Assembly: GCF_027568515.1 (NCBI RefSeq)
Contig: NZ_JANKZF010000005.1
Coordinates: 1-64,000 of the forward strand
Length of the DNA stretch: 64,000 bases
From: Arthrobacter sp. HY1533
Lineage (GTDB): Bacteria; Actinomycetota; Actinomycetes; Actinomycetales; Micrococcaceae
Direction: 5' to 3'
Of the stretch, positions 1-64,000 are shown one piece after another (position 1 is the stretch's first letter; each line of letters starts with the position of its first letter). The notes under the pieces are model-generated. The model made no database searches, was not told where the DNA came from, and saw nothing but the letters and a program-made list of their open reading frames with translations. The position numbers and the translations under genes are program-made.

Positions 1-476
1 ACCGCCTCAAGGACCACCAAATCGACTCACTACCCTCGACAAGAACCGAGAGTACGGCAGAATAGTTCCATCAACGTGGCTCACAATTCACCCCACAAAA
101 CGGCTCACTATTCGACCAGCGCTGACAATGGAATCAATGACAAATCTTCAGCATCTTCTCCTGCATACGATCATCGTCGATGATCTCGACTATTCGCCCC
201 TGCTGCGCATGCCGAATCTCGAATCAGTGCGCGTGCGGCCCGCGCAGGGCATGCGTCCCACGATCGACGAACTCAAATCAGCATTGCCGTGGTCAGACTG
301 ACCCACGAGCGACAGAGGGCTTCTCTAGTCCGATCCACTTCAAAGCGTTCAGATCTCGACTGCACCACATCAGTTCCCTGTAAGACGTGACGCTGGATGC
401 CACCGTCTCCAGGGGCGGCAGGCAACCACCGAGCGTGGATCCCTCGATGTCACCAGGCGTGTGATGAGATAGCCAC
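1..476. other. Gene-free lead-in
   Basis: No convincing coding region is seen here; the short open frames lack family features and ribosome-binding sites. Two similar stretches at 77-89 and 101-113 (GGCTCACAATTC and GGCTCACTATTC) recall terminal repeats of some insertion sequences. A 15-base motif, GTTCCCTGTaaGACG at 373-387, recurs at 1048-1062 on the other side of the first acetyltransferase gene. The segment may be the edge of a mobile or degraded region continuing left of the window. Confidence 0.4.
77..113 (+). repeat. Pair of GGCTCAC-type short repeats, possible IS end remnant
   Basis: TGGCTCACAATTC at 77-89 and CGGCTCACTATTC at 101-113 differ at two positions and have 11 bases between them. 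Spaced GGCTCA-type repeats occur at the ends of some IS21-like elements, but no transposase is present in the window, so this is only a suggestion. Confidence 0.25.
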
Positions 477-1045
477 ATGCTCGGGAAGACAAAATCAGAA
501 GTCTCGATCCGCACCTACACGGTCGGAGATCTGCCTCCGGCTGGCATGATCGAAAAGCTCTACGTGGCAGCTTCAAAACCTCCTCCACTATCTGAACCAC
601 CCGAAGTCGCACAGCTATTCGCCCAACTCTTCGGCTACGCCCGAACCCGAGATGACGTGGTTGGCGTGGGGGCCCTTATCGACGACGAGCTTGTTGGATT
701 CGCCTACGGCCACCCGTGGAAGTGGGAGTCTGAGATTGACTCGTGGTCACGGCAGCTGCAACATTGCCTGGGCGAGGATTCAGCAGACCGCATCGATGAT
801 TCATTCGCCATACTATTGCTGCCGTCCATCCATCTGCGGGCCGGCGCGGGCTCGGCGCCGCACTGCTTGATGCGCTGATGATCGCAGCTGGAGCCACGAC
901 CTACTGGCTTCAGACAACAGACGTCGACACGCCTGCCCAGCGGCTCTACAAGCGTTATGGATACCGGGACCTGGGATACGGGCCGGACGCTCCAGATGGA
1001 CGCCCCGGCTTGGTACTCATCCACGCAGCCCTCAACGTCCGGTAA
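477..1045 (+). pseudogene. GNAT N-acetyltransferase, frameshifted
   Basis: The first frame (477 to about 811) encodes the N-terminal half of a GNAT fold. It then runs into unrelated residues and stops at 878. The natural continuation lies in another frame from about 812 to the TAA at 1043-1045. It reads V-H-P-S-A-G-R-R-G-L-G-A-A-L-L-D, the acetyl-CoA-binding motif A (R/Q-x-x-G-x-G/A), followed by the usual C-terminal Y-x-R-Y-G-Y strand. One base missing or two extra near 808-814 explains the break. The reading after the break is intact for 73 codons, so the lesion is recent, programmed or a sequencing error. The acetyl acceptor is unknown. The ribosome-binding site before ATG 477 is weak. Confidence 0.75.
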
Positions 1046-1126
1046 GCGTTCCCTGTCTGACGCTCGCCGCACGTCGTTATAGTCTCGGAGCATCAGATGT
1101 TCTGCCAATAGCCGACGGATCGATGA

Positions 1127-1474
1127 TCAGTCGTGGACGATCGCTGCATCGAACCAAATGTCCGCGTAGCCGGGGGCAAGCAGAAGCCGTGAACCCGGAG
1201 GCAGGGCAAGATAGTCAATGACTTGCGGACACCAAGTCGCCAAGTGGGAGACATGTAAGGGAACAAAGAAGTCACAGTCATCCGACAGCTCCTCGCCAGC
1301 CCAGATGTACCAACACGTCGTATCTCCCACCGGAGCATGTCGCAGGCCATTGATCGGTACTAAACCATCTTGAACATTCCGGGATATCCCGACTTTCATG
1401 TCCGAAGGACTGGCCAGGGGTTCAGCACCGAAACGTAGACAAACATCGAGCTGCTGGTTAGATATGCCGTTCAT
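1127..1474 (-). CDS. Imm33-like (DUF2185-type) immunity-domain protein
   Basis: This protein of 115 residues has the signature G-D-T-T-C-W-Y-I-W-A-G-E-E in its middle, then F-F-V-P-L-H-V-x-H-L and a Y-L-x-L-P-P-G-S-R-L-L segment near the C-terminus. From memory this matches Imm33/DUF2185-type proteins, which are found as immunity partners of polymorphic toxins or as stand-alone copies. The start at 1474 (MNGISNQQ) is preferred over the longer frame from 1582 because AAGGA lies five bases upstream. No toxin gene lies beside it. It converges with the broken acetyltransferase. The family assignment rests on motif recognition only. Confidence 0.6.
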   Translation of the reverse strand: MNGISNQQLDVCLRFGAEPLASPSDMKVGISRNVQDGLVPINGLRHAPVGDTTCWYIWAGEELSDDCDFFVPLHVSHLATWCPQVIDYLALPPGSRLLLAPGYADIWFDAAIVHD

Positions 1475-1785
1475 CTGATCCTTACGATTCGATACAAATT
1501 CTCGTCTCCATTCCCAAGCTTGCCATGTTGATTTCGACGAGAGGCAGGCTCGGTCCGGTTCCGTGCAGGAGGGCAGGGCCAAACTGACTCTCGACTACCT
1601 GGAGAGTTCTTCTTGGCAGGCATAGGAGCATGCCAAATTAGGCTTGGTTGGCACTGCAACGTAGGACTGTCCCGTAGACCGTTCCCCAAAGGGGCTACGG
1701 TGCCGTGTCGTGTGTCCTTTTTGTTTGACCGCACTGGGGCTTCGGCAATACTGGAAAAGGCTGAGCAAGAGGGGTGAATTGAAGG
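1475..1785. other. Intergenic stretch between divergent Imm33-like and GNAT genes
   Basis: No gene is supported here. The stretch must hold the promoters of both divergent neighbours, but no clear -35/-10 pair stands out. It contains the first copy of the TGTCCCG...GTTCCCC hairpin repeat at 1667-1700. AGAGGGG at 1768-1774 is a plausible ribosome-binding site for the gene starting at 1786. Confidence 0.5.
1667..1700 (+). repeat. Cassette-boundary-like hairpin repeat, copy A
   Basis: The core CTGTCCCGTAGACCGTTCCC is followed by CAAAGGGGCTACGG. Inverted arms ACCGT/ACGGT and CCCC/GGGG fold it into a hairpin. The first 21 bases are identical to copy B at 2346-2366. Copies in the same orientation recur at 3064, 3671 and 4169. 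Confidence 0.75.
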
Positions 1786-2325
1786 ATGACAGGTAGCGGG
1801 TTTGCTGAATACCTACCCAACCGACGTCAAGATGAAGCAGTGTTAGATGGTCCCGTTGACGTCAGGATGGCCACGAGTGGTGACATCGATGCGATACGTG
1901 ACATCGACACCAAAGCGGGTCGCTCACCAGCAGATATAGCGGCCATGGCCACGGCAATTCTTGACGAAAACCGACTGGTTGTTGTCGCCTCTGCCGATGG
2001 CAACATTGTTGGGTGGGGCAAGACCCACTTCTGGTCTTACGCTGATGGACAGGCACCTGGCGGGCACTACTTGGGTGGAGTGACTGTGCTCCCTGAGTTC
2101 AGGCGCCACGGGATAGCCAGGGCCTTGACCCAGGTGAGATTGAACTGGATCTGGGCACGAGCGGACTCGGCCTGGTACATCGTCAACCCATCCAACCAGG
2201 CATCGATCGATCTTCATCGTGAGTGGGGGTTCGCTGAGGTTGCCAGGGCTGCGAAATTTCATACGACCAGCTTCACCGGTGGTGTCGGGTTGCTGTTGCA
2301 AGCGAAACGACCACTAGAAGACTAA
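1786..2325 (+). CDS. GNAT family N-acetyltransferase
   Basis: The 179-residue protein carries a GNAT domain at about residues 23-165. Motif A is visible as G-V-T-V-L-P-E-F-R-R-H-G-I-A (residues 98-111), with R106, R107, H108 and G109 forming the pyrophosphate loop. A later segment with N-P-S-N-Q-A-S-I-D-L-H-R-E-W-G-F is the usual C-terminal part of the CoA site. The acceptor substrate cannot be read from sequence. The gene sits alone between repeat copies A and B, ending 21 bases before copy B. Codon use is less G/C-biased than in the core genes to the right, in keeping with acquired DNA. Confidence 0.85.
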   Translation: MTGSGFAEYLPNRRQDEAVLDGPVDVRMATSGDIDAIRDIDTKAGRSPADIAAMATAILDENRLVVVASADGNIVGWGKTHFWSYADGQAPGGHYLGGVTVLPEFRRHGIARALTQVRLNWIWARADSAWYIVNPSNQASIDLHREWGFAEVARAAKFHTTSFTGGVGLLLQAKRPLED

Positions 2326-2345
2326 GAAGTACGATTCACCTGAAT

Positions 2346-2380
2346 CTGTCCCGTAGACCGTTCCCCCTATGGGGACGGGT
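2346..2380 (+). repeat. Cassette-boundary-like hairpin repeat, copy B
   Basis: CTGTCCCGTAGACCGTTCCC here repeats copy A exactly for 21 bases, then continues CCTATGGGGACGGGT. TCCCC pairs with GGGGA, and CCG pairs with CGG across a small bulge. It lies between two convergent genes and overlaps the stop codon of the minus-strand gene. It could therefore also act as a bidirectional terminator, although no T tract is present. Confidence 0.75.
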
Positions 2381-2924
2381 CATTCTTGCCTGGCGTGCGG
2401 GAACTGTCGATTGCTTCTGCTTCCGCTGCCTCCGCAAGGTCTTCATCGGAAATGCTTAGCATCAGTGTGCTGTCGCGCATGGTGAAGAGATGCATGACTA
2501 TTTCGCGGCCATTTGCCTGCCAGATACTAGGCGGCGCGTCTTCGTCTTCCCACGGCCTTATTGGCTTGCCATAGAGATCCGTCAGCCTGCTCGACACGGC
2601 GTCGTGGCCCAGGCGGGTCGCAGGGGCCTGCGCCTCAGGGAAGGCATATAGGTGGAAGTGGACGCCCAGGAACTTGCCGCGCAAAGAGTCCCACGAGGCA
2701 AATGAAATGCCTGGCACTTCGGTGAGGAGGGTGCATGAGGCCGAGAATGATTCGTCCGAGTCGTGATCCAGGCGTTCTCCATTTTTGAAGTTGAGACGCT
2801 TGAATAGATTCTCGCGTTCCTGATCGGAGCTAGGCCATGTTCCTTCCACCAGCTCCGCCACCAGGGCAGCAACTGTGGCCGGATCGGGAATCAATTCGTT
2901 TGGCGTTTCTATGATCGCGGGCAT
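2367..2924 (-). CDS. Hypothetical protein, 185 aa
   Basis: I do not recognise a family with confidence. The protein is acidic and soluble-looking, without signal peptide or membrane segment. A conserved-looking core (about residues 15-135) includes W-P-S-S-D-Q-E-R-E-N-L-F-K-R-L, a central G-V-H-F-H-L-Y strand and P-P-S-I-W-Q-A-N-G-R-E-I-V-M-H-L-F near the C-terminus. The tail is rich in Ala, Glu and Asp (E-A-A-E-A-E-A). The overall plan resembles small immunity-type or DUF6301-like proteins, but that is a guess. Its stop codon lies inside repeat copy B, and copy B2 lies 140 bases upstream of its start, so it fills one repeat-to-repeat unit on the opposite strand to its neighbours. Confidence 0.6.
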   Translation of the reverse strand: MPAIIETPNELIPDPATVAALVAELVEGTWPSSDQERENLFKRLNFKNGERLDHDSDESFSASCTLLTEVPGISFASWDSLRGKFLGVHFHLYAFPEAQAPATRLGHDAVSSRLTDLYGKPIRPWEDEDAPPSIWQANGREIVMHLFTMRDSTLMLSISDEDLAEAAEAEAIDSSRTPGKNDPSP

Positions 2925-3063
2925 ACGGCGACACTACCGCCGGAACACGCGAAAAGCAGCCTGCTGCCTTCGATCACTCAAGAAATTGATCACTCGTGAC
3001 CCGCTGGCCGGGACCAATCCAGTGCCATGAATTCTCAGCTCATGCGTCAACCAGTCAATTCTG

Positions 3064-3080
3064 TGTCCCACAGAGGGTTC
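3064..3080 (+). repeat. Cassette-boundary-like repeat, diverged copy B2
   Basis: TGTCCCACAGAGGGTTC matches copy C (TGTCCCGCAGGAGGTTC) at 14 of 17 positions and has the same orientation as the other copies. It separates the starts of the divergent genes at 2924 and 3123. Confidence 0.5.
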
Positions 3081-3122
3081 GGCATGCGGGTCAGTCTTCT
3101 TTGATGCCGGTAGGGTCGGAGA

Positions 3123-3665
3123 ATGTCCATCATCTTTGTTCCAATGACACCAGCCGACACTGAAGATATCGTCGGCTTCCTTACCTCAAGCCGTTTCCCG
3201 TTCCATGTTCAGGCAGCCCCACAGGCCGCGGACATCCGGGCGAAGATTGAGAATGGACGTTTCTGGAACGAAGACACCCAAGGCTATTGGGTGGTGAGGG
3301 GCGGACATCGTATCGGCATGGCCGCTCTGGAGGATCTGCGGGAAGATGATTCGCCGGTCTTCGACCTGCGCCTCGACGAGACCCAGCGCGGCCAAGGCGT
3401 GGGAGTCGAAGTGCTTCGTGCGCTCTGCGACCTGGTTTTCGAGACGATGCCGAATACGCTCCGCTTCGAGGGGCACACGCGAGAAGATAACATCGCCATG
3501 CGCAAGACGTTCCTTCGCGCCGGCTTCCTCAAGGAAGCACACTACCGATTGGGATGGCCAACCAACGACGGCGGGCACGTCGCCTCCATCGCCTACTCGA
3601 TCCTGCGCCAAGACTGGGACAACGGAACCCTGACCCATTTCGAATGGGACGACCTCAAGATCTAG
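3123..3665 (+). CDS. GNAT family N-acetyltransferase (RimJ/RimL-like)
   Basis: This 180-residue GNAT protein has motif A as L-D-E-T-Q-R-G-Q-G-V-G-V (R89 to G94 forming the CoA loop). The later N-I-A-M-R-K-T-F-L-R-A-G-F segment is typical of RimJ/RimL-like enzymes, which acetylate ribosomal-protein N-termini or small amines. The true substrate is unknown. GGTAGGG lies about eight bases before ATG 3123. The gene is the only one between repeat copies B2 and C and ends six bases before copy C. It is the third acetyltransferase in 3.2 kb, an enrichment typical of accessory gene arrays. Confidence 0.85.
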   Translation: MSIIFVPMTPADTEDIVGFLTSSRFPFHVQAAPQAADIRAKIENGRFWNEDTQGYWVVRGGHRIGMAALEDLREDDSPVFDLRLDETQRGQGVGVEVLRALCDLVFETMPNTLRFEGHTREDNIAMRKTFLRAGFLKEAHYRLGWPTNDGGHVASIAYSILRQDWDNGTLTHFEWDDLKI

Positions 3666-3670
3666 ACTCC

Positions 3671-3690
3671 TGTCCCGCAGGAGGTTCCTC
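3671..3690 (+). repeat. Cassette-boundary-like hairpin repeat, copy C
   Basis: TGTCCCGCAGGAGGTTCCTC, six bases after the acetyltransferase stop, matches copy A at 14 of 18 positions. It continues into TATGAAGG, as copy B continues into TATGGGG. Confidence 0.6.
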
Positions 3691-3749
3691 TATGAAGGTT
3701 CGTTCGTTGGTCATTTCTATGACCGAGGGGCCTGCCTACATCCGAGCTA

Positions 3750-4061
3750 CTACCCGCCACTGGTTCCACGCATCCGCGCTGGAATATGATCCGGGAAGTC
3801 TTCTTCGCCGATGCCTCCCGCCGCGTAGAACGAATCCAAGAACGAACGGGCCTGCTCAACCAGGGCTTCCCGGGACATCCGTGACGCAGCGTCTGGATCG
3901 TTTGGTGCCGCCTCGCCACCGCGACGCGCGATCGTGAACCCGTAGGTTCCGTCCGCAGGCCCATTGATCCAGGAACAGTGGTAGCTGAGCCTCCCGTCAG
4001 GCTGGTACATCTCGCTGATACGGAGCAGCTCGTCATCAACGGATATTTCGAAATCATCCAT
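3750..4061 (-). CDS. Hypothetical protein, 103 aa
   Basis: I do not recognise this small acidic protein. It has no membrane segment or signal peptide. The N-terminal part (about residues 1-45) looks like a beta-rich segment, M-D-D-F-E-I-S-V-D-D-E-L-L-R-I. The C-terminal half is helical, with R-E-A-L-V-E-Q-A-R-S-F-L-D-S-F-Y. It sits alone between repeat copies C and D in the minus orientation. The ribosome-binding site before 4061 is weak, so the start is uncertain. Confidence 0.5.
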   Translation of the reverse strand: MDDFEISVDDELLRISEMYQPDGRLSYHCSWINGPADGTYGFTIARRGGEAAPNDPDAASRMSREALVEQARSFLDSFYAAGGIGEEDFPDHIPARMRGTSGG

Positions 4062-4168
4062 AGGACGAGCCTAAACCGATTCCCATGACTCGCCCCGTTG
4101 CTGACTCCCATTGGCGCTATTCAGCACCAGAAACTGAGAGACCGCGATGGTCGTGGCATGTCAACCAA

Positions 4169-4198
4169 CGTCCCGTTAAGGGTTCCCCCCTACGGGAC
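4169..4198 (+). repeat. Cassette-boundary-like hairpin repeat, copy D
   Basis: CGTCCCGTTAAGGGTTCCCC matches copy A at 15 of 20 positions. Perfect inverted arms GTCCCGT (4170-4176) and ACGGGAC (4192-4198) enclose a 15-base loop. Confidence 0.65.
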
Positions 4199-4260
4199 AC
4201 CCGACGCCCTGGACACGAATCGAACGGCCTTGCTGGACGTTGCCGTTGGATTCAACGTTT

Positions 4261-4315
4261 TGGTCCGACTGTAGTGCGACGAACTTGATCAAGTTGTCTC
4301 ACTACAGTCGGACCA
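4261..4315. repeat. 55-bp near-perfect palindrome
   Basis: Perfect 16-base arms TGGTCCGACTGTAGTG (4261-4276) and CACTACAGTCGGACCA (4300-4315) flank a centre containing AACTTGATCAAGTT (4282-4295), itself a perfect palindrome. The whole can form a hairpin or cruciform with a short internal mismatch. There is no T tract on either side, so a simple terminator is unlikely; a recombination site, operator or remnant element end is possible. Confidence 0.85.
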
Positions 4316-4366
4316 TTCCATCAGATCTCGCGCTTTTCGTGGTCCAACTTAGATGAGGCGGGACAC

Positions 4367-4729
4367 TCAAGACAGGCAGAGGCAGAAGGGGTGTCCGGCC
4401 GGGTCCAGGAAGACCCGGAACGTGGCACCGGGCTGGTGCTCGGCCTTGGCCGCGCCCAGCCGGATCACCTCGGCCTCGCCGTCGTCCAGGCTGTCCACCA
4501 CCACGTCCAGGTGCATTTGCTGCGGGTGCTTCTGGCCCGGCCAGACAGGTGCCCGGTAGCCGGAATCCACCTGCTGGAAGGAAATGCAGTTGCTGCCATC
4601 GTCGGGCCGGATGTCCACCCAGCCGTCCTCCGCGGTGACCTCCCAACCGAGCATGGCAGCGTAAAACTCCGCCAGCCGGGCCGCGTCGGGGCAGTCGATG
4701 ACAAATCCGGGATTGCGTGCAATGGCCAT
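4367..4729 (-). CDS. VOC family (glyoxalase-like) protein
   Basis: This 120-residue single-domain protein shows the paired beta-alpha-beta-beta-beta layout of the vicinal-oxygen-chelate superfamily. V-I-D-C-P-D-A-A-R-L-A-E-F-Y-A-A-M-L-G-W-E-V opens the first module, and M-H-L-D-V-V-V-D-S-L-D-D-G opens the second. The second ends in F-L-D-P-A-G-H-P-F-C-L. His in the second module is a likely metal ligand. Members include glyoxalases, dioxygenases and antibiotic-binding proteins; the substrate here cannot be assigned. The next upstream gene on the same strand ends nine bases before its start, so the two are probably co-transcribed. Confidence 0.85.
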   Translation of the reverse strand: MAIARNPGFVIDCPDAARLAEFYAAMLGWEVTAEDGWVDIRPDDGSNCISFQQVDSGYRAPVWPGQKHPQQMHLDVVVDSLDDGEAEVIRLGAAKAEHQPGATFRVFLDPAGHPFCLCLS

Positions 4730-4738
4730 GCCAGAACG

Positions 4739-5731
4739 CTACACCCGCGCCACTTCAAGTTCCATGGCCCCGGCCAACAGCTCGAAGCTGCGAATCCGTG
4801 CCGCGGGGTTGGTGATCTGTGTCGCCACGATGAGTTCGTCGGCGTCGGCCAACACGGCAAATTCGTCCAGGTAGCTGCGGGCCGTGTCCGGCGTTCCCAC
4901 GGCGGCGTAGCGGAACATGTTCTGCACCTGCTGGCCGGCCGGGGAGTCAAGCCGCAGGTCCGATTCGGCCTCGCTGAATGTCTGGCCACGGCCCACCAGG
5001 GCCCCCACCATGCGGCGCCGGGCCTTGAGCAGCAGCGCGTCGGCCTCCTCCTGCGTGTCGGCCACAATGGCGTTGACGCCGGCAATCACATAGGGCGTGG
5101 CCAATGCTGCGGAAGGCTTGAATTCGCGGCGGTAGATGCGCACCGCGTCTTCCAGCGCCTGCGGGGCAAAGTGCGAGGCGAAGGAGTACGGCAGGCCCAG
5201 GGCCGCTGCAAGGCGTGCGCCGAACAGGGACGAGCCCAGGATGTACAGCGGCACGTGGGTGTCCTTGCCGGGATAGGCGTTGACACCGGAAATCCGTGTG
5301 TTGCCTTCAAAGTACGCCTGCAGTTCCTGCACGTCGGCCGGGAATGAGTCCGATGAGGAGGGGTCGCGGCGCAGGGCGCGCATGGTGTTCTGGTCGCTGC
5401 CCGGCGCACGGCCCAGCCCCAGGTCGATCCGTCCCGGGTGCAGGGTCTCCAGCGTGCCGAACTGCTCGGCGATCTGCAGCGGCGAGTGGTTGGGCAGCAT
5501 GATGCCGCCCGCGCCCAGCCGGATGGTGGAGGTGTGCGCGGCCACGTGCGCTATCAGCACGCTGGTTGCCGAGGATGCAATCGAGGGCATGTTGTGGTGT
5601 TCGGCAAACCAGACCCGCTTGTACCCCCACTTCTCCGCCGCCTGGGCCAGTTCCACTGAAGCGTGCAGGCTTGCGGCAATGCCGTCCTCGCCAATGTGGG
5701 CCAGGTCAAGGATGGAAATGGGGAGCGTCAT
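4739..5731 (-). CDS. LLM-class flavin-dependent oxidoreductase (luciferase-like)
   Basis: The 330-residue protein matches the bacterial luciferase-like monooxygenase family of FMN/F420-using TIM-barrel enzymes. R-V-W-F-A-E-H-H lies near residue 40 and [14 protein letters not shown] near residue 105, both typical of the MsnO8/group-1 subfamily. The start at 5731 (MTLPISIL) is chosen because AAAGG lies eight bases upstream; the longer frame to 5809 has no ribosome-binding site. The substrate is unknown. Confidence 0.88.
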
Positions 5732-5844
5732 GGTGCTGCCTTTCGATGGGGTCTCACTAGCGCCAACCTCCGGCCCTCCCGGGATATTTCCGCCCGTGTC
5801 GATGCTCACGGATTCGCCGAAAAGGCACGACGGCGGCGCCCGCC

Positions 5845-6960
5845 TCAGGCAGTTGCGGGGACCCTCAAGCGGTCCAGGGCCGCCAACGCCGCGGCCCGCC
5901 CGGCCCGGCTGGCACCCAGGGTCGAGGCGGAGGCGCCGTAGCCCACCATGAGCAGGCGCGGGTCGCGGGCCACCTTGACCCCGTCCATGACGATGCCGCC
6001 ACCGGGTTCGCGCAGCTTCAGCGGGGCCAGGTGGTCAAGTGCGGCCCGGAATCCGGTGGCCCACAGGATGGCGTCAGCCTCGAAGGTGCTGCCGTCTTCA
6101 AACACGGCTCCGTCCGGGGTGAGCCGCTGCAGCGGCCCGCGGGAAACGAGTGTTCCGGCGGCTATGCCGTTTTGGTACTGCTGTGTCAGCGGAAGTCCCG
6201 TCACCCCAACCACGCTCAGCGGCGGCAGGCCGGCGGCGGTCCGCTCGTTGACGCGGCGCTCCACGTCGCGGCCCCAGTCGGGGTTGAACTCCCGGCTGGT
6301 GAATTCCGGCGCACGCCGGGTGGACCATGCGGTTTCCATGCCGGCATCGGCCAACTGCAGCAGGAACTGCACAGCCGAGGTGCCGCCGCCCACCACCAGC
6401 ACGCGTTGGCCGGCGAACTCCGCCACGGACTGGAAATCATGGGTGTGCAGCTGCCTGCCCGTGAACGTGCCCAGCCCCGGGTAGTGCGGCCAGTGCGGCT
6501 TGTCCCAGGTGCCGGTGGCGTTGATGACCAGGCGGGTCTCGTAGGCGCCGCGGTCCGTTTCTACCACGAGCGGCGGGCCGGCGATGTCGGCGGGGACGCC
6601 GCCGTCGTCCTTGGGGAAGAGCATGGCGGAGTCATCGGCAAGGGTGTGCACGGACTGCACCTTGACGGGCCGGTGGACGGGCAGCTCAAAGGTTTTCTCG
6701 TAGCTGCCGTAGTAGCGCGAGACCACGGCGGACGCGGGCTCGGCGGGGTCGGCCGCGGGCAACTTCATGCCGGGGAGATCGTGGATGGCATGCGCGCCGC
6801 CCAGGGTCAGTGACGGCCAGCGGTGCAGCCATGCGCCGCCGGGCGCCGGGTTCGCATCGAGAACCACAAAGTCGGTCTCCGGGACGAGTCCGTGCCGGGC
6901 CAGGTAATACGCGGCCGAAAGCCCGGCCTGGCCCGCTCCAACAACCACAACATCCAGCAT
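5845..6960 (-). CDS. FAD/NAD(P)-dependent flavin monooxygenase-like protein
   Basis: The 371-residue protein has two dinucleotide-binding motifs: G-A-G-Q-A-G at residues 8-13 (FAD) and G-G-G-T-S-A at 191-196 (NADPH). A-T-G-T-W-D-K-P (148-155) lies between them, and a late W-A-T-G-F-R motif follows. This is the layout of class B flavoprotein monooxygenases related to YpfJ/CzcO, which oxygenate small sulfur, nitrogen or carbonyl compounds. Start 6960 has a strong AGGAGG seven bases upstream, and the longer frame to 7026 is rejected. A luciferase-like oxidoreductase follows on the same strand. Confidence 0.85.
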
Positions 6961-7001
6961 CTTTTGCCTCCTGTTGGGGTGCAACGGGCGGCCGCGGAGG
7001 G

Positions 7002-7418
7002 CTATTCCGCTTGTGTTCGACGCCACGTGGCGCCGCGTTCGGAGACCAGCTTGTCAGCGAAGTAGACCGCGGCGGCCCCCAGTGCGTAGGCCACCAGGTC
7101 CAGCGCGGAGAAGGTGGTGCCGAAGACCAGGCGCGACGGCGGAAAGCTCACGGCGAGTTGTTCGGGGATGCCTGTCAGCTGGGCCAGTTCGATCGCGGCG
7201 CTGATGGCAAAGGCTGCGAGCGCCAGCCAGTGCCGCTTGGCCGTGGGCAGGATCAGGGCCAGCACCAGGTACACGAGCATGGTGTAGAGCGCGTCGGCAA
7301 CCAGGCTGGCGAAGTCGCCGGGGACCAGGAAGTGGACCAGCAGGCCCACGATGGCGACGTCAGTTGCTGCGATGAACAGCGCGATGCACCGGGACATGGG
7401 TGTTTTGGTGATGGCCAT
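7002..7418 (-). CDS. DUF2809 family membrane protein
   Basis: This 138-residue protein has about four hydrophobic segments separated by short basic loops. The E-L-A-Q-L-T-G-I-P motif followed by F-S-A-L-D-L-V-A-Y-A-L-G-A is typical of DUF2809, a small VanZ-like inner-membrane family of unknown role. It lies between the monooxygenase and umuC on the same strand. Confidence 0.8.
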   Translation of the reverse strand: MAITKTPMSRCIALFIAATDVAIVGLLVHFLVPGDFASLVADALYTMLVYLVLALILPTAKRHWLALAAFAISAAIELAQLTGIPEQLAVSFPPSRLVFGTTFSALDLVAYALGAAAVYFADKLVSERGATWRRTQAE

Positions 7419-7454
7419 GGGGCCGAGTCTAACGGCGGCCTGCCCGCATTCCGG

Positions 7455-8756
7455 CTAGGCCCGCACCACGGGCAGGTCCTTCCAGTCTGTGGTGTACTTC
7501 GGCGAGGAGTGCTCCCGCTTCATGGACCATTGCGGGGCCTGCGCCAGCCCGCCCACCCCGATGCCGATGGCTGTGCTGCCGAATTTGCTGCGGACCTGGC
7601 CCATGACGCCGCCCACGTCGGGCTGGCCGTTGTCGGTGCCGAAGACGTCAAGCATGCCGGAGCCGGAGGCTGGTTCCAGCCCGCTGAACATGACCCCGGC
7701 GCGCAGGTAGGAGGCACCGGCCACGGCACTCTGCCTGATGGCGGCCACCGCGGCACGCACCAGCACGATGGGGTCTTGGGTGGGCGATGCGAAGCGGATC
7801 GTGGCGGCCGGGAAGCTCCCCTCCCCCGCCGTGAAGTGGCTGGTGCCGGCCGTGACTGTCATGATCGAGGCGCGCAGGCCTTCTTCGTTGAGCCGGGCGG
7901 CGCCGCGCTGGGCGTAGACGGCCATGACCTCTTCCATGCCCTCCAGCGTGGTGACGGGTTCGGAGAAGCTGCGCGAGAACATGAGCTGCTGCTTGTCCAC
8001 CCGTTCCTCCACGTGCGGGATGCATTCGGTGCCGTTGAGTTCCATGACGGTGCGCTGGAGCACCACGGAGAACTTCTTGCGGATCAGGGCAGGGTCGGCT
8101 GCCTTGAGGTCGGCGATCGTGTCGATGCCCATCATTTTCAGCCGGTCGGCGGTTTTCCCGCCAACACCCCACAGCCCAGAGGCCGGCACGCGCGCCTGGA
8201 TGCCGTCCACGTGCCCGGCGGGCATGGCCTCGAGTGCGCAGACGCCGCCAAGCCCTGGGTTTTGCTTGGCGATCCGGTTGGCGAACTTGGCCAGCGTCTT
8301 GGTTTGGGCCACGCCAACGCACACGGGCACGCCGACGTGGCGCATCACGGCGGCGCGGATGTCCCGCCCGGCGGCCTGCAGCTGGGCGGAGTCCCCCACG
8401 AGCCCCACAAAGGATTCGTCAATGGAGTAGACCTCCTGCCAGGTGCCGTAGCGGCCCACCACCTCCATGACCCGGGCGCTCATGTCCCCGTACAGCTCGT
8501 AGTTGCTGGAGCGTGCCACAAGCCCCCATGCCTTGGCCTGCGACTGGACCTGGAACCACGGGGCGCCGGTTGCGATGCCCAGCGCCTTGGCCTCGGCCGA
8601 GCGGGCCACCACGCAACCGTCATTGTTGGAAAGGACGACGACGGGACGCCCTTCCAGCCTTGGGTCAAAGACCCGCTCGCAGGAGACATAGAAGTTGTTG
8701 ACATCCACCAGGGCGATCCGGCTGTTGTCGGTGGGGTTCGCTGTTGCACCGTCCAT
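7455..8756 (-). CDS. umuC: Y-family DNA polymerase V catalytic subunit-like UmuC
   Basis: The 433-residue protein is a Y-family translesion polymerase. The first metal-binding motif is [10 protein letters not shown] (residues 18-27) and the second is Y-S-I-D-E-S (110-115) with the catalytic D113-E114 pair. A helix-hairpin-helix with L-W-G-V-G-G-K-T-A follows, then a little-finger domain and an UmuC-type C-terminal extension. Start 8756 is chosen because GGGAGGAGG lies about nine bases upstream. A LexA-like site (8786-8797) lies just before it, suggesting SOS control. Its UmuD-like partner is not adjacent but about 3 kb away (11837-12241). Confidence 0.92.
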
Positions 8757-8785
8757 GGACGCTGCCTCCTCCCGCAACTCGACTG

Positions 8786-8797
8786 GAACAAACTTTC
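8786..8797 (-). promoter_or_regulatory. Possible LexA (SOS) box of umuC
   Basis: GAACAAACTTTC matches the actinobacterial/Gram-positive LexA half-site pattern GAAC-N4-GTTC with one mismatch in the right half. It lies 30-41 bases before the umuC start, a place where a repressor would block transcription. Site calling is by eye. Confidence 0.45.
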
Positions 8798-8870
8798 TAG
8801 TAGTCCAGTCTAGCGGCATGGACCTGTGGCACCCCTGCCTCTTGCAGCGCTTTGGTGCCAGACTGATGCC

Positions 8871-9107
8871 ATGGACATTGAAGAGTGGTGGCCGCTGCTG
8901 GATCCCGCGGCCCGGGAGTGGTTAACCGAGAACAATGGCGACGCCGTGCGGCCGGACGTGCTGGAGCAGATCACAGCCGTGGCGGGGCCTGCGGAGGGTG
9001 CATCCTGGGCGGGCGACGACGGAGAGGACGGCTTTGCCCTGTCCGATGACGCAGTGGACTGGGTGGAAGCAGCTGCCAACGAGGAATCCCCCAACGAGGT
9101 GCCGTAG
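8871..9107 (+). CDS. Small acidic conserved hypothetical protein
   Basis: The frame starting at ATG 8871 encodes 78 residues, [12 protein letters not shown] with W-L-T-E-N-N-G-D-A following. Near the end [10 protein letters not shown] recalls a small protein I believe to be widespread in Actinobacteria. It is strongly acidic, without signal or membrane segments, and of unknown function. The in-frame extension to 8826 has no better ribosome-binding site. Four bases after its stop begins the GrpB-like remnant. Confidence 0.65.
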
Positions 9108-9110
9108 CGC

Positions 9111-9502
9111 ATGCGCTCCCCAACCCGTGTGGGCCCCTACCAGTCATCGTGGCCTGACGATTTTCGCAGCATTGCAGCCCAGCTGCGGCCCTTCCTTGCC
9201 GGGATTCAACATCGCATCGAGCATGTGGGCAGCACCAGCGTTCCGGGCCTTGCCGCCACCACTTGTACGTGGTGGTGGCCGGAACCGTGCCGCACAGAAA
9301 CCACATCGACTTCCGGGATTTCTTGAGGTCCCACCCTGTGGAGGCCGCGCGCTACGCTGCACTCAAGCTGGAGTTGGCCCACCTGCTCGGCACCGACAGG
9401 CCCCAATACGGCGCGCGGAAGTCCACATTGGTCCAGGATCTCCTCGCCCAGGCCCGCGCAGGCGCCGCCAACCAGCCGGCCGCCGTCACGGCAGGCGCTT
9501 GA
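9111..9502 (+). pseudogene. GrpB family protein, internally deleted and frameshifted
   Basis: The first frame encodes V-G-P-Y-Q-S-S-W-P-D-D-F then I-E-H-V-G-S-T-S-V-P-G-L-A, the N-terminal signature of the GrpB/nucleotidyltransferase-like family. At about 9253-9260 it jumps to a different frame that reads H-H-L-Y-V-V-V and R-N-H-I-D-F-R-D-F-L-R, the C-terminal part of the same family, ending at 9502. The middle of the usual ~170-residue protein, including the K-P-x-I-D catalytic-type segment, is missing. It is therefore a remnant. Its 3' end overlaps the convergent acetyltransferase by 17 bases. Confidence 0.8.
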
Positions 9503-10037
9503 CCATTTCCAGTTCCAGCTTGCTGGCATCCAGGCTGTACGGCATGCTCTGTCCCGTCGCGGAAAAGCCCTGGCGTTCGTAGTAGGCCCTGGCCCGGGCG
9601 TTGTCCTCGTGGACATGCAGGGTCAATTGCTGCCCCTCGGTGCGGGCCCAATCCTCCACGGCTCCCAGCAGTGCGTCGGCCACGCCCGCGCCGCGGCCCC
9701 GCCAATCAGGTGCCACGTAGACGCCCACCAGCAGCGGACCGGTCCCGGAATCGGGCACAAAGCCGCCCATGGTTCCCACCCACCGGCCGGAAGCCAGGAC
9801 TGCCACAACGGAGATTCCATGCTCGGCACTGCCGCGCTCCCCGCGGACCTTCCACGCGGCCTCGTCCAGGCCCAGGGCATCGTCAAGTGTTTCGACGTAT
9901 GCCGTGGGGGTGTCACTGATCATTTCCAGGCGGAGTTCCCGGATCTCGCGCCAGTCGGCGGCCGTGGTGCGTCGTATTGAAAACTCTTGGGTGTTCACGT
10001 CCACGAGCCTATTCCACGGTTCGGGGCGTTCCATCAT
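9486..10037 (-). CDS. GNAT family N-acetyltransferase
   Basis: A GNAT domain spans about residues 18-170 of 183. Motif A reads V-G-V-Y-V-A-P-D-W-R-G-R-G-A-G-V-A with R113-G114-R115-G116-A117-G118 as the CoA loop. N-A-R-A-R-A-Y-Y-E-R-Q-G-F follows near the C-terminus. The substrate is unknown. The start is uncertain: ATG 10037 has only GGGCA close by, and GTG at 9998 is an alternative that keeps the full domain. It converges on the GrpB remnant and is divergent from the monooxygenase gene at 10079. Confidence 0.85.
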   Translation of the reverse strand: MMERPEPWNRLVDVNTQEFSIRRTTAADWREIRELRLEMISDTPTAYVETLDDALGLDEAAWKVRGERGSAEHGISVVAVLASGRWVGTMGGFVPDSGTGPLLVGVYVAPDWRGRGAGVADALLGAVEDWARTEGQQLTLHVHEDNARARAYYERQGFSATGQSMPYSLDASKLELEMVKRLP

Positions 10038-10078
10038 TGCCCTTGCCCACCGCGGCCCCGCCCCCTAGTGTGCAGTGC

Positions 10079-10393
10079 ATGACCTTTGCCAATGTGGGAA
10101 CGCTGGGCACAGTCCCGGGCAGGCGCGACGAACTTGTCGCCGCACTCATTCAACGCAACGAGCTGCTCAGGACTGCCGGATGCCTCGCCTACGAGGTGGG
10201 AACCAATCCCGAGGAGCCCAACACGGTGTTCGTCGTCGAACTCTGGGAAAGTGCCCAGGCCCACCAGTCCTCGCTTGCCCTGCCACAGGTCCAGGCGGCC
10301 ATCGCCGCTGCCCGCCCGCTCCTGTCGGGGTCATTTGGCGGGTTCCGCTTCGACGTGGCTGGTTCCCCGCTCCGGGACCAGGAAACCCGCTGA
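10079..10393 (+). CDS. Putative quinol monooxygenase (ABM domain)
   Basis: This 104-residue protein is a single antibiotic-biosynthesis-monooxygenase (dimeric alpha-beta barrel) domain. It shows the V-x-x-G-R-R-D-E-L helix start, G-C-L-A-Y-E-V-G near residue 39, and V-F-V-V-E-L-W-E-S-A-Q-A-H-Q near 60. Such cofactor-free enzymes (YgiN-type) oxidise quinols or small aromatics or act as scavengers. Only the family can be assigned. Confidence 0.8.
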   Translation: MTFANVGTLGTVPGRRDELVAALIQRNELLRTAGCLAYEVGTNPEEPNTVFVVELWESAQAHQSSLALPQVQAAIAAARPLLSGSFGGFRFDVAGSPLRDQETR

Positions 10394-10469
10394 CAGCAGC
10401 TTGATTTCTGCCCGTTGGCAGGGTCCCGGGCACTGGCCTAGTGTGGCAAGTGGACGATAGGAGCATTTC

Positions 10470-11258
10470 ATGAAGAAAATCCTCATGATACTGACCAGCG
10501 TTTCCGAGATCGGCGATACGAAAGAGAAGACCGGCTACAACGTGGCCGAGGCAGCCCACCCATGGAAAGTCTTCAAGGATTCGGGGCATTTTGTTGACTT
10601 CGCCTCCATCAAGGGAGGCCAGCCCCCTCGCGACGAGGTGGATACTCACGATCCCATCCAAGTCGCCTTCACACAGGACGAGGCCACGCGTGCCGGCCTG
10701 TACAACACCGCCCGTGTGGACGTGGTGGATCCCGAACAGTACGACGCCGTCTACCTGGTGGGCGGGCACGGCACCATGTGGGACTTCCCTGACAGCGAGG
10801 GCCTGCAGAATCTGGTGTCCAGCGTCTACAACGCCGGCGGCCTGGTGGGCGCGGTCTGCCACGGACCGGCTGGCCTGCTGAACGTAAAATTGCCCAACGG
10901 GCTCGGCCTTGTGCAGGGCCGCAGTATTGCTGCCTTCACCAACGACGAGGAGGTTGCGGCGGGTAAGGACAAGGTCATCCCATTCTTCCTGGCGGACCGG
11001 CTTGTGGAACAGGGCGCCAGCCATGTCTTCGCTGACGCCTTTGAGGAGAAAGTTGTGGTGGACGGCAGGCTGGTGACCGGGCAAAACCCCGCCTCGGCTG
11101 CTGGCGTGGCCAAGGAGATGGAGAAGCTCTTTGCGCAGGTCATCCACCAGGAAAAGGCCGAAGAGCAACACGAGGCACAAGCCCTGCGTGCGGAACACGA
11201 CGCCGAGAAGAACGCCAAGAAGAAGGCAGCGGCAGACGCGGGGCACATGGGGCACTAG
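10470..11258 (+). CDS. DJ-1/PfpI family (Hsp31-like) protein
   Basis: The 262-residue protein has the DJ-1/PfpI fold with V-G-G-H-G-T-M-W-D near residue 97. The nucleophile elbow A-V-C-H-G-P-A-G-L-L has C130 followed by H131. The insert around residues 10-40 (E-K-T-G-Y-N-V-A-E) is as in Hsp31-type glyoxalase III/chaperone proteins. The last 35 residues form a Lys/Glu/Ala-rich charged helix ending G-H-M-G-H, unusual for the family. AGGAG precedes ATG 10470. It likely detoxifies reactive carbonyls; this is inferred from family. Confidence 0.88.
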   Translation: MKKILMILTSVSEIGDTKEKTGYNVAEAAHPWKVFKDSGHFVDFASIKGGQPPRDEVDTHDPIQVAFTQDEATRAGLYNTARVDVVDPEQYDAVYLVGGHGTMWDFPDSEGLQNLVSSVYNAGGLVGAVCHGPAGLLNVKLPNGLGLVQGRSIAAFTNDEEVAAGKDKVIPFFLADRLVEQGASHVFADAFEEKVVVDGRLVTGQNPASAAGVAKEMEKLFAQVIHQEKAEEQHEAQALRAEHDAEKNAKKKAAADAGHMGH

Positions 11259-11267
11259 GCTCAGGCT

Positions 11268-11825
11268 GTGGGCAAAATATTCGATTGCATTGATGAGAAT
11301 CTCAGGGCGTGGATCAACGAGCAGCCCATGTGGTTCGTCGCGACGGCGCCTCTCGGGGCCGACGGGCATGTGAACATGTCACCCCGCGGCCATGACTCGT
11401 TTTCAGTCTTGGGCCCCCACCGAGTGGCATGGGTTGATTACACCGGCAGCGGCGTCGAAACCATCTCACACATCCAAGAGAATGGCCGGGTGTGCCTGAT
11501 GTTCAATTCTTTTGGCAGCCGCCCGCGCATCGTGCGCCTCCACGGCCGCGGCTCGGTGTTCCTCCCTGGAGATGCGACATTCAACGAAGTGATCGCGCTC
11601 CACCCGTACCACCCGAGCACCCGGGCTGTCATTGCGGTGGACGTCACCCGCATCAGCGACTCGTGCGGCTGGGGCGTTCCTGTCATGGAGATGACCGGTG
11701 AGCGGGACCTTCTGCGCCTGCAGGCAGAGAAGAAGGGCGCGGAGGGCATGTCTGCCTACCGGGCCGAGAAGAATGCACGGAGCATCGACGGCCTGCCAGG
11801 CTACCCCCTCGGGGCGTCGGGGTAA
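11268..11825 (+). CDS. Pyridoxamine 5'-phosphate oxidase-family protein
   Basis: This 185-residue split-barrel flavoprotein begins at a GTG ten bases after the DJ-1 gene. F-V-A-T-A-P-L-G-A-D-G-H-V-N-M-S-P-R-G near residue 24 and G-R-V-C-L-M-F near residue 72 are typical of the PNPOx-like group that binds FMN, F420 or heme. C-terminal K-N-A-R-S-I-D-G-L-P is common in this actinobacterial subgroup. The reaction is unknown. Close spacing suggests co-transcription with the DJ-1 gene. Confidence 0.82.
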   Translation: MGKIFDCIDENLRAWINEQPMWFVATAPLGADGHVNMSPRGHDSFSVLGPHRVAWVDYTGSGVETISHIQENGRVCLMFNSFGSRPRIVRLHGRGSVFLPGDATFNEVIALHPYHPSTRAVIAVDVTRISDSCGWGVPVMEMTGERDLLRLQAEKKGAEGMSAYRAEKNARSIDGLPGYPLGASG

Positions 11826-11836
11826 GCCACCGGCAT

Positions 11837-12241
11837 TTAGACGTGGTGCAGGCACCTGGTGACAACGCCCCACACGGCCGCTTCTCCACCCACGGCGAGC
11901 ACCTCGGCCGGGGACCCGGCGTGGGCGGGATGGGTGGACAGGGAGGTCGCGCCGTCGTGCATGGACATGCGCCTGATCAGCAGCTCGCCCTCCACCACGG
12001 CCACCACAACGGAACCGTCGCGCGGGGCCACGGCGCGGTCCACGATGATTTCATCGCCGTCGCAAATGCCTGCGCCGGCCATGGAATCCCCGGAGACGCG
12101 CATGATGAAGGTGCTGGTGCGGTCGCGGATCAGGTGGCGGTTGAGGTCGATCCCGCCGTCGAAGTAGTCGCGGGCCGGGGAGGCAAAACCGGTTGGTTCC
12201 GCGCCCTGTGGCCTGGGAACGGGCAGGTCCATGCCAAACAT
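11837..12241 (-). CDS. umuD: UmuD-like S24 peptidase with altered catalytic lysine
   Basis: The 134-residue protein aligns with UmuD along its whole length: T-G-F-A-S-P-A-R-D-Y (residues 17-26) at the self-cleavage site, S-G-D-S-M with nucleophile S53, then G-D-E-I-I-V-D. The lysine general base of UmuD (in the F-T-V-K-K-L strand) is replaced by arginine: the strand reads E-L-L-I-R-R-M with R90 from an AGG codon. The Cys/Ala-Gly scissile bond is Thr-Gly. Self-cleavage may therefore be impaired. It presumably partners UmuC, encoded about 3 kb away on the same strand. It converges with the PNPOx-like gene. Confidence 0.85.
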   Translation of the reverse strand: MFGMDLPVPRPQGAEPTGFASPARDYFDGGIDLNRHLIRDRTSTFIMRVSGDSMAGAGICDGDEIIVDRAVAPRDGSVVVAVVEGELLIRRMSMHDGATSLSTHPAHAGSPAEVLAVGGEAAVWGVVTRCLHHV

Positions 12242-12308
12242 GCCATCACCGCCTAGTACAAAGATTCGAGAGTGTTCAGCTTAGCACTCCCCCGGGCCGG
12301 CCCGCAGC

Positions 12309-13133
12309 TCAGTCGGGTTCCTGTGCGTGGCTGGCCAGGTTGTTGAAACTGTAGAGGTGGATGCCTGCCGGTGGCGTTGGCAGGGCGGTCAGTTCCGCCA
12401 CGAGCTTGTCCGGGTTGTAGCGGGTGCCACCGAGCAATCGCAAGCCCAATGAACCCTTGCCGCTGATGAACTTCAGGGAGCTTCCCACGCCGATCTTGGT
12501 GGCCAGGGAGATCAGCTTGGTGCGCGGCACGGATCCCGCAACGCCTGCCCAGACAGGAACCTCTATCCCCTCGCTGCGCAGCATGGCCGCGTACGTGCCA
12601 ATGAGATCGGCAGAGAAACACATCTGGGTCACGATGCTGTCCGCAAGCTCCGCCTTGGTCCGCAACGAGTCCAACAATTGCTGGTCACTGATGTTCGGGT
12701 GCCCTTCGGGATAGCCGGCCACGCCGATTCGAAAGCTCCCGCTGCCCAGTTCGGCGATGTCACGGACCAGCGCTTCACTGGAGCCGTACGGGCCTGCTGC
12801 CTGCGCCTTGTCGCCCCCAATGGCGAACACCTCAGTGATCCCGACCGCGCGGCAATCGCGCAGCATGGTTGTGAGCTGTTCGCGCGATCCAATGGACCGC
12901 GCGGCAAGGTGCGGGACAGCGTTGTAGCCGTGGCCGGCCAGTTCAAGCGACACCGCCATGGTGCGCTCAATCCCGTGGTGTGGCAGGCATGTCACCGTGA
13001 CGGTGGTGCCGGCCGGAAGCTGGGCAGCCACGGTTTCCACAATGCCGGCGGTGGGGATGATTTCCGCCCGTGAAGGCAGTGCAGGCTGTTCCGCCTGCCC
13101 GCCCAAACCGCTGCCCAAACCTGCGCTGGCCAT
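12309..13133 (-). CDS. Methylenetetrahydrofolate reductase-like protein
   Basis: The 274-residue protein belongs to the MTHFR (PF02219) TIM-barrel family. V-T-C-L-P-H-H-G near residue 50, F-A-I-G-G-D-K near 107 and G-V-A-G-Y-P-E-G-H-P near 145 precede D-S-I-V-T-Q-M-C-F-S-A-D. The family enzyme reduces 5,10-methylene-THF to 5-methyl-THF with FAD. The sequence is shorter and more divergent than MetF, so a related folate reaction is possible. ATG 13133 lies two bases after the lipA stop, with no clear Shine-Dalgarno site, implying translational coupling. Its place at the end of the glycine/serine cluster fits use of the methylene-THF made there. Confidence 0.8.
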   Translation of the reverse strand: MASAGLGSGLGGQAEQPALPSRAEIIPTAGIVETVAAQLPAGTTVTVTCLPHHGIERTMAVSLELAGHGYNAVPHLAARSIGSREQLTTMLRDCRAVGITEVFAIGGDKAQAAGPYGSSEALVRDIAELGSGSFRIGVAGYPEGHPNISDQQLLDSLRTKAELADSIVTQMCFSADLIGTYAAMLRSEGIEVPVWAGVAGSVPRTKLISLATKIGVGSSLKFISGKGSLGLRLLGGTRYNPDKLVAELTALPTPPAGIHLYSFNNLASHAQEPD

Positions 13134-13135
13134 GG

Positions 13136-14152
13136 CTAGTGGCCGACTATCAGGGAGGCGGCTTCCTGGCGGGTGTGGCCGGAGTCCTCGATGCCTTCTG
13201 CGATGTGGGCGAGGTGTTCGGGGATGTCCAGGCCTTTCTTGCGCATGGCCGTGGCCCACAGGCGCCCGGCCCGGTAGGAGGAGCGCACCAGCGGGCCGGA
13301 CATGACGCCCAGGAAGCCGATTTCCTCGGCCTCCTGGTTCAGTTCCAGGAATTCCTGCGGCTTGACCCAGCGGTCCACCGGCAGGTGGCGTTCGGAAGGT
13401 CGCAGGTACTGGGTGATCGTGATCAAGTCGGTGCCGGCGTCGTGCAAGTCCTGCAGGGCCTGGCTGATTTCTTCCCGGGTTTCGCCCATGCCCAGGATCA
13501 GGTTGGACTTGGTCACCATGCCGTGGTTGCGGCCCTGGGTGATGACATCCAGGGAGCGCTCGTAGCGGAAGGCGGGGCGGATGCGCTTGAAGATCCGCGG
13601 CACCGTCTCCACATTGTGCGCGAACACCTCGGGCTTGGACTCGCAGATCGCCGTGATGTGCTCGGGCTTGCCGGAGAAGTCCGGGATGAGCAGCTCCACC
13701 CCGGTGTTCGGGTTCAGCTCGTGGATCTTGCGCACCGTCTCGGCGTACAGCCACACACCCTCATCGGCCAGGTCATCGCGGGCCACCCCGGTCACGGTCG
13801 CGTAGCGCAGGTTCATCTTCACCACCGAGCGGGCCACCTTGGTGGGCTCGAACATGTCGATCGGGGACGGCTTGCCCGTATCGATCTGGCAGAAATCACA
13901 GCGGCGCGTGCATTCGGAACCACCAATGAGGAAGGTCGCCTCACGGTCCTCCCAGCACTCGAAAATGTTCGGGCACCCCGCCTCCTCGCAGACCGTGTGC
14001 AGGCCCTGGCCCTTGACCAGGTTCTTCATCGCAATGAATTCCGGGCCCATCTCGACCTTGGCCTTCATCCACTCCGGCTTGCGCTCCACCGGAACCGCGG
14101 CGTTCCGCTGCTCAATGCGCAGCAACTTGCGACCCTCTGGTGCCAACGTCAT
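13136..14152 (-). CDS. lipA: Lipoyl synthase
   Basis: This 338-residue radical-SAM enzyme inserts two sulfurs into protein-bound octanoyl groups. It shows both iron-sulfur cluster sites: the auxiliary C55-x4-C60-x5-C66 motif and the SAM motif C81-x3-C85-x2-C88 in C-T-R-R-C-D-F-C. Start 14152 (MTLAPEGR) has GAAGGAG about nine bases upstream. LipA is normally next to lipB; here it lies downstream of gcvH, whose lipoyl lysine it would serve. The gap to sdaA is 49 bases, so it may belong to the same transcript. Confidence 0.95.
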
Positions 14153-14201
14153 GGGAAAACTCCTTCGCCCCGAACTGGGACAGCAACACGTGCTGTTCGG
14201 T

Positions 14202-15599
14202 TTAGCATTCCACCACGTTGACGGCGAGTCCGCCCATGGCTGTTTCCTTGTACTTGGATGACATGTCGCGGCCGGTTTCACGCATCGTGATGATGACTTC
14301 ATCCAGCGAGACGCGGTGTTGGCCGTCGCCCCACAGCGCCATCTTCGCGGCATTGATGGCCTTCGCGGCAGCAATGGCGTTGCGCTCGATGCACGGCACC
14401 TGCACCAGGCCGCCAATGGGATCGCACGTCAGCCCCAAGTTGTGTTCCATGGCGATCTCGGCGGCATTTTCCACCTGTTGCGGAGTGCCGCCCATGACCT
14501 CGGCCAGGCCGGCGGCCGCCATGGACGACGCCGAACCCACCTCGCCCTGGCAGCCCACCTCGGCGCCGGAAATGGAGGCTTGTTCCTTGTACAGAACCCC
14601 TACAGCCCCGGCGGCCAGCAGGAATTTGACCACGACGGCGTCAATGGCCTCCTTGGGCGCATTGCGCATGCCGTCGGTGTAGTGGGTCGCGTAAAACATG
14701 ACAGCCGGGATGATGCCGGCCGCGCCGTTGGTGGGGGCCGTGACAACACGCCCGCCCGAGGCGTTTTCCTCGTTGACGGCCAACGCCACGAGGTTGACCC
14801 ATTCCTGCCAGAACTTCGGATCCCGGTCGGTGTCCTCCTCCCGGAGGCGCTTGTGCCAACCCGGGGCCCGGCGTCGAACATTCAAACCGCCCGGCAGCAA
14901 ACCCTCACGGGTCAGGGAGGCATCCTTGCACTCTTCCATGACGTCGCGAATGTGCAGCAGCCCGCCGCGGACCTCATCTTCGCTGCGCTCCACCAGCTCG
15001 TTGGCCAGCATGACGTCGCTGAAGTTTCCGCCAGTGGTTTCGCAATGTGCCAGCAATTCGGCAGCGGTGCGGAACGGATAAGGCAGCAGGGCCTTGGAAT
15101 GTTCCAGCTCGGCAACGGCCTCGTCGACGGCACCCTCGCGAATGATGAACCCGCCGCCCACGGAGAAGTAGGTGGCCTCGTGCAGGACCGTCTGAGCATC
15201 ATCGCTCACACTGAACTTCACGCCATTGGTGTGCCTGGGCAAAATGGTCAGGGGGTGCAAGATGATGTCATCGGCACCATAGGAAAGGGCAACGCTGCCG
15301 CCCAGCAGCAGCGGTTCACCGGTGGCAAAGGCGGCCAGGCGGGACTCCACCTCGGCGGGAAGAATCAGCTCCGGTTCACGCCCTTCCAGGCCCAGAAGCA
15401 CTGCTGTCATGGTGCCATGGCCCCGGCCCGTGGCTGCCAGCGAACCATAGAGGTCAACGCGGACACTCGCAACGTTGGCCAGCAGATCCTTTGCGGCCAA
15501 CTCGCGGACAAACGCTGCGGCAGCCCGCATGGGCCCCACAGTGTGGGAACTGGACGGGCCAATTCCCACGGAAAACAAGTCAAAAACGCCAACAGACAT
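14202..15599 (-). CDS. sdaA: L-serine ammonia-lyase (single-chain, iron-sulfur)
   Basis: The 465-residue protein converts L-serine to pyruvate and ammonia. The beta domain opens with [13 protein letters not shown], and the alpha domain includes [12 protein letters not shown] with cysteines of the [4Fe-4S] cluster. Length and domain order fit the fused one-chain SdaA type. It follows glyA after 139 bases containing a terminator-like hairpin, so it may be partly uncoupled from the upstream operon. Together with GlyA it links glycine to pyruvate. Confidence 0.95.
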
Positions 15600-15689
15600 G
15601 TGAGTACCTCACTCGAGTGCAAAAACTGCTCCGGCGCGAAATCGGCCGGAGGGCCTCATGCACCACGTCGGTGCAAGCAAGGCCGGTCA

Positions 15690-15723
15690 CTGCGGTGGAC
15701 ACCCTCCAAGGCATCCACCGCAG
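15690..15723 (-). terminator. Hairpin between glyA and sdaA
   Basis: Perfect 10-base arms CTGCGGTGGA (15690-15699) and TCCACCGCAG (15714-15723) flank a 14-base loop just after the glyA stop. No T tract follows in the minus direction, so it may be an attenuator or mRNA-stabilising hairpin rather than a full terminator. Confidence 0.5.
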
Positions 15724-15738
15724 CGAGCAACTGTACCG

Positions 15739-17061
15739 CTAGGAAAGGTTCCCCACCGACGGGTACAGGGGGTGGGCGGCGGCCAGGGCCTGCACGCGTG
15801 CGCGCAATCCCGCCAGATCCGCCGCGGCGTCCGTGATGAGCGCCTCGGCAATGATGTCTGCCACTTCGGCAAACGCCGCCTCGCCGAAACCGCGGGTGGC
15901 CAGGGCAGGGGTTCCAATTCGCAGGCCTGAGGTCACCATGGGCGGACGGGGATCGAACGGCACGGCGTTGCGGTTGACGGTGATGTCAATCGCGGCGAGG
16001 CGGTCCTCTGCCTCCTGGCCGTTGAGCTCGCAATTGCGAAGATCAACCAGCACCAGGTGGACGTCGGTGCCGCCGGAAATCACGGAGATTCCCTTGGCTG
16101 CGACATCGGGCTGGATCAGGCGTTCGGCCAGAATCCGGGCACCTGCCAGGACGCGTTCCTGGCGCTCCTTGAACTCCGGTGAAGCCGCAATCTTGAAGGC
16201 CACTGCCTTGCCGGCAATCACGTGCTCCAGCGGGCCACCCTGCTGGCCGGGGAAGACGGCCGAGTTGATCTTCTTGGCCACGGCTTCGTCGTTGCTCAAG
16301 ATGATGCCGCCGCGGGGGCCGGCCAGGGTCTTGTGCGTGGTGGAGGTGGTCACGTGGGCGTGCTGCACCGGTGAGGGGTGCAGGCCCGCGGCCACGAGTC
16401 CGGCAAAGTGGGCCATGTCCACCATGAGGTAGGCACCCACCAGATCCGCGATGCGGCGGAATTCGGCGAAGTCCAGCTGGCGGGCATAGGCCGACCATCC
16501 GGCAACGATCAACGCCGGCTTGTGTTCCAGTGCCAGCCGCTCAATCTCGGCCATGTCAACCTGGTGGGTGTCTTCGCGAACCTGGTACGGGACCACGTTG
16601 TAGAGCTTGCCGGAGAAGTTGATCTTCATGCCGTGCGTCAGGTGTCCGCCATGGGCCAGGTTCAGGCCCATGATGGTGTCGCCCGGCTTGATGAGCGCGT
16701 GCATGACCGATGCATTGGCCTGTGCGCCTGAGTGCGGCTGAACGTTGGCGTACGCGGCGCCGAACAGGTCCTTGACGCGGTCAATGGCCAGCTGTTCGAT
16801 GACATCGACGTGCTCGCAACCACCGTAGTAGCGGCGGCCCGGGTAGCCCTCTGCGTACTTGTTGGTCAGGACCGAACCCTGGGCCTGCATGACTGCGGCA
16901 GCCGTGTGGTTCTCAGAGGCGATCATTTCCAGGCCGGTGCGCTGGCGATCCAGTTCGGCGTCAATCGCGACGGCCACTTCGGGGTCCAATGCGGAAAGCT
17001 GGGCATCGAGGCTCGGCGAGACCACCTGGACGTAGTCCACGGCGGAATCTACGCCGCTCAC
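15739..17061 (-). CDS. glyA: Serine hydroxymethyltransferase
   Basis: The 440-residue PLP enzyme interconverts serine and glycine with THF and methylene-THF. [13 protein letters not shown] lies at residues 69-81, and the PLP lysine is K244 in [15 protein letters not shown]. The start is a GTG overlapping the gcvH stop by four bases (GTGA). Placement inside a glycine-cleavage operon suggests this copy works with GCS to turn two glycines into serine. Confidence 0.96.
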
Positions 17062-17441
17062 AGTTCGCCGCCGTTGGCAGCTGCGTACTCTTCGGCGCTG
17101 AGCAGCGGACCCTCGGACTCAACCTCAACCTTGAAGAGCCAGCCGGCGCCGTAGGGGTCGGAGTTGACAGTGGCGGGGTCATCGACCACGGCGGTGTTCA
17201 CCTCGGTGACGGTGCCGGTGACCGGGGAGTACAGGTCGGAGACTGACTTGGTTGATTCAATCTCGCCACACGCCTCACCGGCGGTGACGGTGGAGCCCAC
17301 CTCGGGCAGGTCCACATAGACAATGTCGCCCAGCGCATCGGCTGCAACAGCGGAGACACCGATCGTGGAGGGGCCGGAACCATCGGCGGCGATCCACTCG
17401 TGCTCGGCGGAGTACTTCAATTCAGGAGCTACCTTGCTCAT
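17058..17441 (-). CDS. gcvH: Glycine cleavage system H protein
   Basis: The 127-residue lipoyl-carrier protein shows H-E-W-I at residues 14-17, [12 protein letters not shown] and the lipoylation loop [11 protein letters not shown] with K65 as the modified lysine. The C-terminal G-W-L-F-K-V is typical. It shuttles the aminomethyl group between GcvP and GcvT. It is separated from gcvT by 377 bases of repeat-containing DNA but overlaps glyA by four bases. Confidence 0.96.
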
Positions 17442-17818
17442 GTTAATCCGTTCTATAAGTGTTGTGAGGGCTATTTGCAGAGTTTTTGGCCTGCCCCGCA
17501 GAGAAGGCGAGGGTCAAGGCAAGGCGACGGAGCCGGCGCGCAGCGAGGTGGGGGCTGGCGGTGTGGTGGGCGCCGCCGCGGCCACACCGACGAAGTCGTG
17601 TGTGGCGCGGAGCGGATGGGCCCACACACCCGAGGGACCCAACGCGAGCTTGCGAGCGTTGGGAGGGTGTGGGGACCAGCCCCCATCTCGCGAGAGCGCC
17701 GGGCCCAGCCGAGGAAATACCGGTCCGTCGCCGGGGTCTCGACAGGCTCGACCACCGGTGCCAGTTCAGGCGCCAGGGTCTCGACAGGCTCGACCACCGG
17801 CGACAGACCGTGCGGGTG
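17442..17818. other. Gene-free spacer inside the gcv operon with direct repeats
   Basis: This 377-base GC-rich spacer splits gcvT from gcvH. The frames crossing it look non-coding. It holds two identical 25-base direct repeats (17734-17758, 17776-17800) and hairpins such as CCAACGC...GCGTTGG around 17639-17662. Such inserts resemble dispersed intergenic repeats of Micrococcaceae. A promoter or processing site for gcvH-glyA could lie here, but none is clear. Confidence 0.6.
17734..17800 (+). repeat. Two identical 25-base direct repeats
   Basis: GGGTCTCGACAGGCTCGACC plus ACCGG occurs at 17734-17758 and again at 17776-17800, with a 42-base period. Each copy contains a TCGAC...TCGA partial inverted repeat. 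I recall similar GTCTCGACAGGCTCGACCA elements scattered in intergenic DNA of related genera. Confidence 0.9.
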
Positions 17819-18940
17819 TTACTTTTGGCGCTTGTAGAACGGCAGTGCAACTACTTCGAACGGTTCGGCCTTGCCGCGCAGGTCCACGTCCAGCTGGGTT
17901 CCAATTTCGGAGTGGGCCACGTCAACGTAGGCCATGGCCACGGGGTAGCCGAGGGTGGGGCTGGGCTGGCCCGAGGTGACTTCGCCAATGGTGACGCCAT
18001 CCTTGAGCACCGGGTAGTGGCCACGGGCGGCACGGCGGCCGGCACCCTTGAGGCCAACGAGCCTGCGGCCGGTGGAGACGCCGTCGCCGGCTTCCTTGAT
18101 GGCGGCCAAGGCAGCCTTGCCTACGAAGTCGCTTTCCTTGGCGAGGGAGACCACGGGGCCCAATCCTGCGGAGTAGGCGTGTCCGGTGACGGAGAGTTCG
18201 TTCCCGTACAGCGGCATGCCGGCTTCCAGGCGAAGCGAGTCACGGGAAGCCAGGCCTGCCGGGATGAGCCCCTGGTCCTGGCCGTTGGCCAGGAGGGCCT
18301 GCCACAAGGTGGCGGCGTCCTCGTTGGGGACGTAGATCTCGAAGCCGTCCTCGCCGGTGTAGCCCGTGCGTGCCAGCAGCAGTTCCTGGCCGTTGATGGT
18401 CACTTCGACGGCAGCGTAGTACTTCAGCTCCGTGACGAGTGAGTGCTGCTCGGCGGGCACCAGGGTCAGCAGGATGGCTTCGGCGTTGGGGCCCTGAACG
18501 GCGATCAACGAGGTCTGCGCGGAGACGTCTTCAACCTGCACGTCAAAACCTGCGGCGCGCTCGGCCAGCAGGCCGGCAACAGTTGCGGCGTTGCCGGCGT
18601 TGGGGACAACCAGGTACTTCTCATCGCTGCGGCGGTAGGAGATCAGGTCGTCGATGATGCCGCCGTCTGCGTTGCAGATGAGTGAGTACTTTGCCTTGCC
18701 CACCGCCACGGCTGACAGCTTGCCGGCCAAGGCGTAGTCGAGGAAGGCTGCGGCGTCGGGGCCGCTGACCCAAACCTCGCCCATGTGGGAGAGGTCGAAG
18801 AGGCCGGCTGCCTTGCGGACAGCGTGGTGTTCAGCCAGCTCGGAGGAGTACTTCAACGGCATCTGCCAGCCACCGAAGTCGGTGAATGATGCACCGGCCT
18901 TCTGGTGCTCGCCGTAAAGGGCTGTGTGGTTCTCAGTCAT
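17819..18940 (-). CDS. gcvT: Glycine cleavage system T protein (aminomethyltransferase)
   Basis: The 373-residue protein transfers the methylene group from the H-protein-bound aminomethyl arm to THF and releases ammonia. Typical segments are F-G-G-W-Q-M-P-L-K-Y near residue 23, F-D-L-S-H-M-G-E-V near 48, R-T-G-Y-T-G-E-D-G-F-E near 191 and L-R-L-E-A-G-M-P-L-Y-G near 236. It begins 18 bases after the gcvP stop. Confidence 0.96.
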   Translation of the reverse strand: MTENHTALYGEHQKAGASFTDFGGWQMPLKYSSELAEHHAVRKAAGLFDLSHMGEVWVSGPDAAAFLDYALAGKLSAVAVGKAKYSLICNADGGIIDDLISYRRSDEKYLVVPNAGNAATVAGLLAERAAGFDVQVEDVSAQTSLIAVQGPNAEAILLTLVPAEQHSLVTELKYYAAVEVTINGQELLLARTGYTGEDGFEIYVPNEDAATLWQALLANGQDQGLIPAGLASRDSLRLEAGMPLYGNELSVTGHAYSAGLGPVVSLAKESDFVGKAALAAIKEAGDGVSTGRRLVGLKGAGRRAARGHYPVLKDGVTIGEVTSGQPSPTLGYPVAMAYVDVAHSEIGTQLDVDLRGKAEPFEVVALPFYKRQK

Positions 18941-18958
18941 GGGAATTCCTTTGCGGTG

Positions 18959-21838
<2,880 letters not shown>

Positions 21839-21886
21839 GAGGAACTCCAAGATACGGCCGGACCAAGAGGGTTCGGCATGAGTGGG

Positions 21887-22080
21887 GTTCCTCCCCGCTC
21901 TGTCTTGGACCTGAGAGATTCCGTGGCTTGTTCAACCACTTTGCACCGTCGGTGAGCCCACAATGAGTGGACTGCTTTCCAGAGTTGCCTCGCCATGACG
22001 GTACGGGGGCCTGAGAGATTCCTGGGGAGGATTTGCTCCTACGGCGCCGCCACATTGCTGGGAGGACTCTCCCGCCATGG
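21887..22080 (-). ncRNA. Tandem (two-aptamer) glycine riboswitch upstream of gcvP
   Basis: Read on the minus strand, aptamer 1 has GGCGGGAGAGTCC, GGAGCAAATCCTCC and GGAATCTCTCAGGCCC. Aptamer 2 has CGAGGCAACTCTGGAAAGCA, ACCGACGGTGCAAAG, GGAATCTCTCAGG and GACAGAG. These are the conserved cores of the glycine riboswitch. The 3' end bears GAGGAAC, complementary to GTTCCTC at 21839-21845 directly before the gcvP ATG. Pairing of the two would mask the GGAG ribosome-binding site, so translational control by glycine is likely. Confidence 0.95.
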
Positions 22081-22090
22081 TTCAAAAGGC

Positions 22091-22096
22091 ATATTA
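22091..22096 (-). promoter_or_regulatory. Probable -10 element of the gcvP riboswitch transcript
   Basis: TAATAT on the minus strand lies about a dozen bases before the start of aptamer 1, the right distance for a -10 box. A TGTGCT about 16-17 bases upstream is a weak -35 candidate. Confidence 0.5.
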
Positions 22097-22247
22097 AAGT
22101 TTGGGTGATTCGAAGCACACATTACACGGAAAGGTGGGGACCTGCCAAACCCCGTGCCCGGCGAACCATCGCCGGTGCGCCCGCCGGCAGCTGCGCCCAA
22201 CCACATATTGGATTTGTCTTGCACGCAGTGCCAGCGCAGGATAGCCT

Positions 22248-22261
22248 GTGACTCGCGTCAC
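22248..22261. promoter_or_regulatory. Small palindrome in the divergent riboswitch promoter region
   Basis: GTGACTCGCGTCAC is an inverted repeat (GTGAC/GTCAC) about 26 bases upstream of the rightward -10 element. It could be an operator shared by the two divergent transcripts, but no regulator is known for it. Confidence 0.35.
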
Positions 22262-22286
22262 CTAAAAAGCAAGTTTTTGAAGTGCC

Positions 22287-22292
22287 TATGAT
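22287..22292 (+). promoter_or_regulatory. Probable -10 element of the permease riboswitch transcript
   Basis: TATGAT lies just before aptamer 1 of the rightward riboswitch, so transcription would begin at about 22299. No good -35 hexamer is seen. Confidence 0.5.
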
Positions 22293-22295
22293 CCG

Positions 22296-22516
22296 CGGCG
22301 GGAGAGTTCCGCCGGTACATCTGCGTGAAGCGCAGACATCGTGTGGGCGCCGAAGGAGCAAACCCTCCCCGGGAATCTCTCAGGCCCCTGTACCGCCGTG
22401 GCGAGGCAACTCTGGAAAGCAGTCCATAAAATGTGGGCTCACCGACGGTGCAAGCGTCCCCTTGATCTTCAAGGACACGCGGAAACTCTCAGGTCCAAGA
22501 CAGAGTGGGGAGGAAG
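22296..22516 (+). ncRNA. Tandem (two-aptamer) glycine riboswitch upstream of the permease gene
   Basis: Aptamer 1 (about 22296-22402) shows GGCGGGAGAGTTCC, GCCGAAGGAGCAAACCCTCC and GGAATCTCTCAGGCCC. Aptamer 2 (about 22403-22516) shows CGAGGCAACTCTGGAAAGCA, ACCGACGGTGCAAG, GGAAACTCTCAGG and GACAGAG. Much of it is identical to the riboswitch before gcvP, in opposite orientation, apart from the P3 arms. Downstream, CTTCGTGGTG (22522-22531) can pair with CACC and ACGAAG (22540-22552), which covers the ribosome-binding site of the TTG start at 22562. Confidence 0.95.
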
Positions 22517-22561
22517 CTAATCTTCGTGGTGCACCCTGCCACCTGAACGAAGGGCCTTCCT

Positions 22562-24040
22562 TTGACCACCCACCCATCGATCACCTCACCCGATGCCGAG
22601 CCCCATCTTGAGCGGCAACTGAGCAACAGGCACATCCAGCTCATCGCCATCGGCGGTGCCATCGGAACCGGCCTGTTCATGGGGTCCGGAAAAACCATCT
22701 CCGCAGCCGGCCCTTCCGTGATTTTTGTGTACATGATCATCGGATTCATGCTGTTCTTCGTCATGCGGGCCATGGGAGAACTGCTCCTGAGCAATCTCCA
22801 CTACAAATCCTTCAGCGACTTCGCCGCGGACCTGCTGGGCCCCTGGGCCGGATTCTTCACAGGCTGGACGTATTGGTTCTGCTGGGTCATCACCGGCATT
22901 GCAGATGTCATTGCCATCGCCGCGTATTCGGATGTGCTGTGGCCGGGAATCCCCCTGTGGGTCCCCGGCCTGGTCACCATCGGCATCTTGCTGGTGCTGA
23001 ACCTGACCACAGTGAAGGCATTTGGCGAGACGGAATTCTGGTTCGCCCTCATCAAGATCATCGCCATTGCCGCCCTCATATTCGTGGGCTTGTTCATGAT
23101 CCTGAGCCGTTTCCAGTCCGACTTCGGCACGGCAAGTTTCACCAACCTGTGGAGCCACGGCGGATTCTTCCCCAATGAATTCATGGGTTTTGTTGCCGGA
23201 TTCCAGATTGCCGTTTTTGCCTTCGTTGGCATTGAATTGGTCGGCACCACCGCCGCAGAGGCCAAGGACCCGGAGAAGAACCTCCCCAAGGCCATCAACT
23301 CCATCCCTGTCCGCGTTCTGCTCTTCTATGTAGGTGCGTTGATCATCCTGATGTCGGTGATCCCCTGGACCCAGTTCGAGGCGGGCAAGAGCCCCTTCAT
23401 CGCCATGTTCTCCCTGGCCGGCCTCGGCGCCGCCGCCACCATCATCAACCTCGTGGTGCTCACCTCGGCCATGTCATCGGCCAACTCCGGCATCTACTCC
23501 ACCTCCCGCATGGTCTACGGCCTGGCCAAGGAAGGCGATGCGCCCAGCCGTTTCGGCAAGCTGTCCAGGCGCAAGGTCCCCAACAATGCGCTGTTCCTTT
23601 CCTGCGTCCTGCTCCTGTCCAGCATCGTGTTGCTGTACGTCGGCGAGGACGTCAGCAAGGCCTTTGAAATGGTCACCACCGTGTCCGCGGTCTGCTTTGT
23701 CTTCGTCTGGTCCATCATCCTGGCCAGCTACCTGGCCTTCCGCCGGCGCCGCCCGGAATTGCATGAGTCCTCAAAGTTCAAGATGCCTGGCGGCATCCCC
23801 ATGGTCTACGTTGTCTTCGCCTTCTTTGCCTTTGTGCTCTGGGCCTTGACTACGCAGCCTGACACCTTGATCGCCCTGCTGGTGACACCCATCTGGTTCA
23901 TTGCCCTTGCGGTGGTTTGGTACCTGGTGGGCAAGACCCCCAGCCACCGGGCCCGCTACGCGAAGTTCAAGGAAGACCTTGACTCTGAGCGGGTTGCCAC
24001 GCAGGTAGCCCCCGGGCCCGAACGCTCGGCCGGGAAATGA
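22562..24040 (+). CDS. APC-family amino-acid permease (CycA/AnsP-like), glycine-riboswitch controlled
   Basis: The 492-residue protein has about 12 membrane segments and begins with L-S-N-R-H-I-Q-L-I-A-I-G-G-A-I-G-T-G-L-F-M near residue 20, the signature of proton-coupled amino-acid permeases of the AAT group. The nearest types carry D-serine, alanine and glycine. Control by a glycine riboswitch suggests glycine, serine or alanine as substrate. The start is TTG 22562, with AAGG about eight bases upstream inside the leader hairpin. The stop overlaps the purU ATG (ATGA). Confidence 0.9.
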   Translation: MTTHPSITSPDAEPHLERQLSNRHIQLIAIGGAIGTGLFMGSGKTISAAGPSVIFVYMIIGFMLFFVMRAMGELLLSNLHYKSFSDFAADLLGPWAGFFTGWTYWFCWVITGIADVIAIAAYSDVLWPGIPLWVPGLVTIGILLVLNLTTVKAFGETEFWFALIKIIAIAALIFVGLFMILSRFQSDFGTASFTNLWSHGGFFPNEFMGFVAGFQIAVFAFVGIELVGTTAAEAKDPEKNLPKAINSIPVRVLLFYVGALIILMSVIPWTQFEAGKSPFIAMFSLAGLGAAATIINLVVLTSAMSSANSGIYSTSRMVYGLAKEGDAPSRFGKLSRRKVPNNALFLSCVLLLSSIVLLYVGEDVSKAFEMVTTVSAVCFVFVWSIILASYLAFRRRRPELHESSKFKMPGGIPMVYVVFAFFAFVLWALTTQPDTLIALLVTPIWFIALAVVWYLVGKTPSHRARYAKFKEDLDSERVATQVAPGPERSAGK

Positions 24041-24942
24041 ACACCGGTCCGCTGACGCCGTCGGCCATTGACCCCGCGAATCCCCAAGAGGGCGAGGCAT
24101 TCATCCTGACCCTCGATTGCGCCGAATCCCCGGGGATCGTGCACGCCGTGGCGCAGTTCCTGCTGAACCACGATTGCTTCATCGTTGACATCAAGCAGTT
24201 CGGTGACCAGTTGGTGCGGCACTTCTTCATGAGAGTTCATTTCATGGCCAGCGCGGGTGGGCCAAGCCATGAAGACCTCCGGCAGGAATTCGAGCCGGTG
24301 GCCCGGCAATGGGGCATGACGTGGCGTCTTGAACCGCAGGACCGCAAGGAACGAATCTTGGTCATGGTCTCGAAGTTTGGCCACTGCCTCAACGACCTGC
24401 TTTTCCGCGCCCGGACCGGTGAATTGCCGGTGGAGATCGTTGCCGTTGTGTCCAATCACCAGACCCACAAGGACCTGGTTGACTGGCACGGCATTCCGTT
24501 CCACCACATTCCCGTAACACCCGAAACCAAGCCGGCCGCCGAGGCCGAGTTGCTGGCGCTGGTGGAGGGGTACAAGGTTGAACTGGTTGTGCTGGCACGC
24601 TACATGCAAGTTCTCAGCGACAACCTCACCTCCGTTCTGTCGGGACGGGCCATCAACATCCACCATTCCTTCCTGCCAAGTTTCAAGGGCGCCAAGCCGT
24701 ATCACCAGGCCTACGACCGTGGAGTGAAGACTGTGGGTGCCACGGCCCACTACGTCAATGCCGAACTGGACGAGGGACCCATCATCGCCCAGCAGGTCAT
24801 CGACGTGGACCACAGCTACAGCCCTGAGGGCCTGGTGGCTGTTGGCAAGGATGCGGAGTGCAAGGCCCTCACCAATGCCGTGCGTTGGCATGCCGAGGGC
24901 CGAATCATCCTGTCGGGGAACCGGACGGTGGTCCTGCGCTAG
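24037..24942 (+). CDS. purU: Formyltetrahydrofolate deformylase
   Basis: The 301-residue enzyme hydrolyses 10-formyl-THF to formate and THF. An N-terminal ACT domain (about residues 20-100, L-D-C-A-E-S-P-G-I-V) binds a regulatory amino acid, known to be glycine in the E. coli enzyme. The C-terminal formyl-transferase domain has N-I-H-H-S-F-L-P-S-F-K-G with the catalytic His and a later E-L-D-E-G-P-I-I with the Asp. It overlaps the permease by four bases, so it too is behind the glycine riboswitch. It would free THF for the glycine cleavage system. Confidence 0.95.
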   Translation: MNTGPLTPSAIDPANPQEGEAFILTLDCAESPGIVHAVAQFLLNHDCFIVDIKQFGDQLVRHFFMRVHFMASAGGPSHEDLRQEFEPVARQWGMTWRLEPQDRKERILVMVSKFGHCLNDLLFRARTGELPVEIVAVVSNHQTHKDLVDWHGIPFHHIPVTPETKPAAEAELLALVEGYKVELVVLARYMQVLSDNLTSVLSGRAINIHHSFLPSFKGAKPYHQAYDRGVKTVGATAHYVNAELDEGPIIAQQVIDVDHSYSPEGLVAVGKDAECKALTNAVRWHAEGRIILSGNRTVVLR

Positions 24943-24976
24943 TTGTGTCCCAATCCAGCAGTGGATTGGGACACAA
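24943..24976. terminator. Bidirectional terminator-like hairpin after purU
   Basis: Perfect 15-base arms TTGTGTCCCAATCCA and TGGATTGGGACACAA enclose a GCAG loop. It lies between the convergent purU and LysR genes and starts right after the purU stop codon. Confidence 0.85.
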
Positions 24977-24984
24977 GCCGCGGG

Positions 24985-25932
24985 TCACCGCCGTGCCATC
25001 TGCAGCAGTTCCCGGCCTTCGTCCAGGACCATGTCCCTGAATCGGGTGGCCGGAGCTGGCGCATCCGCACGGTTCCGCCAGACAAGCCCCACGTCCCGCT
25101 GCGCGCTGGGCCAAAGAATCTCCACCTCACACCAGCCCAAACCGCCACCGGGGCTGGCCTGGGCAGCAAACCTTTCCGGCGGCGCCAAGGCAATGCCCAA
25201 TCCCGCCGCGACCAGTCCACGAACTGTGTGCAGATCTTGGCCCTGGAAGGCCACCCGCGGCCGGAAGCCCGCGCGCCGGCACAGGGACTCAACGATGGAG
25301 TGCATGCCGTAGCCGGGTTCCAGCATGATGAAAGGCTCGTCCCGAACGGCGTCGAGCCGTACCCCGCTTGAACCCGCCAGCGGGTGTCCGTTGGAAACCA
25401 CCAACTTCAACGGCTCCGAATACAGCACCTCGGACCCCGTTGTCCGGGTGGGGGCAGGAGGCGGAGCCACGAGGGCCAGGTCGGCAGATCCGGTGGCCAG
25501 CAAATCCAGGCAATGGGCCCGGCTCCCCTGCTGCAGGTCGAACGCAACGCCCGGATGGATTTGGGTAAAAGCCCGTATCAGCACCGGCAGGGCCACCTCG
25601 CCGAAGGTGTGCTGGAAGGCCACCTGGACGCGGCCAAACTGCTTCCCGGATTGCTCCCGCGCCTGGGCCAGTCCATCGCGGAGCGTTTCCATGGCCTCCG
25701 CCGCCCGCGGGATCAGGGCCAGCGCAGCCGGCGTCAATTCAACGCCCCTCCCTTTGCGCAGGACCAGTGGCGTGCCCACAACTTCTGACGCGCGTGCCAA
25801 TGTCCGGCTCACGGTGGACTGTGGAATCCCCAGCGCCTCGGCCGTCGCTGTCACATGGCGGCTGGCCCCCAGCTCAACGAGCATGGGCAGGACCGGCAGC
25901 AGTTTGGCCAGATCGCGGTTCTCATTGTCCAT
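24985..25932 (-). CDS. LysR family transcriptional regulator
   Basis: The 315-residue protein has an N-terminal winged helix (residues 8-68, with H-V-T-A-T-A-E-A-L-G-I-P-Q-S-T-V-S-R-T-L as recognition helix) and a periplasmic-binding-like effector domain from about residue 98. It is divergent from the MFS transporter gene at 26064, which is therefore its likely target. A candidate LysR site, ATGC-N7-GCAT, lies in the intergenic region. The effector is unknown. Confidence 0.9.
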   Translation of the reverse strand: MDNENRDLAKLLPVLPMLVELGASRHVTATAEALGIPQSTVSRTLARASEVVGTPLVLRKGRGVELTPAALALIPRAAEAMETLRDGLAQAREQSGKQFGRVQVAFQHTFGEVALPVLIRAFTQIHPGVAFDLQQGSRAHCLDLLATGSADLALVAPPPAPTRTTGSEVLYSEPLKLVVSNGHPLAGSSGVRLDAVRDEPFIMLEPGYGMHSIVESLCRRAGFRPRVAFQGQDLHTVRGLVAAGLGIALAPPERFAAQASPGGGLGWCEVEILWPSAQRDVGLVWRNRADAPAPATRFRDMVLDEGRELLQMARR

Positions 25933-25993
25933 GTCTCATGGAACCATGGGCACCACCCGCATTTCATCCAAAAATGGATAAATAAACCAATTT

Positions 25994-26012
25994 CAATGCA
26001 TTAGACGCATTG
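25994..26012. promoter_or_regulatory. Candidate LysR operator
   Basis: CAATGC (25994-25999) and GCATTG (26007-26012) form an inverted repeat with a seven-base spacer, fitting the T-N11-A pattern of LysR boxes, between the divergent regulator and transporter genes. Confidence 0.45.
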
Positions 26013-26063
26013 TTTTGCTGGTTCTACGGTTGGATCTGTGATTGACATGGACCAGGAAACACT

Positions 26064-27314
26064 GTGAACCCCGCAAAACTCGCACCAGCGGGTGCGGCTG
26101 GGCATGCACCGGACAGCTCATGGGCGGGCCACCGGCCGGGCACCCCGGGCTACCGCCGGCTGCTGGCCGCGTTGGCCTGCGCCGGGGTGGCCACCTTTGC
26201 CCAGTTGTATTCGCTCCAGGGCCTGCTGCCGCTGGTCTCACGGGAGCTGGGCGTCACTGCGGCGCAGGCCTCCCTGACAGTGTCGGTGGCAACGGTGGGC
26301 CTGGCCGTCGCTGTCCTGCCATGGTCCTTTGCCTCTGACCGTTGGGGCCGGGTGCGCACCATGGGGCTCGCGGTCATCCTCGCCACGGTGTTTGGCCTGT
26401 TGGTCCCGGCGGCCCCCACTTTTGAGATCCTTCTGGCACTTCGGTTCCTGGAAGGTGCGGCACTGGGCGGAATTCCGGCACTGGCCATCGCCTATCTCAC
26501 GGAGGAAGTCAGCCCGCGGCATGCCGGGGCTGCCGCCGGCGCCTACGTCGCCGGGACCACGCTGGGCGGGCTGTTCGGCCGCCTGCTGGCCGGCCCCGTG
26601 GCGGACCTGGCGGGCTGGCGCATGGGCACCTTGGCCGTGTCGCTGAGCGCAGCCGTTGCGGCAGTTTTCTTCCTGCTGCTGGCGCCGCGGCCGCGCGGTT
26701 TTGTGGCGGTGTCCGGGGAAGGATTTGGCGCCGTGCTGGGCCGGTTGGGCCCGCAGTTTCGCAGCGGCCCCCTGCTGGCGCTGTACGCACAGGCGTTCCT
26801 GCTCATGGGCTGCTTTGTCAGCGTCTACAACTACCTCGGTTTCCGGCTCGAGGCTCCCCCGTACCTGTTTCCGGCGTCCGCCGTGGCGTTGCTGTTTTTG
26901 GCCTACCTGGCCGGAACGGTGTCCTCGCGCATCGTGGCGGGGCTGGCGGCCCGTTGGGGAAAGCGCACAGTGCTGCTCGCCTCCACGGGAGTCATGGCGG
27001 CCGGCCTTGCCCTGACGCTCGCAGCACCGGTGGCGTTGATCCTGGCCGGGCTGGTCCTGTTCACGGCCGGCTTCTTCGGTGCCCACAGCACCGCCTCCGG
27101 CTGGACCGGTTCGCTGGCCAGCACTGGCCGGGCCCAGGCATCCTCGCTGTACAACCTCAGCTACTACGCCGGGTCCAGTCTCATCGGGTGGGGCGCCGGA
27201 CTGGTTTTCCAGCATTTCGGCTGGGGCACCATGGCCGGCGCACTGGCCGTGCTGGCTGCCCTGGCCGCGGCAATTGCCATCGCGATGCTCCCGGGGAAAT
27301 ATCCAACGCACTGA
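26064..27314 (+). CDS. MFS transporter (YnfM/AraJ-like exporter)
   Basis: The 416-residue protein has 12 predicted membrane segments. The loop 2-3 motif appears as S-D-R-W-G-R-V-R near residue 92. An extended hydrophilic N-terminus of about 30 residues precedes the first helix. It resembles 12-TM efflux carriers of the YnfM type, but the substrate is unknown. The GTG start has AGGAAAC upstream. It is divergent from the LysR gene, suggesting inducible export. Confidence 0.85.
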   Translation: MNPAKLAPAGAAGHAPDSSWAGHRPGTPGYRRLLAALACAGVATFAQLYSLQGLLPLVSRELGVTAAQASLTVSVATVGLAVAVLPWSFASDRWGRVRTMGLAVILATVFGLLVPAAPTFEILLALRFLEGAALGGIPALAIAYLTEEVSPRHAGAAAGAYVAGTTLGGLFGRLLAGPVADLAGWRMGTLAVSLSAAVAAVFFLLLAPRPRGFVAVSGEGFGAVLGRLGPQFRSGPLLALYAQAFLLMGCFVSVYNYLGFRLEAPPYLFPASAVALLFLAYLAGTVSSRIVAGLAARWGKRTVLLASTGVMAAGLALTLAAPVALILAGLVLFTAGFFGAHSTASGWTGSLASTGRAQASSLYNLSYYAGSSLIGWGAGLVFQHFGWGTMAGALAVLAALAAAIAIAMLPGKYPTH

Positions 27315-27341
27315 GCGGCCGTTCACGCCCAGAGGGAGCCG

Positions 27342-28754
27342 CTATCGTGCCCTGGCCTCGTCGCCTGCAGCGCGGTGCATCAGGGCGGCCTCAATGACGG
27401 GGTAGAGCATGAGGGCCGCGAGCACGCCAAACGTCCACTGATAGCCGGACTGCGGCGCGGCCTCCGCAGGCAGCAGCCCCTCAGCCGCGCGCAGGATCAG
27501 GGCGCCCACTGCGACGCCAAGGCCCGTGGCTGCCTGGGAAATGGTGGACGACAGCGTGTTGGCACCGACCATGCGGGCCTTGGGCACGTCCACGAATTGC
27601 AGCGTGTTGTAGGCACTGAAGCCGATGGAGCGCAAAACCCCGCTGGCAAACAGCACCACCGCCATCACGACCGCCGGCGTGGCGGGCGTCAGGAAGGCAC
27701 AGGCGGCGAGGACCACGGCGCCGCCAATGTTGCTCAGCAGCAGCACCGTCCTGAAACCCAGCCGCCGGATCATGGGAGATGTGGCCGGCTTGATCAGCAC
27801 GTTCCCGGCAAACACAAACATGGTCATGATTCCGGCGTGGAAGGCGCTCCAGCCGAAGCCCACCATGAACATCAGGGGCAGCAGGAACGGAACTGCGTTG
27901 ATGACCAGCCGGTACAGCGCGCCACCGGCGTTGCCCACCAGGAACGTGGGGATGCGCAGCGCCCGAAGGTCCAGCAGCGGGTGCAGCGCGCGTTTGAACC
28001 ACCACAGCGCGGCTGCCGAGGCCACCGCGGCGAGCAGCAGCCACAGCACGACGGCGGTCCAGGGCGTGGGTGCCGAACCCACCAATTCCATGCCGACCAC
28101 CAGGGCGGCAAGCGCCGTCCCGCACAGTGCAAAGCCCGTCCAGTCCGGCGGCGGCACCTTGCGGGCGCGGATGTCCGGAACAACTCTCAGGGCAACAATG
28201 AAGGCCACGATGCCCAGCGGGACGTTGATGAGGAAGATCCAGTGCCAGCTCGCGTAGGTGACAAAGAGCCCGCCCAGCACCGGCGCCAGGACCGGGGCGA
28301 TGAGCGCCGGCCAGGTCAGGTAGGCGATGGCGTCCAGGAACTCCTTGCGGTCGGCATCGCGCAGCACCACAAGCCGCCCCACCGGAACCATCATGGCCCC
28401 GCCCAGGCCCTGCAGCGTCCGGGCCACGCACAGCACGGCCAGGTTGGGACTGAAGGCACAGAGCAGGGAGGCCAGGGTGAACAGGGCAATGGCGGCGGTG
28501 AAAACGCGTCGTGCGCCGAAGCGTTCGGCCAGCCAGCCGCTGATGGGGATGCCCACGGCCAGGGTGATCAGGTATGCCGTCATGGCCAGGTTGATGTCCA
28601 CGGGGCGCACCTGCAGGTCCGCGGCGATTCCGGGGGCTGCCGTGGCAATGATGGTGCCGTCCAGGATCTCCATGAAATATGTCCCGGCCACCAACAACGC
28701 CAGGGCGCGGCTGAAGGAACTGTTGCCGGTCGTCGTCGTGCTTCTCAATGCCAC
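27342..28754 (-). CDS. MFS multidrug exporter (DHA family)
   Basis: The 470-residue protein has about 14 hydrophobic segments. It shows M-E-I-L-D-G-T-I-I-A-T-A in TM1 (the D-x-T motif C1-like of EmrB/QacA proteins), G-W-L-A-E-R-F-G-A-R-R in loop 2-3 and G-L-G-G-A-M-M-V-P-V-G-R after TM4. It is a proton-coupled drug exporter by family. It lies 73 bases after a second exporter gene on the same strand, so both may be read from the HxlR-controlled promoter. It converges with the LysR-linked transporter. Confidence 0.88.
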   Translation of the reverse strand: MALRSTTTTGNSSFSRALALLVAGTYFMEILDGTIIATAAPGIAADLQVRPVDINLAMTAYLITLAVGIPISGWLAERFGARRVFTAAIALFTLASLLCAFSPNLAVLCVARTLQGLGGAMMVPVGRLVVLRDADRKEFLDAIAYLTWPALIAPVLAPVLGGLFVTYASWHWIFLINVPLGIVAFIVALRVVPDIRARKVPPPDWTGFALCGTALAALVVGMELVGSAPTPWTAVVLWLLLAAVASAAALWWFKRALHPLLDLRALRIPTFLVGNAGGALYRLVINAVPFLLPLMFMVGFGWSAFHAGIMTMFVFAGNVLIKPATSPMIRRLGFRTVLLLSNIGGAVVLAACAFLTPATPAVVMAVVLFASGVLRSIGFSAYNTLQFVDVPKARMVGANTLSSTISQAATGLGVAVGALILRAAEGLLPAEAAPQSGYQWTFGVLAALMLYPVIEAALMHRAAGDEARAR

Positions 28755-28827
28755 GGAGCAAGCCTAGTGCCGCAGGGCCCTGAATCCCGCGACGTGACGC
28801 AGGCGGCGCAACGCTGCGCAATGCAGG

Positions 28828-30249
28828 TCAATGGGCCATGGTGGCGGGCCGCACGTCCGCAGCCGTCCCGGCGTTTTCAACGCCCTCCCGGCGGCCCGGC
28901 CGGGGCCGCATGAGCAGCGCCGACAGCGTCCCGGCGAATCCGGCGCATGCCATGACCAGCCAGGCGGCCTGGTAGCTGGAGCCGTCGGTCCCGGCGCCGG
29001 TCAGGACGATCAGCACTGCCACGCCCAGGGCGCTGCCAATCTGCCGCGAGGTGTTCAGCGCCCCGGTTCCGGCCGCGTAGAACTCCGCATGCAACCCACC
29101 CACCCCTGCGGAGAGAAACCCCGTCTGCGCGATTCCCGCCCCGGCGCCGGTCAGGATCAGGCCCACGAAGAAGACGGGAAAATAGGGGGATTGCCCGTCC
29201 AGCAGGAAGTACCACAGCGTGCCGCCCGCAACGAAGAAGGCCCCGCCCAGGGCGGCCAGCCATCGCGGCGCCAGGGAGGTCCGGCCCGCGGCGAGGGCTG
29301 CCACCACTGCCGTCCCGGGCCCCACCGCGAAACCCAGACCCGCCACGGTGGGGCTCCACCCCTGGACATGGGTGAGGAACAAGCTTCCGCCCAGCAGCAT
29401 GACGGCAAAGCCAACATAGAACCCGGCCATGCCCAACGCTGCCACGCTGAATGTGCGTTCCCGGAAGACCCCCAGGTCCATTGCCGGGGCGTCGTGCACC
29501 CGGCACCTGCGGATGAACCAGGCGGCCGCCCCGCCGCTCACGGCAACCGCAAACCACAGCCACGGGCTGGACATGCCCCAGTCGGAGGCGTAGGACAGCG
29601 CCGTCACCAGGGCCCCAATCCCCAGCGCGAGCAGGGCCACCCCCAGCAGGTCCGGTGTCTTGGAGGCGACAGGCCGGTCTTTCTCGACCCGTCTCGTGGA
29701 GAGCAGCGCAAAAGCTGCCAGGGGAACATTGACCAGGAAGATCCACCGCCAGTCATGCTCCGAGAGCAGGCCGCCGAGCACCGGCCCGGCAGCTGCCGCA
29801 ACAGAGCCGCTGGCGCCCCAGAGGGACACCATCCGCTTGTGCTGCCCGCGCGGGTGCCGGGCCAGCAGCAGCGCCAGGCTCGTGGGCACCACCATGGCCG
29901 CCCCCAGGCCCTGCATGCCCCGGGAGAAGATCAGCAACCCGATGCCCGGGGCAAGTGCAGCCAGGAGCGAGCCGAGCGTGAAGAGTCCCAGGCCGGCGCG
30001 GAACAGGCGCAACGCCCCAAACCGGTCGGCGAGCCGCCCTGCCGGGACCAGCAGTGCGGCAAAGGTGATGCCGTAGGCATTGAGAATCCACGACATGGTC
30101 TGCGGGGTGGCCGTGGGAAAACTCGCGCTGATGGAGGCGAAAGCAAGGTTGACCACGAACAGGTCCAATGAGGCCAGCACACTGGCAGCCAGTGCGGCCG
30201 CAAGCAGCCACCGGCGGGCATTCAAACTTGCTTTAGAAAAGTTAGCCAT
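28828..30249 (-). CDS. MFS multidrug exporter (DHA2/EmrB-like), HxlR-linked
   Basis: The 473-residue, 14-segment carrier shows L-D-L-F-V-V-N-L-A in TM1, G-R-L-A-D-R-F-G-A-L-R in loop 2-3 and Q-G-L-G-A-A-M-V-V-P-T-S after TM4. A -10 element TATTCT (30256-30261, minus) with -35 TTGCTT (30279-30284) and a 17-base spacer puts the transcription start at or next to the ATG. The mRNA is therefore probably leaderless, which also explains the missing ribosome-binding site. The HxlR gene is divergent. Confidence 0.88.
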   Translation of the reverse strand: MANFSKASLNARRWLLAAALAASVLASLDLFVVNLAFASISASFPTATPQTMSWILNAYGITFAALLVPAGRLADRFGALRLFRAGLGLFTLGSLLAALAPGIGLLIFSRGMQGLGAAMVVPTSLALLLARHPRGQHKRMVSLWGASGSVAAAAGPVLGGLLSEHDWRWIFLVNVPLAAFALLSTRRVEKDRPVASKTPDLLGVALLALGIGALVTALSYASDWGMSSPWLWFAVAVSGGAAAWFIRRCRVHDAPAMDLGVFRERTFSVAALGMAGFYVGFAVMLLGGSLFLTHVQGWSPTVAGLGFAVGPGTAVVAALAAGRTSLAPRWLAALGGAFFVAGGTLWYFLLDGQSPYFPVFFVGLILTGAGAGIAQTGFLSAGVGGLHAEFYAAGTGALNTSRQIGSALGVAVLIVLTGAGTDGSSYQAAWLVMACAGFAGTLSALLMRPRPGRREGVENAGTAADVRPATMAH

Positions 30250-30255
30250 GGCATT

Positions 30256-30287
30256 AGAATAGATTCATGGCTTGCCTCAAGCAAGCC
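30256..30287. promoter_or_regulatory. MFS promoter with overlapping HxlR-type operator
   Basis: On the minus strand, TTGCTT (30279-30284) and TATTCT (30256-30261) form a promoter with 17-base spacing. The inverted repeat GGCTTGC-ctcaa-GCAAGCC (30269-30287) covers the -35 box and spacer. Binding of the divergently encoded HxlR protein here would block the exporter promoter. Confidence 0.65.
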
Positions 30288-30306
30288 AGATGTGAAGGGA
30301 AGACCC

Positions 30307-30810
30307 ATGGTTCTGCGTTCCGACTGGTCCGAAAGGCCCTGCCCCATTGCCCGCGGCATCGATGCGCTCGGCGACCCATGGGTGCTGCTGATCCTCCGGG
30401 AACTGGTCTCCGGTGTGCACCGCTTCGAGAAGATCCGGGAGCAGGTCGAGGCCGCTGACAACATCCTCGCCAAGCGGCTGAAGTACATGGTCGAGACCGG
30501 GCTGGCGGCCCGTTCCCCCTACCAGGATGGCGGCCGGACGCGGTACGAATACCTCCCCACGCAGGCCGGCGCGGATGCCTTGCCCATCCTGCATGCCTAC
30601 ACGCTGTGGGCCGAGAAGCACACACCCAGCGAGGGCCACGCCCGCCGGCTCACCATCGTGTGCCGGCGCTGCGGTGCCGAAAGCAACAGCGGCGAGGCCT
30701 GCAGTGCCTGTGGCGCGGCCTTGACGGCCGGCAATGTTTCATGGATCCGGCCCACCTATGACGACCATCTGCCGCGGCCCCTCACCGAAACCGTGGCCCA
30801 GCCCGGCTAA
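30307..30810 (+). CDS. HxlR family transcriptional regulator
   Basis: The 167-residue protein has the HxlR winged helix: C-P-I-A-R-G-I-D-A-L-G-D-P-W-V-L-L-I-L-R-E-L near residues 12-33, then R-F-E-K-I and I-L-A-K-R-L-K-Y-M-V-E. The C-terminal part adds two C-x2-C knuckles (C-R-R-C and C-S-A-C), a zinc-ribbon-like extension seen in some actinobacterial members. The start at 30307 has AAGGGAAG upstream. It is divergent from an MFS exporter and probably its repressor. Its stop overlaps the convergent PucR gene by four bases. Confidence 0.9.
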   Translation: MVLRSDWSERPCPIARGIDALGDPWVLLILRELVSGVHRFEKIREQVEAADNILAKRLKYMVETGLAARSPYQDGGRTRYEYLPTQAGADALPILHAYTLWAEKHTPSEGHARRLTIVCRRCGAESNSGEACSACGAALTAGNVSWIRPTYDDHLPRPLTETVAQPG

Positions 30811-32453
30811 TTGCCGGCCAAATCCAGCGTGGCCAGCCGAAGCCACAGCCACAGCCGCCGCTGCGGATCATCCAGGTCAATCCCGAGGTCGCCGGTGAGC
30901 CTGGAGATACGGTAGCGGACGGTGTTGTTGTGCACATGCAGGCGCGCGGCCATGGCGGAAATGCTGCCGTTGCATTCCAAATACGCCCGCAGCGTGTCCA
31001 GGTATTCTCCCTGCGATGCGGCGTCGCGTGCCTGGATTGCCGCAATGTCATCGTCGCCAGCCAGGCCATTCTCCTGCATGAACGCAGCTATCTTCAGCAG
31101 GTTCAGCGGGATCCGATGGTCCTCGACAAGTCCGACGGCGGGGCTCCCGCCACCTTGCGCGGACTGCCGGCGCAGAAGCTGCCGCAACGTCGCCAGCGCC
31201 TCGGCCCTGGAGCCGGGCAGCTCCTCCACGGTGAGGGCGATCCCACCCACGGCGGCCATGAGGGGGAAGGCGCTGATGGTCCGCCCGTAGGCTGCTATCT
31301 CGGCAACCACCCGCCTGTGCACCGACCTGGGCGAGGTTCCCTCGCAGGGCAGCAGGGCGTAAACCACCGAATCAATGACGGCGCTGTGGCTGCTGTTGAA
31401 CTGGACGCTGCACACAGTGGTGACCAGGTGCAACAGCTTCTGGAGTTCCTGGATGGATTCCAGGTTGCCGGTCTTGGGCCTGACGATTGAAAACGCCGCC
31501 ACGGCCAGCCCCTTGGCGGCATCGAGCCCCAGCTGGGCCGCAGCAAACGAGGCGTGCGCGGTGTCGTCCATGAGGGTTCGGATCAAGTCGCCGTTGCGGC
31601 GCTCGCCAAAGTCAAGGGCAGAACGCGCATGGAGCATGTGCAGCCCGGCCAGGGCCGCCATCCGGTCCAGGGCCTGCATGGCCATCTCCCGCAATCCTTC
31701 TCCGGGGTTAATGATCCAGATGGAGCCCAGCAACTCATCCCCGGCCCGGACGGCGAGCGCCAGCCTGGCCAATTCCTGCCCTGTTGCGGGGATGAGGACG
31801 GAACGGGCGGAGTCGTAGACCCGCTTGAAGTCGGCGTCGAAAGCCGGGGCCGTGGTTTCCTCCAGCGAAAGGGTGGTGACACGGCGGAGTTCATCGATCG
31901 GCTGGCCGGGGAGGGTTGAGTAGCCCAGCACCCTGCCCAGCGGATCCACAATGCTGACGGCGCCGTTGGTGATGGACGCGGCGGCGTTGGCGAACGCATA
32001 CAGGTCACCCAACCGGACACCCGAAACGAAGTCGGCACCGGCGCCGCCCACCGAGGCCCGGGCCAGCGCCACGAGCCGGGTCCAGTCGGTGGAGTCCGGC
32101 GCCAGGAGGACGGCCACCGCGTGCCCGGAGGCAATGGCACGCACATTCTCCATCGACGCCCCGTGGGCCTTGACGATCACGGCGGCGGCGTTGGCGCGTG
32201 AGGCCTTCTCCAGCAGGGCAGCAAACTCCGGGGATTCCACGGCCATGCCGATGGCCAGGACCATGCAGTTCCCCACATCGGCCAACAGGTCCAGGGGGTC
32301 GTGCATCAGCACGCCCGTGACCTGGTGCCGCAGGCCCTCCGGATCCGTGCCAACCTGAACCAGGTCTGCCTGCATGAGCTGGATGCAGTCAATCAGGCTC
32401 ACAATGCCCGGCTGCCGTTCCGCCGCAGTGGAATCGTTCCTCGCACCATTCAT
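30807..32453 (-). CDS. PucR family transcriptional regulator
   Basis: The 548-residue protein has an N-terminal PucR-type sensor region (about residues 15-140), a GGDEF-like/CdaR middle part, and a C-terminal HTH_30 domain with G-S-I-S-A-M-A-A-R-L-H-V-H-N-N-T-V-R-Y-R near residue 510. Such proteins control purine, amino-acid or sugar-acid catabolism. It is divergent from the hydroxy-acid dehydrogenase/ABC/RidA operon, and the 14-base palindrome between them is a likely binding site. It is thus probably the local regulator of that operon. Confidence 0.88.
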   Translation of the reverse strand: MNGARNDSTAAERQPGIVSLIDCIQLMQADLVQVGTDPEGLRHQVTGVLMHDPLDLLADVGNCMVLAIGMAVESPEFAALLEKASRANAAAVIVKAHGASMENVRAIASGHAVAVLLAPDSTDWTRLVALARASVGGAGADFVSGVRLGDLYAFANAAASITNGAVSIVDPLGRVLGYSTLPGQPIDELRRVTTLSLEETTAPAFDADFKRVYDSARSVLIPATGQELARLALAVRAGDELLGSIWIINPGEGLREMAMQALDRMAALAGLHMLHARSALDFGERRNGDLIRTLMDDTAHASFAAAQLGLDAAKGLAVAAFSIVRPKTGNLESIQELQKLLHLVTTVCSVQFNSSHSAVIDSVVYALLPCEGTSPRSVHRRVVAEIAAYGRTISAFPLMAAVGGIALTVEELPGSRAEALATLRQLLRRQSAQGGGSPAVGLVEDHRIPLNLLKIAAFMQENGLAGDDDIAAIQARDAASQGEYLDTLRAYLECNGSISAMAARLHVHNNTVRYRISRLTGDLGIDLDDPQRRLWLWLRLATLDLAGN

Positions 32454-32488
32454 GCTTGGACGTTATCACAAGAAGAATTTGGATACTT

Positions 32489-32502
32489 TGTGAATATTCA
32501 CA
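32489..32502. promoter_or_regulatory. Perfect 14-base palindrome between PucR and its likely target operon
   Basis: TGTGAATATTCACA lies 36 bases upstream of the PucR start and 71 bases before the dehydrogenase start. GGATACTTTG just upstream may belong to a promoter. The position suits an operator for the PucR-type protein, but the true ligand is unknown. Confidence 0.6.
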
Positions 32503-32572
32503 TGTAGATCGCATGAGATCTGGATCACCATTGAAGCTAAGGAAGTTCACCCGGCAGCAGAGAAGGCAGCAC

Positions 32573-33874
32573 ATGAAATTCAAGGACATCAAGGCGCTGG
32601 CCTCGGTACAAGGCCCGGCCCGCTCAACGGCCGAGCGGCTGGACCGGCGCTGCTACAGCGTGGGCGACATGCAGAAGATGGCCGCCAAGGCCCTGCCCAA
32701 GAGCATTTTTGACTACATTGAGGGCGGCGGCGAGGACGAGGCGTCCATGCGCCGCAACATCGAGTCCTTCAATGACTTCTCCTTTATGCCCAAGTGGGGC
32801 TCGGTGGAAAACCTCAGCCTGGAAACCACCATCCTGGGCGGCCCCGCGTCCATGCCGCTCTGGCTCTCCCCCACCGGCGGAACCCGCCTCTTCCACCCGC
32901 AGGGCGAGATCGCCGCGGCCCGGGCAGCACGTGCCGCAGGGGTGCCCTACGGCCTGGCTCACCTGAGCACCACCACCATGGAGGCAGTTTCCGAAGCCAC
33001 CCCCGGGCTGCGCCGCTGGTTCAACATGGAACCCACCAACGATCCGGCCATGCTCCAGGCAGTCCTGGACCGTGTGTCCAATGCCGGCTACGAGGCACTC
33101 ATTGTCAACATCGACTGCCGGGACATCGGCCACCGCGAGCGCGACTACCGCAACGGCTTCACGGCACCGCCGTCCATCAAGCCCAAGACCGTTTTTGAAG
33201 GCGCATTGCGCCCCCGCTGGGCCCTGGGCTTCATCACCAGCGACGCCATTGCCTTCCCCAACCTCGACGCGGAAGTTCCCACGGGCCCGCTCACCAGCAC
33301 CCCTGACATGTGGCGCACGCTGCTGGCCGGCGCCTACGAACCCACCGACTGGAGCGACCTGGCGGAAATCCGCGCCCGCTGGAACGGACCCATCATTCTC
33401 AAGGGCTGTGTCAGCCCCAAGGACGCCGCCATTGCGGCCGGTATGGGCTTCGACGCCATCCAGGTCAGCAACCACGGCGGCCGCCAGCTGGACCACATGG
33501 CCTCCCCCATGGACGTCCTTCCGGAGATGGTTGCGGCCGTCGACGGGCGCATGGAAATCATTGTGGACGGCGGCATCCGCCGCGGCTCCGACGTCATCAA
33601 GGCCCTGGCCCTGGGTGCCGACTCCTGCGCCATCGGCCGCCCCTACCTCTACGGCCTCTCCGCAGCCGGGGAAGCCGGCGTTGCCCACGTGCTCAAGCTG
33701 TTCAAGGCTGAAATGCGCCGCACCATGGCCCTGCTGGGCGTCAGCACCATCGCCGAATTGAAGGAAGGCGGTCGCGAGCTCATCCGCCACCGCAGCGAAC
33801 TGTTTGTCCCCACCCGCACGGCGGACAGCAACGAGCTGCAGCGCTCCCTTGCAGATCTGGGAACCCCCAGATGA
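32573..33874 (+). CDS. FMN-dependent alpha-hydroxy-acid dehydrogenase/oxidase
   Basis: The 433-residue TIM-barrel protein belongs to the LldD/glycolate-oxidase/mandelate-dehydrogenase family, which oxidises 2-hydroxy acids to 2-oxo acids. F-D-Y-I-E-G-G-G-E-D-E near residue 47 and the active-site S-N-H-G-G-R-Q-L-D near residue 300 are visible, followed by V-D-G-G-I-R-R-G-S-D-V. The start at 32573 (MKFKDIK) has GAAGG six bases upstream; the longer frame runs into the promoter region. Its stop overlaps the next ATG (ATGA). The exact substrate is unknown. Confidence 0.92.
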   Translation: MKFKDIKALASVQGPARSTAERLDRRCYSVGDMQKMAAKALPKSIFDYIEGGGEDEASMRRNIESFNDFSFMPKWGSVENLSLETTILGGPASMPLWLSPTGGTRLFHPQGEIAAARAARAAGVPYGLAHLSTTTMEAVSEATPGLRRWFNMEPTNDPAMLQAVLDRVSNAGYEALIVNIDCRDIGHRERDYRNGFTAPPSIKPKTVFEGALRPRWALGFITSDAIAFPNLDAEVPTGPLTSTPDMWRTLLAGAYEPTDWSDLAEIRARWNGPIILKGCVSPKDAAIAAGMGFDAIQVSNHGGRQLDHMASPMDVLPEMVAAVDGRMEIIVDGGIRRGSDVIKALALGADSCAIGRPYLYGLSAAGEAGVAHVLKLFKAEMRRTMALLGVSTIAELKEGGRELIRHRSELFVPTRTADSNELQRSLADLGTPR

Positions 33875-34782
33875 GCGCCCCGACAGCCAGGGGCAAGGCA
33901 GCCGCCGTCGCACTTTCCGCAGGATTGCTGATCTCGCTCGCAGCGTGCGGAAGCCCCACGGCGAGCGACGGCGTGGCCGAACTCGGCGCCGGTGTTCAGG
34001 CCATGGCCGTGAACCAGGCCGCCGTGGCCCAGCTGCCCAAGTCCATCAAGGATTCCGGGGTGCTGACAGTGGCCATCCCCACCAATGAGCCACCCACCCA
34101 GTTTTACAAGGAGGGCACCCGTGAAATGACGGGCAGCAACCCGGACATTGCCCGGCTGATTGGCCAGGCGCTGGGCGTGAAGGTGGACATCAAGGTCACC
34201 AACTTTGATTCGATCATTCCGGGCATGGCCGCCGGGCGCTACGACATGACGGTGTCCTCCATGACGCCCACCGAGAACCGGATGAAGGTCCTGGACTTTG
34301 TGGACTACCTGCAGATGGGCAACTCAATCGCCGTGGGCAAGGGCAACCCCCAAGCCATCACCGAGGAGGCCGAGTTGTGCGGGAAGAAGGTGGGCCTGTT
34401 GATCGGCTCCTACCAGCTCACCGCCAACGTGCCGGCCGCCAACGAGAAATGCGTCTCGGAAGGCAAGCAGCCCATTGCGGACAGCGAGTTCCAGGACACC
34501 CGGCAGGCCATTTCCGCCCTGACCAGCGGACGCCTGGACGCGGTGCTGGCCGACTCCCCCATCCTGGACTTCGCCGCCAAGGCCAACCCGGCGATCGAGA
34601 TTTCCTCCCAGTACGACTTCACACCCGTTGGGGTGGGCCTGCCCATCGAGTCGGGCCTGGTCAAGTCCGTCTCCGCCGCCATGGTGGACATCGTCAACAG
34701 CGATTCCTACAAGCAAGTCCTGAAAAAGTACGGCCTGCAAAGCAGCGCCCTCACCGATCCCCGCGTCAACTTCGCCCAATAG
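33871..34782 (+). CDS. Amino-acid ABC transporter substrate-binding lipoprotein
   Basis: The 303-residue protein has a lipoprotein signal ending in the lipobox L-A-A-C (C26) and a bacterial extracellular solute-binding family 3 domain. V-L-T-V-A-I-P-T-N-E-P-P-T near residue 65 is followed by Y-D-M-T-V-S-S-M-T-P-T near 125 and Q-A-I-S-A-L-T-S-G-R-L-D-A-V-L near 211. It is the first of three genes of a PAAT-type importer. The ligand is presumably a polar amino acid or related acid, perhaps the substrate of the flavoenzyme encoded upstream. Confidence 0.9.
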   Translation: MSAPTARGKAAAVALSAGLLISLAACGSPTASDGVAELGAGVQAMAVNQAAVAQLPKSIKDSGVLTVAIPTNEPPTQFYKEGTREMTGSNPDIARLIGQALGVKVDIKVTNFDSIIPGMAAGRYDMTVSSMTPTENRMKVLDFVDYLQMGNSIAVGKGNPQAITEEAELCGKKVGLLIGSYQLTANVPAANEKCVSEGKQPIADSEFQDTRQAISALTSGRLDAVLADSPILDFAAKANPAIEISSQYDFTPVGVGLPIESGLVKSVSAAMVDIVNSDSYKQVLKKYGLQSSALTDPRVNFAQ

Positions 34783-34794
34783 GAGGTGAACACC

Positions 34795-35727
34795 ATGCAG
34801 CAACAACAATTCCCATCCACAGCCAGCCTTCCGCTGGAACCCACGCAGGCTTCCGGTGATTCTGTCCCGGTGGTGCCCCTGCGCCACCCCGTCCGCAACG
34901 CCCTGGCCGTTGTCCTGATCCTGATCGCCGCAAGCGCGGCCCTGGACGTGGCCACCAACGAGCGCTACCACTGGGACGTGGTGTTCTCCTACCTGTTCTC
35001 CCCGGAGATCATGACCGGCGCCGGGCTGACCCTCATGCTCACTGTGGTCTCCATGACTGTGGGCATCCTGCTGGGCACGGTGCTGGCCACCATGCGCCTG
35101 TCCACCAACCCCATCCTGAAGACGCTGAGCCGCGCCTACATCTGGTTCTTCCGCGGCACCCCCCTGCTGGTCCAGCTGATCTTTTGGTACAACATTGCGG
35201 CCCTCTACCCGGTGATTGCGCTGGGGCTGCCGTTTGGCGGACCCTCAGTTGTCATCGGCTCGGCCAACGTCCTCATCTCCCCGCTCGGCGCCGCACTCCT
35301 GGGCCTGGCCCTGAACGAGGCGGCCTACATGGCGGAGATCATCCGCAGCGGCATCAGTTCAGTGGACAAGGGCCAGTACGACGCCGCCCGCGCCCTGGGC
35401 ATGAACCGCAGCAAGCTGATGATGCGCGTGGTGCTGCCGCAGGCCATGCGGGTGGTCCTGCCGCCCACCGGCAACCAGGTCATCTCGATGCTCAAGGGCA
35501 CCTCGCTGGTCAGCGTCCTGGCCATCTCCGATCTGCTGTACTCGGCCCAGATCATCTACTCGTTCAACTACCAGACCATCCCGCTGCTCATTGTGGCCAG
35601 CCTCTGGTACCTGCTCATGACCACCGTCCTGAGCTACTTCCAAAACAAGCTCGAGCGGCGCTACGGGCGCGGCTTTGACACAGCAACCCGCCTGGTTCGC
35701 CGGCCCAAGAGAAGGAAAGCATCATGA
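34795..35727 (+). CDS. Amino-acid ABC transporter permease
   Basis: The 310-residue membrane protein has a HisM/GlnP-type permease domain. [12 protein letters not shown] near residue 125 and the EAA loop [22 protein letters not shown] near residue 182 are visible. ATG 34795 is preferred over the in-frame GTG 34786 because TAGGAGG lies directly upstream and overlaps the GTG. The N-terminal 40 residues are hydrophilic. The stop overlaps the ATPase gene by four bases. Confidence 0.9.
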
Positions 35728-36488
35728 GCACAGCAATGGTGGAGGCCCAGGGCGTTCGCAAGAACTTCGCGGCCATTGAAATCCTCAAGGGCATTGACCT
35801 GAAAATTGAGCAAGGCACGGTTACCTGCCTGATCGGCCCGTCCGGCTCCGGCAAGACCACGTTCCTGCGCTGCATCAACCACCTGGAAAAGATCGACGCC
35901 GGCCGCCTCTACGTGGACCAGCAGCTGGTGGGCTACACCGAACGCAACGGCCGCCTGTACGAGAAGAAGGAAAGCCAGACCGCCAAGTCCCGCCTCACCG
36001 CGGGCATGGTGTTCCAGCGATTCAACCTCTTCCCGCACATGACAGTCATGGAAAACGTCATCGAGGCGCCCGTCCATGTGCTGGGCCGGCCCAAAAAGGA
36101 AGTCATCGCCGAGGCCCAGGTCCTGCTGGACAGGGTTGGCCTGGGCGACCGCGGCCACTCCTACCCCCAGGACCTCTCCGGCGGGCAGCAGCAGCGCATC
36201 GCCATTGCCCGGGCCCTGGCCATGAAGCCCAAGCTGATGCTCTTTGACGAGCCCACCTCGGCCCTTGACCCCGAGAACGTCGGGGAGGTCCTGGAGGTCA
36301 TGAAGGACCTCGCGGCCGAGGGCATGACCATGGTGGTTGTGACCCACGAGCTGGCCTTCGCCCGGCAGGTGGCCGACCAGGTCATCTTCATGGACATGGG
36401 AGTTGTGGTGGAAAGCGGCCCGCCGGAGAACGTCCTGGACGCGCCGCAGCACGAGCGCACCAGGGCATTCCTCTCCAAGGTTTTGTAA
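35724..36488 (+). CDS. Amino-acid ABC transporter ATP-binding protein
   Basis: The 254-residue ATPase has Walker [10 protein letters not shown] near residue 39, a Q-loop at [12 protein letters not shown], the signature L-S-G-G-Q-Q-Q-R, and Walker [10 protein letters not shown] short insertion around residues 72-90 ([13 protein letters not shown]) is longer than in GlnQ. It completes the importer with the two preceding genes. Confidence 0.93.
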
Positions 36489-36575
36489 CCCTGGTTCCTG
36501 CCACTGCCGGCAGGCACACCCAAGCAACAGCGCGGCCGGACCGTAGCCGCCGTCGAACATTGAAGGAAAAACTCC

Positions 36576-36962
36576 ATGCTCCGCACACAAGTCACCACCG
36601 ACAAGGCACCTGTCCCGGCCGGCCCCTACTCCCAGGCCGTCGCCGCCAACGGCTTCCTCTTCACGGCCGGCCAGACGCCGCACCACCCCGTCACGGACCA
36701 GACAGTGGGGCACACCATCGAGGAGCAGACCCGCGCGGCCATGGAAAACCTGGCCGCCGTGCTGGGCGCCCACGGGCTCGACTTTTCCCACGTGGTCAAG
36801 GCAACCGTGCACCTGCAGGACCCGGCCCGGGATTTTGACGGCTTCAATGCCACCTACAAGGAATTCGTCACCGCTCCCTACCCTGCCCGGACCACTGTGG
36901 GCTCCCACCTGGGCGACTTCCTGGTGGAGATCGACGCCGTGGCCGTCATCCCGAGCCCGTAG
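36576..36962 (+). CDS. RidA family (2-imino/enamine deaminase) protein
   Basis: The 128-residue protein has the YjgF/RidA fold with G-P-Y-S-Q-A-V near residue 16, the catalytic arginine in Y-P-A-R-T-T-V near residue 104 and the C-terminal V-E-I-D-A-V-A. RidA proteins hydrolyse reactive 2-imino acids made by amino-acid-processing enzymes. A GAAGGA site precedes the ATG. It lies 87 bases after the importer ATPase on the same strand. Its presence hints that the operon handles an amino or imino acid as well as a hydroxy acid. Confidence 0.9.
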   Translation: MLRTQVTTDKAPVPAGPYSQAVAANGFLFTAGQTPHHPVTDQTVGHTIEEQTRAAMENLAAVLGAHGLDFSHVVKATVHLQDPARDFDGFNATYKEFVTAPYPARTTVGSHLGDFLVEIDAVAVIPSP

Positions 36963-37083
36963 CACCCGTGGCGTCATTGCGGCGCACGCCCACCCCGCGC
37001 GGATAAGGTGAAACCACAATCCGCCGCACGTTGGGAGCCGAAGTGAACGCAGTCTGTGGCAATGCCGGCAGGAGCCTGTCCTG

Positions 37084-39099
37084 ATGGGCTTTCTGGATGT
37101 AGTCCTGGTCATCCTGCTGGCCATTGCCAGCCTGCTGTTCTTGGCCCTGCAGTCGTGGCTTGCCGCCACTGTGGTCCGGCGCGTGGTGGGTGTGCCCGTC
37201 GGATGGCCACGCTCGATCGCCGTCGGCTTCGTCATGAGCGCCGCCATGGGGCTGACCATCCAATACCTGTTCCTGGCGGGCACCGGCCGAAACCCCAACG
37301 GCTTCAATGTCACCGCCGGCGTGGCGCTGCTCCTGCTGGTCCTGGCCCTGTGCTGGACCTTTGCCCTGGGCGTGGGCGCACTGGTGTTCTTCGAGGCGGC
37401 TTTTCCCACCGGTTCCCTGCCCAGCCCCGGCCAGCTGTTCACAGGATGGAAGGCGCGGCGGCGGCGCGGCCGGCGCTACGCCGAGGTCACGTCCATCGCC
37501 GTGCGGCACGGACTCGGTTCGCGGCTGCGCGGCTTTGGCCGCGACGACGGCTTCGGCCAGGACGCCAAGACTGCCCGGGCGCTGCGCAATGCGCTCAATG
37601 AAGCCGGCGTCACGTTCATCAAGATGGGGCAGATGCTCTCCACCCGGCGCGACCTCCTTCCGGATGTTTTCATCCGCGAACTGGAACAGCTGCAAAGCAA
37701 CGCTTCCCCTGAACCGTGGGCATCCATCGAGGCGGCCATCGAGGGAAGCCTGGGCCGGCCCCTGGCCGAGGTGTTCAGCACCGTCAACCCGGTGCCGCTG
37801 GCGGCAGCGTCCGTGGCGCAGGTCCACCAGGCCACCCTGCTGGACGGCTCCGACGTGGTCCTGAAGGTCCAGCGCCCCGGCGCGCTGGACCAGGTCACCC
37901 TCGACACCGACATCATCCTGCGCCTGGCCAGCTGGCTGAACAAGACCACGCCGTGGGGCAAGTCCCTGGGCGTCCTTGAACTGGCGCGCGGCTTCGCCGA
38001 ATCGCTGGCGGAGGAGCTCGACTACAGGGTTGAGCTGGACAACATGCGCAGCATTGAGCACTCGCTGCAACGGAACGGAAAGTTCGCCGTCAAGGTCCCG
38101 CACGCGCACCGGGAGCTGTCCAGCGAACGCCTCCTGGTCATGGACAGGCTGCCGGGGCGCCCCGTCAGCTCCGCCGGCGCGCTGCTCACGGGCATGTCGG
38201 CCGGCGAGCGCAGCGCCCTGGCCGAAACCCTGCTGGGGGCCACGCTGGAACAAATCATTTCCGACGGCGTCTTCCACGCCGACCTGCACGCCGGCAACAT
38301 CTTCATCACCCCCGACGGGTCGCTGGGGCTGCTGGACTTTGGCTCGGTGGGCCGGCTGGACCCAGCCACCCAGACGGCGCTGGGCATGATGCTCTACGCC
38401 ATCGACAAGAACGACGCCGCCGGGGCCACCGATGCCCTGATCGAGCTGCTCGACCGGCCGGCGGACCTGGATGAGCGCACGCTGGAGCGTTCGCTGGGCC
38501 AGTTGCTCACGCGCTTCCGGACAGGTTTTGGCCCGGGCGGCAGCCAGCGGATGTTTGGCGACTTGTTTGCCCTGGTCATTGCGCACAAGTTCGCCGTCCC
38601 GGCCCAGATCGGGGCAGCGTTGCGGGCCCTGGCCGCCGTCGAGGGAACCCTCATGGTGATCGATCCGGACATGGACCTGGTCGCCGCCGCGCGCAGCGAA
38701 GGTGCCCGGCTCGTGGACGGCAAGCTGAAGTTCGGCAGCATCAAGGACGAATTTGAGCAGCGCATGATGCAGCTGCTGCCGCTGGTCAACCGCCTCCCGC
38801 GGCGCATCAACAAAATCACCGACGACCTGGAACACGGCCGCTTTTCCATGAACGTGCGCGTCCTTGCCCATGCCTCGGACAGGCGCTTCCTCACGGGGCT
38901 GTTCCAGCAGCTCATTGTGGCGGTGCTGGCCGGCTCGGCCGTGCTGGGCGCCATCATGCTGATCACCAGCAACGAGGGGCCGCTGCTGACGGGGGACATC
39001 CACCTCTACGGCTTCTTTGGCTTCGTGCTGCTGTTCGGCGGATTTGTGCTGGGCATGCGCGCCCTCATGCTGGTGTTCAAGCGCACCGCCGACGACTGA
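37084..39099 (+). CDS. ABC1/UbiB-family atypical kinase, membrane-anchored
   Basis: The 671-residue protein begins with about three membrane segments (residues 5-110) and ends with two more (about 610-665). The ABC1 kinase domain between them shows F-I-K-M-G-Q-M-L-S-T-R-R-D-L-L-P (K-x-G-Q motif), the alanine-rich A-A-A-S-V-A-Q-V-H loop, V-L-K-V-Q-R-P (ATP lysine), D-L-H-A-G-N and D-F-G-S-V. UbiB-like proteins support isoprenoid quinone or lipid metabolism; this one's role is unknown. It has no close operon partner. Confidence 0.9.
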   Translation: MGFLDVVLVILLAIASLLFLALQSWLAATVVRRVVGVPVGWPRSIAVGFVMSAAMGLTIQYLFLAGTGRNPNGFNVTAGVALLLLVLALCWTFALGVGALVFFEAAFPTGSLPSPGQLFTGWKARRRRGRRYAEVTSIAVRHGLGSRLRGFGRDDGFGQDAKTARALRNALNEAGVTFIKMGQMLSTRRDLLPDVFIRELEQLQSNASPEPWASIEAAIEGSLGRPLAEVFSTVNPVPLAAASVAQVHQATLLDGSDVVLKVQRPGALDQVTLDTDIILRLASWLNKTTPWGKSLGVLELARGFAESLAEELDYRVELDNMRSIEHSLQRNGKFAVKVPHAHRELSSERLLVMDRLPGRPVSSAGALLTGMSAGERSALAETLLGATLEQIISDGVFHADLHAGNIFITPDGSLGLLDFGSVGRLDPATQTALGMMLYAIDKNDAAGATDALIELLDRPADLDERTLERSLGQLLTRFRTGFGPGGSQRMFGDLFALVIAHKFAVPAQIGAALRALAAVEGTLMVIDPDMDLVAAARSEGARLVDGKLKFGSIKDEFEQRMMQLLPLVNRLPRRINKITDDLEHGRFSMNVRVLAHASDRRFLTGLFQQLIVAVLAGSAVLGAIMLITSNEGPLLTGDIHLYGFFGFVLLFGGFVLGMRALMLVFKRTADD

Positions 39100-39169
39100 C
39101 CGCAGGGGCTCGGCGCCCAATTGTGGCCCTGCCCCTTCATCCACTCCCGGAAAGTGCTTGGATGGAGGC

Positions 39170-39664
39170 ATGTCCACCCTCATCGTGGTGCGCGGGAACT
39201 CCGGCTCCGGCAAGAGCACAGTGGCACGCGCGTTGCAGCGGGAGCTCGGGGCGGTGTGGATTGAGCAGGACTACTTCCGCCGCACGGTGCTGGGCGAGAG
39301 TGGCAACTACTCACCGTTGACGGTCGAGTTCATTGAACAGTCGGCGGCGCTGGCCCTGCGGCACGGGCGGAGCGTTGTCATGGACGGCATGTTCAACGCC
39401 CGGAAGTACAGCGGCTGTTTCGAGGCACTGAGTGCGGGGCATTCCGGCCGCAGCCTGTTTTACGCCTGGGACCTCACGCTGGAAGAAACGCTCCGCCGCC
39501 ACGCCACGCGCCCGCACAAGCAGGCCGACTTCGGCGAAAAGGAAATGCGGTCCTGGTACCACGGCTGGGACCCGCTTGAAGGGATCACGGAGCAGCGGAT
39601 CACGGCCGGGGAAAGCCTGGCTGCCACGGTGGAGCGCATCCTGGCGGACGTCCGGGGCGCCTAG
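39170..39664 (+). CDS. Small P-loop kinase (zeta-toxin/AAA_33-like)
   Basis: The 164-residue protein has a Walker A G-N-S-G-S-G-K-S-T at residues 9-17, W-I-E-Q-D-Y-F-R-R near residue 30 and V-V-M-D-G-M-F near residue 69. It resembles small nucleotide/sugar kinases and zeta-like ATPases. The ATG at 39170 follows GGAGG, and the longer frame from 39017 overlaps the kinase upstream. No antitoxin gene is nearby, so a toxin role is not supported. Confidence 0.8.
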   Translation: MSTLIVVRGNSGSGKSTVARALQRELGAVWIEQDYFRRTVLGESGNYSPLTVEFIEQSAALALRHGRSVVMDGMFNARKYSGCFEALSAGHSGRSLFYAWDLTLEETLRRHATRPHKQADFGEKEMRSWYHGWDPLEGITEQRITAGESLAATVERILADVRGA

Positions 39665-39668
39665 CTGT

Positions 39669-39740
39669 GAAAAGGGACGGCGTTTGCGCTTAAAGCGGGT
39701 GTTCCACCACCCGCCCTTTGCGCAAACGCCGTCCCTTTTC
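39669..39740. terminator. Large two-tier palindrome between convergent genes
   Basis: Outer perfect 21-base arms (39669-39689 and 39720-39740; GAAAAGGGACGGCGTTTGCG with its complement) enclose a second stem, GCGGGTG (39695-39701) and CACCCGC (39708-39714). It lies between convergent genes and ends in TTTTC on both strands, so it can serve as a bidirectional terminator. Confidence 0.85.
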
Positions 39741-39756
39741 AAACTCGAGGCAAAAA

Positions 39757-40461
39757 CTAAGCGGTCAGCCCCAGCTGGCTCATGCGCCTGGAGTGGTTGC
39801 GGGTCAGTGTGACCAGGATGGCCGCCACGTCCGCCGCGGCCTGCTCCTGCGTGGCGTCGGGGCGCAGCCCCACCAGGAAGCTGTGCTTGGCACCGATGCG
39901 CTGCACCTGGGTCAGGGCCTCCCCCACCAGGCGCCGCCCCCACAGGGCCAGCCGCGAGGAGAGCCGCGGGTCCTCGGCCAGCATCTTCTTCAGCAGCTTG
40001 GTCAGCACGGCCACCTGCTCATCGCTGGTGCGCACCCGGGCAATGGCCTCACGGGTGGACTCATCCAGGTGCTCGGCAATGGCGGCGTAAAACTCCTCGG
40101 TGATGGCCTCCACCACGTACGCCTTCATGAGGGATTCGTGCCAGTCCGCCGGACGGGTCCTGTCATGGAAGGCATCCACCATGCGCTGGTACGGGGCCAT
40201 GGCCAGCTCCGGGTCCATGCCCATCTCCGCCAGCTTGGCGCACATGGCCTCATAGTGCCCGTACTCGGCCACGGCCATTTTTCCCAGCACGGCCCGGTCC
40301 GCCAGCGACGGCGAATGCCGCGCATCCGTGGCCAGGTGCTCAAAGGCGGAGAGTTCCCCATAGGCAATGCCGCCCAGCAGGTCAACCACAAACTTGTCGT
40401 AGCGGGCACTCAGCTCGCCGGCTGAAACGGAATCATCGGGCCCGGCCGCGGAAATACTCAT
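39757..40461 (-). CDS. Ferritin-like fold protein (MiaE-like)
   Basis: The 234-residue, almost wholly helical protein carries E-L-S-A-F-E-H-L near residue 36, V-A-E-Y-G-H-Y-E near residue 64 and E-A-I-T-E-E-F-Y near 119. These Glu/E-x-x-H pairs are suited to a di-iron centre. It matches the actinobacterial ferritin-like group related to tRNA hydroxylase MiaE. The actual role is unknown. It is divergent from the RNB ribonuclease gene. Confidence 0.8.
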   Translation of the reverse strand: MSISAAGPDDSVSAGELSARYDKFVVDLLGGIAYGELSAFEHLATDARHSPSLADRAVLGKMAVAEYGHYEAMCAKLAEMGMDPELAMAPYQRMVDAFHDRTRPADWHESLMKAYVVEAITEEFYAAIAEHLDESTREAIARVRTSDEQVAVLTKLLKKMLAEDPRLSSRLALWGRRLVGEALTQVQRIGAKHSFLVGLRPDATQEQAAADVAAILVTLTRNHSRRMSQLGLTA

Positions 40462-40526
40462 GGGTTCAAGGGTAGTCCGTGCCGCGCCGCCCTTGCTCCC
40501 CCGCGAGGATCGTTTACGCTGAAACC

Positions 40527-42047
40527 GTGCCGTACTCCCATATTGGCGTCAAAAGCAGCGCCGCGCAGAGGTCCCTCGCCCAAGCACTCGACGCCCTGGG
40601 GGTTGAGTTCAAGCTGCCCGACGGTTTTGCCCCGGAGGTGCTGGCGGAAGTTGATTCCGTCATTGCCGGCCACAAGCTGCCCGCCCCGGACCTGACCGCG
40701 CTGCCGTTCATCACCATTGACCCGCCCACCTCGCAGGACCTGGACCAGGCCATGCACCTGGAGCGCAGCGGCGACGGCTACGTGGTCCACTACGCCATAG
40801 CCGACGTCCCCTCCTTTGTCCCCGCCGGCGGCCCGCTCGACGCCGAGACCCGCCGCCGCGGCCAGACCATCTACACGCCCGGCCAGCGCATTCCGCTGCA
40901 CCCCACGCCGCTGAGCGAGGGCGCCGCGAGCCTGTTCGCCGATGACCCCCGCTCCGCCTACGTCTGGGAAATCCACCTGGCCGCCGACGGCTCGCAGACC
41001 TCCTGCAGCGTCCGCCGGGCCACGGTGCGCAGCGTTGCCAAGCTCGGCTATGCCCAGGCGCAGGAGATGCACGACGCCGGGAACGCACCTGCCGCCTTCG
41101 CCGGCACCCTTGCGCTGCTGGCCGAGATCGGGACAAAGCGCATCGCGCTGGAGCGTGCCCGCGGCGGGGCCAGCCTGAATGTGCCGGCCCAGGAAGTGGA
41201 GTATGTGGACGGCCGGTATGTGCTGGAGTTCCGGCCCAACCTGCCCATCGAGGACTGGAACGCGCAGATCTCCCTGCTCACCGGCATGGCCGCGGCCCAG
41301 GTCATGATTGAGGGAAAGGTGGGGATCCTGCGCACCATGCCGGTCCCCGACGCGGAGTCCATTGCCGCGTTCCGGCTGCAGACCGTGGCCATGGGCAAGC
41401 CGTGGGGCACCGAGATGGCCTACGGGGAATACCTGCGCACCCTGGACACAGCCGACCCCAAGCACCTGGCACTCATGCACGCCGCCGCCACCTTGTTCCG
41501 CGGCGCCGGCTACACCCCCTTCAACGGGACGGTGCCGGAACAGGTCATCCAGGCCGCGGTTGCCGCACCCTACGCCCACACCACTGCCCCGCTGCGGCGG
41601 CTCGTTGACCGCTTTGTGCTGGCCATCTGCGCCGCACTGTGTGCCGGGGAGCCCGCGCCGGCGTGGGCGGTCGAGGCCCTCGATGAGCTGCCCGAAATCA
41701 TGGCCGCCTCCAACCAGCTCGCGTCCAAGGTGGACCGCGCCGCCATCGACACCGTGGAGGCTGCGCTGCTGCGCCACCAGGTGGGAGGCGAGTTTGACGC
41801 CGTCGTGCTTGCCGGGCCCAAGAAGAACGGCCACAATTCCAAGTCCGCCACCGCACGCAGCTCCATCCAGATCGCCGTCCCGGCCGTCACTGCATACTGC
41901 GACGGGGACCTGCAGCCCGGCACAGTGGTCAAGGTGACGCTGGCCGCAGCGGACATTGCCACCCGCACGCTCAGGTTTGTTCCTTCCGCCCAGGCGCCCG
42001 GCACAAGCCCCGAGAACGGCACCGCCCCCGTCCAAACGGACAATTAA
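40527..42047 (+). CDS. RNB-domain ribonuclease (RNase II/R-like)
   Basis: The frame contains a full RNB catalytic domain. F-I-T-I-D-P-P-T-S-Q-D-L-D-Q-A near residue 55 supplies the metal-binding aspartates, followed by H-Y-A-I-A-D-V and, later, H-T-T-A-P-L-R-R-L-V-D-R-F with the conserved arginine. Compared with RNase II/R it is short (506 residues) and lacks obvious N-terminal cold-shock and C-terminal S1 domains. This minimal type is common in Actinobacteria. The GTG start at 40527 is chosen because the frame upstream overlaps the promoter, but no strong ribosome-binding site is seen. Confidence 0.88.
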   Translation: MPYSHIGVKSSAAQRSLAQALDALGVEFKLPDGFAPEVLAEVDSVIAGHKLPAPDLTALPFITIDPPTSQDLDQAMHLERSGDGYVVHYAIADVPSFVPAGGPLDAETRRRGQTIYTPGQRIPLHPTPLSEGAASLFADDPRSAYVWEIHLAADGSQTSCSVRRATVRSVAKLGYAQAQEMHDAGNAPAAFAGTLALLAEIGTKRIALERARGGASLNVPAQEVEYVDGRYVLEFRPNLPIEDWNAQISLLTGMAAAQVMIEGKVGILRTMPVPDAESIAAFRLQTVAMGKPWGTEMAYGEYLRTLDTADPKHLALMHAAATLFRGAGYTPFNGTVPEQVIQAAVAAPYAHTTAPLRRLVDRFVLAICAALCAGEPAPAWAVEALDELPEIMAASNQLASKVDRAAIDTVEAALLRHQVGGEFDAVVLAGPKKNGHNSKSATARSSIQIAVPAVTAYCDGDLQPGTVVKVTLAAADIATRTLRFVPSAQAPGTSPENGTAPVQTDN

Positions 42048-42358
42048 CGCCAGGGCGGGCATCCGGCAGCTCCGCCACATGCCCGCCGACAGCCGATTTC
42101 CGGCGCCGTGGCGCTAGACTGGGCATGTAGACATGGATGCCCGGTCGTTGAAAATAGTTTTGATTCAACAAACCCGCCCCTGCGCGCGTCTTTCCAGCTC
42201 CTTCCGCACCTGCCACTCTGGCCGCGGGAGGGCACGTTTTTGTTAGCCCGCGATCGGCTTCCCCAAGATTGTGCCGCCGTCCTGCGGTTCCGTGAGGCCC
42301 ACAGCCCGCGTTGAGCCCGGCAGCCGGCACCTGTATAGACGAATTGAATGGTATTCAT
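42048..42358 (+). other. Long leader region before the DEAD-box helicase gene
   Basis: No gene is supported here. A terminator-like hairpin for the ribonuclease gene has arms GGCGGGCAT (42054-42062) and ATGCCCGCC (42079-42087). GCGCTAGACT near 42111-42120 may contain a -10 element. Shortly after it, GGGCAT (42121-42126) and ATGCCC (42137-42142) form a 5' hairpin. If transcription begins there the helicase mRNA has a leader of over 200 bases, as in several cold-induced helicase genes. Confidence 0.45.
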
Positions 42359-44056
42359 TTGAGCATTGAGACAGACACCCTCCTTCAGGCGGAAGACAGC
42401 AACGACAACGTTGAGATCGACGGCACGCTCACCAGCACGGAGCCTGCCCACCATGAGGAGAAGGAAACGTTCGCCAGCTTCGGCGTGCACCACGAGATTG
42501 TGTCCTCGCTGACCGAGGCCGGCATCATCCACCCCTTCCCCATCCAGGCCATGACGCTGCCCATCGCCCTGACCGGCCATGACATCATCGGCCAGGCCAA
42601 GACCGGAACGGGCAAGACGCTCGGCTTCGGCATCCCGGCGCTGAACCGCATCGTGTCCCCCAAGGATGAGGGCTTCGAGAAGCTGGCCACCCCGGGCGCG
42701 CCGCAGGCCATGGTCATCGTGCCCACGCGCGAGCTGGCCGTGCAGGTCGCCGGCGACCTCACCACCGCCTCCAAGCACCGCGGCATCCGCATCGCCACGA
42801 TCTACGGCGGCCGCGCGTACGAGCCCCAGGTCGAGGCCCTGCAGAACGGCGTCGAGCTGGTTGTGGGCACCCCCGGGCGCCTGATCGACCTGCTCAAGCA
42901 GCGCCACCTGAACCTCAAGAGCGTGCGCATGGTCATCCTCGATGAGGCCGACGAAATGCTGGACCTGGGCTTCCTGCCCGACGTTGAAACCCTCATTGCC
43001 GGCACCCCCGCCGTGCGCCAGACGCTGCTGTTCTCGGCCACCATGCCCGGCCCGGTTGTGGCCATGGCCCGCCGCTACATGACCCAGCCCACGCACATCC
43101 GCGCCGCCGATCCCGACGACGAGGGCCTGACCAAGCGCGACATCCGCCAGCTCATCTACCGGGCCCACAACCTGGACAAGATCGAGGTGCTGGCGCGCAT
43201 CCTGCAGGCCAAGGACCGCGGCCGCTCCATCATCTTCACCAAGACCAAGCGCACCGCAGCCAAGGTTGCAGAGGAACTGGTTGACCGCGGCTTCGCCGCC
43301 GCCGCCATCCACGGCGACCTCGGCCAGGGCGCCCGCGAGCAGGCGCTGCGCGCCTTCCGCAACAACAAGGTCGACGTCCTGGTTGCCACCGACGTTGCCG
43401 CCCGCGGCATCGACGTGGACGACGTCACGCACGTGGTGAACTACCAGTGCGTTGAGGACGAGAAGATTTACCTGCACCGCGTGGGCCGCACGGGCCGCGC
43501 CGGCAACAAGGGCACCGCCGTGACCTTCGTGGACTGGGACGACATGCCCCGCTGGGCGCTGGTCAACAAGGCCCTGGGCCTGAACGTGCCCGAGCCCATC
43601 GAGACCTACTCCTCCTCGCCGCACCTGTACACGGACCTGGACATCCCCGAGGGCACCAAGGGCCGCCTGCCCCGCGACAAGCGCACGCACGCCGGCATCG
43701 ATGCCGAGGTCCTGGAGGACCTGGGCGAGACCGGCAAGCGCAACTCACCCAAGACCGGCGGCCGCGAAGGTGGCCGTGAATCCGGCGGCCGCGACGGCGC
43801 CCGCGAGGGTGCACGCGGCGGAAACCGCGGAGGCGGCCACACGGGCGCACGCCACGGTGAGAAGCGCCGCGACGAGTCAGCCGCAGGCGAGCGGCGCGAG
43901 GGTGGCCGCGGCCGCCGTCGTCCGGCCGCCGAGGGTGCCGCACCGGCAGAATCCGCACCGGCAGCAGCTCCCGCCGCCGACGGCGAGCCCCGGGCCCGCC
44001 GGACCCGCACGCGCACCCGCCGCCGCACCGGCGAGGGCACGGCCACGGGCGAGTAA
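42359..44056 (+). CDS. DEAD-box ATP-dependent RNA helicase
   Basis: The protein has all helicase motifs: A-K-T-G-T-G-K-T (I), P-T-R-E-L-A (Ia), D-E-A-D-E-M-L-D (II), S-A-T (III), V-A-T-D-V-A-A-R-G-I-D (V) and H-R-V-G-R-T-G-R-A-G (VI). The C-terminal ~120 residues are rich in Arg, Gly, Glu and Ala (R-E-G-G-R-E-S-G-G-R-D-G), ending in a basic R-T-R-T-R-T-R-R-R-T tail likely to bind RNA. It resembles DeaD/CsdA-type helicases of ribosome assembly and cold adaptation. The start is uncertain: TTG 42359 is chosen, but TTG at 42311 or 42344 is possible and none has a good ribosome-binding site. Confidence 0.9.
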   Translation: MSIETDTLLQAEDSNDNVEIDGTLTSTEPAHHEEKETFASFGVHHEIVSSLTEAGIIHPFPIQAMTLPIALTGHDIIGQAKTGTGKTLGFGIPALNRIVSPKDEGFEKLATPGAPQAMVIVPTRELAVQVAGDLTTASKHRGIRIATIYGGRAYEPQVEALQNGVELVVGTPGRLIDLLKQRHLNLKSVRMVILDEADEMLDLGFLPDVETLIAGTPAVRQTLLFSATMPGPVVAMARRYMTQPTHIRAADPDDEGLTKRDIRQLIYRAHNLDKIEVLARILQAKDRGRSIIFTKTKRTAAKVAEELVDRGFAAAAIHGDLGQGAREQALRAFRNNKVDVLVATDVAARGIDVDDVTHVVNYQCVEDEKIYLHRVGRTGRAGNKGTAVTFVDWDDMPRWALVNKALGLNVPEPIETYSSSPHLYTDLDIPEGTKGRLPRDKRTHAGIDAEVLEDLGETGKRNSPKTGGREGGRESGGRDGAREGARGGNRGGGHTGARHGEKRRDESAAGERREGGRGRRRPAAEGAAPAESAPAAAPAADGEPRARRTRTRTRRRTGEGTATGE

Positions 44057-44072
44057 CCCCACGCATTAAACG

Positions 44073-44107
44073 ACAGACCCGCAGCCTCGGCTGCGGGTCT
44101 GTTCTTG
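44073..44107 (+). terminator. Rho-independent terminator after the DEAD-box helicase
   Basis: Perfect 14-base arms ACAGACCCGCAGCC and GGCTGCGGGTCTGT with a TC loop are followed by TCTTG, 17 bases after the stop codon. Confidence 0.9.
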
Positions 44108-44124
44108 TCTGCGCCTGTGGTCTG

Positions 44125-44256
44125 CTAAATCAGCGGGCGGCCCTCGCGCCTGGCCTCAAGGATCTCCTGGATGAAGGCCTTGCCGAGCACGTACAGCACG
44201 CCGGCAACAATCACGGGCCAGGCAAGGACATAGAGAGTCAGCCAAAATTCGCTCAT
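44125..44256 (-). CDS. Putative transporter small subunit, 43 aa
   Basis: This short gene encodes M-S-E-F-W-L-T-L-Y-V-L-A-W-P-V-I-V-A, one hydrophobic segment (residues 4-25), then a charged tail ending E-A-R-R-E-G-R-P-L-I. It starts nine bases after the stop of the symporter gene. I recall the same layout (single-span protein with a W-P-V-I-V motif and an R-E-G-R-P-L-I end) next to sodium:solute symporters under the name putative transporter small subunit. It probably sits beside the large subunit in the membrane. Confidence 0.75.
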   Translation of the reverse strand: MSEFWLTLYVLAWPVIVAGVLYVLGKAFIQEILEARREGRPLI

Positions 44257-44265
44257 GGTTTGTTC

Positions 44266-45957
44266 CTACGCTTTCGTTTCGAGAAGGGGTTCGGGCGTGC
44301 CGTGGTTGGCTTCTGCCCGGTTGTCAAAGTCGCCGATGCGGTCCTTGATGGTGCTGAAGTCAAAGGTTTTGGTGTTGCGGAAGCACATGAGCCAGCAAAC
44401 GATCGTGCTCACGGCATAGGCAACGAGCGAGCCCGAGAGCACCGCGTAGTCGTGCAGGAAGCCGATCGCGAACGGGGCCGCCGCAACCATGGCCACGACG
44501 GCAACGATCTTGGCCACTTTCAGCCCGAAGAAGCCGAACGCCATGAGGCCCAGGACCACACCGATGCCGGCAACGGACAGCACGTCCACCACAATTCCGG
44601 CGGGCCCGGCCATGGAGATCCAGCCAAAGCGCACGGGCAGGAACATGGCCAGGGCCACCAGGACTGAGACGGTGAACGCCTTGTTGGTGACCTTCTGCCA
44701 GTAGAAGCTGGCGATCACGGGGAACACCAGGGCACCCCAGAGCGCCCCGACAAACACCAGCAGGTCCAGGATGTTCAGCCGGCCGCTGGCAAAGTACAGG
44801 CCCGCGCCGGTGGCCACCACCATGGTGATGCGGCCTATGAACAGCATGGTCTTGGGGTTGGCCTTACCCTGCTTGGCAATGTTTTGGCCGTACACATCCG
44901 CCATCATGATGGAGGACATGGCGGACAAATCGGAGTCCGCCGTTGAGGACAGCGCCCCGATGATCATGATGAGGAAGACGCCCAGCAGCACGGGGTTCAG
45001 GTAGGTCGCAGCCATCTGCGGAATGAGGTTGTTCGTGTCCCCGTCCAGCGGTGCAACGCCGGCGTAGAGGGCCATGACACCGAGCATGCCGATGCCGATG
45101 ATGGTGGCACCGTAGCCCACGGTGGCGGTCACAAACGTCTTCTTGATGAGGTCCTCACGCACTGCAAACAACCGCTGCGCGATGGTCTGGTTGCCAATGG
45201 CGTAGGCCAGCACGGCGGCAATATAGGGGGCGCCCTGGTTCAGGAAGGCGTCGGAGGAGAAGAAGTTGGACTGCTGCGGGGTCAGGTTGGCAGCTCCCGT
45301 GACAAACATGTCGGGCCCGCCAGCGGCGAAGAACACCACGGGGATGATGATGACCACGGCGCCCAGCATGGCAAACACCTGGGCGGCGTCGGTCAGCACG
45401 GAGGCGCGGAAGCCGGACCACAGCGAGTACAGCAGGATCCCGCCGCCAATGAACACGATGCCCTGGGTGAAGCTGAAGGGCGAGAGCAGCGCAATCAGTG
45501 CGCCGCCTGCAATGAAGTTGGAGGTGATGCTGACCATCGAGCCCACGAGGTTGGAGCCGGCCAGCATGAGCTGGCTGGACTTGCCGTGCCTGGCGTATAT
45601 GACCTCCGCCAGGGTGTGGGCCTTGGGTGCCACGGCGCGGATGCGCTTGCCGAAGGGGTAGATGAACAGGATCATCAAGGCACCCCACAGGCCGTAGTGG
45701 ATGGGTCCGGAAATCCCGTAGGTGTAGCCGGAGGTGTCCGATGCGTACATCGACGATGCCCAGATCCACGTGGCGGTCATGCTTCCGGCCGAGATGCCAA
45801 ACCCGACCTTGTTTCCGGCGGTCATGTACCCGTCGGCGTTCTCATTCTTTCGGCCAATGAACACCGTCATCAGCAGTGTGCCGCCATAAAACAGCACGAG
45901 CAATGCAATTACAGTCCAACTTCCAAGCTGGTGGAGTCCTGCGCCATCCGGCACCAT
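44266..45957 (-). CDS. Sodium:solute symporter family transporter
   Basis: The 563-residue protein has about 13-14 membrane segments of the SSS family, with G-R-K-N-E-N-A-D-G-Y-M-T-A-G-N-K-V-G near residue 32 and S-S-T-A-D-S-D-L-S-A-M-S-S near the middle. The latter serine/threonine motif is part of the second sodium site. The start at 45957 (MVPDGAGL) has AGAGGA six bases upstream; the in-frame extension to 46170 is non-coding in composition. The substrate is unclear, and the closest recall is to urea- or proline-type members. It is followed by a 43-aa partner. Confidence 0.85.
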   Translation of the reverse strand: MVPDGAGLHQLGSWTVIALLVLFYGGTLLMTVFIGRKNENADGYMTAGNKVGFGISAGSMTATWIWASSMYASDTSGYTYGISGPIHYGLWGALMILFIYPFGKRIRAVAPKAHTLAEVIYARHGKSSQLMLAGSNLVGSMVSITSNFIAGGALIALLSPFSFTQGIVFIGGGILLYSLWSGFRASVLTDAAQVFAMLGAVVIIIPVVFFAAGGPDMFVTGAANLTPQQSNFFSSDAFLNQGAPYIAAVLAYAIGNQTIAQRLFAVREDLIKKTFVTATVGYGATIIGIGMLGVMALYAGVAPLDGDTNNLIPQMAATYLNPVLLGVFLIMIIGALSSTADSDLSAMSSIMMADVYGQNIAKQGKANPKTMLFIGRITMVVATGAGLYFASGRLNILDLLVFVGALWGALVFPVIASFYWQKVTNKAFTVSVLVALAMFLPVRFGWISMAGPAGIVVDVLSVAGIGVVLGLMAFGFFGLKVAKIVAVVAMVAAAPFAIGFLHDYAVLSGSLVAYAVSTIVCWLMCFRNTKTFDFSTIKDRIGDFDNRAEANHGTPEPLLETKA

Positions 45958-46353
45958 CAGTATCCTCTCGCTAGGGCGGAATTCACCGGCATTCCGCCGC
46001 CCTTCGACGTGCGCCGCCCAAAAGGGCCCAAGGAGCCCCTCGCGGGGCATAAGGCAATCCGGTGACGGACCGTAGCAGGCGCACTTTCCCGTCCGGGACC
46101 AGCCGCCAAACCCAGGCAGACGCATCTGCGGTGGCGGCCCAAAGTGACTCGCATCCAAGCGAAAATTCACTACCGGAAAATCTACGGCTGACGTTCAGCC
46201 GGCAACGGGACATGATAATTCGCAAAGGCAACAGTTGCCCGCGCGAACCAAACATTCCTTTCAACTGTAACAGCCCAAAAAAGCACAGTTGTGCACTTTA
46301 AGGGCGCCCAAGGGTAACGATGGTGCAACCATCGCCCCGCTTGTCCGCGGGGA
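45958..46353. other. Promoter and leader region of the symporter gene
   Basis: No gene is supported in these 396 bases. Two small inverted repeats may be regulatory: GGCAAC-A-GTTGCC (46227-46239) and GCACA-GT-TGTGC (46283-46294). A TATCAT-like -10 for leftward transcription lies near 46210-46216, which would give a leader of some 240 bases. A CGATGGT-gca-ACCATCG hairpin and the terminator of the next gene occupy 46319-46352. Confidence 0.45.
46335..46352 (-). terminator. Terminator-like hairpin after the PHP phosphoesterase gene
   Basis: CCCCGC (46335-46340) and GCGGGG (46347-46352) form a stem with a six-base loop directly after the stop codon of the minus-strand gene. A second hairpin, CGATGGT/ACCATCG, lies just beyond it. 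Confidence 0.5.
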
Positions 46354-47202
46354 CTAGGGCAGGTACGGGGCGGATCCCGATGCCGCGGCCAGGATGCTCT
46401 CCAGTGCGGCGGGGTCCGTCAGGTTTTCACCCAGCAGGTTGGGCTTGCCCCGCCCGTGGAAGTCAGAGGATCCCGTGGTGAAAAGCCCGCAGTCCCGCGC
46501 AAATTTGCGCAGCCATGCACGGCCCTCGGGCGGGTTGTCCCGGTGGTCGACCTCCAGGCCCAGCAGACCGGCGTCGACCATGTCATGGAAGACCTCCGGC
46601 GGCGCCACCCGGCCCCGGGCCGAGGCCATGGGGTGCGCAAAAACGGGCACCCCGCCGGCATCCCGGACCAGCTCCACGGCCAGCGCGGGATCTGCGGCGT
46701 AGTGGCTGACAAAGTAGCGCGAGCGCGACGTCAGGATGCCGGCAAAGGCCTCATTGCGGTCAGCCACGATCCCGGCGGCCACCAGGGCATCGGCAATGTG
46801 CGGCCGGCCTACCGTGGCGCCGGGGGCCAGGTGCGCGCTGACGTCGTCCCAGTTCAGCGGGTAGTCCTCGGCGAGGCGTTCCACCATGCGCTCGGCACGG
46901 GTCATGCGTGCTTCCTTGGCCCTGGTGATCTCCTCCAACAGCGCCGGGTTGGCGGGGTCATGGAGGTAGCACAGCAGGTGGACGCTGATGCCCTGCCTGG
47001 TCTTGCAGGAAATTTCCATGCCGGGAAGCAGGCCAACGCCGTGCACCCGGGCTGCGGCGAGCGCCTCCGTCCAGCCGTCGGTGGAATCGTGGTCCGTCAG
47101 CGCCAGGACATCCAGGCGTGCTGCCGCGGCGGCGGCCACGAGCTCGGCCGGGGGCTGCGTGCCGTCGGAAATATTGGAATGCGCATGCAAATCGATCCTC
47201 AC
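46354..47202 (-). CDS. PHP-domain metal-dependent phosphoesterase (RNase AM/TrpH-like)
   Basis: The 282-residue protein has the PHP fold: M-R-I-D-L-H-A-H-S-N-I-S-D-G-T at the N-terminus, A-L-T-D-H-D-S near residue 35, G-M-E-I-S near 61, G-V-P-V-F-A-H-P near 185 and a C-terminal S-S-D-F-H-G. These His/Asp ligands bind three metals. E. coli homologues cut 3',5'-nucleoside bisphosphates and short 5' RNA ends. It is divergent from the aminopeptidase gene. Confidence 0.9.
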   Translation of the reverse strand: MRIDLHAHSNISDGTQPPAELVAAAAAARLDVLALTDHDSTDGWTEALAAARVHGVGLLPGMEISCKTRQGISVHLLCYLHDPANPALLEEITRAKEARMTRAERMVERLAEDYPLNWDDVSAHLAPGATVGRPHIADALVAAGIVADRNEAFAGILTSRSRYFVSHYAADPALAVELVRDAGGVPVFAHPMASARGRVAPPEVFHDMVDAGLLGLEVDHRDNPPEGRAWLRKFARDCGLFTTGSSDFHGRGKPNLLGENLTDPAALESILAAASGSAPYLP

Positions 47203-47307
47203 AGCCCAAGCCTACGTCCGTTGCATGCCCGCATGCCGTGCGGCGCACCACCCGGGCTGTGGCCTGCGTCCTTTGTCCCGCGGCGCCTGCGGTGGGAGAC
47301 TTAAGGG

Positions 47308-48882
47308 GTGAACCAGACTGAGCAAACCTCCGCGCACACCGACCCTTCCAACGAGCAGCCCCTTGAGGAGCGCGTGAACAACCGTTCACAGCGCCCCGAC
47401 TCGGACGCCTTCCGCACGTTCATGGCCGCCAACTGGGCGCCGTCCTCGGCCGAACTGCCCGCCCGCGACGAGGTGGCAGACCACGCCGCCCGCCGCCGCG
47501 TCGCCATTTCCGCGCAGTTCCCGGGCGAACGCCTGGTCATCCCGGCAGGCCCGCTCAAGGTCCGCTCCAACGACTGCGACTACCGCTTCCGCCCGCACTC
47601 CGCGTTCGCACACCTGACGGGCCTGGGCGTGGACCACGAGCCCGACGCCGTGCTGGTGCTGGACCCGGTGGCCGAGGGCGAGGGCGACAACGGCTCCAAC
47701 CACGCCGCCACCCTGTACTTCCGTCCCATGGCCGGCCGCGACACCAAGGCGTTCTACGCCGATGCCCGCAGCGGCGAGTTCTGGATTGGCCGCCGCCCCA
47801 CACTGCCCGAGTTCGAAGCCAAGCTGGGCCTGCCCACGGCAGATGTGACCGAGCTGGAAGTTGCCATCACCAAGAACGTCGGCGAGACCTCCGTGGGTGG
47901 CACGTCCATCCGCCTGGTGCGCAAGGTCGACGAGAACATTGACGCCCTCGTGGACACGGCCCGCTACAACACCTCGGCAAACCCGGACGCGATGGACTTT
48001 GAGAAGCTGGACGACCTCGATGGCAAACTCACCGAGGCACTCTCCGAGCTGCGCCTGATCAAGGACGCCTGGGAAATCGAGCAGATGAAGGGCGCAGTTG
48101 CCGCCACCATCAACGGCTTCGAGGACATCGTGAAGTCCCTGCCGCGCGCCGTCGCCCACAAGCGCGGCGAGCGTGTTGTTGAGGGTGCATTCTTTGCCCG
48201 TGCCCGCGAGGAAGGCAACGAGCTGGGCTACGACACCATCGCCGCCGGCGGAAACAACGCCACCGTGCTGCACTGGAACCGCAACACCGGCACCGTCAAC
48301 GAGGGCGAGCTGCTCCTGGTGGACGCCGGCGTCGAGGGCGATTCCCTCTACACCGCGGACATCACCCGCACCATCCCCGTCAACGGAACGTTCTCCGAGA
48401 CGCAGCGCAAGATCTACCAGGCAGTGCTGGATGCAGCCGACGCAGCCTTCGCCGTGGCCGTCCCAGGGCGCACGTTCCGCGAAGTGCACGCCGCCGCCAT
48501 GGTGGTCCTGGCCGACCGCCTTTCCGCATGGGGCCTGCTGCCCGTTTCCGCCGAGGTGGCCCTGTCCGCCCAGGGCCAGCACCACCGCCGCTGGATGCCG
48601 CACGGCACCAGCCACCACCTGGGCCTTGACGTGCACGACTGCGCACAGGCCCGTGCCGAAATGTACGTTGACGGCATCATCACCGAAGGCATGGTCTTCA
48701 CCATTGAGCCCGGCCTGTACTTCAAGGAAGAGGACCTGGCCATCCCGGCCGAGTTCCGCGGCATTGGCGTGCGCATCGAGGACGACATCCTGATCACGGC
48801 CAACGGCCCGGTCAACTTGAGCGCTGCACTCCCCCGCACCCCGGACGACGTCGAGGCCTGGATGGCACGCCTCTCCGGCTAG
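47308..48882 (+). CDS. Aminopeptidase P family (Xaa-Pro) metallopeptidase
   Basis: The 524-residue protein has an N-terminal creatinase-like domain and a C-terminal pita-bread catalytic domain. Metal ligands are seen in L-L-V-D-A-G-V, T-A-D-I-T-R-T, H-G-T-S-H-H-L-G-L-D-V-H-D, M-V-F-T-I-E-P-G-L and G-V-R-I-E-D-D. It releases N-terminal residues before proline. The start is GTG 47308, and the first 30 residues are hydrophilic and probably variable. Confidence 0.93.
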   Translation: MNQTEQTSAHTDPSNEQPLEERVNNRSQRPDSDAFRTFMAANWAPSSAELPARDEVADHAARRRVAISAQFPGERLVIPAGPLKVRSNDCDYRFRPHSAFAHLTGLGVDHEPDAVLVLDPVAEGEGDNGSNHAATLYFRPMAGRDTKAFYADARSGEFWIGRRPTLPEFEAKLGLPTADVTELEVAITKNVGETSVGGTSIRLVRKVDENIDALVDTARYNTSANPDAMDFEKLDDLDGKLTEALSELRLIKDAWEIEQMKGAVAATINGFEDIVKSLPRAVAHKRGERVVEGAFFARAREEGNELGYDTIAAGGNNATVLHWNRNTGTVNEGELLLVDAGVEGDSLYTADITRTIPVNGTFSETQRKIYQAVLDAADAAFAVAVPGRTFREVHAAAMVVLADRLSAWGLLPVSAEVALSAQGQHHRRWMPHGTSHHLGLDVHDCAQARAEMYVDGIITEGMVFTIEPGLYFKEEDLAIPAEFRGIGVRIEDDILITANGPVNLSAALPRTPDDVEAWMARLSG

Positions 48883-48898
48883 CCTCTTGCAGTCCCAA

Positions 48899-48950
48899 AC
48901 GGCGGCACCCGCCTTTCGCATCAAGCGGAAGGCAGGTGCCGCCGTCGTTT
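48899..48950 (+). terminator. Terminator hairpin after the aminopeptidase gene
   Basis: ACGGCGGCACC (48899-48909) pairs with GGTGCCGCCGT (48935-48945), with an inner GCCTT/AAGGC stem, followed by CGTTT. Confidence 0.75.
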
Positions 48951-48980
48951 ACCCCCTCGACCAACCCCCGACCAACCCCC

Positions 48981-49073
48981 GACGCCGCATCACTTAACGT
49001 CGTGTTTTCGGGAACGCTCCCGCAATCATTGCGGGAGCGTTGGGCAAAAGGGGACGTTAAGTGATGCCGCGTC
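48981..49073. repeat. Two-tier palindromic element, copy 1
   Basis: Outer arms GACGCCGCATCACTTAACGT-C (48981-49001) and GACGTTAAGTGATGCCGCGT-C (49053-49073) enclose an inner perfect stem AACGCTCCCGCAAT / ATTGCGGGAGCGTT (49013-49041) with one central base. The outer arm and inner stem recur, slightly changed, at 54099-54223. It lies between the convergent aminopeptidase and regulator genes. Confidence 0.9.
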
Positions 49074-49096
49074 CGGGGGGCTTCGCAGCACCTCGG

Positions 49097-49402
49097 CTAG
49101 TATTCATCGGTGAGCGGGACCCCTTCAATCAGGGCCTTGAGCGCGGCAACGTGCCCGTCGTAGGCTGCCCGGCCCTCGGCCGTCAACGCCGCCCACGTCT
49201 TAACCCGTCCCCTGCCGGTGGGCTTGCTGAGCACCATGTAGCCCGCGTCCTCGAGAACCTTGAGCTGCTTGCTGGCCACTGAGTCGGCCACGCCGAGCAT
49301 GTCCCTGATGGTGCCGAACTCGGCCTGGTCCAGGGTGCGCAGGAAGGCGCAGATGCGGAGGCGGTTCGGGGCGTGGATGACTTCATTCAGGCCCGGCGTC
49401 AC
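49097..49402 (-). CDS. Winged-helix transcriptional regulator (HTH_34/MarR-like)
   Basis: The 101-residue protein is one winged-helix domain: N-R-L-R-I-C-A-F-L-R near residue 13, F-G-T-I-R-D-M-L-G-V-A-D-S-V-A-S-K-Q-L-K-V-L-E-D-A-G-Y as helices 2-3, and K-P-T-G-R-G-R-V-K-T-W as the wing. This type usually represses a membrane-protein operon. The GTG start overlaps the stop of the membrane-protein gene upstream by four bases, so the pair is co-translated. It likely binds the GGAAAGT operator at 49858-49888. Confidence 0.85.
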   Translation of the reverse strand: MTPGLNEVIHAPNRLRICAFLRTLDQAEFGTIRDMLGVADSVASKQLKVLEDAGYMVLSKPTGRGRVKTWAALTAEGRAAYDGHVAALKALIEGVPLTDEY

Positions 49403-49854
49403 GGCATTGACCGAAGCTGGGCGCGCAGGGCCGTGTCAAAGAAGCGGCCGAAGACGTTCACGGCAACAAAGACAATGGCCCCGGCCAGCCACGCAGGCCA
49501 AACGAGGCCGTGCGCCGCATGAAGGTAGTACGGACCAACAAGGCAGGCCACCATGATGACCATGAGCGGCACTGTCCACCAGCTGGCCCTGCCGGCCTTG
49601 AGACCGTTGATCCACACGCCCGTTTTTTGCTTGTAGGCGCCCATGAGGATGCCGAGCCCAATGAAGTAGAGCAGGGAAACGCCGATCATCACAGCTGTGC
49701 CGCCTGCGGTCACGGCAACCACGAACGCGGCGGCCAGCAGCCCCAGTGCGGGGTGGTACCACCAGGGCGTGACGAGGCGGTCGGCGGCTTTGCCACGCGC
49801 CCCCGCGATGGCATCGAGGGCTTCGTGTGCTTCACTGGTCGATTGGTTTTCCAT
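49399..49854 (-). CDS. Small integral membrane protein linked to a regulator
   Basis: The 151-residue protein has a hydrophilic N-terminal 30 residues and four hydrophobic segments (about 33-52, 55-72, 92-110 and 117-134). No enzyme motif is visible. It is the first gene of a two-gene unit with a winged-helix regulator. Similar pairs are common in Gram-positive bacteria, but their role is not known to me. A GGAAAGT-repeat operator lies directly before its ATG. Confidence 0.75.
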   Translation of the reverse strand: MENQSTSEAHEALDAIAGARGKAADRLVTPWWYHPALGLLAAAFVVAVTAGGTAVMIGVSLLYFIGLGILMGAYKQKTGVWINGLKAGRASWWTVPLMVIMVACLVGPYYLHAAHGLVWPAWLAGAIVFVAVNVFGRFFDTALRAQLRSMP

Positions 49855-49857
49855 AGT

Positions 49858-49888
49858 GGAAAGTCAATCACTTTCCATGCCGGAAAGT
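49858..49888 (-). promoter_or_regulatory. GGAAAGT operator before the membrane-protein/regulator pair
   Basis: GGAAAGT (49858-49864), ACTTTCC (49870-49876) and GGAAAGT (49882-49888) alternate in orientation at 12-base steps, starting four bases before the ATG at 49854. Binding of the winged-helix protein here would give autoregulation. Confidence 0.75.
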
Positions 49889-49975
49889 CAATGCGGCATC
49901 GGGGCCTGATGAGTCGTCCCAGCAATTCCGTTGGACGGCAGATGTGGGTGTTGCCCGCCCCAACCCGCAGATGGA

Positions 49976-50041
49976 AAATGCCGCCGTTACTGACAATTGC
50001 CACCACCACATGGGCGGCAATTGCCAGCAACGGCGGCATTT
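49976..50041. terminator. Two-tier palindrome after the stress-protein gene
   Basis: Outer arms AAATGCCGCCGTT (49976-49988) and AACGGCGGCATTT (50029-50041) enclose CAATTGCC (49994-50001) and GGCAATTG (50016-50023). It lies 12 bases beyond the stop codon of the minus-strand gene and is a likely terminator for it. Confidence 0.75.
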
Positions 50042-50053
50042 CTGCGCCGTGAA

Positions 50054-50959
50054 CTACTTTTCCGGGTTCTCCGTGGCTGCGGGGGCGGCCGGGGAGTCGG
50101 TCTCGGCCGGCGCTGCAGGCGCGGCAGGGGCCGGGGCAGCCGGGGCGGGAGCCGGTGCCGGTTCCACGCGGATGCCGTACTGCGGGCGGCCATCGGGCAG
50201 GTCGGGGAACTGGCCGCGGCGCGGACCGTCCAGCGGGGCCTGGCCCGGGCGGTCCTGGCTGTCGCCCTGCGCGGCCGGGGTGCCCTGGCCCGCAGCGTCG
50301 CCCTCGCCTGCCGGGTTGGCCGGCGCATAGGGGTCGTGCCAGCCTTCGGGGCGGGTGGGTGCGGGGCCTGCGGCCGGGGGCTGGACCGGCGGACGGTAGC
50401 CGCCCTGGCCCTGGAAGCCCTGGCCCGGGTGGTTCTGTCCGGGGCGGACCGCGTTGGAATTCATGGGCAGCTGGGCCAGCAGTCGGCGGGCCTCGCCGGC
50501 CACATCCGGGGTGACAATGACGTCGTAGCTGCTGGCCAGGACCTGGTTGGTCGAGGTGAAGTCGCGCTTGCCGCGCTGGGCCGCGTAGCCAATGATCGCG
50601 AAGAGCATCCACAGGGCAGCGCCCAGGAGCACAGAGGTCATGACGTTCAGCGGGGCCTGGCCGGCGTTGGCGGCCGAGTCAAAGAACGAGAGCATGACGC
50701 CAATGAACAGACCAAACCATGCACCCGTCATGGCGCCTGTCAGGGCAACGCGAGGGTAGTTGAGCCTGCCGGTGACACGCTCCACGATCTTCAGGTCGTT
50801 GCCCACAATGGAGACATGCTGGACGGGGAACTTCTCATCCGCCAGGTAGTCAACCGCCTTCTGTGCATCCAGATAGGAGGTGTAGGAGCCAATGGTTTCC
50901 CCAGTGGGAACCGTGCGGGCCTCGTCCATGGGTCGGGTGCGTCCAAAAAGGTTTGCCAT
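50054..50959 (-). CDS. General stress protein 17M-like membrane protein with Pro/Ala-rich tail
   Basis: The first ~160 of about 301 residues resemble the YflT/heat-induced stress protein family: I-G-S-Y-T-S-Y-L-D-A-Q-K-A-V-D-Y-L-A-D near residue 23, V-S-I-V-G-N-D-L near 50, and two hydrophobic segments (G-A-M-T-G-A-W-F-G-L-F and V-L-L-G-A-A-L-W-M-L-F). The rest is low-complexity, rich in Pro, Gly and Ala, ending P-A-P-A-P-A-A-P. The start is ambiguous between 50968 and 50959. It is divergent from the MgtE-N/CBS gene. The function is unknown. Confidence 0.75.
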   Translation of the reverse strand: MANLFGRTRPMDEARTVPTGETIGSYTSYLDAQKAVDYLADEKFPVQHVSIVGNDLKIVERVTGRLNYPRVALTGAMTGAWFGLFIGVMLSFFDSAANAGQAPLNVMTSVLLGAALWMLFAIIGYAAQRGKRDFTSTNQVLASSYDVIVTPDVAGEARRLLAQLPMNSNAVRPGQNHPGQGFQGQGGYRPPVQPPAAGPAPTRPEGWHDPYAPANPAGEGDAAGQGTPAAQGDSQDRPGQAPLDGPRRGQFPDLPDGRPQYGIRVEPAPAPAPAAPAPAAPAAPAETDSPAAPAATENPEK

Positions 50960-51094
50960 GCTTCCCATTGTTCACCATGTTCCTGCACATTTGCTGGAGT
51001 ATCGCTGGAGGTGAAATGGACGGCCCATGACAGCGGCACCGTGCGGCGGGGCAAAGTTTGGGATATTGCCCGAAGGGGGAAGTAGCCTGTAACT

Positions 51095-52378
51095 GTGAGC
51101 ACTCAAACTACGCGCATTTTTGTCGCCCGACTCCTGGGCCTGGATGTCTTCGACCCCATTGGGGACCGGCTCGGGAAACTGCGCGACGTTGTGGTGCTGG
51201 GCCGCGGCCCCAACACGGCCCCGCACGCAGTCGGCATCGTCGTGGAGGTCCCGGGCAAGAAGCGCGTCTTCGTGCCCATGACCCGCCTGACCTCCATGGA
51301 CCAGTCGCAGATCATCTGCACCGGCCTGGTCAACCTGCGCCGCTTCGAGCAGCGCGGCGCCGAACAGCTCGTGGTGGGCAACATCTTTGACCGCAAGGTG
51401 GCGCTTGTGGACGGCAGCGGCTTTGCCGTCATCGAGGACATCGCCATGGACCAGCAGCGCAACGGCGACTGGCTCGTGACCAAGCTGTTCGTTCGCCGTG
51501 GCTCCTCCACCTCACGCCTGCGCGGGCTGCGGCGCGGCCACACCATGCTCATCGACTGGGCCGAAGCCCGTGCCGACGAGTCCGCGGAACCGCAGAGCGC
51601 CACGGGATTCGTTGCCGCCCACGAGGACCTCAAGCCCGCCGACTTCGCCGATGCCCTGCAGGAAATGAGCGACCAGCGCCGCGTGGAGGTTGCCGGCGAG
51701 CTGCAGGATGAACGCCTGGCCGACATCATGTCCGAGCTGCCGGAGGACGACCAGGTCACCCTGCTCTCGGCCCTGGACAACGAACGTGCCGCCGACGTCC
51801 TGGAGGAAATGGACCCCGACGACGCCGCCGACCTCCTGGCCGATCTCCCCCAGGCCAAGGCCGAGGAGCTGCTGCTGCTCATGGAGCCCGACGAAGCCAA
51901 GGACGTCCGCCGCCTGCTCCAGTACGCCGAGGGAACAGCCGGCGCGCTCATGACCCCCGTGCCCGTGATCCTGCCCCCGGAAGCCACCGTGGCCGAGGCG
52001 CTGGCCCACGTCCGCAGCGAGGACCTCTCCCCCGCACTGGCCTCAGCCATCTTCATTTGCCGGCCCCCGCTGGAAACCCCCACGGGCCGGCTGCTGGGCG
52101 TGGTCCACATCCAGCAGCTGCTCCGCAGCGCCCCGCCGGAACAGTTGGGCACCATCGTGGACAAGAACCTTGAGCCGGTGTCCGACCAGGACGACATCAG
52201 CACGGTCAGCCACATCATGGCCTCCTACAACCTGAACTCCCTCCCCGTGGTCAACAAGGAGGGCCGCCTGGTGGGCGCCGTGACCGTCGATGACCTGCTT
52301 GACCACCTGCTGCCGGAAGACTGGCGCACCCACGAGGACGGCGCCCCGTTCAGGAAGCTGGGAGGACGCATTGGCTGA
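51095..52378 (+). CDS. MgtE N-terminal/CBS domain protein without the channel domain
   Basis: The 427-residue protein has a PRC-barrel-like N-terminus (residues 5-150), an MgtE-N superhelix (about 190-295, repeated L-x-x-L-x-x-E and D-P-D-D-A-A-D-L-L-A-D-L-P) and two CBS motifs up to residue 415 (N-S-L-P-V-V-N-K-E-G-R-L-V-G-A-V-T-V-D-D-L). In true MgtE channels five membrane helices follow; here the protein ends. It may sense Mg2+ or nucleotides and act on a partner such as the DUF1003 membrane protein encoded next. Start GTG 51095. Confidence 0.88.
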   Translation: MSTQTTRIFVARLLGLDVFDPIGDRLGKLRDVVVLGRGPNTAPHAVGIVVEVPGKKRVFVPMTRLTSMDQSQIICTGLVNLRRFEQRGAEQLVVGNIFDRKVALVDGSGFAVIEDIAMDQQRNGDWLVTKLFVRRGSSTSRLRGLRRGHTMLIDWAEARADESAEPQSATGFVAAHEDLKPADFADALQEMSDQRRVEVAGELQDERLADIMSELPEDDQVTLLSALDNERAADVLEEMDPDDAADLLADLPQAKAEELLLLMEPDEAKDVRRLLQYAEGTAGALMTPVPVILPPEATVAEALAHVRSEDLSPALASAIFICRPPLETPTGRLLGVVHIQQLLRSAPPEQLGTIVDKNLEPVSDQDDISTVSHIMASYNLNSLPVVNKEGRLVGAVTVDDLLDHLLPEDWRTHEDGAPFRKLGGRIG

Positions 52379-52955
52379 GCGGCACCACACCAAGGGCGGC
52401 GGCCTTGACACGCCCATGGAGCTGCGGTCCCGGCTCCTGCCCAACCTGACCAGCGACCCGGACTTCTTCGGGCGCTTTGCCGAGCGCTTTGCCCGCTACA
52501 TGGGCACCGCCAACTTCCTGCTCTACATGACCATCTTTGTGGTGGTCTGGATTGCCATCAACGTCATTGGCCTGTTTGGCCTGCAGTGGGACCCCTACCC
52601 GTTCATCCTGCTGAACCTGTTCTTCTCCACCCAGGCCTCCTACGCGGCACCCCTGATTCTGCTCGCCCAGAACCGCCAGGACGACCGCGACCGCGTCCAG
52701 ATTGAGCAGGACCGTTCCCGCAACGAGCGCAACCTGGCCGACACCGAATACCTGACCCGCGAGGTTGCGGCCCTGCGCATCACGCTTCGCGAGGTGGCCA
52801 CGCGCGACTTCGTCCGCTCCGAGCTGCGCAGCCTCCTGGAGGAACTCATCGCACTCCAGGACGAGGACGGCGCCGTCGAATCCCGCGACGGCCAGCGCAA
52901 CCCCGCCACCACCAGCATGAAGACGGTCTCCCCCAAGCGGACCGCAAACCCCTAA
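52371..52955 (+). CDS. DUF1003 domain membrane protein
   Basis: The 194-residue protein has the DUF1003 core: F-A-R-Y-M-G-T-A-N-F-L-L-Y-M-T, two membrane helices (about residues 47-65 and 75-95) with N-L-F-F-S-T-Q-A-S-Y-A-A-P-L-I-L-L-A-Q-N-R, then a charged helical tail with D-R-x-x-x-E-x-D-R. TTG 52371 is chosen since GGAGG lies five bases upstream; it overlaps the MgtE-N gene by eight bases. The arrangement suggests a joint complex. Confidence 0.85.
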   Translation: MAERHHTKGGGLDTPMELRSRLLPNLTSDPDFFGRFAERFARYMGTANFLLYMTIFVVVWIAINVIGLFGLQWDPYPFILLNLFFSTQASYAAPLILLAQNRQDDRDRVQIEQDRSRNERNLADTEYLTREVAALRITLREVATRDFVRSELRSLLEELIALQDEDGAVESRDGQRNPATTSMKTVSPKRTANP

Positions 52956-52962
52956 GGCACCC

Positions 52963-54090
52963 ATGAACGCCCCGTCCCAATCCGAACTGCTTGCCGCCCT
53001 CGCCACGGTCATCGACCCCGAGCTGCGCCGCCCCATCACCGAGCTGGACATGGTGGAGTCGGTGGAGGCGTTCGACGGCGGCCGGGTGCACGCCGTCGTC
53101 CGTCTCACCGTGGCGGGTTGCCCCATGCGCGAGACCATCACGCGCGATGTCACCAGCGCTCTTTCAGCGCTCGACGGCGTGACTGACGTTGGCGTGGACC
53201 TCACCGTCATGACGGCCGAGCAGCGCGCCGGGCTCAAGGAACGGCTCAAGGGCGCCGGCGCCGAACGCGGCATCCCGTTCAACGCCGAGAACTCGCTGAC
53301 GCGCGTCTATGCGGTGGCCAGCGGCAAGGGCGGCGTGGGCAAGTCGAGCGTGACGGTCAACCTGGCCTGTGCACTTGCGGCCCGGGGACTGCGGGTTGGC
53401 ATCGTGGACGCCGACATCTACGGCTTCTCCGTTCCAGGGCTCCTGGGCACCAGCCAGGCGCCAACCAGGGTTGACGAGATGATCCTGCCGCCCGTGGCAC
53501 ATGACGTGAAGGTCATTTCCATTGGCATGTTCGTGGCCGGCAACCAGCCCGTCGCCTGGCGCGGACCGATGCTGCACCGGGCCCTGGAACAGTTCCTCAC
53601 CGACGTTTACTTTGGCGACCTGGACATCCTGCTGCTGGACCTGCCGCCGGGCACGGGGGATGTGGCCATTTCCGTGGCGCAGCTGCTGCCCAAGGCCGAG
53701 ATCCTGGTGGTGACCACCCCGCAGGCGGCCGCGGCGGACGTGGCCGAACGCGCCGGCGCCATTGCCGTCCAGACCGGCCAGAAAGTCGCCGGCGTCATTG
53801 AGAACATGTCATTTTTGACCCTGCCCGACGGCAGCACCATGGAACTGTTCGGCTCCGGCGGCGGGGAGATCCTTGCCAAGCGCCTGAGCCAGACCATGAA
53901 CTCCCCCGTGGAGCTGCTGGGCCAGATCCCGCTGGACGTGGCCCTGCGCGAGGGCGGCGACGCCGGCATGCCCATTGTGCTGGCGGACCCGTCTTCGGCA
54001 GCGGCGCAGGCGCTGGACGCGATCGCCGGCAAGCTCGCCGTGCGCCCCCGCGGACTGTCCGGCCTGAAGCTCGGCGTCACCCCGGCCTGA
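52963..54090 (+). CDS. mrp: Mrp/NBP35-family P-loop ATPase (Fe-S carrier)
   Basis: The 375-residue protein has an N-terminal MIP18/DUF59 domain (residues 5-85, with A-G-C-P-M near 51-55) and a ParA-like ATPase domain with the deviant Walker A G-K-G-G-V-G-K-S-S at 121-129. Mrp proteins bind and hand over iron-sulfur clusters. The C-terminal C-x-x-C of E. coli Mrp is not present after E-N-M-S-F, as I believe is usual in Actinobacteria. It begins seven bases after the DUF1003 stop. Confidence 0.93.
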   Translation: MNAPSQSELLAALATVIDPELRRPITELDMVESVEAFDGGRVHAVVRLTVAGCPMRETITRDVTSALSALDGVTDVGVDLTVMTAEQRAGLKERLKGAGAERGIPFNAENSLTRVYAVASGKGGVGKSSVTVNLACALAARGLRVGIVDADIYGFSVPGLLGTSQAPTRVDEMILPPVAHDVKVISIGMFVAGNQPVAWRGPMLHRALEQFLTDVYFGDLDILLLDLPPGTGDVAISVAQLLPKAEILVVTTPQAAAADVAERAGAIAVQTGQKVAGVIENMSFLTLPDGSTMELFGSGGGEILAKRLSQTMNSPVELLGQIPLDVALREGGDAGMPIVLADPSSAAAQALDAIAGKLAVRPRGLSGLKLGVTPA

Positions 54091-54098
54091 CCCCCCAG

Positions 54099-54223
54099 GA
54101 CGCCGCATCACCTAACGTCGCTTTTCCCAGGACGCCGCATCACTTAACGTCGCTTAAACACCAACGCTCCAGCAATCATTGCTGGAGCGTTGGTGAAAAC
54201 ACGACATCAAGTGATGCGGCGTC
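54099..54223. repeat. Two-tier palindromic element, copy 2, with an extra half-arm
   Basis: GACGCCGCATCACTTAACGT-CG (54131-54152) pairs imperfectly with CGACATCAAGTGATGCGGCG-TC (54202-54223). Inside, CACCAACGCTCCAGCAAT and ATTGCTGGAGCGTTGGTG (54159-54195) form a perfect 18-base stem with one central base. A second copy of the left arm, with one change, precedes it at 54099-54120. It lies between convergent mrp and tatB. Confidence 0.9.
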
Positions 54224-54241
54224 GGAAGAAGGAGGTGGGAT

Positions 54242-54673
54242 TTAGGTGGCCTCGACGTCGTAGGGGGCCAGCTCGCCGTCGGGCAGGCGGACCAGCTCGG
54301 GCATCTCGGGGGCGGCGTCGCCGGGCTGCACAGTGTCCTTCTCGGAGGAGTCCTTGCCCATCATGGAGGCAATCGCCGCGCCGGGCGATGTCTTGAGCGA
54401 GTTGATGGTTTCCATGTCGTCGTCGTCAAGGAGGGCCTCGCGGATGATGCGCCGGGGATCGTACTGGCGCGGGTCAAGCTTCTTCCAGTCGATGTCGTCA
54501 ATGTCGACACCGGCTTCTTCCTTGATGGTTTCGCGCGCGCCGGAAGCCATCCTGCGCACCTCGCGAATGAGGTTCTTCAGCTTTTCCACGTAACCGGGAA
54601 GCCGGGAGGGGCCAATCACCAAAACTGCCAAGACAAGAATCAGGATTAGCTCAGGGGTATTGATACCAAACAC
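54242..54673 (-). CDS. tatB: Sec-independent translocase protein TatB
   Basis: The 143-residue protein starts M-F-G-I-N-T-P-E-L-I-L-I-L-V-L-A-V-L-V-I-G-P-S-R-L-P, a single membrane helix followed by the G-P-x-x-L-P hinge and an amphipathic helix with L-K-N-L-I-R-E-V-R-R-M. This is the TatA/B family; length and tail fit TatB. It takes part in export of folded proteins. It lies 112 bases downstream of sigE on the same strand. Confidence 0.88.
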   Translation of the reverse strand: MFGINTPELILILVLAVLVIGPSRLPGYVEKLKNLIREVRRMASGARETIKEEAGVDIDDIDWKKLDPRQYDPRRIIREALLDDDDMETINSLKTSPGAAIASMMGKDSSEKDTVQPGDAAPEMPELVRLPDGELAPYDVEAT

Positions 54674-54785
54674 GTTAGGAAGATTACCCTCTCAGGACTC
54701 AAAGCAACGATTCCCACAGGTAACGAGCGAACGTTTTTGGGCTGGCGGCTTGCAATCGGACGGCGAAACTGCCGGCTGGAAAAGT

Positions 54786-55427
54786 CTAGCGCGCCCCGGC
54801 CATGCGCGGCAGCGACAGCAGCGGCTTGCGCGGAGGGCGGACACCGGTGCGGCCGGGAGCCCGGTCGGCCAGGGATTCGCGCAGCATGGCACGCCCCCTG
54901 TGGATGCGCGAACGCACCGTGCCGAGCTTGATGTCCAGGGCGTGGGCCACCTCGTCGTAGGAGAGACCCTCCATGTCGCACAGCACGACGGCGGCGCGGA
55001 AGTCCGGCGGCAGCGCCTCCAGCGCGGCGGCCACGTCGGCGTCGAGGTTGTTGAACTCAAAGGTCCGCTCGGGGCCGGGGTCGCTGCCGGGCAGGCGGGC
55101 AGCGGCGTCGTCGGACAGCGCGTCAAAGCGGATGCGCTGCTTGCGCCGGGCCATGTCCAGGAAGAGGTTGGTGGTGATGCGGTGCAGCCAGCCATCCAGC
55201 GTGCCGGGCTTGAAGTTGGCCAGGGACTTGAACACCCGGACAAAGACCTCCTGGGTGAGGTCCTCGGCGTCGTACTTGTTGCCCGTGAGGCGGTACGCGA
55301 GCCGGAAGACCTTGGCGGAGTGGTTGTGCACCACTTCATCCCAGGTGGGGGTGGTCCATTCGGCGTTGGCCTGGACGGAATTGACGGCCTCGGCGGCGCG
55401 AACAGCCTCGGTGGCGGACGGGTTCAT
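54786..55427 (-). CDS. sigE: ECF RNA polymerase sigma factor SigE-like
   Basis: The 213-residue protein has region 2 ([23 protein letters not shown] near residues 40-62, with the -10-binding segment W-L-H-R-I-T-T-N-L) and region 4 ([25 protein letters not shown] at about 155-179). It resembles mycobacterial SigE, an envelope-stress factor, and shares its O-methyltransferase, TatB and Mrp neighbours. No anti-sigma gene is seen next to it; tatB follows after 112 bases. Confidence 0.9.
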
Positions 55428-55622
55428 CGCTGCACCTCACTTCAGTGGCTGGTTGCCTCCCCGGACGGGGAATCACTTGTGGAAGATCCGGCCGGGAACG
55501 GGGCCCCGGGTCACCACAGTCTGCCAAAGAAAGCTGACATTTTGCTGAACGGTTACAGCGAATGTGCCCCACACGCAGGCAGTAGGCTAGAGGGAGCCAC
55601 CGCAACAGTTTAGGAAACACCC

Positions 55623-56255
55623 ATGAGCGCCGATAAATCCACCAGCTGGTCCTATACAGAGGGCCTCCCCGTGGAAGACATTGTCCTGCGTCGTGCCCGC
55701 GAACGCTCGCACGAGCTGGGCCTGTTCCCGGTGAGCCCGGGCGTGGCGGCTGTCCTGACGGTGCTGGCGGCGGCCTCCAAGGCCCAGACGGCGGTCGAGG
55801 TTGGCACGGGTGCCGGCGTTTCCGGCGTGGCCCTGCTGCGTGGCCTGGGCCCCAAGGCAGTGCTGACCACGATCGACCCCGACGTGGACCACCTCAAGGC
55901 CGCGCGCGAGGCCTTCACGGAGTCCGGCGCCCCGGCCAACCGCACCCGCACCATTTCCGGCCGCGGCCAGGACGTGCTCCCCCGCCTGACCGACGCCGCC
56001 TACGACCTTGTGTTCATTGACGCCGACAAGCCCAGCTTCCCCGACTACTTGGAACAGGCCGTGCGGCTGCTGAAGTCCGGCGGCCTGCTGATCATCAACG
56101 ACGCCCTGGACAAGGACCGCGTCTCCGACCCCGCCATCCGCGAGAGCAACACTGTGGTGCTGCGCCGCGTGGGCAAGATGGTGCGCGAGAACGATTCCCT
56201 GGTCAGCTCCATGCTGCCCACCGGCGACGGGCTGCTGCTGGCCGTCAAGCGCTGA
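55623..56255 (+). CDS. O-methyltransferase (class I SAM-dependent, family 3)
   Basis: The 210-residue protein has the SAM-binding motif V-E-V-G-T-G-A-G-V-S-G near residue 59 and F-I-D-A-D-K-P-S-F near residue 128 with the metal/substrate aspartate, typical of catechol-type O-methyltransferases. AGGAAAC lies upstream of the ATG. It is divergent from sigE, an order conserved in many actinobacteria. The substrate is unknown. Confidence 0.9.
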   Translation: MSADKSTSWSYTEGLPVEDIVLRRARERSHELGLFPVSPGVAAVLTVLAAASKAQTAVEVGTGAGVSGVALLRGLGPKAVLTTIDPDVDHLKAAREAFTESGAPANRTRTISGRGQDVLPRLTDAAYDLVFIDADKPSFPDYLEQAVRLLKSGGLLIINDALDKDRVSDPAIRESNTVVLRRVGKMVRENDSLVSSMLPTGDGLLLAVKR

Positions 56256-56321
56256 GGCAGCTGCGGCCGCCAAGGCGGGGGGCCGCCAAGGCCGCTCCGG
56301 CCGCGCACACCGCGACTTAAC

Positions 56322-56362
56322 GCAAAACCGGCGGAACAGCAATGCTGTTCCGCCGGTTTTGC
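56322..56362. terminator. Bidirectional terminator between O-methyltransferase and DUF3117 genes
   Basis: Perfect 20-base arms GCAAAACCGGCGGAACAGCA and TGCTGTTCCGCCGGTTTTGC surround one base. TTTTGC at the 3' side of each strand gives a short T-rich end. Confidence 0.9.
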
Positions 56363-56385
56363 AAGATAGATATGTGTGGCAAAAG

Positions 56386-56553
56386 CTATTCGGTGACGCC
56401 CACCAGGCACTCCTTGAGGCTGGCTGCCTCGTCGGCGTTCATCTCCACCACGAGCCGTCCGCCGCCTTCCAGGGGCAGCCGCAGGATCAGGCTCCGACCT
56501 TCTTTAGTCACTTCCATCGGACCGTCGCCGGTTCTGGGTTTCATGGCCGCCAT
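56386..56553 (-). CDS. DUF3117 domain protein
   Basis: The 55-residue protein M-A-A-M-K-P-R-T-G-D-G-P-M-E-V-T-K-E-G-R is the hallmark of DUF3117, a tiny actinobacterial family of unknown function. It continues with P-L-E-G-G-G-R-L-V-V-E-M-N-A-D-E-A. The start at 56553 has AAAGGGGA upstream; the longer frame to 56631 is not supported. Confidence 0.9.
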   Translation of the reverse strand: MAAMKPRTGDGPMEVTKEGRSLILRLPLEGGGRLVVEMNADEAASLKECLVGVTE

Positions 56554-56704
56554 TTGGAGTTCCCCTTTTCCTAGTGCATACCCGCGTGGGCCGGGATTGC
56601 CCCGGCACGCAGTGAGTGTTGTATTGCTCACAACCCATTATTCCGCACTTCAGGGCCCGGGTGCTAATCGACACAATCCCCCTAGGCGCGAATGGCGCCG
56701 TAAT

Positions 56705-58006
56705 CTAGGGGGGCCAGGTCTCGCCCGTGCTGATAGCCACCCACTGCCACAGCCACTCCACCCACACAATCTGCAGCACGGTGAACATGACAAGCACGCA
56801 CCAGCGGTAGGCGCGCGAGGTGGAAACAAACGCGGCGGCCAGGGCCAGCGGGAACATCGGCAGCAGCATCCGGAACGTGCTGGACTGCGGGTGCAGCACT
56901 GCCATGAGGTACAGCAGATACATGGCCGACCAGGCCACCAGTTCCGGCCCGATCCGGCGCACGGCCCGGGAGTTGAAGTACAGCCCGGCCAGCGCCACCA
57001 GCAGCACGGGAAGCAGCGGCCCCCACAGCGGCCCCACGAGCTGCACGCCCGTCTCAACCCAGGGCATGAACAGGACCAGCCCGCCGCCCCCGCGCCACGC
57101 GGTTTCAGTGTCGGTGTAGGCGGTGCGCTCGCCCGTGACCCACCAGGCGGCGAGCATCCAGGCGAACGCCATGAAGGCGCTGAGCAGTGTCAGCAGCACT
57201 CCGGCCACCATGTCCCGCACGGGGAACGGCTCGCGCTTGCGGTGCCACCAGCGCAGCAACAGGTGTATGCCGACGACGGCGGCCAGCGGGGCCCCTGCCG
57301 GACGTGACAGGCACAGCAGCACCACCATGGGCATGGCGCCCCAGTAGTTGCGCCTGATGAGCAGGTGCAGGGACGCTGCCAGGAAGAAGATGCCCAGCGA
57401 TTCGGCATACGGCACCTGCAGGATCGCGGATACGGGGAAGAAGGCAAAGAATGCCACACCCCACAGCGACGTGCCCGGCGATGCGTAGTTGCGGAACAGC
57501 TTGTAGATCATCAGGGCCGCGGCCAGCCCGGCGGCCGTGGCAATGATGGCGCCTGCGGCCGCCCAGCCCAGCCCGGTGACGGCGGCCAGCCCCCGCGCCA
57601 GCAGCGGAAACATCGGGTAGAACGCCCACTCGTTCGGGTAGGCGGCGCCGTCGGGGTGCCGCGGGATGGTGTCCGGGTAGCCGCCGTTGAAGATGCGCTC
57701 GTACCAGCCGGCATCCCAGCGGTTGATGAACGTCAGGTAGTCGGGCTGCCGGCCGCCCCAGGGCGAGGCGTCGGCATGCCAGGCACTGCCGAGGAAGATG
57801 GCGTAGGAAACCAGGCGGGCGGCGGCGTAGATGAGGGACACCTTGAGCCACCACGGGGCGCAGCGCAGGGGTGCCAGCAGGCGGCGGAGAAGCATGAACA
57901 GCTCATCGTTGATGGTGGTCCGGGCCGGCCGGGCCCGCGGAGCCGCCGGCTCAGCGTGCCCGGCCCCGTCCTCCGCCAAGGCTTCAGCGTGCTGCGCGGC
58001 GCTCAC
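56705..58006 (-). CDS. Mannosyltransferase-like (PIG-V family) membrane protein
   Basis: The roughly 433-residue polytopic protein has about nine to ten membrane segments. After the first comes the lumenal-type W-D-A-G-W-Y motif in F-I-N-R-W-D-A-G-W-Y-E-R-I, typical of GT-C enzymes such as PIG-V. F-Y-P-M-F-P-L-L-A-R and P-Y-A-E-S-L-G-I-F-F also match. It probably uses a polyprenyl-phosphate mannose donor in cell-envelope glycan synthesis; this is inferred from fold. The start is GTG 58006, overlapping the tag stop by four bases. Confidence 0.85.
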   Translation of the reverse strand: MSAAQHAEALAEDGAGHAEPAAPRARPARTTINDELFMLLRRLLAPLRCAPWWLKVSLIYAAARLVSYAIFLGSAWHADASPWGGRQPDYLTFINRWDAGWYERIFNGGYPDTIPRHPDGAAYPNEWAFYPMFPLLARGLAAVTGLGWAAAGAIIATAAGLAAALMIYKLFRNYASPGTSLWGVAFFAFFPVSAILQVPYAESLGIFFLAASLHLLIRRNYWGAMPMVVLLCLSRPAGAPLAAVVGIHLLLRWWHRKREPFPVRDMVAGVLLTLLSAFMAFAWMLAAWWVTGERTAYTDTETAWRGGGGLVLFMPWVETGVQLVGPLWGPLLPVLLVALAGLYFNSRAVRRIGPELVAWSAMYLLYLMAVLHPQSSTFRMLLPMFPLALAAAFVSTSRAYRWCVLVMFTVLQIVWVEWLWQWVAISTGETWPP

Positions 58007-58599
58007 TTGGGGGCCTGCGCTTCCACTCCGGAAAGCCAGCACTCCTGCTGGTGGTCGTTGACTATCCCCACGGCCTGCATCATGGCATAGGAGGTGGTGG
58101 GCCCCACAAAGGCAAAGCCCAGCTTCTTCAGGGCCTTGGCCAGCTGCGCGGATTCCGGCGTCTGGGCGGGAACCGGGTCCCCCGCCGGCCGCGGCACGGC
58201 CGGGGCGTGGGCGGCAAGGAGGGATGCCAGGGTTGTCCCGGCCGGCAGTGCCAGCAGCGCCCGGGCGTTGCCAATGGTGGCATTGATCTTCATCCGGTTG
58301 CGCACAATGGACGCGTCTGCCAGCAGCCTCTCGACGTCGGCCGCGCCAAAGTCCGCCACGACGGCCGGCTCAAAATTGTGGAAGGCGGACCTGAACGAAT
58401 CCCGCTTGCGCAGGATGGTGATCCAGCTCAGGCCCGACTGGAAGGCCTCCAGGCTGATCCGTTCGAACAGCTCACGTTCGCCCGTGACCGGGCGGCCCCA
58501 TTCGGTGTCGTGGTAGCGCTGGTACAGCTCGTCGTTCTCAATGCCCGCCCAGGCGCAGCGGACGCGCCCGTCACTTGCCACCGGCACCGAGCTCCGCAT
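58003..58599 (-). CDS. tag: DNA-3-methyladenine glycosylase I
   Basis: The protein of about 198 residues removes 3-methyladenine from DNA. R-C-A-W-A-G and Y-H-D-T-E-W-G-R-P at the N-terminus, and N-D-H-Q-Q-E-C-W near the C-terminus, supply the Cys-His/His-Cys zinc site of Tag. E-A-F-Q-S-G-L-S-W-I-T-I-L-R-K-R is the conserved helix-hairpin-helix region. It overlaps the gene upstream by up to 29 bases; a nearer GTG start (about 58584) is possible. Confidence 0.93.
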   Translation of the reverse strand: MRSSVPVASDGRVRCAWAGIENDELYQRYHDTEWGRPVTGERELFERISLEAFQSGLSWITILRKRDSFRSAFHNFEPAVVADFGAADVERLLADASIVRNRMKINATIGNARALLALPAGTTLASLLAAHAPAVPRPAGDPVPAQTPESAQLAKALKKLGFAFVGPTTSYAMMQAVGIVNDHQQECWLSGVEAQAPK

Positions 58600-59032
58600 C
58601 GTGGGCGACCGCATCCTGGGCGGACCCGTCGACGTCCGCGGGCGCAGTTTCCTCGCCAGCCACGTCGGCGGGCGCCGATTCAGCGGCGGCCGGGGACCCG
58701 GCGTCGTCAGTGCCGGAGAGGGCAGTGCCGGAAAGGTCAGACTCCAGCTCGGCAATGCGCAGTTCCTTGGCCGCAAGCTCGTCGCGCAGGCGGTCCAGGA
58801 CCTCATCCACCTGGTCCATGCGGTAGCCGCGCAGGCCCAGCGAAAAACGCAGCCGGTCCACGTCCGCCGGGGCAGGCGTTCCCGGCAGCAGCACAGGCGG
58901 CAGGCTGGCCACGGGGGCCTCGAGCGCGTCAACGAAGGCGGCGGCCTCGGGTTCGGGCTTGTTCAGCCCCACCACGTACAGGGCCGCGACGGCGGCCACG
59001 ATGACGGCAAGGAAAATCAGGAAGTAGGTCAC
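58571..59032 (-). CDS. Membrane-anchored DivIVA-motif protein
   Basis: The 154-residue protein begins with one membrane helix (V-T-Y-F-L-I-F-L-A-V-I-V-A-A-V). After a linker comes D-R-L-R-F-S-L-G-L-R-G-Y-R-M-D-Q-V-D-E-V-L-D-R-L, the DivIVA-domain motif (G-Y-x-x-x-x-V-D-x-x-L), then a short coiled coil (E-L-R-I-A-E-L-E-S-D-L) and an Ala/Asp/Glu-rich tail. DivIVA motifs are linked to polar growth and division. GTG 59032 is the chosen start. Its 3' end overlaps tag. Confidence 0.78.
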   Translation of the reverse strand: MTYFLIFLAVIVAAVAALYVVGLNKPEPEAAAFVDALEAPVASLPPVLLPGTPAPADVDRLRFSLGLRGYRMDQVDEVLDRLRDELAAKELRIAELESDLSGTALSGTDDAGSPAAAESAPADVAGEETAPADVDGSAQDAVAHDAELGAGGK

Positions 59033-59113
59033 GAGTCCATCGTGCCAGATGCGCGGCGGCGCACGCGCCTTGTGAAGTGCCCGCCGCCGAACGCCGCCGC
59101 CCACCTCAGTGCA

Positions 59114-59890
59114 TCAGCCGTTGGCGGCCGCGACCCTCTCCCCTGCCTGGCCGGCCATGACAGCCTTGACAGCGTCCTCGGCCGTGTCCACGACGGAGAT
59201 GATGTCCATGTCGCCGGGTGAAACGAGCCCCTGGGCCACCATGGAGTCGCGAATCCAGTCGATCAGCGGACCCCAGAAGGTGCTGTCCACCAGAACGATC
59301 GGGAAGTGGCTGACCTTGCTGGTCTGGACCAGGACCATGGCCTCAAAGAGCTCATCGAGCGTGCCCAGCCCGCCGGGGAGGACCACAAAGCCCTGCGCGT
59401 ATTTCACAAACATGGTCTTTCGGGCAAAGAAGTACCGGAAGTCAACGCCCAGGCCGACCCACTCGTTCATGCCCTGCTCAAACGGCAGCTCAATGCCCAG
59501 GCCAATCGAGAGCCCGCCCGCCTCGGCCGCGCCGCGGTTGGCGGCCTCCATGGAGCCGGGCCCGCCGCCGGTGATGACGGCAACGCCGGCCTCCACCAGG
59601 CGCCGCCCCACCTCCACGCCGGTGGCGTAGTAGGGGGAATCCGGCTTGGTCCGGGCGGAGCCAAACACGCTGATGGCCGGGCCAATTTCGGCCAGCGCGT
59701 CGAAGCCCTGGACAAACTCGCTCTGGATGCGCATGACCCGCCACGGGTCCGTGTGGGTGAAGGCGCTGCTGGGCGGGGATTCAAGCAGCCGGGCGTCCGC
59801 AGTGTCGCTGCCTTGGCCGTTGTGGCGCCAAACTCCGAAGCGTCGCAGCTCCGTCCGGGCGGGTTGGTGTGATCCTGTGGGTGCACTCAT
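59114..59890 (-). CDS. LOG family (TIGR00730) Rossmann-fold protein
   Basis: The 258-residue protein has I-S-V-F-G-S-A-R-T near residue 74, V-I-T-G-G-G-P-G-S-M-E-A-A-N-R-G near 104 and P-G-G-L-G-T-L-D-E-L-F-E near 170, the signature of LONELY GUY-type nucleoside-5'-monophosphate phosphoribohydrolases (P-G-G-x-G-T-x-x-E). In other organisms these release cytokinin-like bases; in actinobacteria the true substrate is less clear. The extra ~45 N-terminal residues are variable. The start at 59890 is chosen over 60064, which overlaps the glutamate operon. Confidence 0.88.
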   Translation of the reverse strand: MSAPTGSHQPARTELRRFGVWRHNGQGSDTADARLLESPPSSAFTHTDPWRVMRIQSEFVQGFDALAEIGPAISVFGSARTKPDSPYYATGVEVGRRLVEAGVAVITGGGPGSMEAANRGAAEAGGLSIGLGIELPFEQGMNEWVGLGVDFRYFFARKTMFVKYAQGFVVLPGGLGTLDELFEAMVLVQTSKVSHFPIVLVDSTFWGPLIDWIRDSMVAQGLVSPGDMDIISVVDTAEDAVKAVMAGQAGERVAAANG

Positions 59891-60011
59891 GCCACCAAGG
59901 CTACGTGAAAACAGAGCGTGGCTTGGCTCACAATATCTCGTTACCGTTACGATCCACCCCCTCCTGCCCAAATCCTTTACGCACCACTTGGAATGTCGAT
60001 AGGTTCGATGC

Positions 60012-60767
60012 ATGACAAATCCCGCACCGGTTCCTGCACTCGTGGAGTTAAAGGCTGTAAACAAGCACTACGGCGCACTCCATGTGCTGCAGGACATCAA
60101 TCTGCAAGTTGCCAGGGGCGAGGTCCTCGTTGTCATTGGCCCGTCCGGCTCCGGCAAGTCAACCCTGTGCCGCACCATCAACAGGCTCGAAACCATTGAT
60201 GACGGCTCCATCACGATCGAGGGCAAGGAATTGCCCAAGGAAGGCAAGTCGCTGGCCAGCCTGCGCGCCGACGTCGGCATGGTCTTCCAGTCCTTCAATT
60301 TGTTTGCCCACAAGACCATCCTGGAAAACGTGACCCTTGGCCCCATCAAGGTCAAGGGCATGAACAAGTCCGACGCCGACAAGCTCGCCATGGGCTTGTT
60401 GGAGCGCGTCGGCGTGGGCCACCAGGCTGCGAAGTTTCCCGCCCAGCTTTCCGGCGGGCAGCAGCAGCGCGTGGCCATTGCGCGTGCCTTGGCAATGAAG
60501 CCAAAGGTCATGCTGTTTGACGAACCCACCAGCGCCCTCGACCCCGAAATGATCAATGAGGTCCTGGACGTCATGGTCGAGCTGGCCAAGGAGGGCATGA
60601 CCATGGTGGTTGTGACCCACGAGATGGGCTTTGCCCGCAAGGCTGCTGACCGGGTCATCTTCATGGCCGACGGCCAGATCGTCGAGGAAGCCGCCCCCCA
60701 GGAGTTCTTCACCAACCCGCAGTCTGCGCGGGCCAAGGACTTCCTGTCCAAGATCCTGACCAACTAG
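60012..60767 (+). CDS. gluA: Glutamate ABC transporter ATP-binding protein
   Basis: The 251-residue ATPase has Walker [11 protein letters not shown]-loop [11 protein letters not shown], signature L-S-G-G-Q-Q-Q-R and Walker B V-M-L-F-D-E-P-T. The four genes after it keep the gluABCD order known from Corynebacterium, which imports glutamate. The gap to gluB is 85 bases. Confidence 0.92.
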
Positions 60768-60852
60768 CGCCCGGCACTCCCACCTAGAATTTCCCGGCCC
60801 TTGCGGCCAAAGTTTGAACCGGCCTTCTGGGCCGACTACGAAAGGAATTCCC

Positions 60853-61764
60853 ATGAAAAAGTTTTTCGGCAGGACCAGCCTCAGCGTTGCGGCCGTCCTA
60901 GCAGCAACAGCACTTGCCCTGACGGGCTGTGGCGGGGGCGACGCCGGCGGCGGCGCCACTGACGGCGCCGGCGGCGGCGGGGGCCTGAGCTTTGAGGTGG
61001 CCAAGGATGTTGCCCTGACCGGCAGCCCCACCTTTGACAAGATCAAGTCCGCCGGAACGATCCGTATCGGCGTGAAGGAAGACCAGCCCGGCCTGGGCTT
61101 CCTTGACGCAGCCACCGGCGAGCGCAGCGGCTTCGACATTGAAATTGCCAACTGGATGGCAGCTTCCCTGGGTGTGGCCACCGACAAGATCGAATTCAAG
61201 GCCATACCGTCGGCAAACCGTGAAGCTGCTCTCGCCAACGGCGACGTTGACCTGTATGTGGGAACCTACTCCATCAACGACAAGCGCAAGAAGCTCGTCG
61301 ATTTCGCCGGTCCGTACTTCATCACCGGCCAGGGCCTGCTGGTGGCCAAGGACAACACCACCATCACGAGCGAGAAGGACCTGGACGGCAAGAAGGTTTG
61401 CTCCGCCACGGGCTCAACCCCCTTCCAGAACATCAAGGACAACTTCCCGAAGGCAGATGCCATCAGCTTCGACATCTACTCCAAGTGTGTTGAGGCGCTC
61501 ACGAGTGGCACCGTCGATGCAGTGACCACAGACCAGGCCATCCTGTTGGGCTACGCCTCGCAGAACCCGGACAAGTTGAAGGTGGTTGGCGAGCCGTTCA
61601 CAGTTGAGAAGTACGGCATTGGCCTCCCGCTGGGCGACACGGCATTGCGCACCTTCCTCAACAAGACCCTGACGGACGGCAACGCCACCTGGACGAAGAT
61701 CTTCGATGCCACGCTGGGCAAGTCCGGCACGAAGGTTGAACAGCCCGCGGTGGACCAGTACTGA
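60853..61764 (+). CDS. gluB: Glutamate ABC transporter substrate-binding lipoprotein
   Basis: The 303-residue protein has a lipoprotein signal with L-T-G-C (C26), then a Gly-rich linker and a solute-binding family 3 domain. I-R-I-G-V-K-E-D-Q-P-G near residue 73, D-L-Y-V-G-T-Y-S near 134 and G-K-K-V-C-S-A-T-G-S-T near 180 are typical of GluB. AAAGGAA lies before ATG 60853. Ligand assignment rests on operon order. Confidence 0.9.
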   Translation: MKKFFGRTSLSVAAVLAATALALTGCGGGDAGGGATDGAGGGGGLSFEVAKDVALTGSPTFDKIKSAGTIRIGVKEDQPGLGFLDAATGERSGFDIEIANWMAASLGVATDKIEFKAIPSANREAALANGDVDLYVGTYSINDKRKKLVDFAGPYFITGQGLLVAKDNTTITSEKDLDGKKVCSATGSTPFQNIKDNFPKADAISFDIYSKCVEALTSGTVDAVTTDQAILLGYASQNPDKLKVVGEPFTVEKYGIGLPLGDTALRTFLNKTLTDGNATWTKIFDATLGKSGTKVEQPAVDQY

Positions 61765-61849
61765 CCATTTCGGCGCGCAGCTGCGGCGCCGGGCAACCGG
61801 CGCCGCAGCACCCTTCGTCCCTTCAATTCACTGAAAGCGACACTGCCCT

Positions 61850-62500
61850 GTGAATGTACTAATAGATAACCGCGAGGTGTTCCTTGAGGGGTTCAAGAAC
61901 ACCGGCATCCTGTTCATTTTTTCGGCGTTCTTTTCCCTGATCCTGGGCACCATCGTGGCGGGCATGCGCGTCTCCCCGGCGCCTGCCATGCGGGCCGCCG
62001 GAACCTTCTATGTCAACGCCGTCCGAAACACCCCCTTGACCCTGATCCTGGCGTTCTTTGCCCTGGGCTACCCGAAGTTGGGGCTGCCTGACATCAACTT
62101 CATGAATGCCGCCATCATCGGCCTGTCGCTCTACACGGCCACCTACGTTTCCGAGGCCATCCGCTCGGGCATCAACACGGTGTCCGTGGGCCAATCGGAG
62201 GCAGCCCGCGCCATTGGGTTGCCGTTCATGCAAACCCTGTCCTTGATTGTGCTGCCGCAGGCCTTCCGCTCGGTGGTGCCGCCGCTGTTCAGCGTTTTCA
62301 TCGCCTTGCTGAAGAACACCACAGTGGCAGCAGGCTTTTCCGTTATTGAGGCAGGCTCCATCCGCTCCACGCTCAGCGACTTGGGTGAGCCCCTGCTGCC
62401 GGGCCTGCTCTGGGTTGCCTTGATTTTCGTGGTGCTGGTCCTGGGCATCCTGTCGCCGCTGCAACGCTACCTCGAGAAGAAGTGGAGGGTGGCGCGATGA
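61850..62500 (+). CDS. gluC: Glutamate ABC transporter permease GluC
   Basis: The 216-residue permease has about five membrane helices. N-A-V-R-N-T-P-L-T-L near residue 60 and the EAA loop S-E-A-I-R-S-G-I-N-T-V-S-V-G-Q-S-E-A-A-R-A-I-G near residue 103 mark it as a HisM-type subunit. The start is GTG 61850. The stop overlaps the gluD ATG (ATGA). Confidence 0.92.
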   Translation: MNVLIDNREVFLEGFKNTGILFIFSAFFSLILGTIVAGMRVSPAPAMRAAGTFYVNAVRNTPLTLILAFFALGYPKLGLPDINFMNAAIIGLSLYTATYVSEAIRSGINTVSVGQSEAARAIGLPFMQTLSLIVLPQAFRSVVPPLFSVFIALLKNTTVAAGFSVIEAGSIRSTLSDLGEPLLPGLLWVALIFVVLVLGILSPLQRYLEKKWRVAR

Positions 62501-63339
62501 GCGCGGTTCTTTTTGACGTTCCCGGCCCCAAGGCCCGGACACGCAATGTGTACTTGAACATCGCCACGATCATCGTGGTGGTGGGCATCATCGGCTTCAT
62601 CCTGTACCGCTTCTACGAGTCAGACCAGTTCACGGCCCAGAAGTGGGAGATTTTCACCTTTCCCCGGGTCCAGCAGACGTTCCTGAAAGCCATCGGGGCA
62701 ACCCTGAGCGCCTTTGCTGTGGGCGCCGTGGGAAGCCTGGTGCTCGGTGTCCTGCTGGCCTTTGGCCGCCTGACGGACTCAAAGTGGGTCAGCCGGCCCT
62801 GCTACTGGTTCACGGAACTGTTCCGTGCCATCCCCCTGCTGATCCTCATGATGATCATGTACTACGGCCTGCCTTCGGCCGGCGTCAAGGGCATCACGCC
62901 GTTCATCGCCGTCGTGGTCGGCTTGATCCTCTACAACGGCTCGGTCCTGGCGGAGGTGTTCCGTGCAGGCATTGAATCGCTGCCCAAGGGCCAGCGCGAG
63001 GCCGGCCTGGCCGTGGGCCTGACCAAGGGGCAGGTGCTACGCAGCATCCTGCTCCCCCAGGCCGTGCGAGCCATGCTGCCGGTCATCATTGCCCAGCTCG
63101 TTGTCATCATGAAGGACACCGCGCTTGGCTTCCTCATCACCTACGACGAGATCATGAAGTACGCGAACTTCCTCGGTTCCCAGGTTCAGTACGGTTCGCC
63201 CGTGGTCCCGGCGCTCATGGTTGCAGCCGTGCTCTATGTGGGCATGTGCCTGATCCTCTCCGGCCTTGCCAAGTACACCGAGCGCAAGATGTCATCGCGC
63301 GTCAAGGTGATCAAGGCGAAGGCCGGCATGGCCGGCTGA
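62497..63339 (+). CDS. gluD: Glutamate ABC transporter permease GluD
   Basis: The 280-residue permease has helices from about residue 22 onward. F-T-E-L-F-R-A-I-P-L-L-I near residue 105 and A-E-V-F-R-A-G-I-E-S-L-P-K-G-Q-R-E-A-G-L-A-V-G as EAA loop are visible. GGAGGG precedes ATG 62497 inside the end of gluC. It pairs with GluC to form the channel. Confidence 0.92.
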   Translation: MSAVLFDVPGPKARTRNVYLNIATIIVVVGIIGFILYRFYESDQFTAQKWEIFTFPRVQQTFLKAIGATLSAFAVGAVGSLVLGVLLAFGRLTDSKWVSRPCYWFTELFRAIPLLILMMIMYYGLPSAGVKGITPFIAVVVGLILYNGSVLAEVFRAGIESLPKGQREAGLAVGLTKGQVLRSILLPQAVRAMLPVIIAQLVVIMKDTALGFLITYDEIMKYANFLGSQVQYGSPVVPALMVAAVLYVGMCLILSGLAKYTERKMSSRVKVIKAKAGMAG

Positions 63340-63359
63340 TTCTTCATCCGAGCAAGTGG

Positions 63360-63400
63360 CCCGCAGGAAACGGTTGACCAACCGCTTCCTGCGGGTCAGT
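63360..63400 (+). terminator. Terminator after gluD
   Basis: CCCGCAGGAA-a-CGGT and ACCG-c-TTCCTGCGGG (63360-63395) form a long stem, followed by TCAGTTGTTT. It sits between the convergent glu operon and dioxygenase gene and may serve both. Confidence 0.85.
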
Positions 63401-63403
63401 TGT

Positions 63404-64000
63404 TTAAATGGTGACGTTCAAGGCCGCCGTGAACCCGCTTGCCGCGGAGCCGGAGGTGGTGGCCAACTGGTGGATGCCGCCGTCGTCACCAAAAACGTTG
63501 TCCTGCGCCAAGGGAGTATTGGGGAAGTTCCTGGCGCTGCTCTCATAGCCGGCGGTTGCATAAACTTCCTTGCAACTGGCCTCGGTCATGGCAATTTGCG
63601 AGGTGCGCAGGATCTGGCCGGCACTCGTGGCGTTGGACATGCTCTCAAAGACCTCGAAGTGGATGTGCGGCCAACGCCCGTTGTAGGCACCCGGGAAGAT
63701 GGAGGTGAAGGTGACCTGCCCGTTCGCATCCGCCTCCTGGACCCCACGCAGGAAGTTCTCCTCCGGCAGGTCGTACAGCGAGTATTCGCCGTCCCTGGTC
63801 GCGTGCCAGAGGTACACGGCTGCTCCGGCCAGCGGCGTGCACCCATTGGCGTTGTCCAGGACGTTCAAGGTGATGGTCAGCGGCACGCCTTCGGCCTTGG
63901 TGGTGGATGTTCCAAAGCTGGTGGTGATGTCCTGGCGCACCACCCCGGAGGCGGTCAAGACGTCGGGGCCGTTGGATCCGTCTGCCGGGTAGGGGCCGCC
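63404..64000 (-). CDS. Intradiol dioxygenase-like protein (partial, start beyond window)
   Basis: The visible 198 C-terminal residues match the catalytic part of intradiol ring-cleavage dioxygenases: P-L-A-G-A-A-V-Y-L-W-H-A-T-R-D-G-E-Y-S-L-Y, F-L-R-G-V-Q-E-A-D-A-N-G-Q-V-T-F-T-S-I-F-P-G and Y-N-G-R-W-P-H-I-H-F-E-V-F. Tyr, Tyr, His and His of these motifs would bind the non-heme Fe(III). The frame is open to the window edge, where G-G-P-Y-P-A-D-G-S-N-G-P is read, so the N-terminus (often with a Tat signal) is missing. The substrate could be a catechol-type aromatic. Confidence 0.85.
   Translation of the reverse strand, partial: GGPYPADGSNGPDVLTASGVVRQDITTSFGTSTTKAEGVPLTITLNVLDNANGCTPLAGAAVYLWHATRDGEYSLYDLPEENFLRGVQEADANGQVTFTSIFPGAYNGRWPHIHFEVFESMSNATSAGQILRTSQIAMTEASCKEVYATAGYESSARNFPNTPLAQDNVFGDDGGIHQLATTSGSAASGFTAALNVTI

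What the first reader, a model, noticed from the sequence alone, without database searches (positions are those of the whole stretch)
1667..4198. Cassette-like array: single genes separated by same-direction hairpin repeats
Five copies of a TGTCCCG(T/C)AG...GTTCC(C) repeat (1667, 2346, 3064, 3671, 4169) all face the same way. They bound four units of about 680, 720, 610 and 500 bases, each holding exactly one small gene in alternating strand order (GNAT, unknown, GNAT, unknown). Two copies are identical for 21 bases, and most can form hairpins. This is how integron gene cassettes look, and the gene content (acetyltransferases, an immunity-like protein just outside) is typical cassette cargo, but the repeat is not a classic attC (I find no GTTRRRY/RYYYAAC pair). 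It may be a new kind of cassette boundary or a REP-like element preferring gene ends. The left part (373 and 1048) shows a different shared motif, GTTCCCTGTNNGACG, around the first gene.
Basis: partly seen in the sequence, partly recalled or inferred. Interest (0 to 1): 0.75.

Follow-up and report, generated by a model that had tools for sequence, protein, structure and literature searches.

The report
Integron-like cassettes using serine-resolvase sites
The window begins with part of an array of swappable single-gene cassettes in an Arthrobacter-like bacterium, which look and reshuffle like integron cassettes but are joined at sites of the kind cut by a different enzyme family (serine resolvases of Tn3 transposons), so bacteria may have a second way of collecting genes one by one.

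Summary
The repeat is real, not chance, and larger than the window. Same-direction copies of GTCCCGYAG-NNS-GTTCC-N(C)TRCGGGA form arrays in this genome (contigs C16, C35, C43) and in other genomes of its genus (Arthrobacter). Units between copies are swapped as blocks: each window unit from 1048 on recurs in other species beside other neighbours. Across site pairs that share one flank only, identity changes inside GTTCC, the centre of the palindrome, so the repeat is a crossover site. It is not attC: no distal arms, and no integron integrase over cut-off in 23 genomes. In relatives, several arrays start at a res-like site beside a small serine resolvase (two lineages) and run away from it. A Brevibacterium and another Arthrobacter carry the same Tn3-family transposon with unrelated DNA at res site I; plain transposons of this clade often have the same GTTC centre. 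The window genome keeps two array heads but no serine recombinase: an orphan array. Best reading: a serine-resolvase counterpart of the integron. Exchange is shown by sequence; the enzyme's role is inferred from linkage and site likeness. The differing centre of head sites is unexplained.

The parts
373..398 (+). weak, decayed crossover site (right half GTTCCCTGTAAGACG only)
   Evidence: shares GTTCCCTGTNNGACG with 1048; left half not recognisable
399..1047 (+). unit with a GNAT-like gene lying in two frames (477-878 and 878-1045)
   Evidence: no Pfam match for the first ORF; GNAT reading of the second is by eye
1037..1062 (+). crossover site, degenerate (GTCCGGTAAGC-GTTCC-CTGTCTGACG)
   Evidence: near the left end of the homologous blocks 1048-1685 and 1030-1684 in other genomes
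1048..1685 (+). cassette, Imm33-like gene 1127-1582 on -
   Evidence: Pfam PF24719 2.9e-37; homologous blocks in G014, G017, G006 (two places) 81-83%; in G017 it abuts tnpA of a Tn3-family transposon
1669..1696 (+). crossover site A
1686..2364 (+). cassette, GNAT gene 1786-2325 on +
   Evidence: Pfam PF00583; block 1668-2375 94.5% to G014
2348..2376 (+). crossover site A
   Evidence: left flank 98% to a G014 site whose right side is unrelated
2365..3081 (+). cassette, unknown gene 2367-2924 on -
   Evidence: homologous blocks in G009, G016 (two places), G006, G007, G020, 74-84%, some shorter than the unit
3065..3092 (+). crossover site A (two mismatches)
   Evidence: lies where the blocks 2344-3080 (G009) and 3077-3688 (G015) meet
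3082..3688 (+). cassette, GNAT gene 3123-3665 on +
   Evidence: Pfam PF13302; block 3077-3688 84% to G015
3672..3699 (+). crossover site A
3689..4186 (+). cassette, unknown gene 3750-4061 on -
   Evidence: block 3708-4185 81% to G014
4170..4199 (+). last crossover site A of the array (tail)
4340..4367 (-). inverted flank sequence AGTGTCCCGCCTCATCTAAGTTGGACCA; its partner lies outside the C35 array head
   Evidence: window 4366-, C35 8334-; the search pattern was made from these two

Best explanation
The region is the distal end of an integron-like gene-cassette array whose joints are site-I-type crossover sites of a small serine resolvase. Each cassette starts with TTCC-N(C)TRCGGGA (a right half-site), carries most often one gene in either direction, and ends with GTCCCGYAG-NNS-G (a strong left half-site). 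A resolvase of the Tn3/TnpR type, coded beside a res-like head site in relatives, would bind the inverted half-sites, cut at the central dinucleotide within GTTCC, and excise or insert cassettes; the non-palindromic centre would keep cassettes in one orientation. The platform would derive from the res site between tnpR and tnpA of Tn3-family transposons. In the window genome the resolvase gene is missing, leaving orphan arrays with their heads. SHOWN by sequence: arrays, block exchange, breakpoint inside GTTCC, head-plus-resolvase polarity in relatives, foreign DNA at res site I of a Tn3-family transposon. INFERRED: that the resolvase catalyses the exchange, circular intermediates, central-dinucleotide cutting, loss of the gene in the window genome.
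For: Array and direction: 13 exact hits of the loose pattern in the genome, 10 of them in three co-directional clusters (C16 -, C35 -, C43 +). Exact GTCCCGYAGNNNGTTCC: 82 hits against 11 for the reversed pattern in the 23 genus genomes (my sums). In 50 fetched loci 185 neighbouring site pairs within 4 kb face the same way and 33 the opposite way. Exchange: 33 site pairs share the left flank only and 32 the right flank only (6 of the 32 are head sites read on the other strand); left-shared pairs drop to background after GTTCC, right-shared ones rise at it (first seen). Each window unit from 1048 on has block homologues in other genomes, and no match spans two units. 15 shared-unit clusters after removing 7 caused by overlapping loci; e.g. 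cluster 1 lies in three and cluster 0 in four places with different neighbours. Enzyme: 17 clade-1 resolvase rows have 24 A sites pointing away in the 8 kb upstream (in 10 of 17) and none downstream; six clade-2 rows with a head have 25 pointing away downstream and none upstream; of 14 resolvases outside both clades 9 have no site on either side and five show no common polarity (clades 100/100). PF00239 + HTH_7. Transposon resolvases of this clade often have a site I with GTTC centre, e.g. GTGTCCGGTGAGGGTTCCNCTTACGGG (28 of 78 loci by a crude regex). L143 (Brevibacterium) and L145 (Arthrobacter) carry one Tn3-family transposon (tnpA side 89.7%, tnpR-res side 99.4%) with 926 and 3725 bp between res head and tnpA that show no blastn match, and Tn3-like end repeats. 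A homologue of the window's Imm33 cassette abuts the same tnpA in G017.
Against: No reaction has been seen: no reads, circles or mutants. The window genome has no PF00239 protein and no P0001 relative. Known Tn3-type resolvases need accessory sites II and III (established knowledge), which most A sites lack. Head sites (B, centre GGACC; Cryobacterium GTCC) differ at the centre from A sites (GTTCC), so a simple head x A exchange is not explained. With one mismatch allowed the pattern is not enriched genome-wide: 284 hits against 306 for the reversed control in 23 genomes (my sums), and 72 against 150 for the loose pattern in G000; the signal is in exact copies, clustering and direction. Many loci were fetched because they had sites. 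Of nine clade-1 genes fetched for the protein (L119-L123, L207-L209, L211; two with little upstream sequence) only two have an outward A site within 8 kb, though five (L119, L121, L207, L209, L211) have a head B. In the 80-locus scan only 10 loci hold two or more A sites at 16 bits. No resolvase was found in the 26 kb around the G017 transposon. Genes inside units face both ways (83 with, 62 against). Site pairs are not independent.
Confidence: 0.76

Rival explanations
1. The array is a degenerate ordinary integron or CALIN, with odd attC sites moved by a tyrosine integrase (IntI or Xer) acting in trans.
For: Overall design (mostly single-gene units, one direction, GTT at the joint) matches integrons; tyrosine recombinases (PF00589) are in 23 of 23 genus genomes, and a 156-aa fragment lies about 5 kb from an array in G006 (C1:706928).
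Against: No integron integrase over the cut-off in 23 of 23 genus genomes (none of the 14 control genomes passes it either, so there was no positive control). No second pair of arms upstream of 92 sites. None of the listed tyrosine recombinases of G000, G014, G016 and G022 lies beside the arrays compared (by coordinates; the list is cut). The L003 integrase of G000 has close relatives in only 2 of 22 other genus genomes.
Confidence: 0.06
2. Res-like site I copies are only targets or scars: another enzyme (a transposase or 'res hunter') inserts genes there, and the resolvase is a passenger from the old transposon.
For: Tn5053-family transposons are known to target res sites (title seen in the reference list of PMC7157771). 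Tn3 tnpA-like ORFs lie in 5 of 44 loci. The array flanks in G000 carry an inverted 28-bp pair of another kind.
Against: Breakpoints lie at the palindrome centre, and left and right halves are exchanged independently, as in conservative site-specific recombination. No transposase family appears among those shown for the 106 unit proteins scanned (first 25 of 66 families).
Confidence: 0.13
3. REP-like or terminator-like intergenic repeats that happen to flank genes, with block exchange by homologous recombination.
For: Sites lie at gene ends and can fold; single matches also occur outside the arrays (3 of 13 exact).
Against: Clustered and co-directional. About 27 bp is short for frequent homologous exchange between arrays whose other flanks are unrelated, and the breakpoints sit in one 5-bp stretch.
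Confidence: 0.03

Closest known systems
Integron / chromosomal superintegron gene-cassette arrays (IntI, attI, attC) and CALINs (PMC8618304, passages seen)
   Same: Tandem units of mixed function with mostly one gene, one site per unit, sites in one direction, recombinase gene at the head of the array beside a special site, orphan arrays, crossover at a GTT (the GTT of attC is recalled)
   Different: Serine resolvase instead of tyrosine IntI; short inverted half-sites instead of folded attC; head resembling a Tn3 res site; unit genes face both ways
Tn3-family transposons with TnpR-res; exchange of toxin-antitoxin modules at res site I (PMC7157771, passages seen)
   Same: Same enzyme family, res order III-II-I from tnpR, foreign genes next to site I, exchange at site I
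   Different: There one module per transposon; here serial arrays of independent cassettes, each ending in its own site-I half, mostly without tnpA and often without tnpR
XerC/XerD pdif modules and SCCmec/ccr cassettes (recalled)
   Same: Mobile units bounded by core sites of a site-specific recombinase
   Different: pdif uses tyrosine recombinases and AT-rich dif-like sites; SCC uses large serine recombinases and few, large cassettes

Membership tests
Integron | intI, an integron-type tyrosine integrase | tested here: not met
   TIGR02249: 0 of 23 genus genomes over the cut-off (no control genome passes either)
Integron | attC with paired R''/L'' and L'/R' boxes, GTTRRRY end | tested here: not met
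   no complementary arm enriched upstream in 92 sites; centre is GTTCC, not GTTRRRY
Integron | array of mobile units, usually one ORF each | tested here: met
   85 of 150 units have one main ORF, 42 have two
Integron | cassettes exist as circles inserted at the head site | not testable with these tools
   needs reads or PCR
Tn3-family resolvase system (TnpR-res) | serine resolvase with catalytic domain and HTH | tested here: met
   PF00239 and PF02796 in the five head-linked proteins scanned, from relatives; absent in the window genome
Tn3-family resolvase system (TnpR-res) | res with site III next to tnpR and crossover site I distal | tested here: met
   by sequence reading only, upstream of tnpR in relatives and in plain transposons; heads without tnpR in G000; binding not tested
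Tn3-family transposon | tnpA and terminal repeats of GGGG...TAA type | tested here: inconclusive
   present in L143 and L145 and one end in L222 and L114; tnpA-like ORFs in 5 of 44 loci scanned; not seen in the window array
REP / BIME elements | single copies scattered at core-gene ends | tested here: not met
   10 of 13 exact copies clustered and co-directional; block exchange
Xer pdif modules | dif-like XerC/XerD binding arms | not tested
   sequence is GC-rich and unlike dif as recalled; no model was run

The most novel reading that the evidence does not exclude
A second, independently evolved integron-type system ('serine integron'): Tn3 res sites turned into gene-capture platforms that build genus-wide arrays of mostly one-gene cassettes, with at least two resolvase lineages in Arthrobacter and a third head variant in Cryobacterium, and a pool of cassettes shared among species, chromosomes, plasmids and transposons.
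Probability: 0.67. Interest if true: 0.93.

Novelty: categorically new. Interest (0 to 1): 0.85.

Why it matters
Integrons are the textbook device for collecting single genes, and those known to me use a tyrosine integrase and folded attC sites. A cassette system on serine-resolvase sites would show that the same design arose from a different enzyme family, would explain variable islands in Arthrobacter and its relatives, and would open a new cassette pool (acetyltransferases, immunity-like, defence-like, unknown genes) to study. It is testable with simple deletion and circle assays. The components (TnpR, res, exchange at res site I) are known; the array system built from them was not found in the ten literature searches made (listings only, open-access library, no preprints), so priority is not proven.

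Tried and rejected
attC-like outer arms upstream of the site: no enrichment in 92 sites. Tyrosine recombinases: G000 has five, two of them XerC/XerD by eye; the unusual one on C3 (L003) has relatives of 48-54% identity in 2 of 22 other genus genomes, G018 and G013. Integron integrase model: below cut-off in 23 of 23. Plasmid look-up with a G014 array: 5 records, each matching one gene. RNAalifold on 21 long elements: no consensus structure.

Long elements (A, then B 80-82 bp on in most) and the different centre of head sites were examined and are left unexplained; by my hand count in L107 the A of these elements sits where site II sits in heads. A link between centre type and arrays was looked for among 78 of 80 loci and is only suggestive: 6 of 17 AC/GT heads, 2 of 28 TT heads and 3 of 33 unclassified ones have an outward A site within 9 kb (crude regex, at least one misread label, many contigs short). 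The covariance-model tools were not used; a 27-position weight matrix served instead (271 hits at 12 bits against 10 in reversed sequence; it was built from the loci it was scored on).

Full report
What is there. The window is the first 64 kb of a 342-kb contig (C43) of a 4.3-Mb genome in 68 contigs. Its first 4.2 kb hold site copies at 1037 (weak), 1669, 2348, 3065, 3672 and 4170, and a decayed one at 373. The genus appears to be Arthrobacter: G006 contigs C1 and C2 have the lengths of two plasmids of Arthrobacter sp. ERGS1:01 (754,192 and 152,177), G022:C15 has the length of a contig of Arthrobacter sp. H35-MC1, and G015:C32 that of one of A. cryoconiti.

Not local. The loose pattern finds 13 exact places in the own genome; ten lie in three co-directional clusters: C16 120.7-140.3 kb (four, minus), C35 (two, minus) and C43 (four, plus). 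The exact form GTCCCGYAGNNNGTTCC occurs in 22 of 23 genomes of the genus (82 hits against 11 for the reversed pattern, my sums) and in 3 of 15 others of the family and order (3 against 2). A stricter form occurs in 44 of 395 genomes of the family, 16 of them among the 23 of the genus (78 hits against 8 control hits, my count). With one mismatch allowed there is no genome-wide excess: 284 against 306 in the 23 genomes and, for the loose pattern, 72 against 150 in G000. So the case rests on exact copies, clustering, direction and exchange. A weight matrix on the fetched loci gives 271 hits against 10 in reversed sequence (overlapping loci counted twice, matrix built from the same loci).

A crossover site. 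Of 250 non-identical site-A windows, 33 pairs share 80% or more of the left 60 bp but under 50% on the right, 32 the reverse, and 3 share both. Six of the 32 are head sites B read on the other strand, and one site can enter several pairs. In left-shared pairs identity stays high through position 16 (0.88) and falls to background at 17 (0.39 against 0.33). In right-shared pairs it is only somewhat above background at positions 9-11 (0.53-0.69 against 0.33-0.49) and high from 17 on (0.84 and more); positions 12-16 are conserved in all. The change therefore lies within GTTCC, the centre of the two inverted half-sites. For site B (112 windows) 49 pairs share the left side only and 5 the right. Blocks: window 1048-1685, 1668-2375, 2344-3080, 3077-3688 and 3708-4185 are the longest matches of each unit in other genomes (81-95%); their ends fall at or within the sites, except that the last starts 19 bases inside its unit; other matches are shorter or weaker (down to 74%). 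Units keep their content but not their neighbours: 22 clusters of shared units, 7 of them only overlapping loci, leaving 15 (51 of 185 units are in clusters, overlaps included). Unit length has a median of 1086 bp. Of 150 units (three overlapping loci dropped, 250-2500 bp only), 85 have one main ORF, 42 two, 18 three or four, 5 none; the main ORF runs with the array in 83 and against it in 62 (own crude ORF caller). Of 145 such ORFs I scanned 106: 11 match Acetyltransf_1, 3 APH, 3 Clp_N, 3 Methyltransf_11 (first 25 of 66 families shown). PADLOC shows single matches to AbiD, PDC-S02 and PD_DExK models and 3 to mad2 (first 25 of 30 shown).

The enzyme. None of the listed tyrosine recombinases of G000, G014, G016 and G022 lies beside the arrays I compared (list cut), though a 156-aa fragment lies about 5 kb from a G006 array. 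No integron integrase passes its cut-off in 23 genomes. A 198-aa resolvase (P0001) sits divergently at the start of the G011 array. Near-full-length relatives (59-81%) lie in 14 other genus genomes by my reading, several near sites; G000 has none. In front of the start codon is a res-like region, read by eye: outer half-sites, then site B (GTCCGGTGAGGGACCGGCTTGCGGGAC), then the array. A second lineage, 34-38% identical to P0001, lies co-directionally with B after its stop codon. The head-linked proteins form two separate groups with 100/100 support (38 rows). In the polarity test (40 resolvase rows) the outward sites of clade 1 are upstream (24 in 10 of 17 rows; 0 downstream), and those of the six clade-2 genes with a head are downstream (25; 0 upstream). 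Three further clade-2 rows without a head have 1, 0 and 0. Inward hits also occur (8 in clade 1, 4 in clade 2); in the five clade-1 loci that I could compare (L074, L114, L115, L116, L120) they are site B on the other strand. Of 14 rows outside both clades, 9 have no site, and five, lying in or near arrays, show no common polarity. Selection caveat: most of these neighbourhoods were fetched because sites were already known there; of nine clade-1 genes fetched for the protein, two have an outward A site and five a head B. L210 (G019), also fetched, gave no row (its frame holds a stop).

The origin. The same TnpR clade occurs across Actinomycetota, mostly without arrays: of the best 80 of 474 places ten hold two or more A sites at 16 bits. 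The region before tnpR reads like a Tn3 res, and in 28 of 78 loci a crude regex finds a site I with GTTC centre, for example GTGTCCGGTGAGG-GTTCC-NCTTACGGG: the centre of the array sites. L143 (Brevibacterium aurantiacum) and L145 (Arthrobacter sp. MYb229) carry one transposon with tnpA and Tn3-like ends; between the head B and the A site after tnpA they hold 926 and 3725 bp without a blastn match to each other at 1e-10. In G017 a homologue of the window's Imm33 cassette (83%) is the last unit before the same tnpA (93% to L145); no resolvase was found in the 26 kb fetched there. Published work describes exchange of toxin-antitoxin modules between Tn3 transposons at a dinucleotide of res site I, with tnpR next to site III (PMC7157771, passages seen). 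That is the nearest precedent.

The window genome. It has no PF00239 protein (the control rings in 10 of 14 genomes) but keeps two heads: L037:15851 on C16 and L038:8127 on C35, each with outer half-sites (by eye). C35 (minus) and C43 (plus) can be read as the two ends of one array; a 28-bp sequence stands inverted outside the C35 head (8334-) and outside the window tail (4366-). So the window array is an orphan end, comparable to a CALIN (term from PMC8618304, passages seen).

What remains open. Why head sites have the centre GGACC (Cryobacterium GTCC) while array sites have GTTCC; what the 80-bp A-to-B elements inside arrays are; whether A sites without accessory sites can be recombined; and whether circles exist. 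I rate cassette exchange at the site as shown, the resolvase as the probable but unproven agent, and the comparison with integrons as one of function, not membership.

Noticed in passing
window 4340-4367 and L038 (C35) about 8307-8335; also L075 1189 and 5921: A 28-bp sequence (AGTGTYCCGYCTCATCTAAGKTGRACCA) flanks the array on both sides in inverted orientation and recurs as an inverted pair about 4.7 kb apart in G013 (one copy with 5 mismatches): perhaps ends of another mobile element that carries arrays.
   Followed up: partly
window 4261-4315: Near-perfect hairpin with 20-bp arms just outside the array tail (z -8.0 for 4255-4325); similar sequence follows an array tail in G016 (L066 11639-11806).
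   Followed up: partly
L074 10306-10728 and 13484-13906 (G011): The same 126-aa gene unit occurs twice, right flanks 100% identical, left flanks different: a duplicated cassette.
   Followed up: no
L176, L177, L190, L193 (Cryobacterium): Array-type sites in loci with a related resolvase whose site I has a GTCC centre; arrays may extend to Microbacteriaceae.
   Followed up: partly
A-to-B long elements, e.g. L069 15929/16011, L076 8530/8610: About 80-bp gene-less modules between an A and a B site, repeated in several genomes before different sequence.
   Followed up: partly
L037 about 15780-15800: Run of about 20 G right after the C16 array head; assembly there may be unsure.
   Followed up: no
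window 477-1045: First gene of the window looks like a GNAT lying in two frames, possibly decayed.
   Followed up: no
G006:C1:706928-707137: A 156-aa tyrosine-recombinase-like frame about 5 kb from an array.
   Followed up: no
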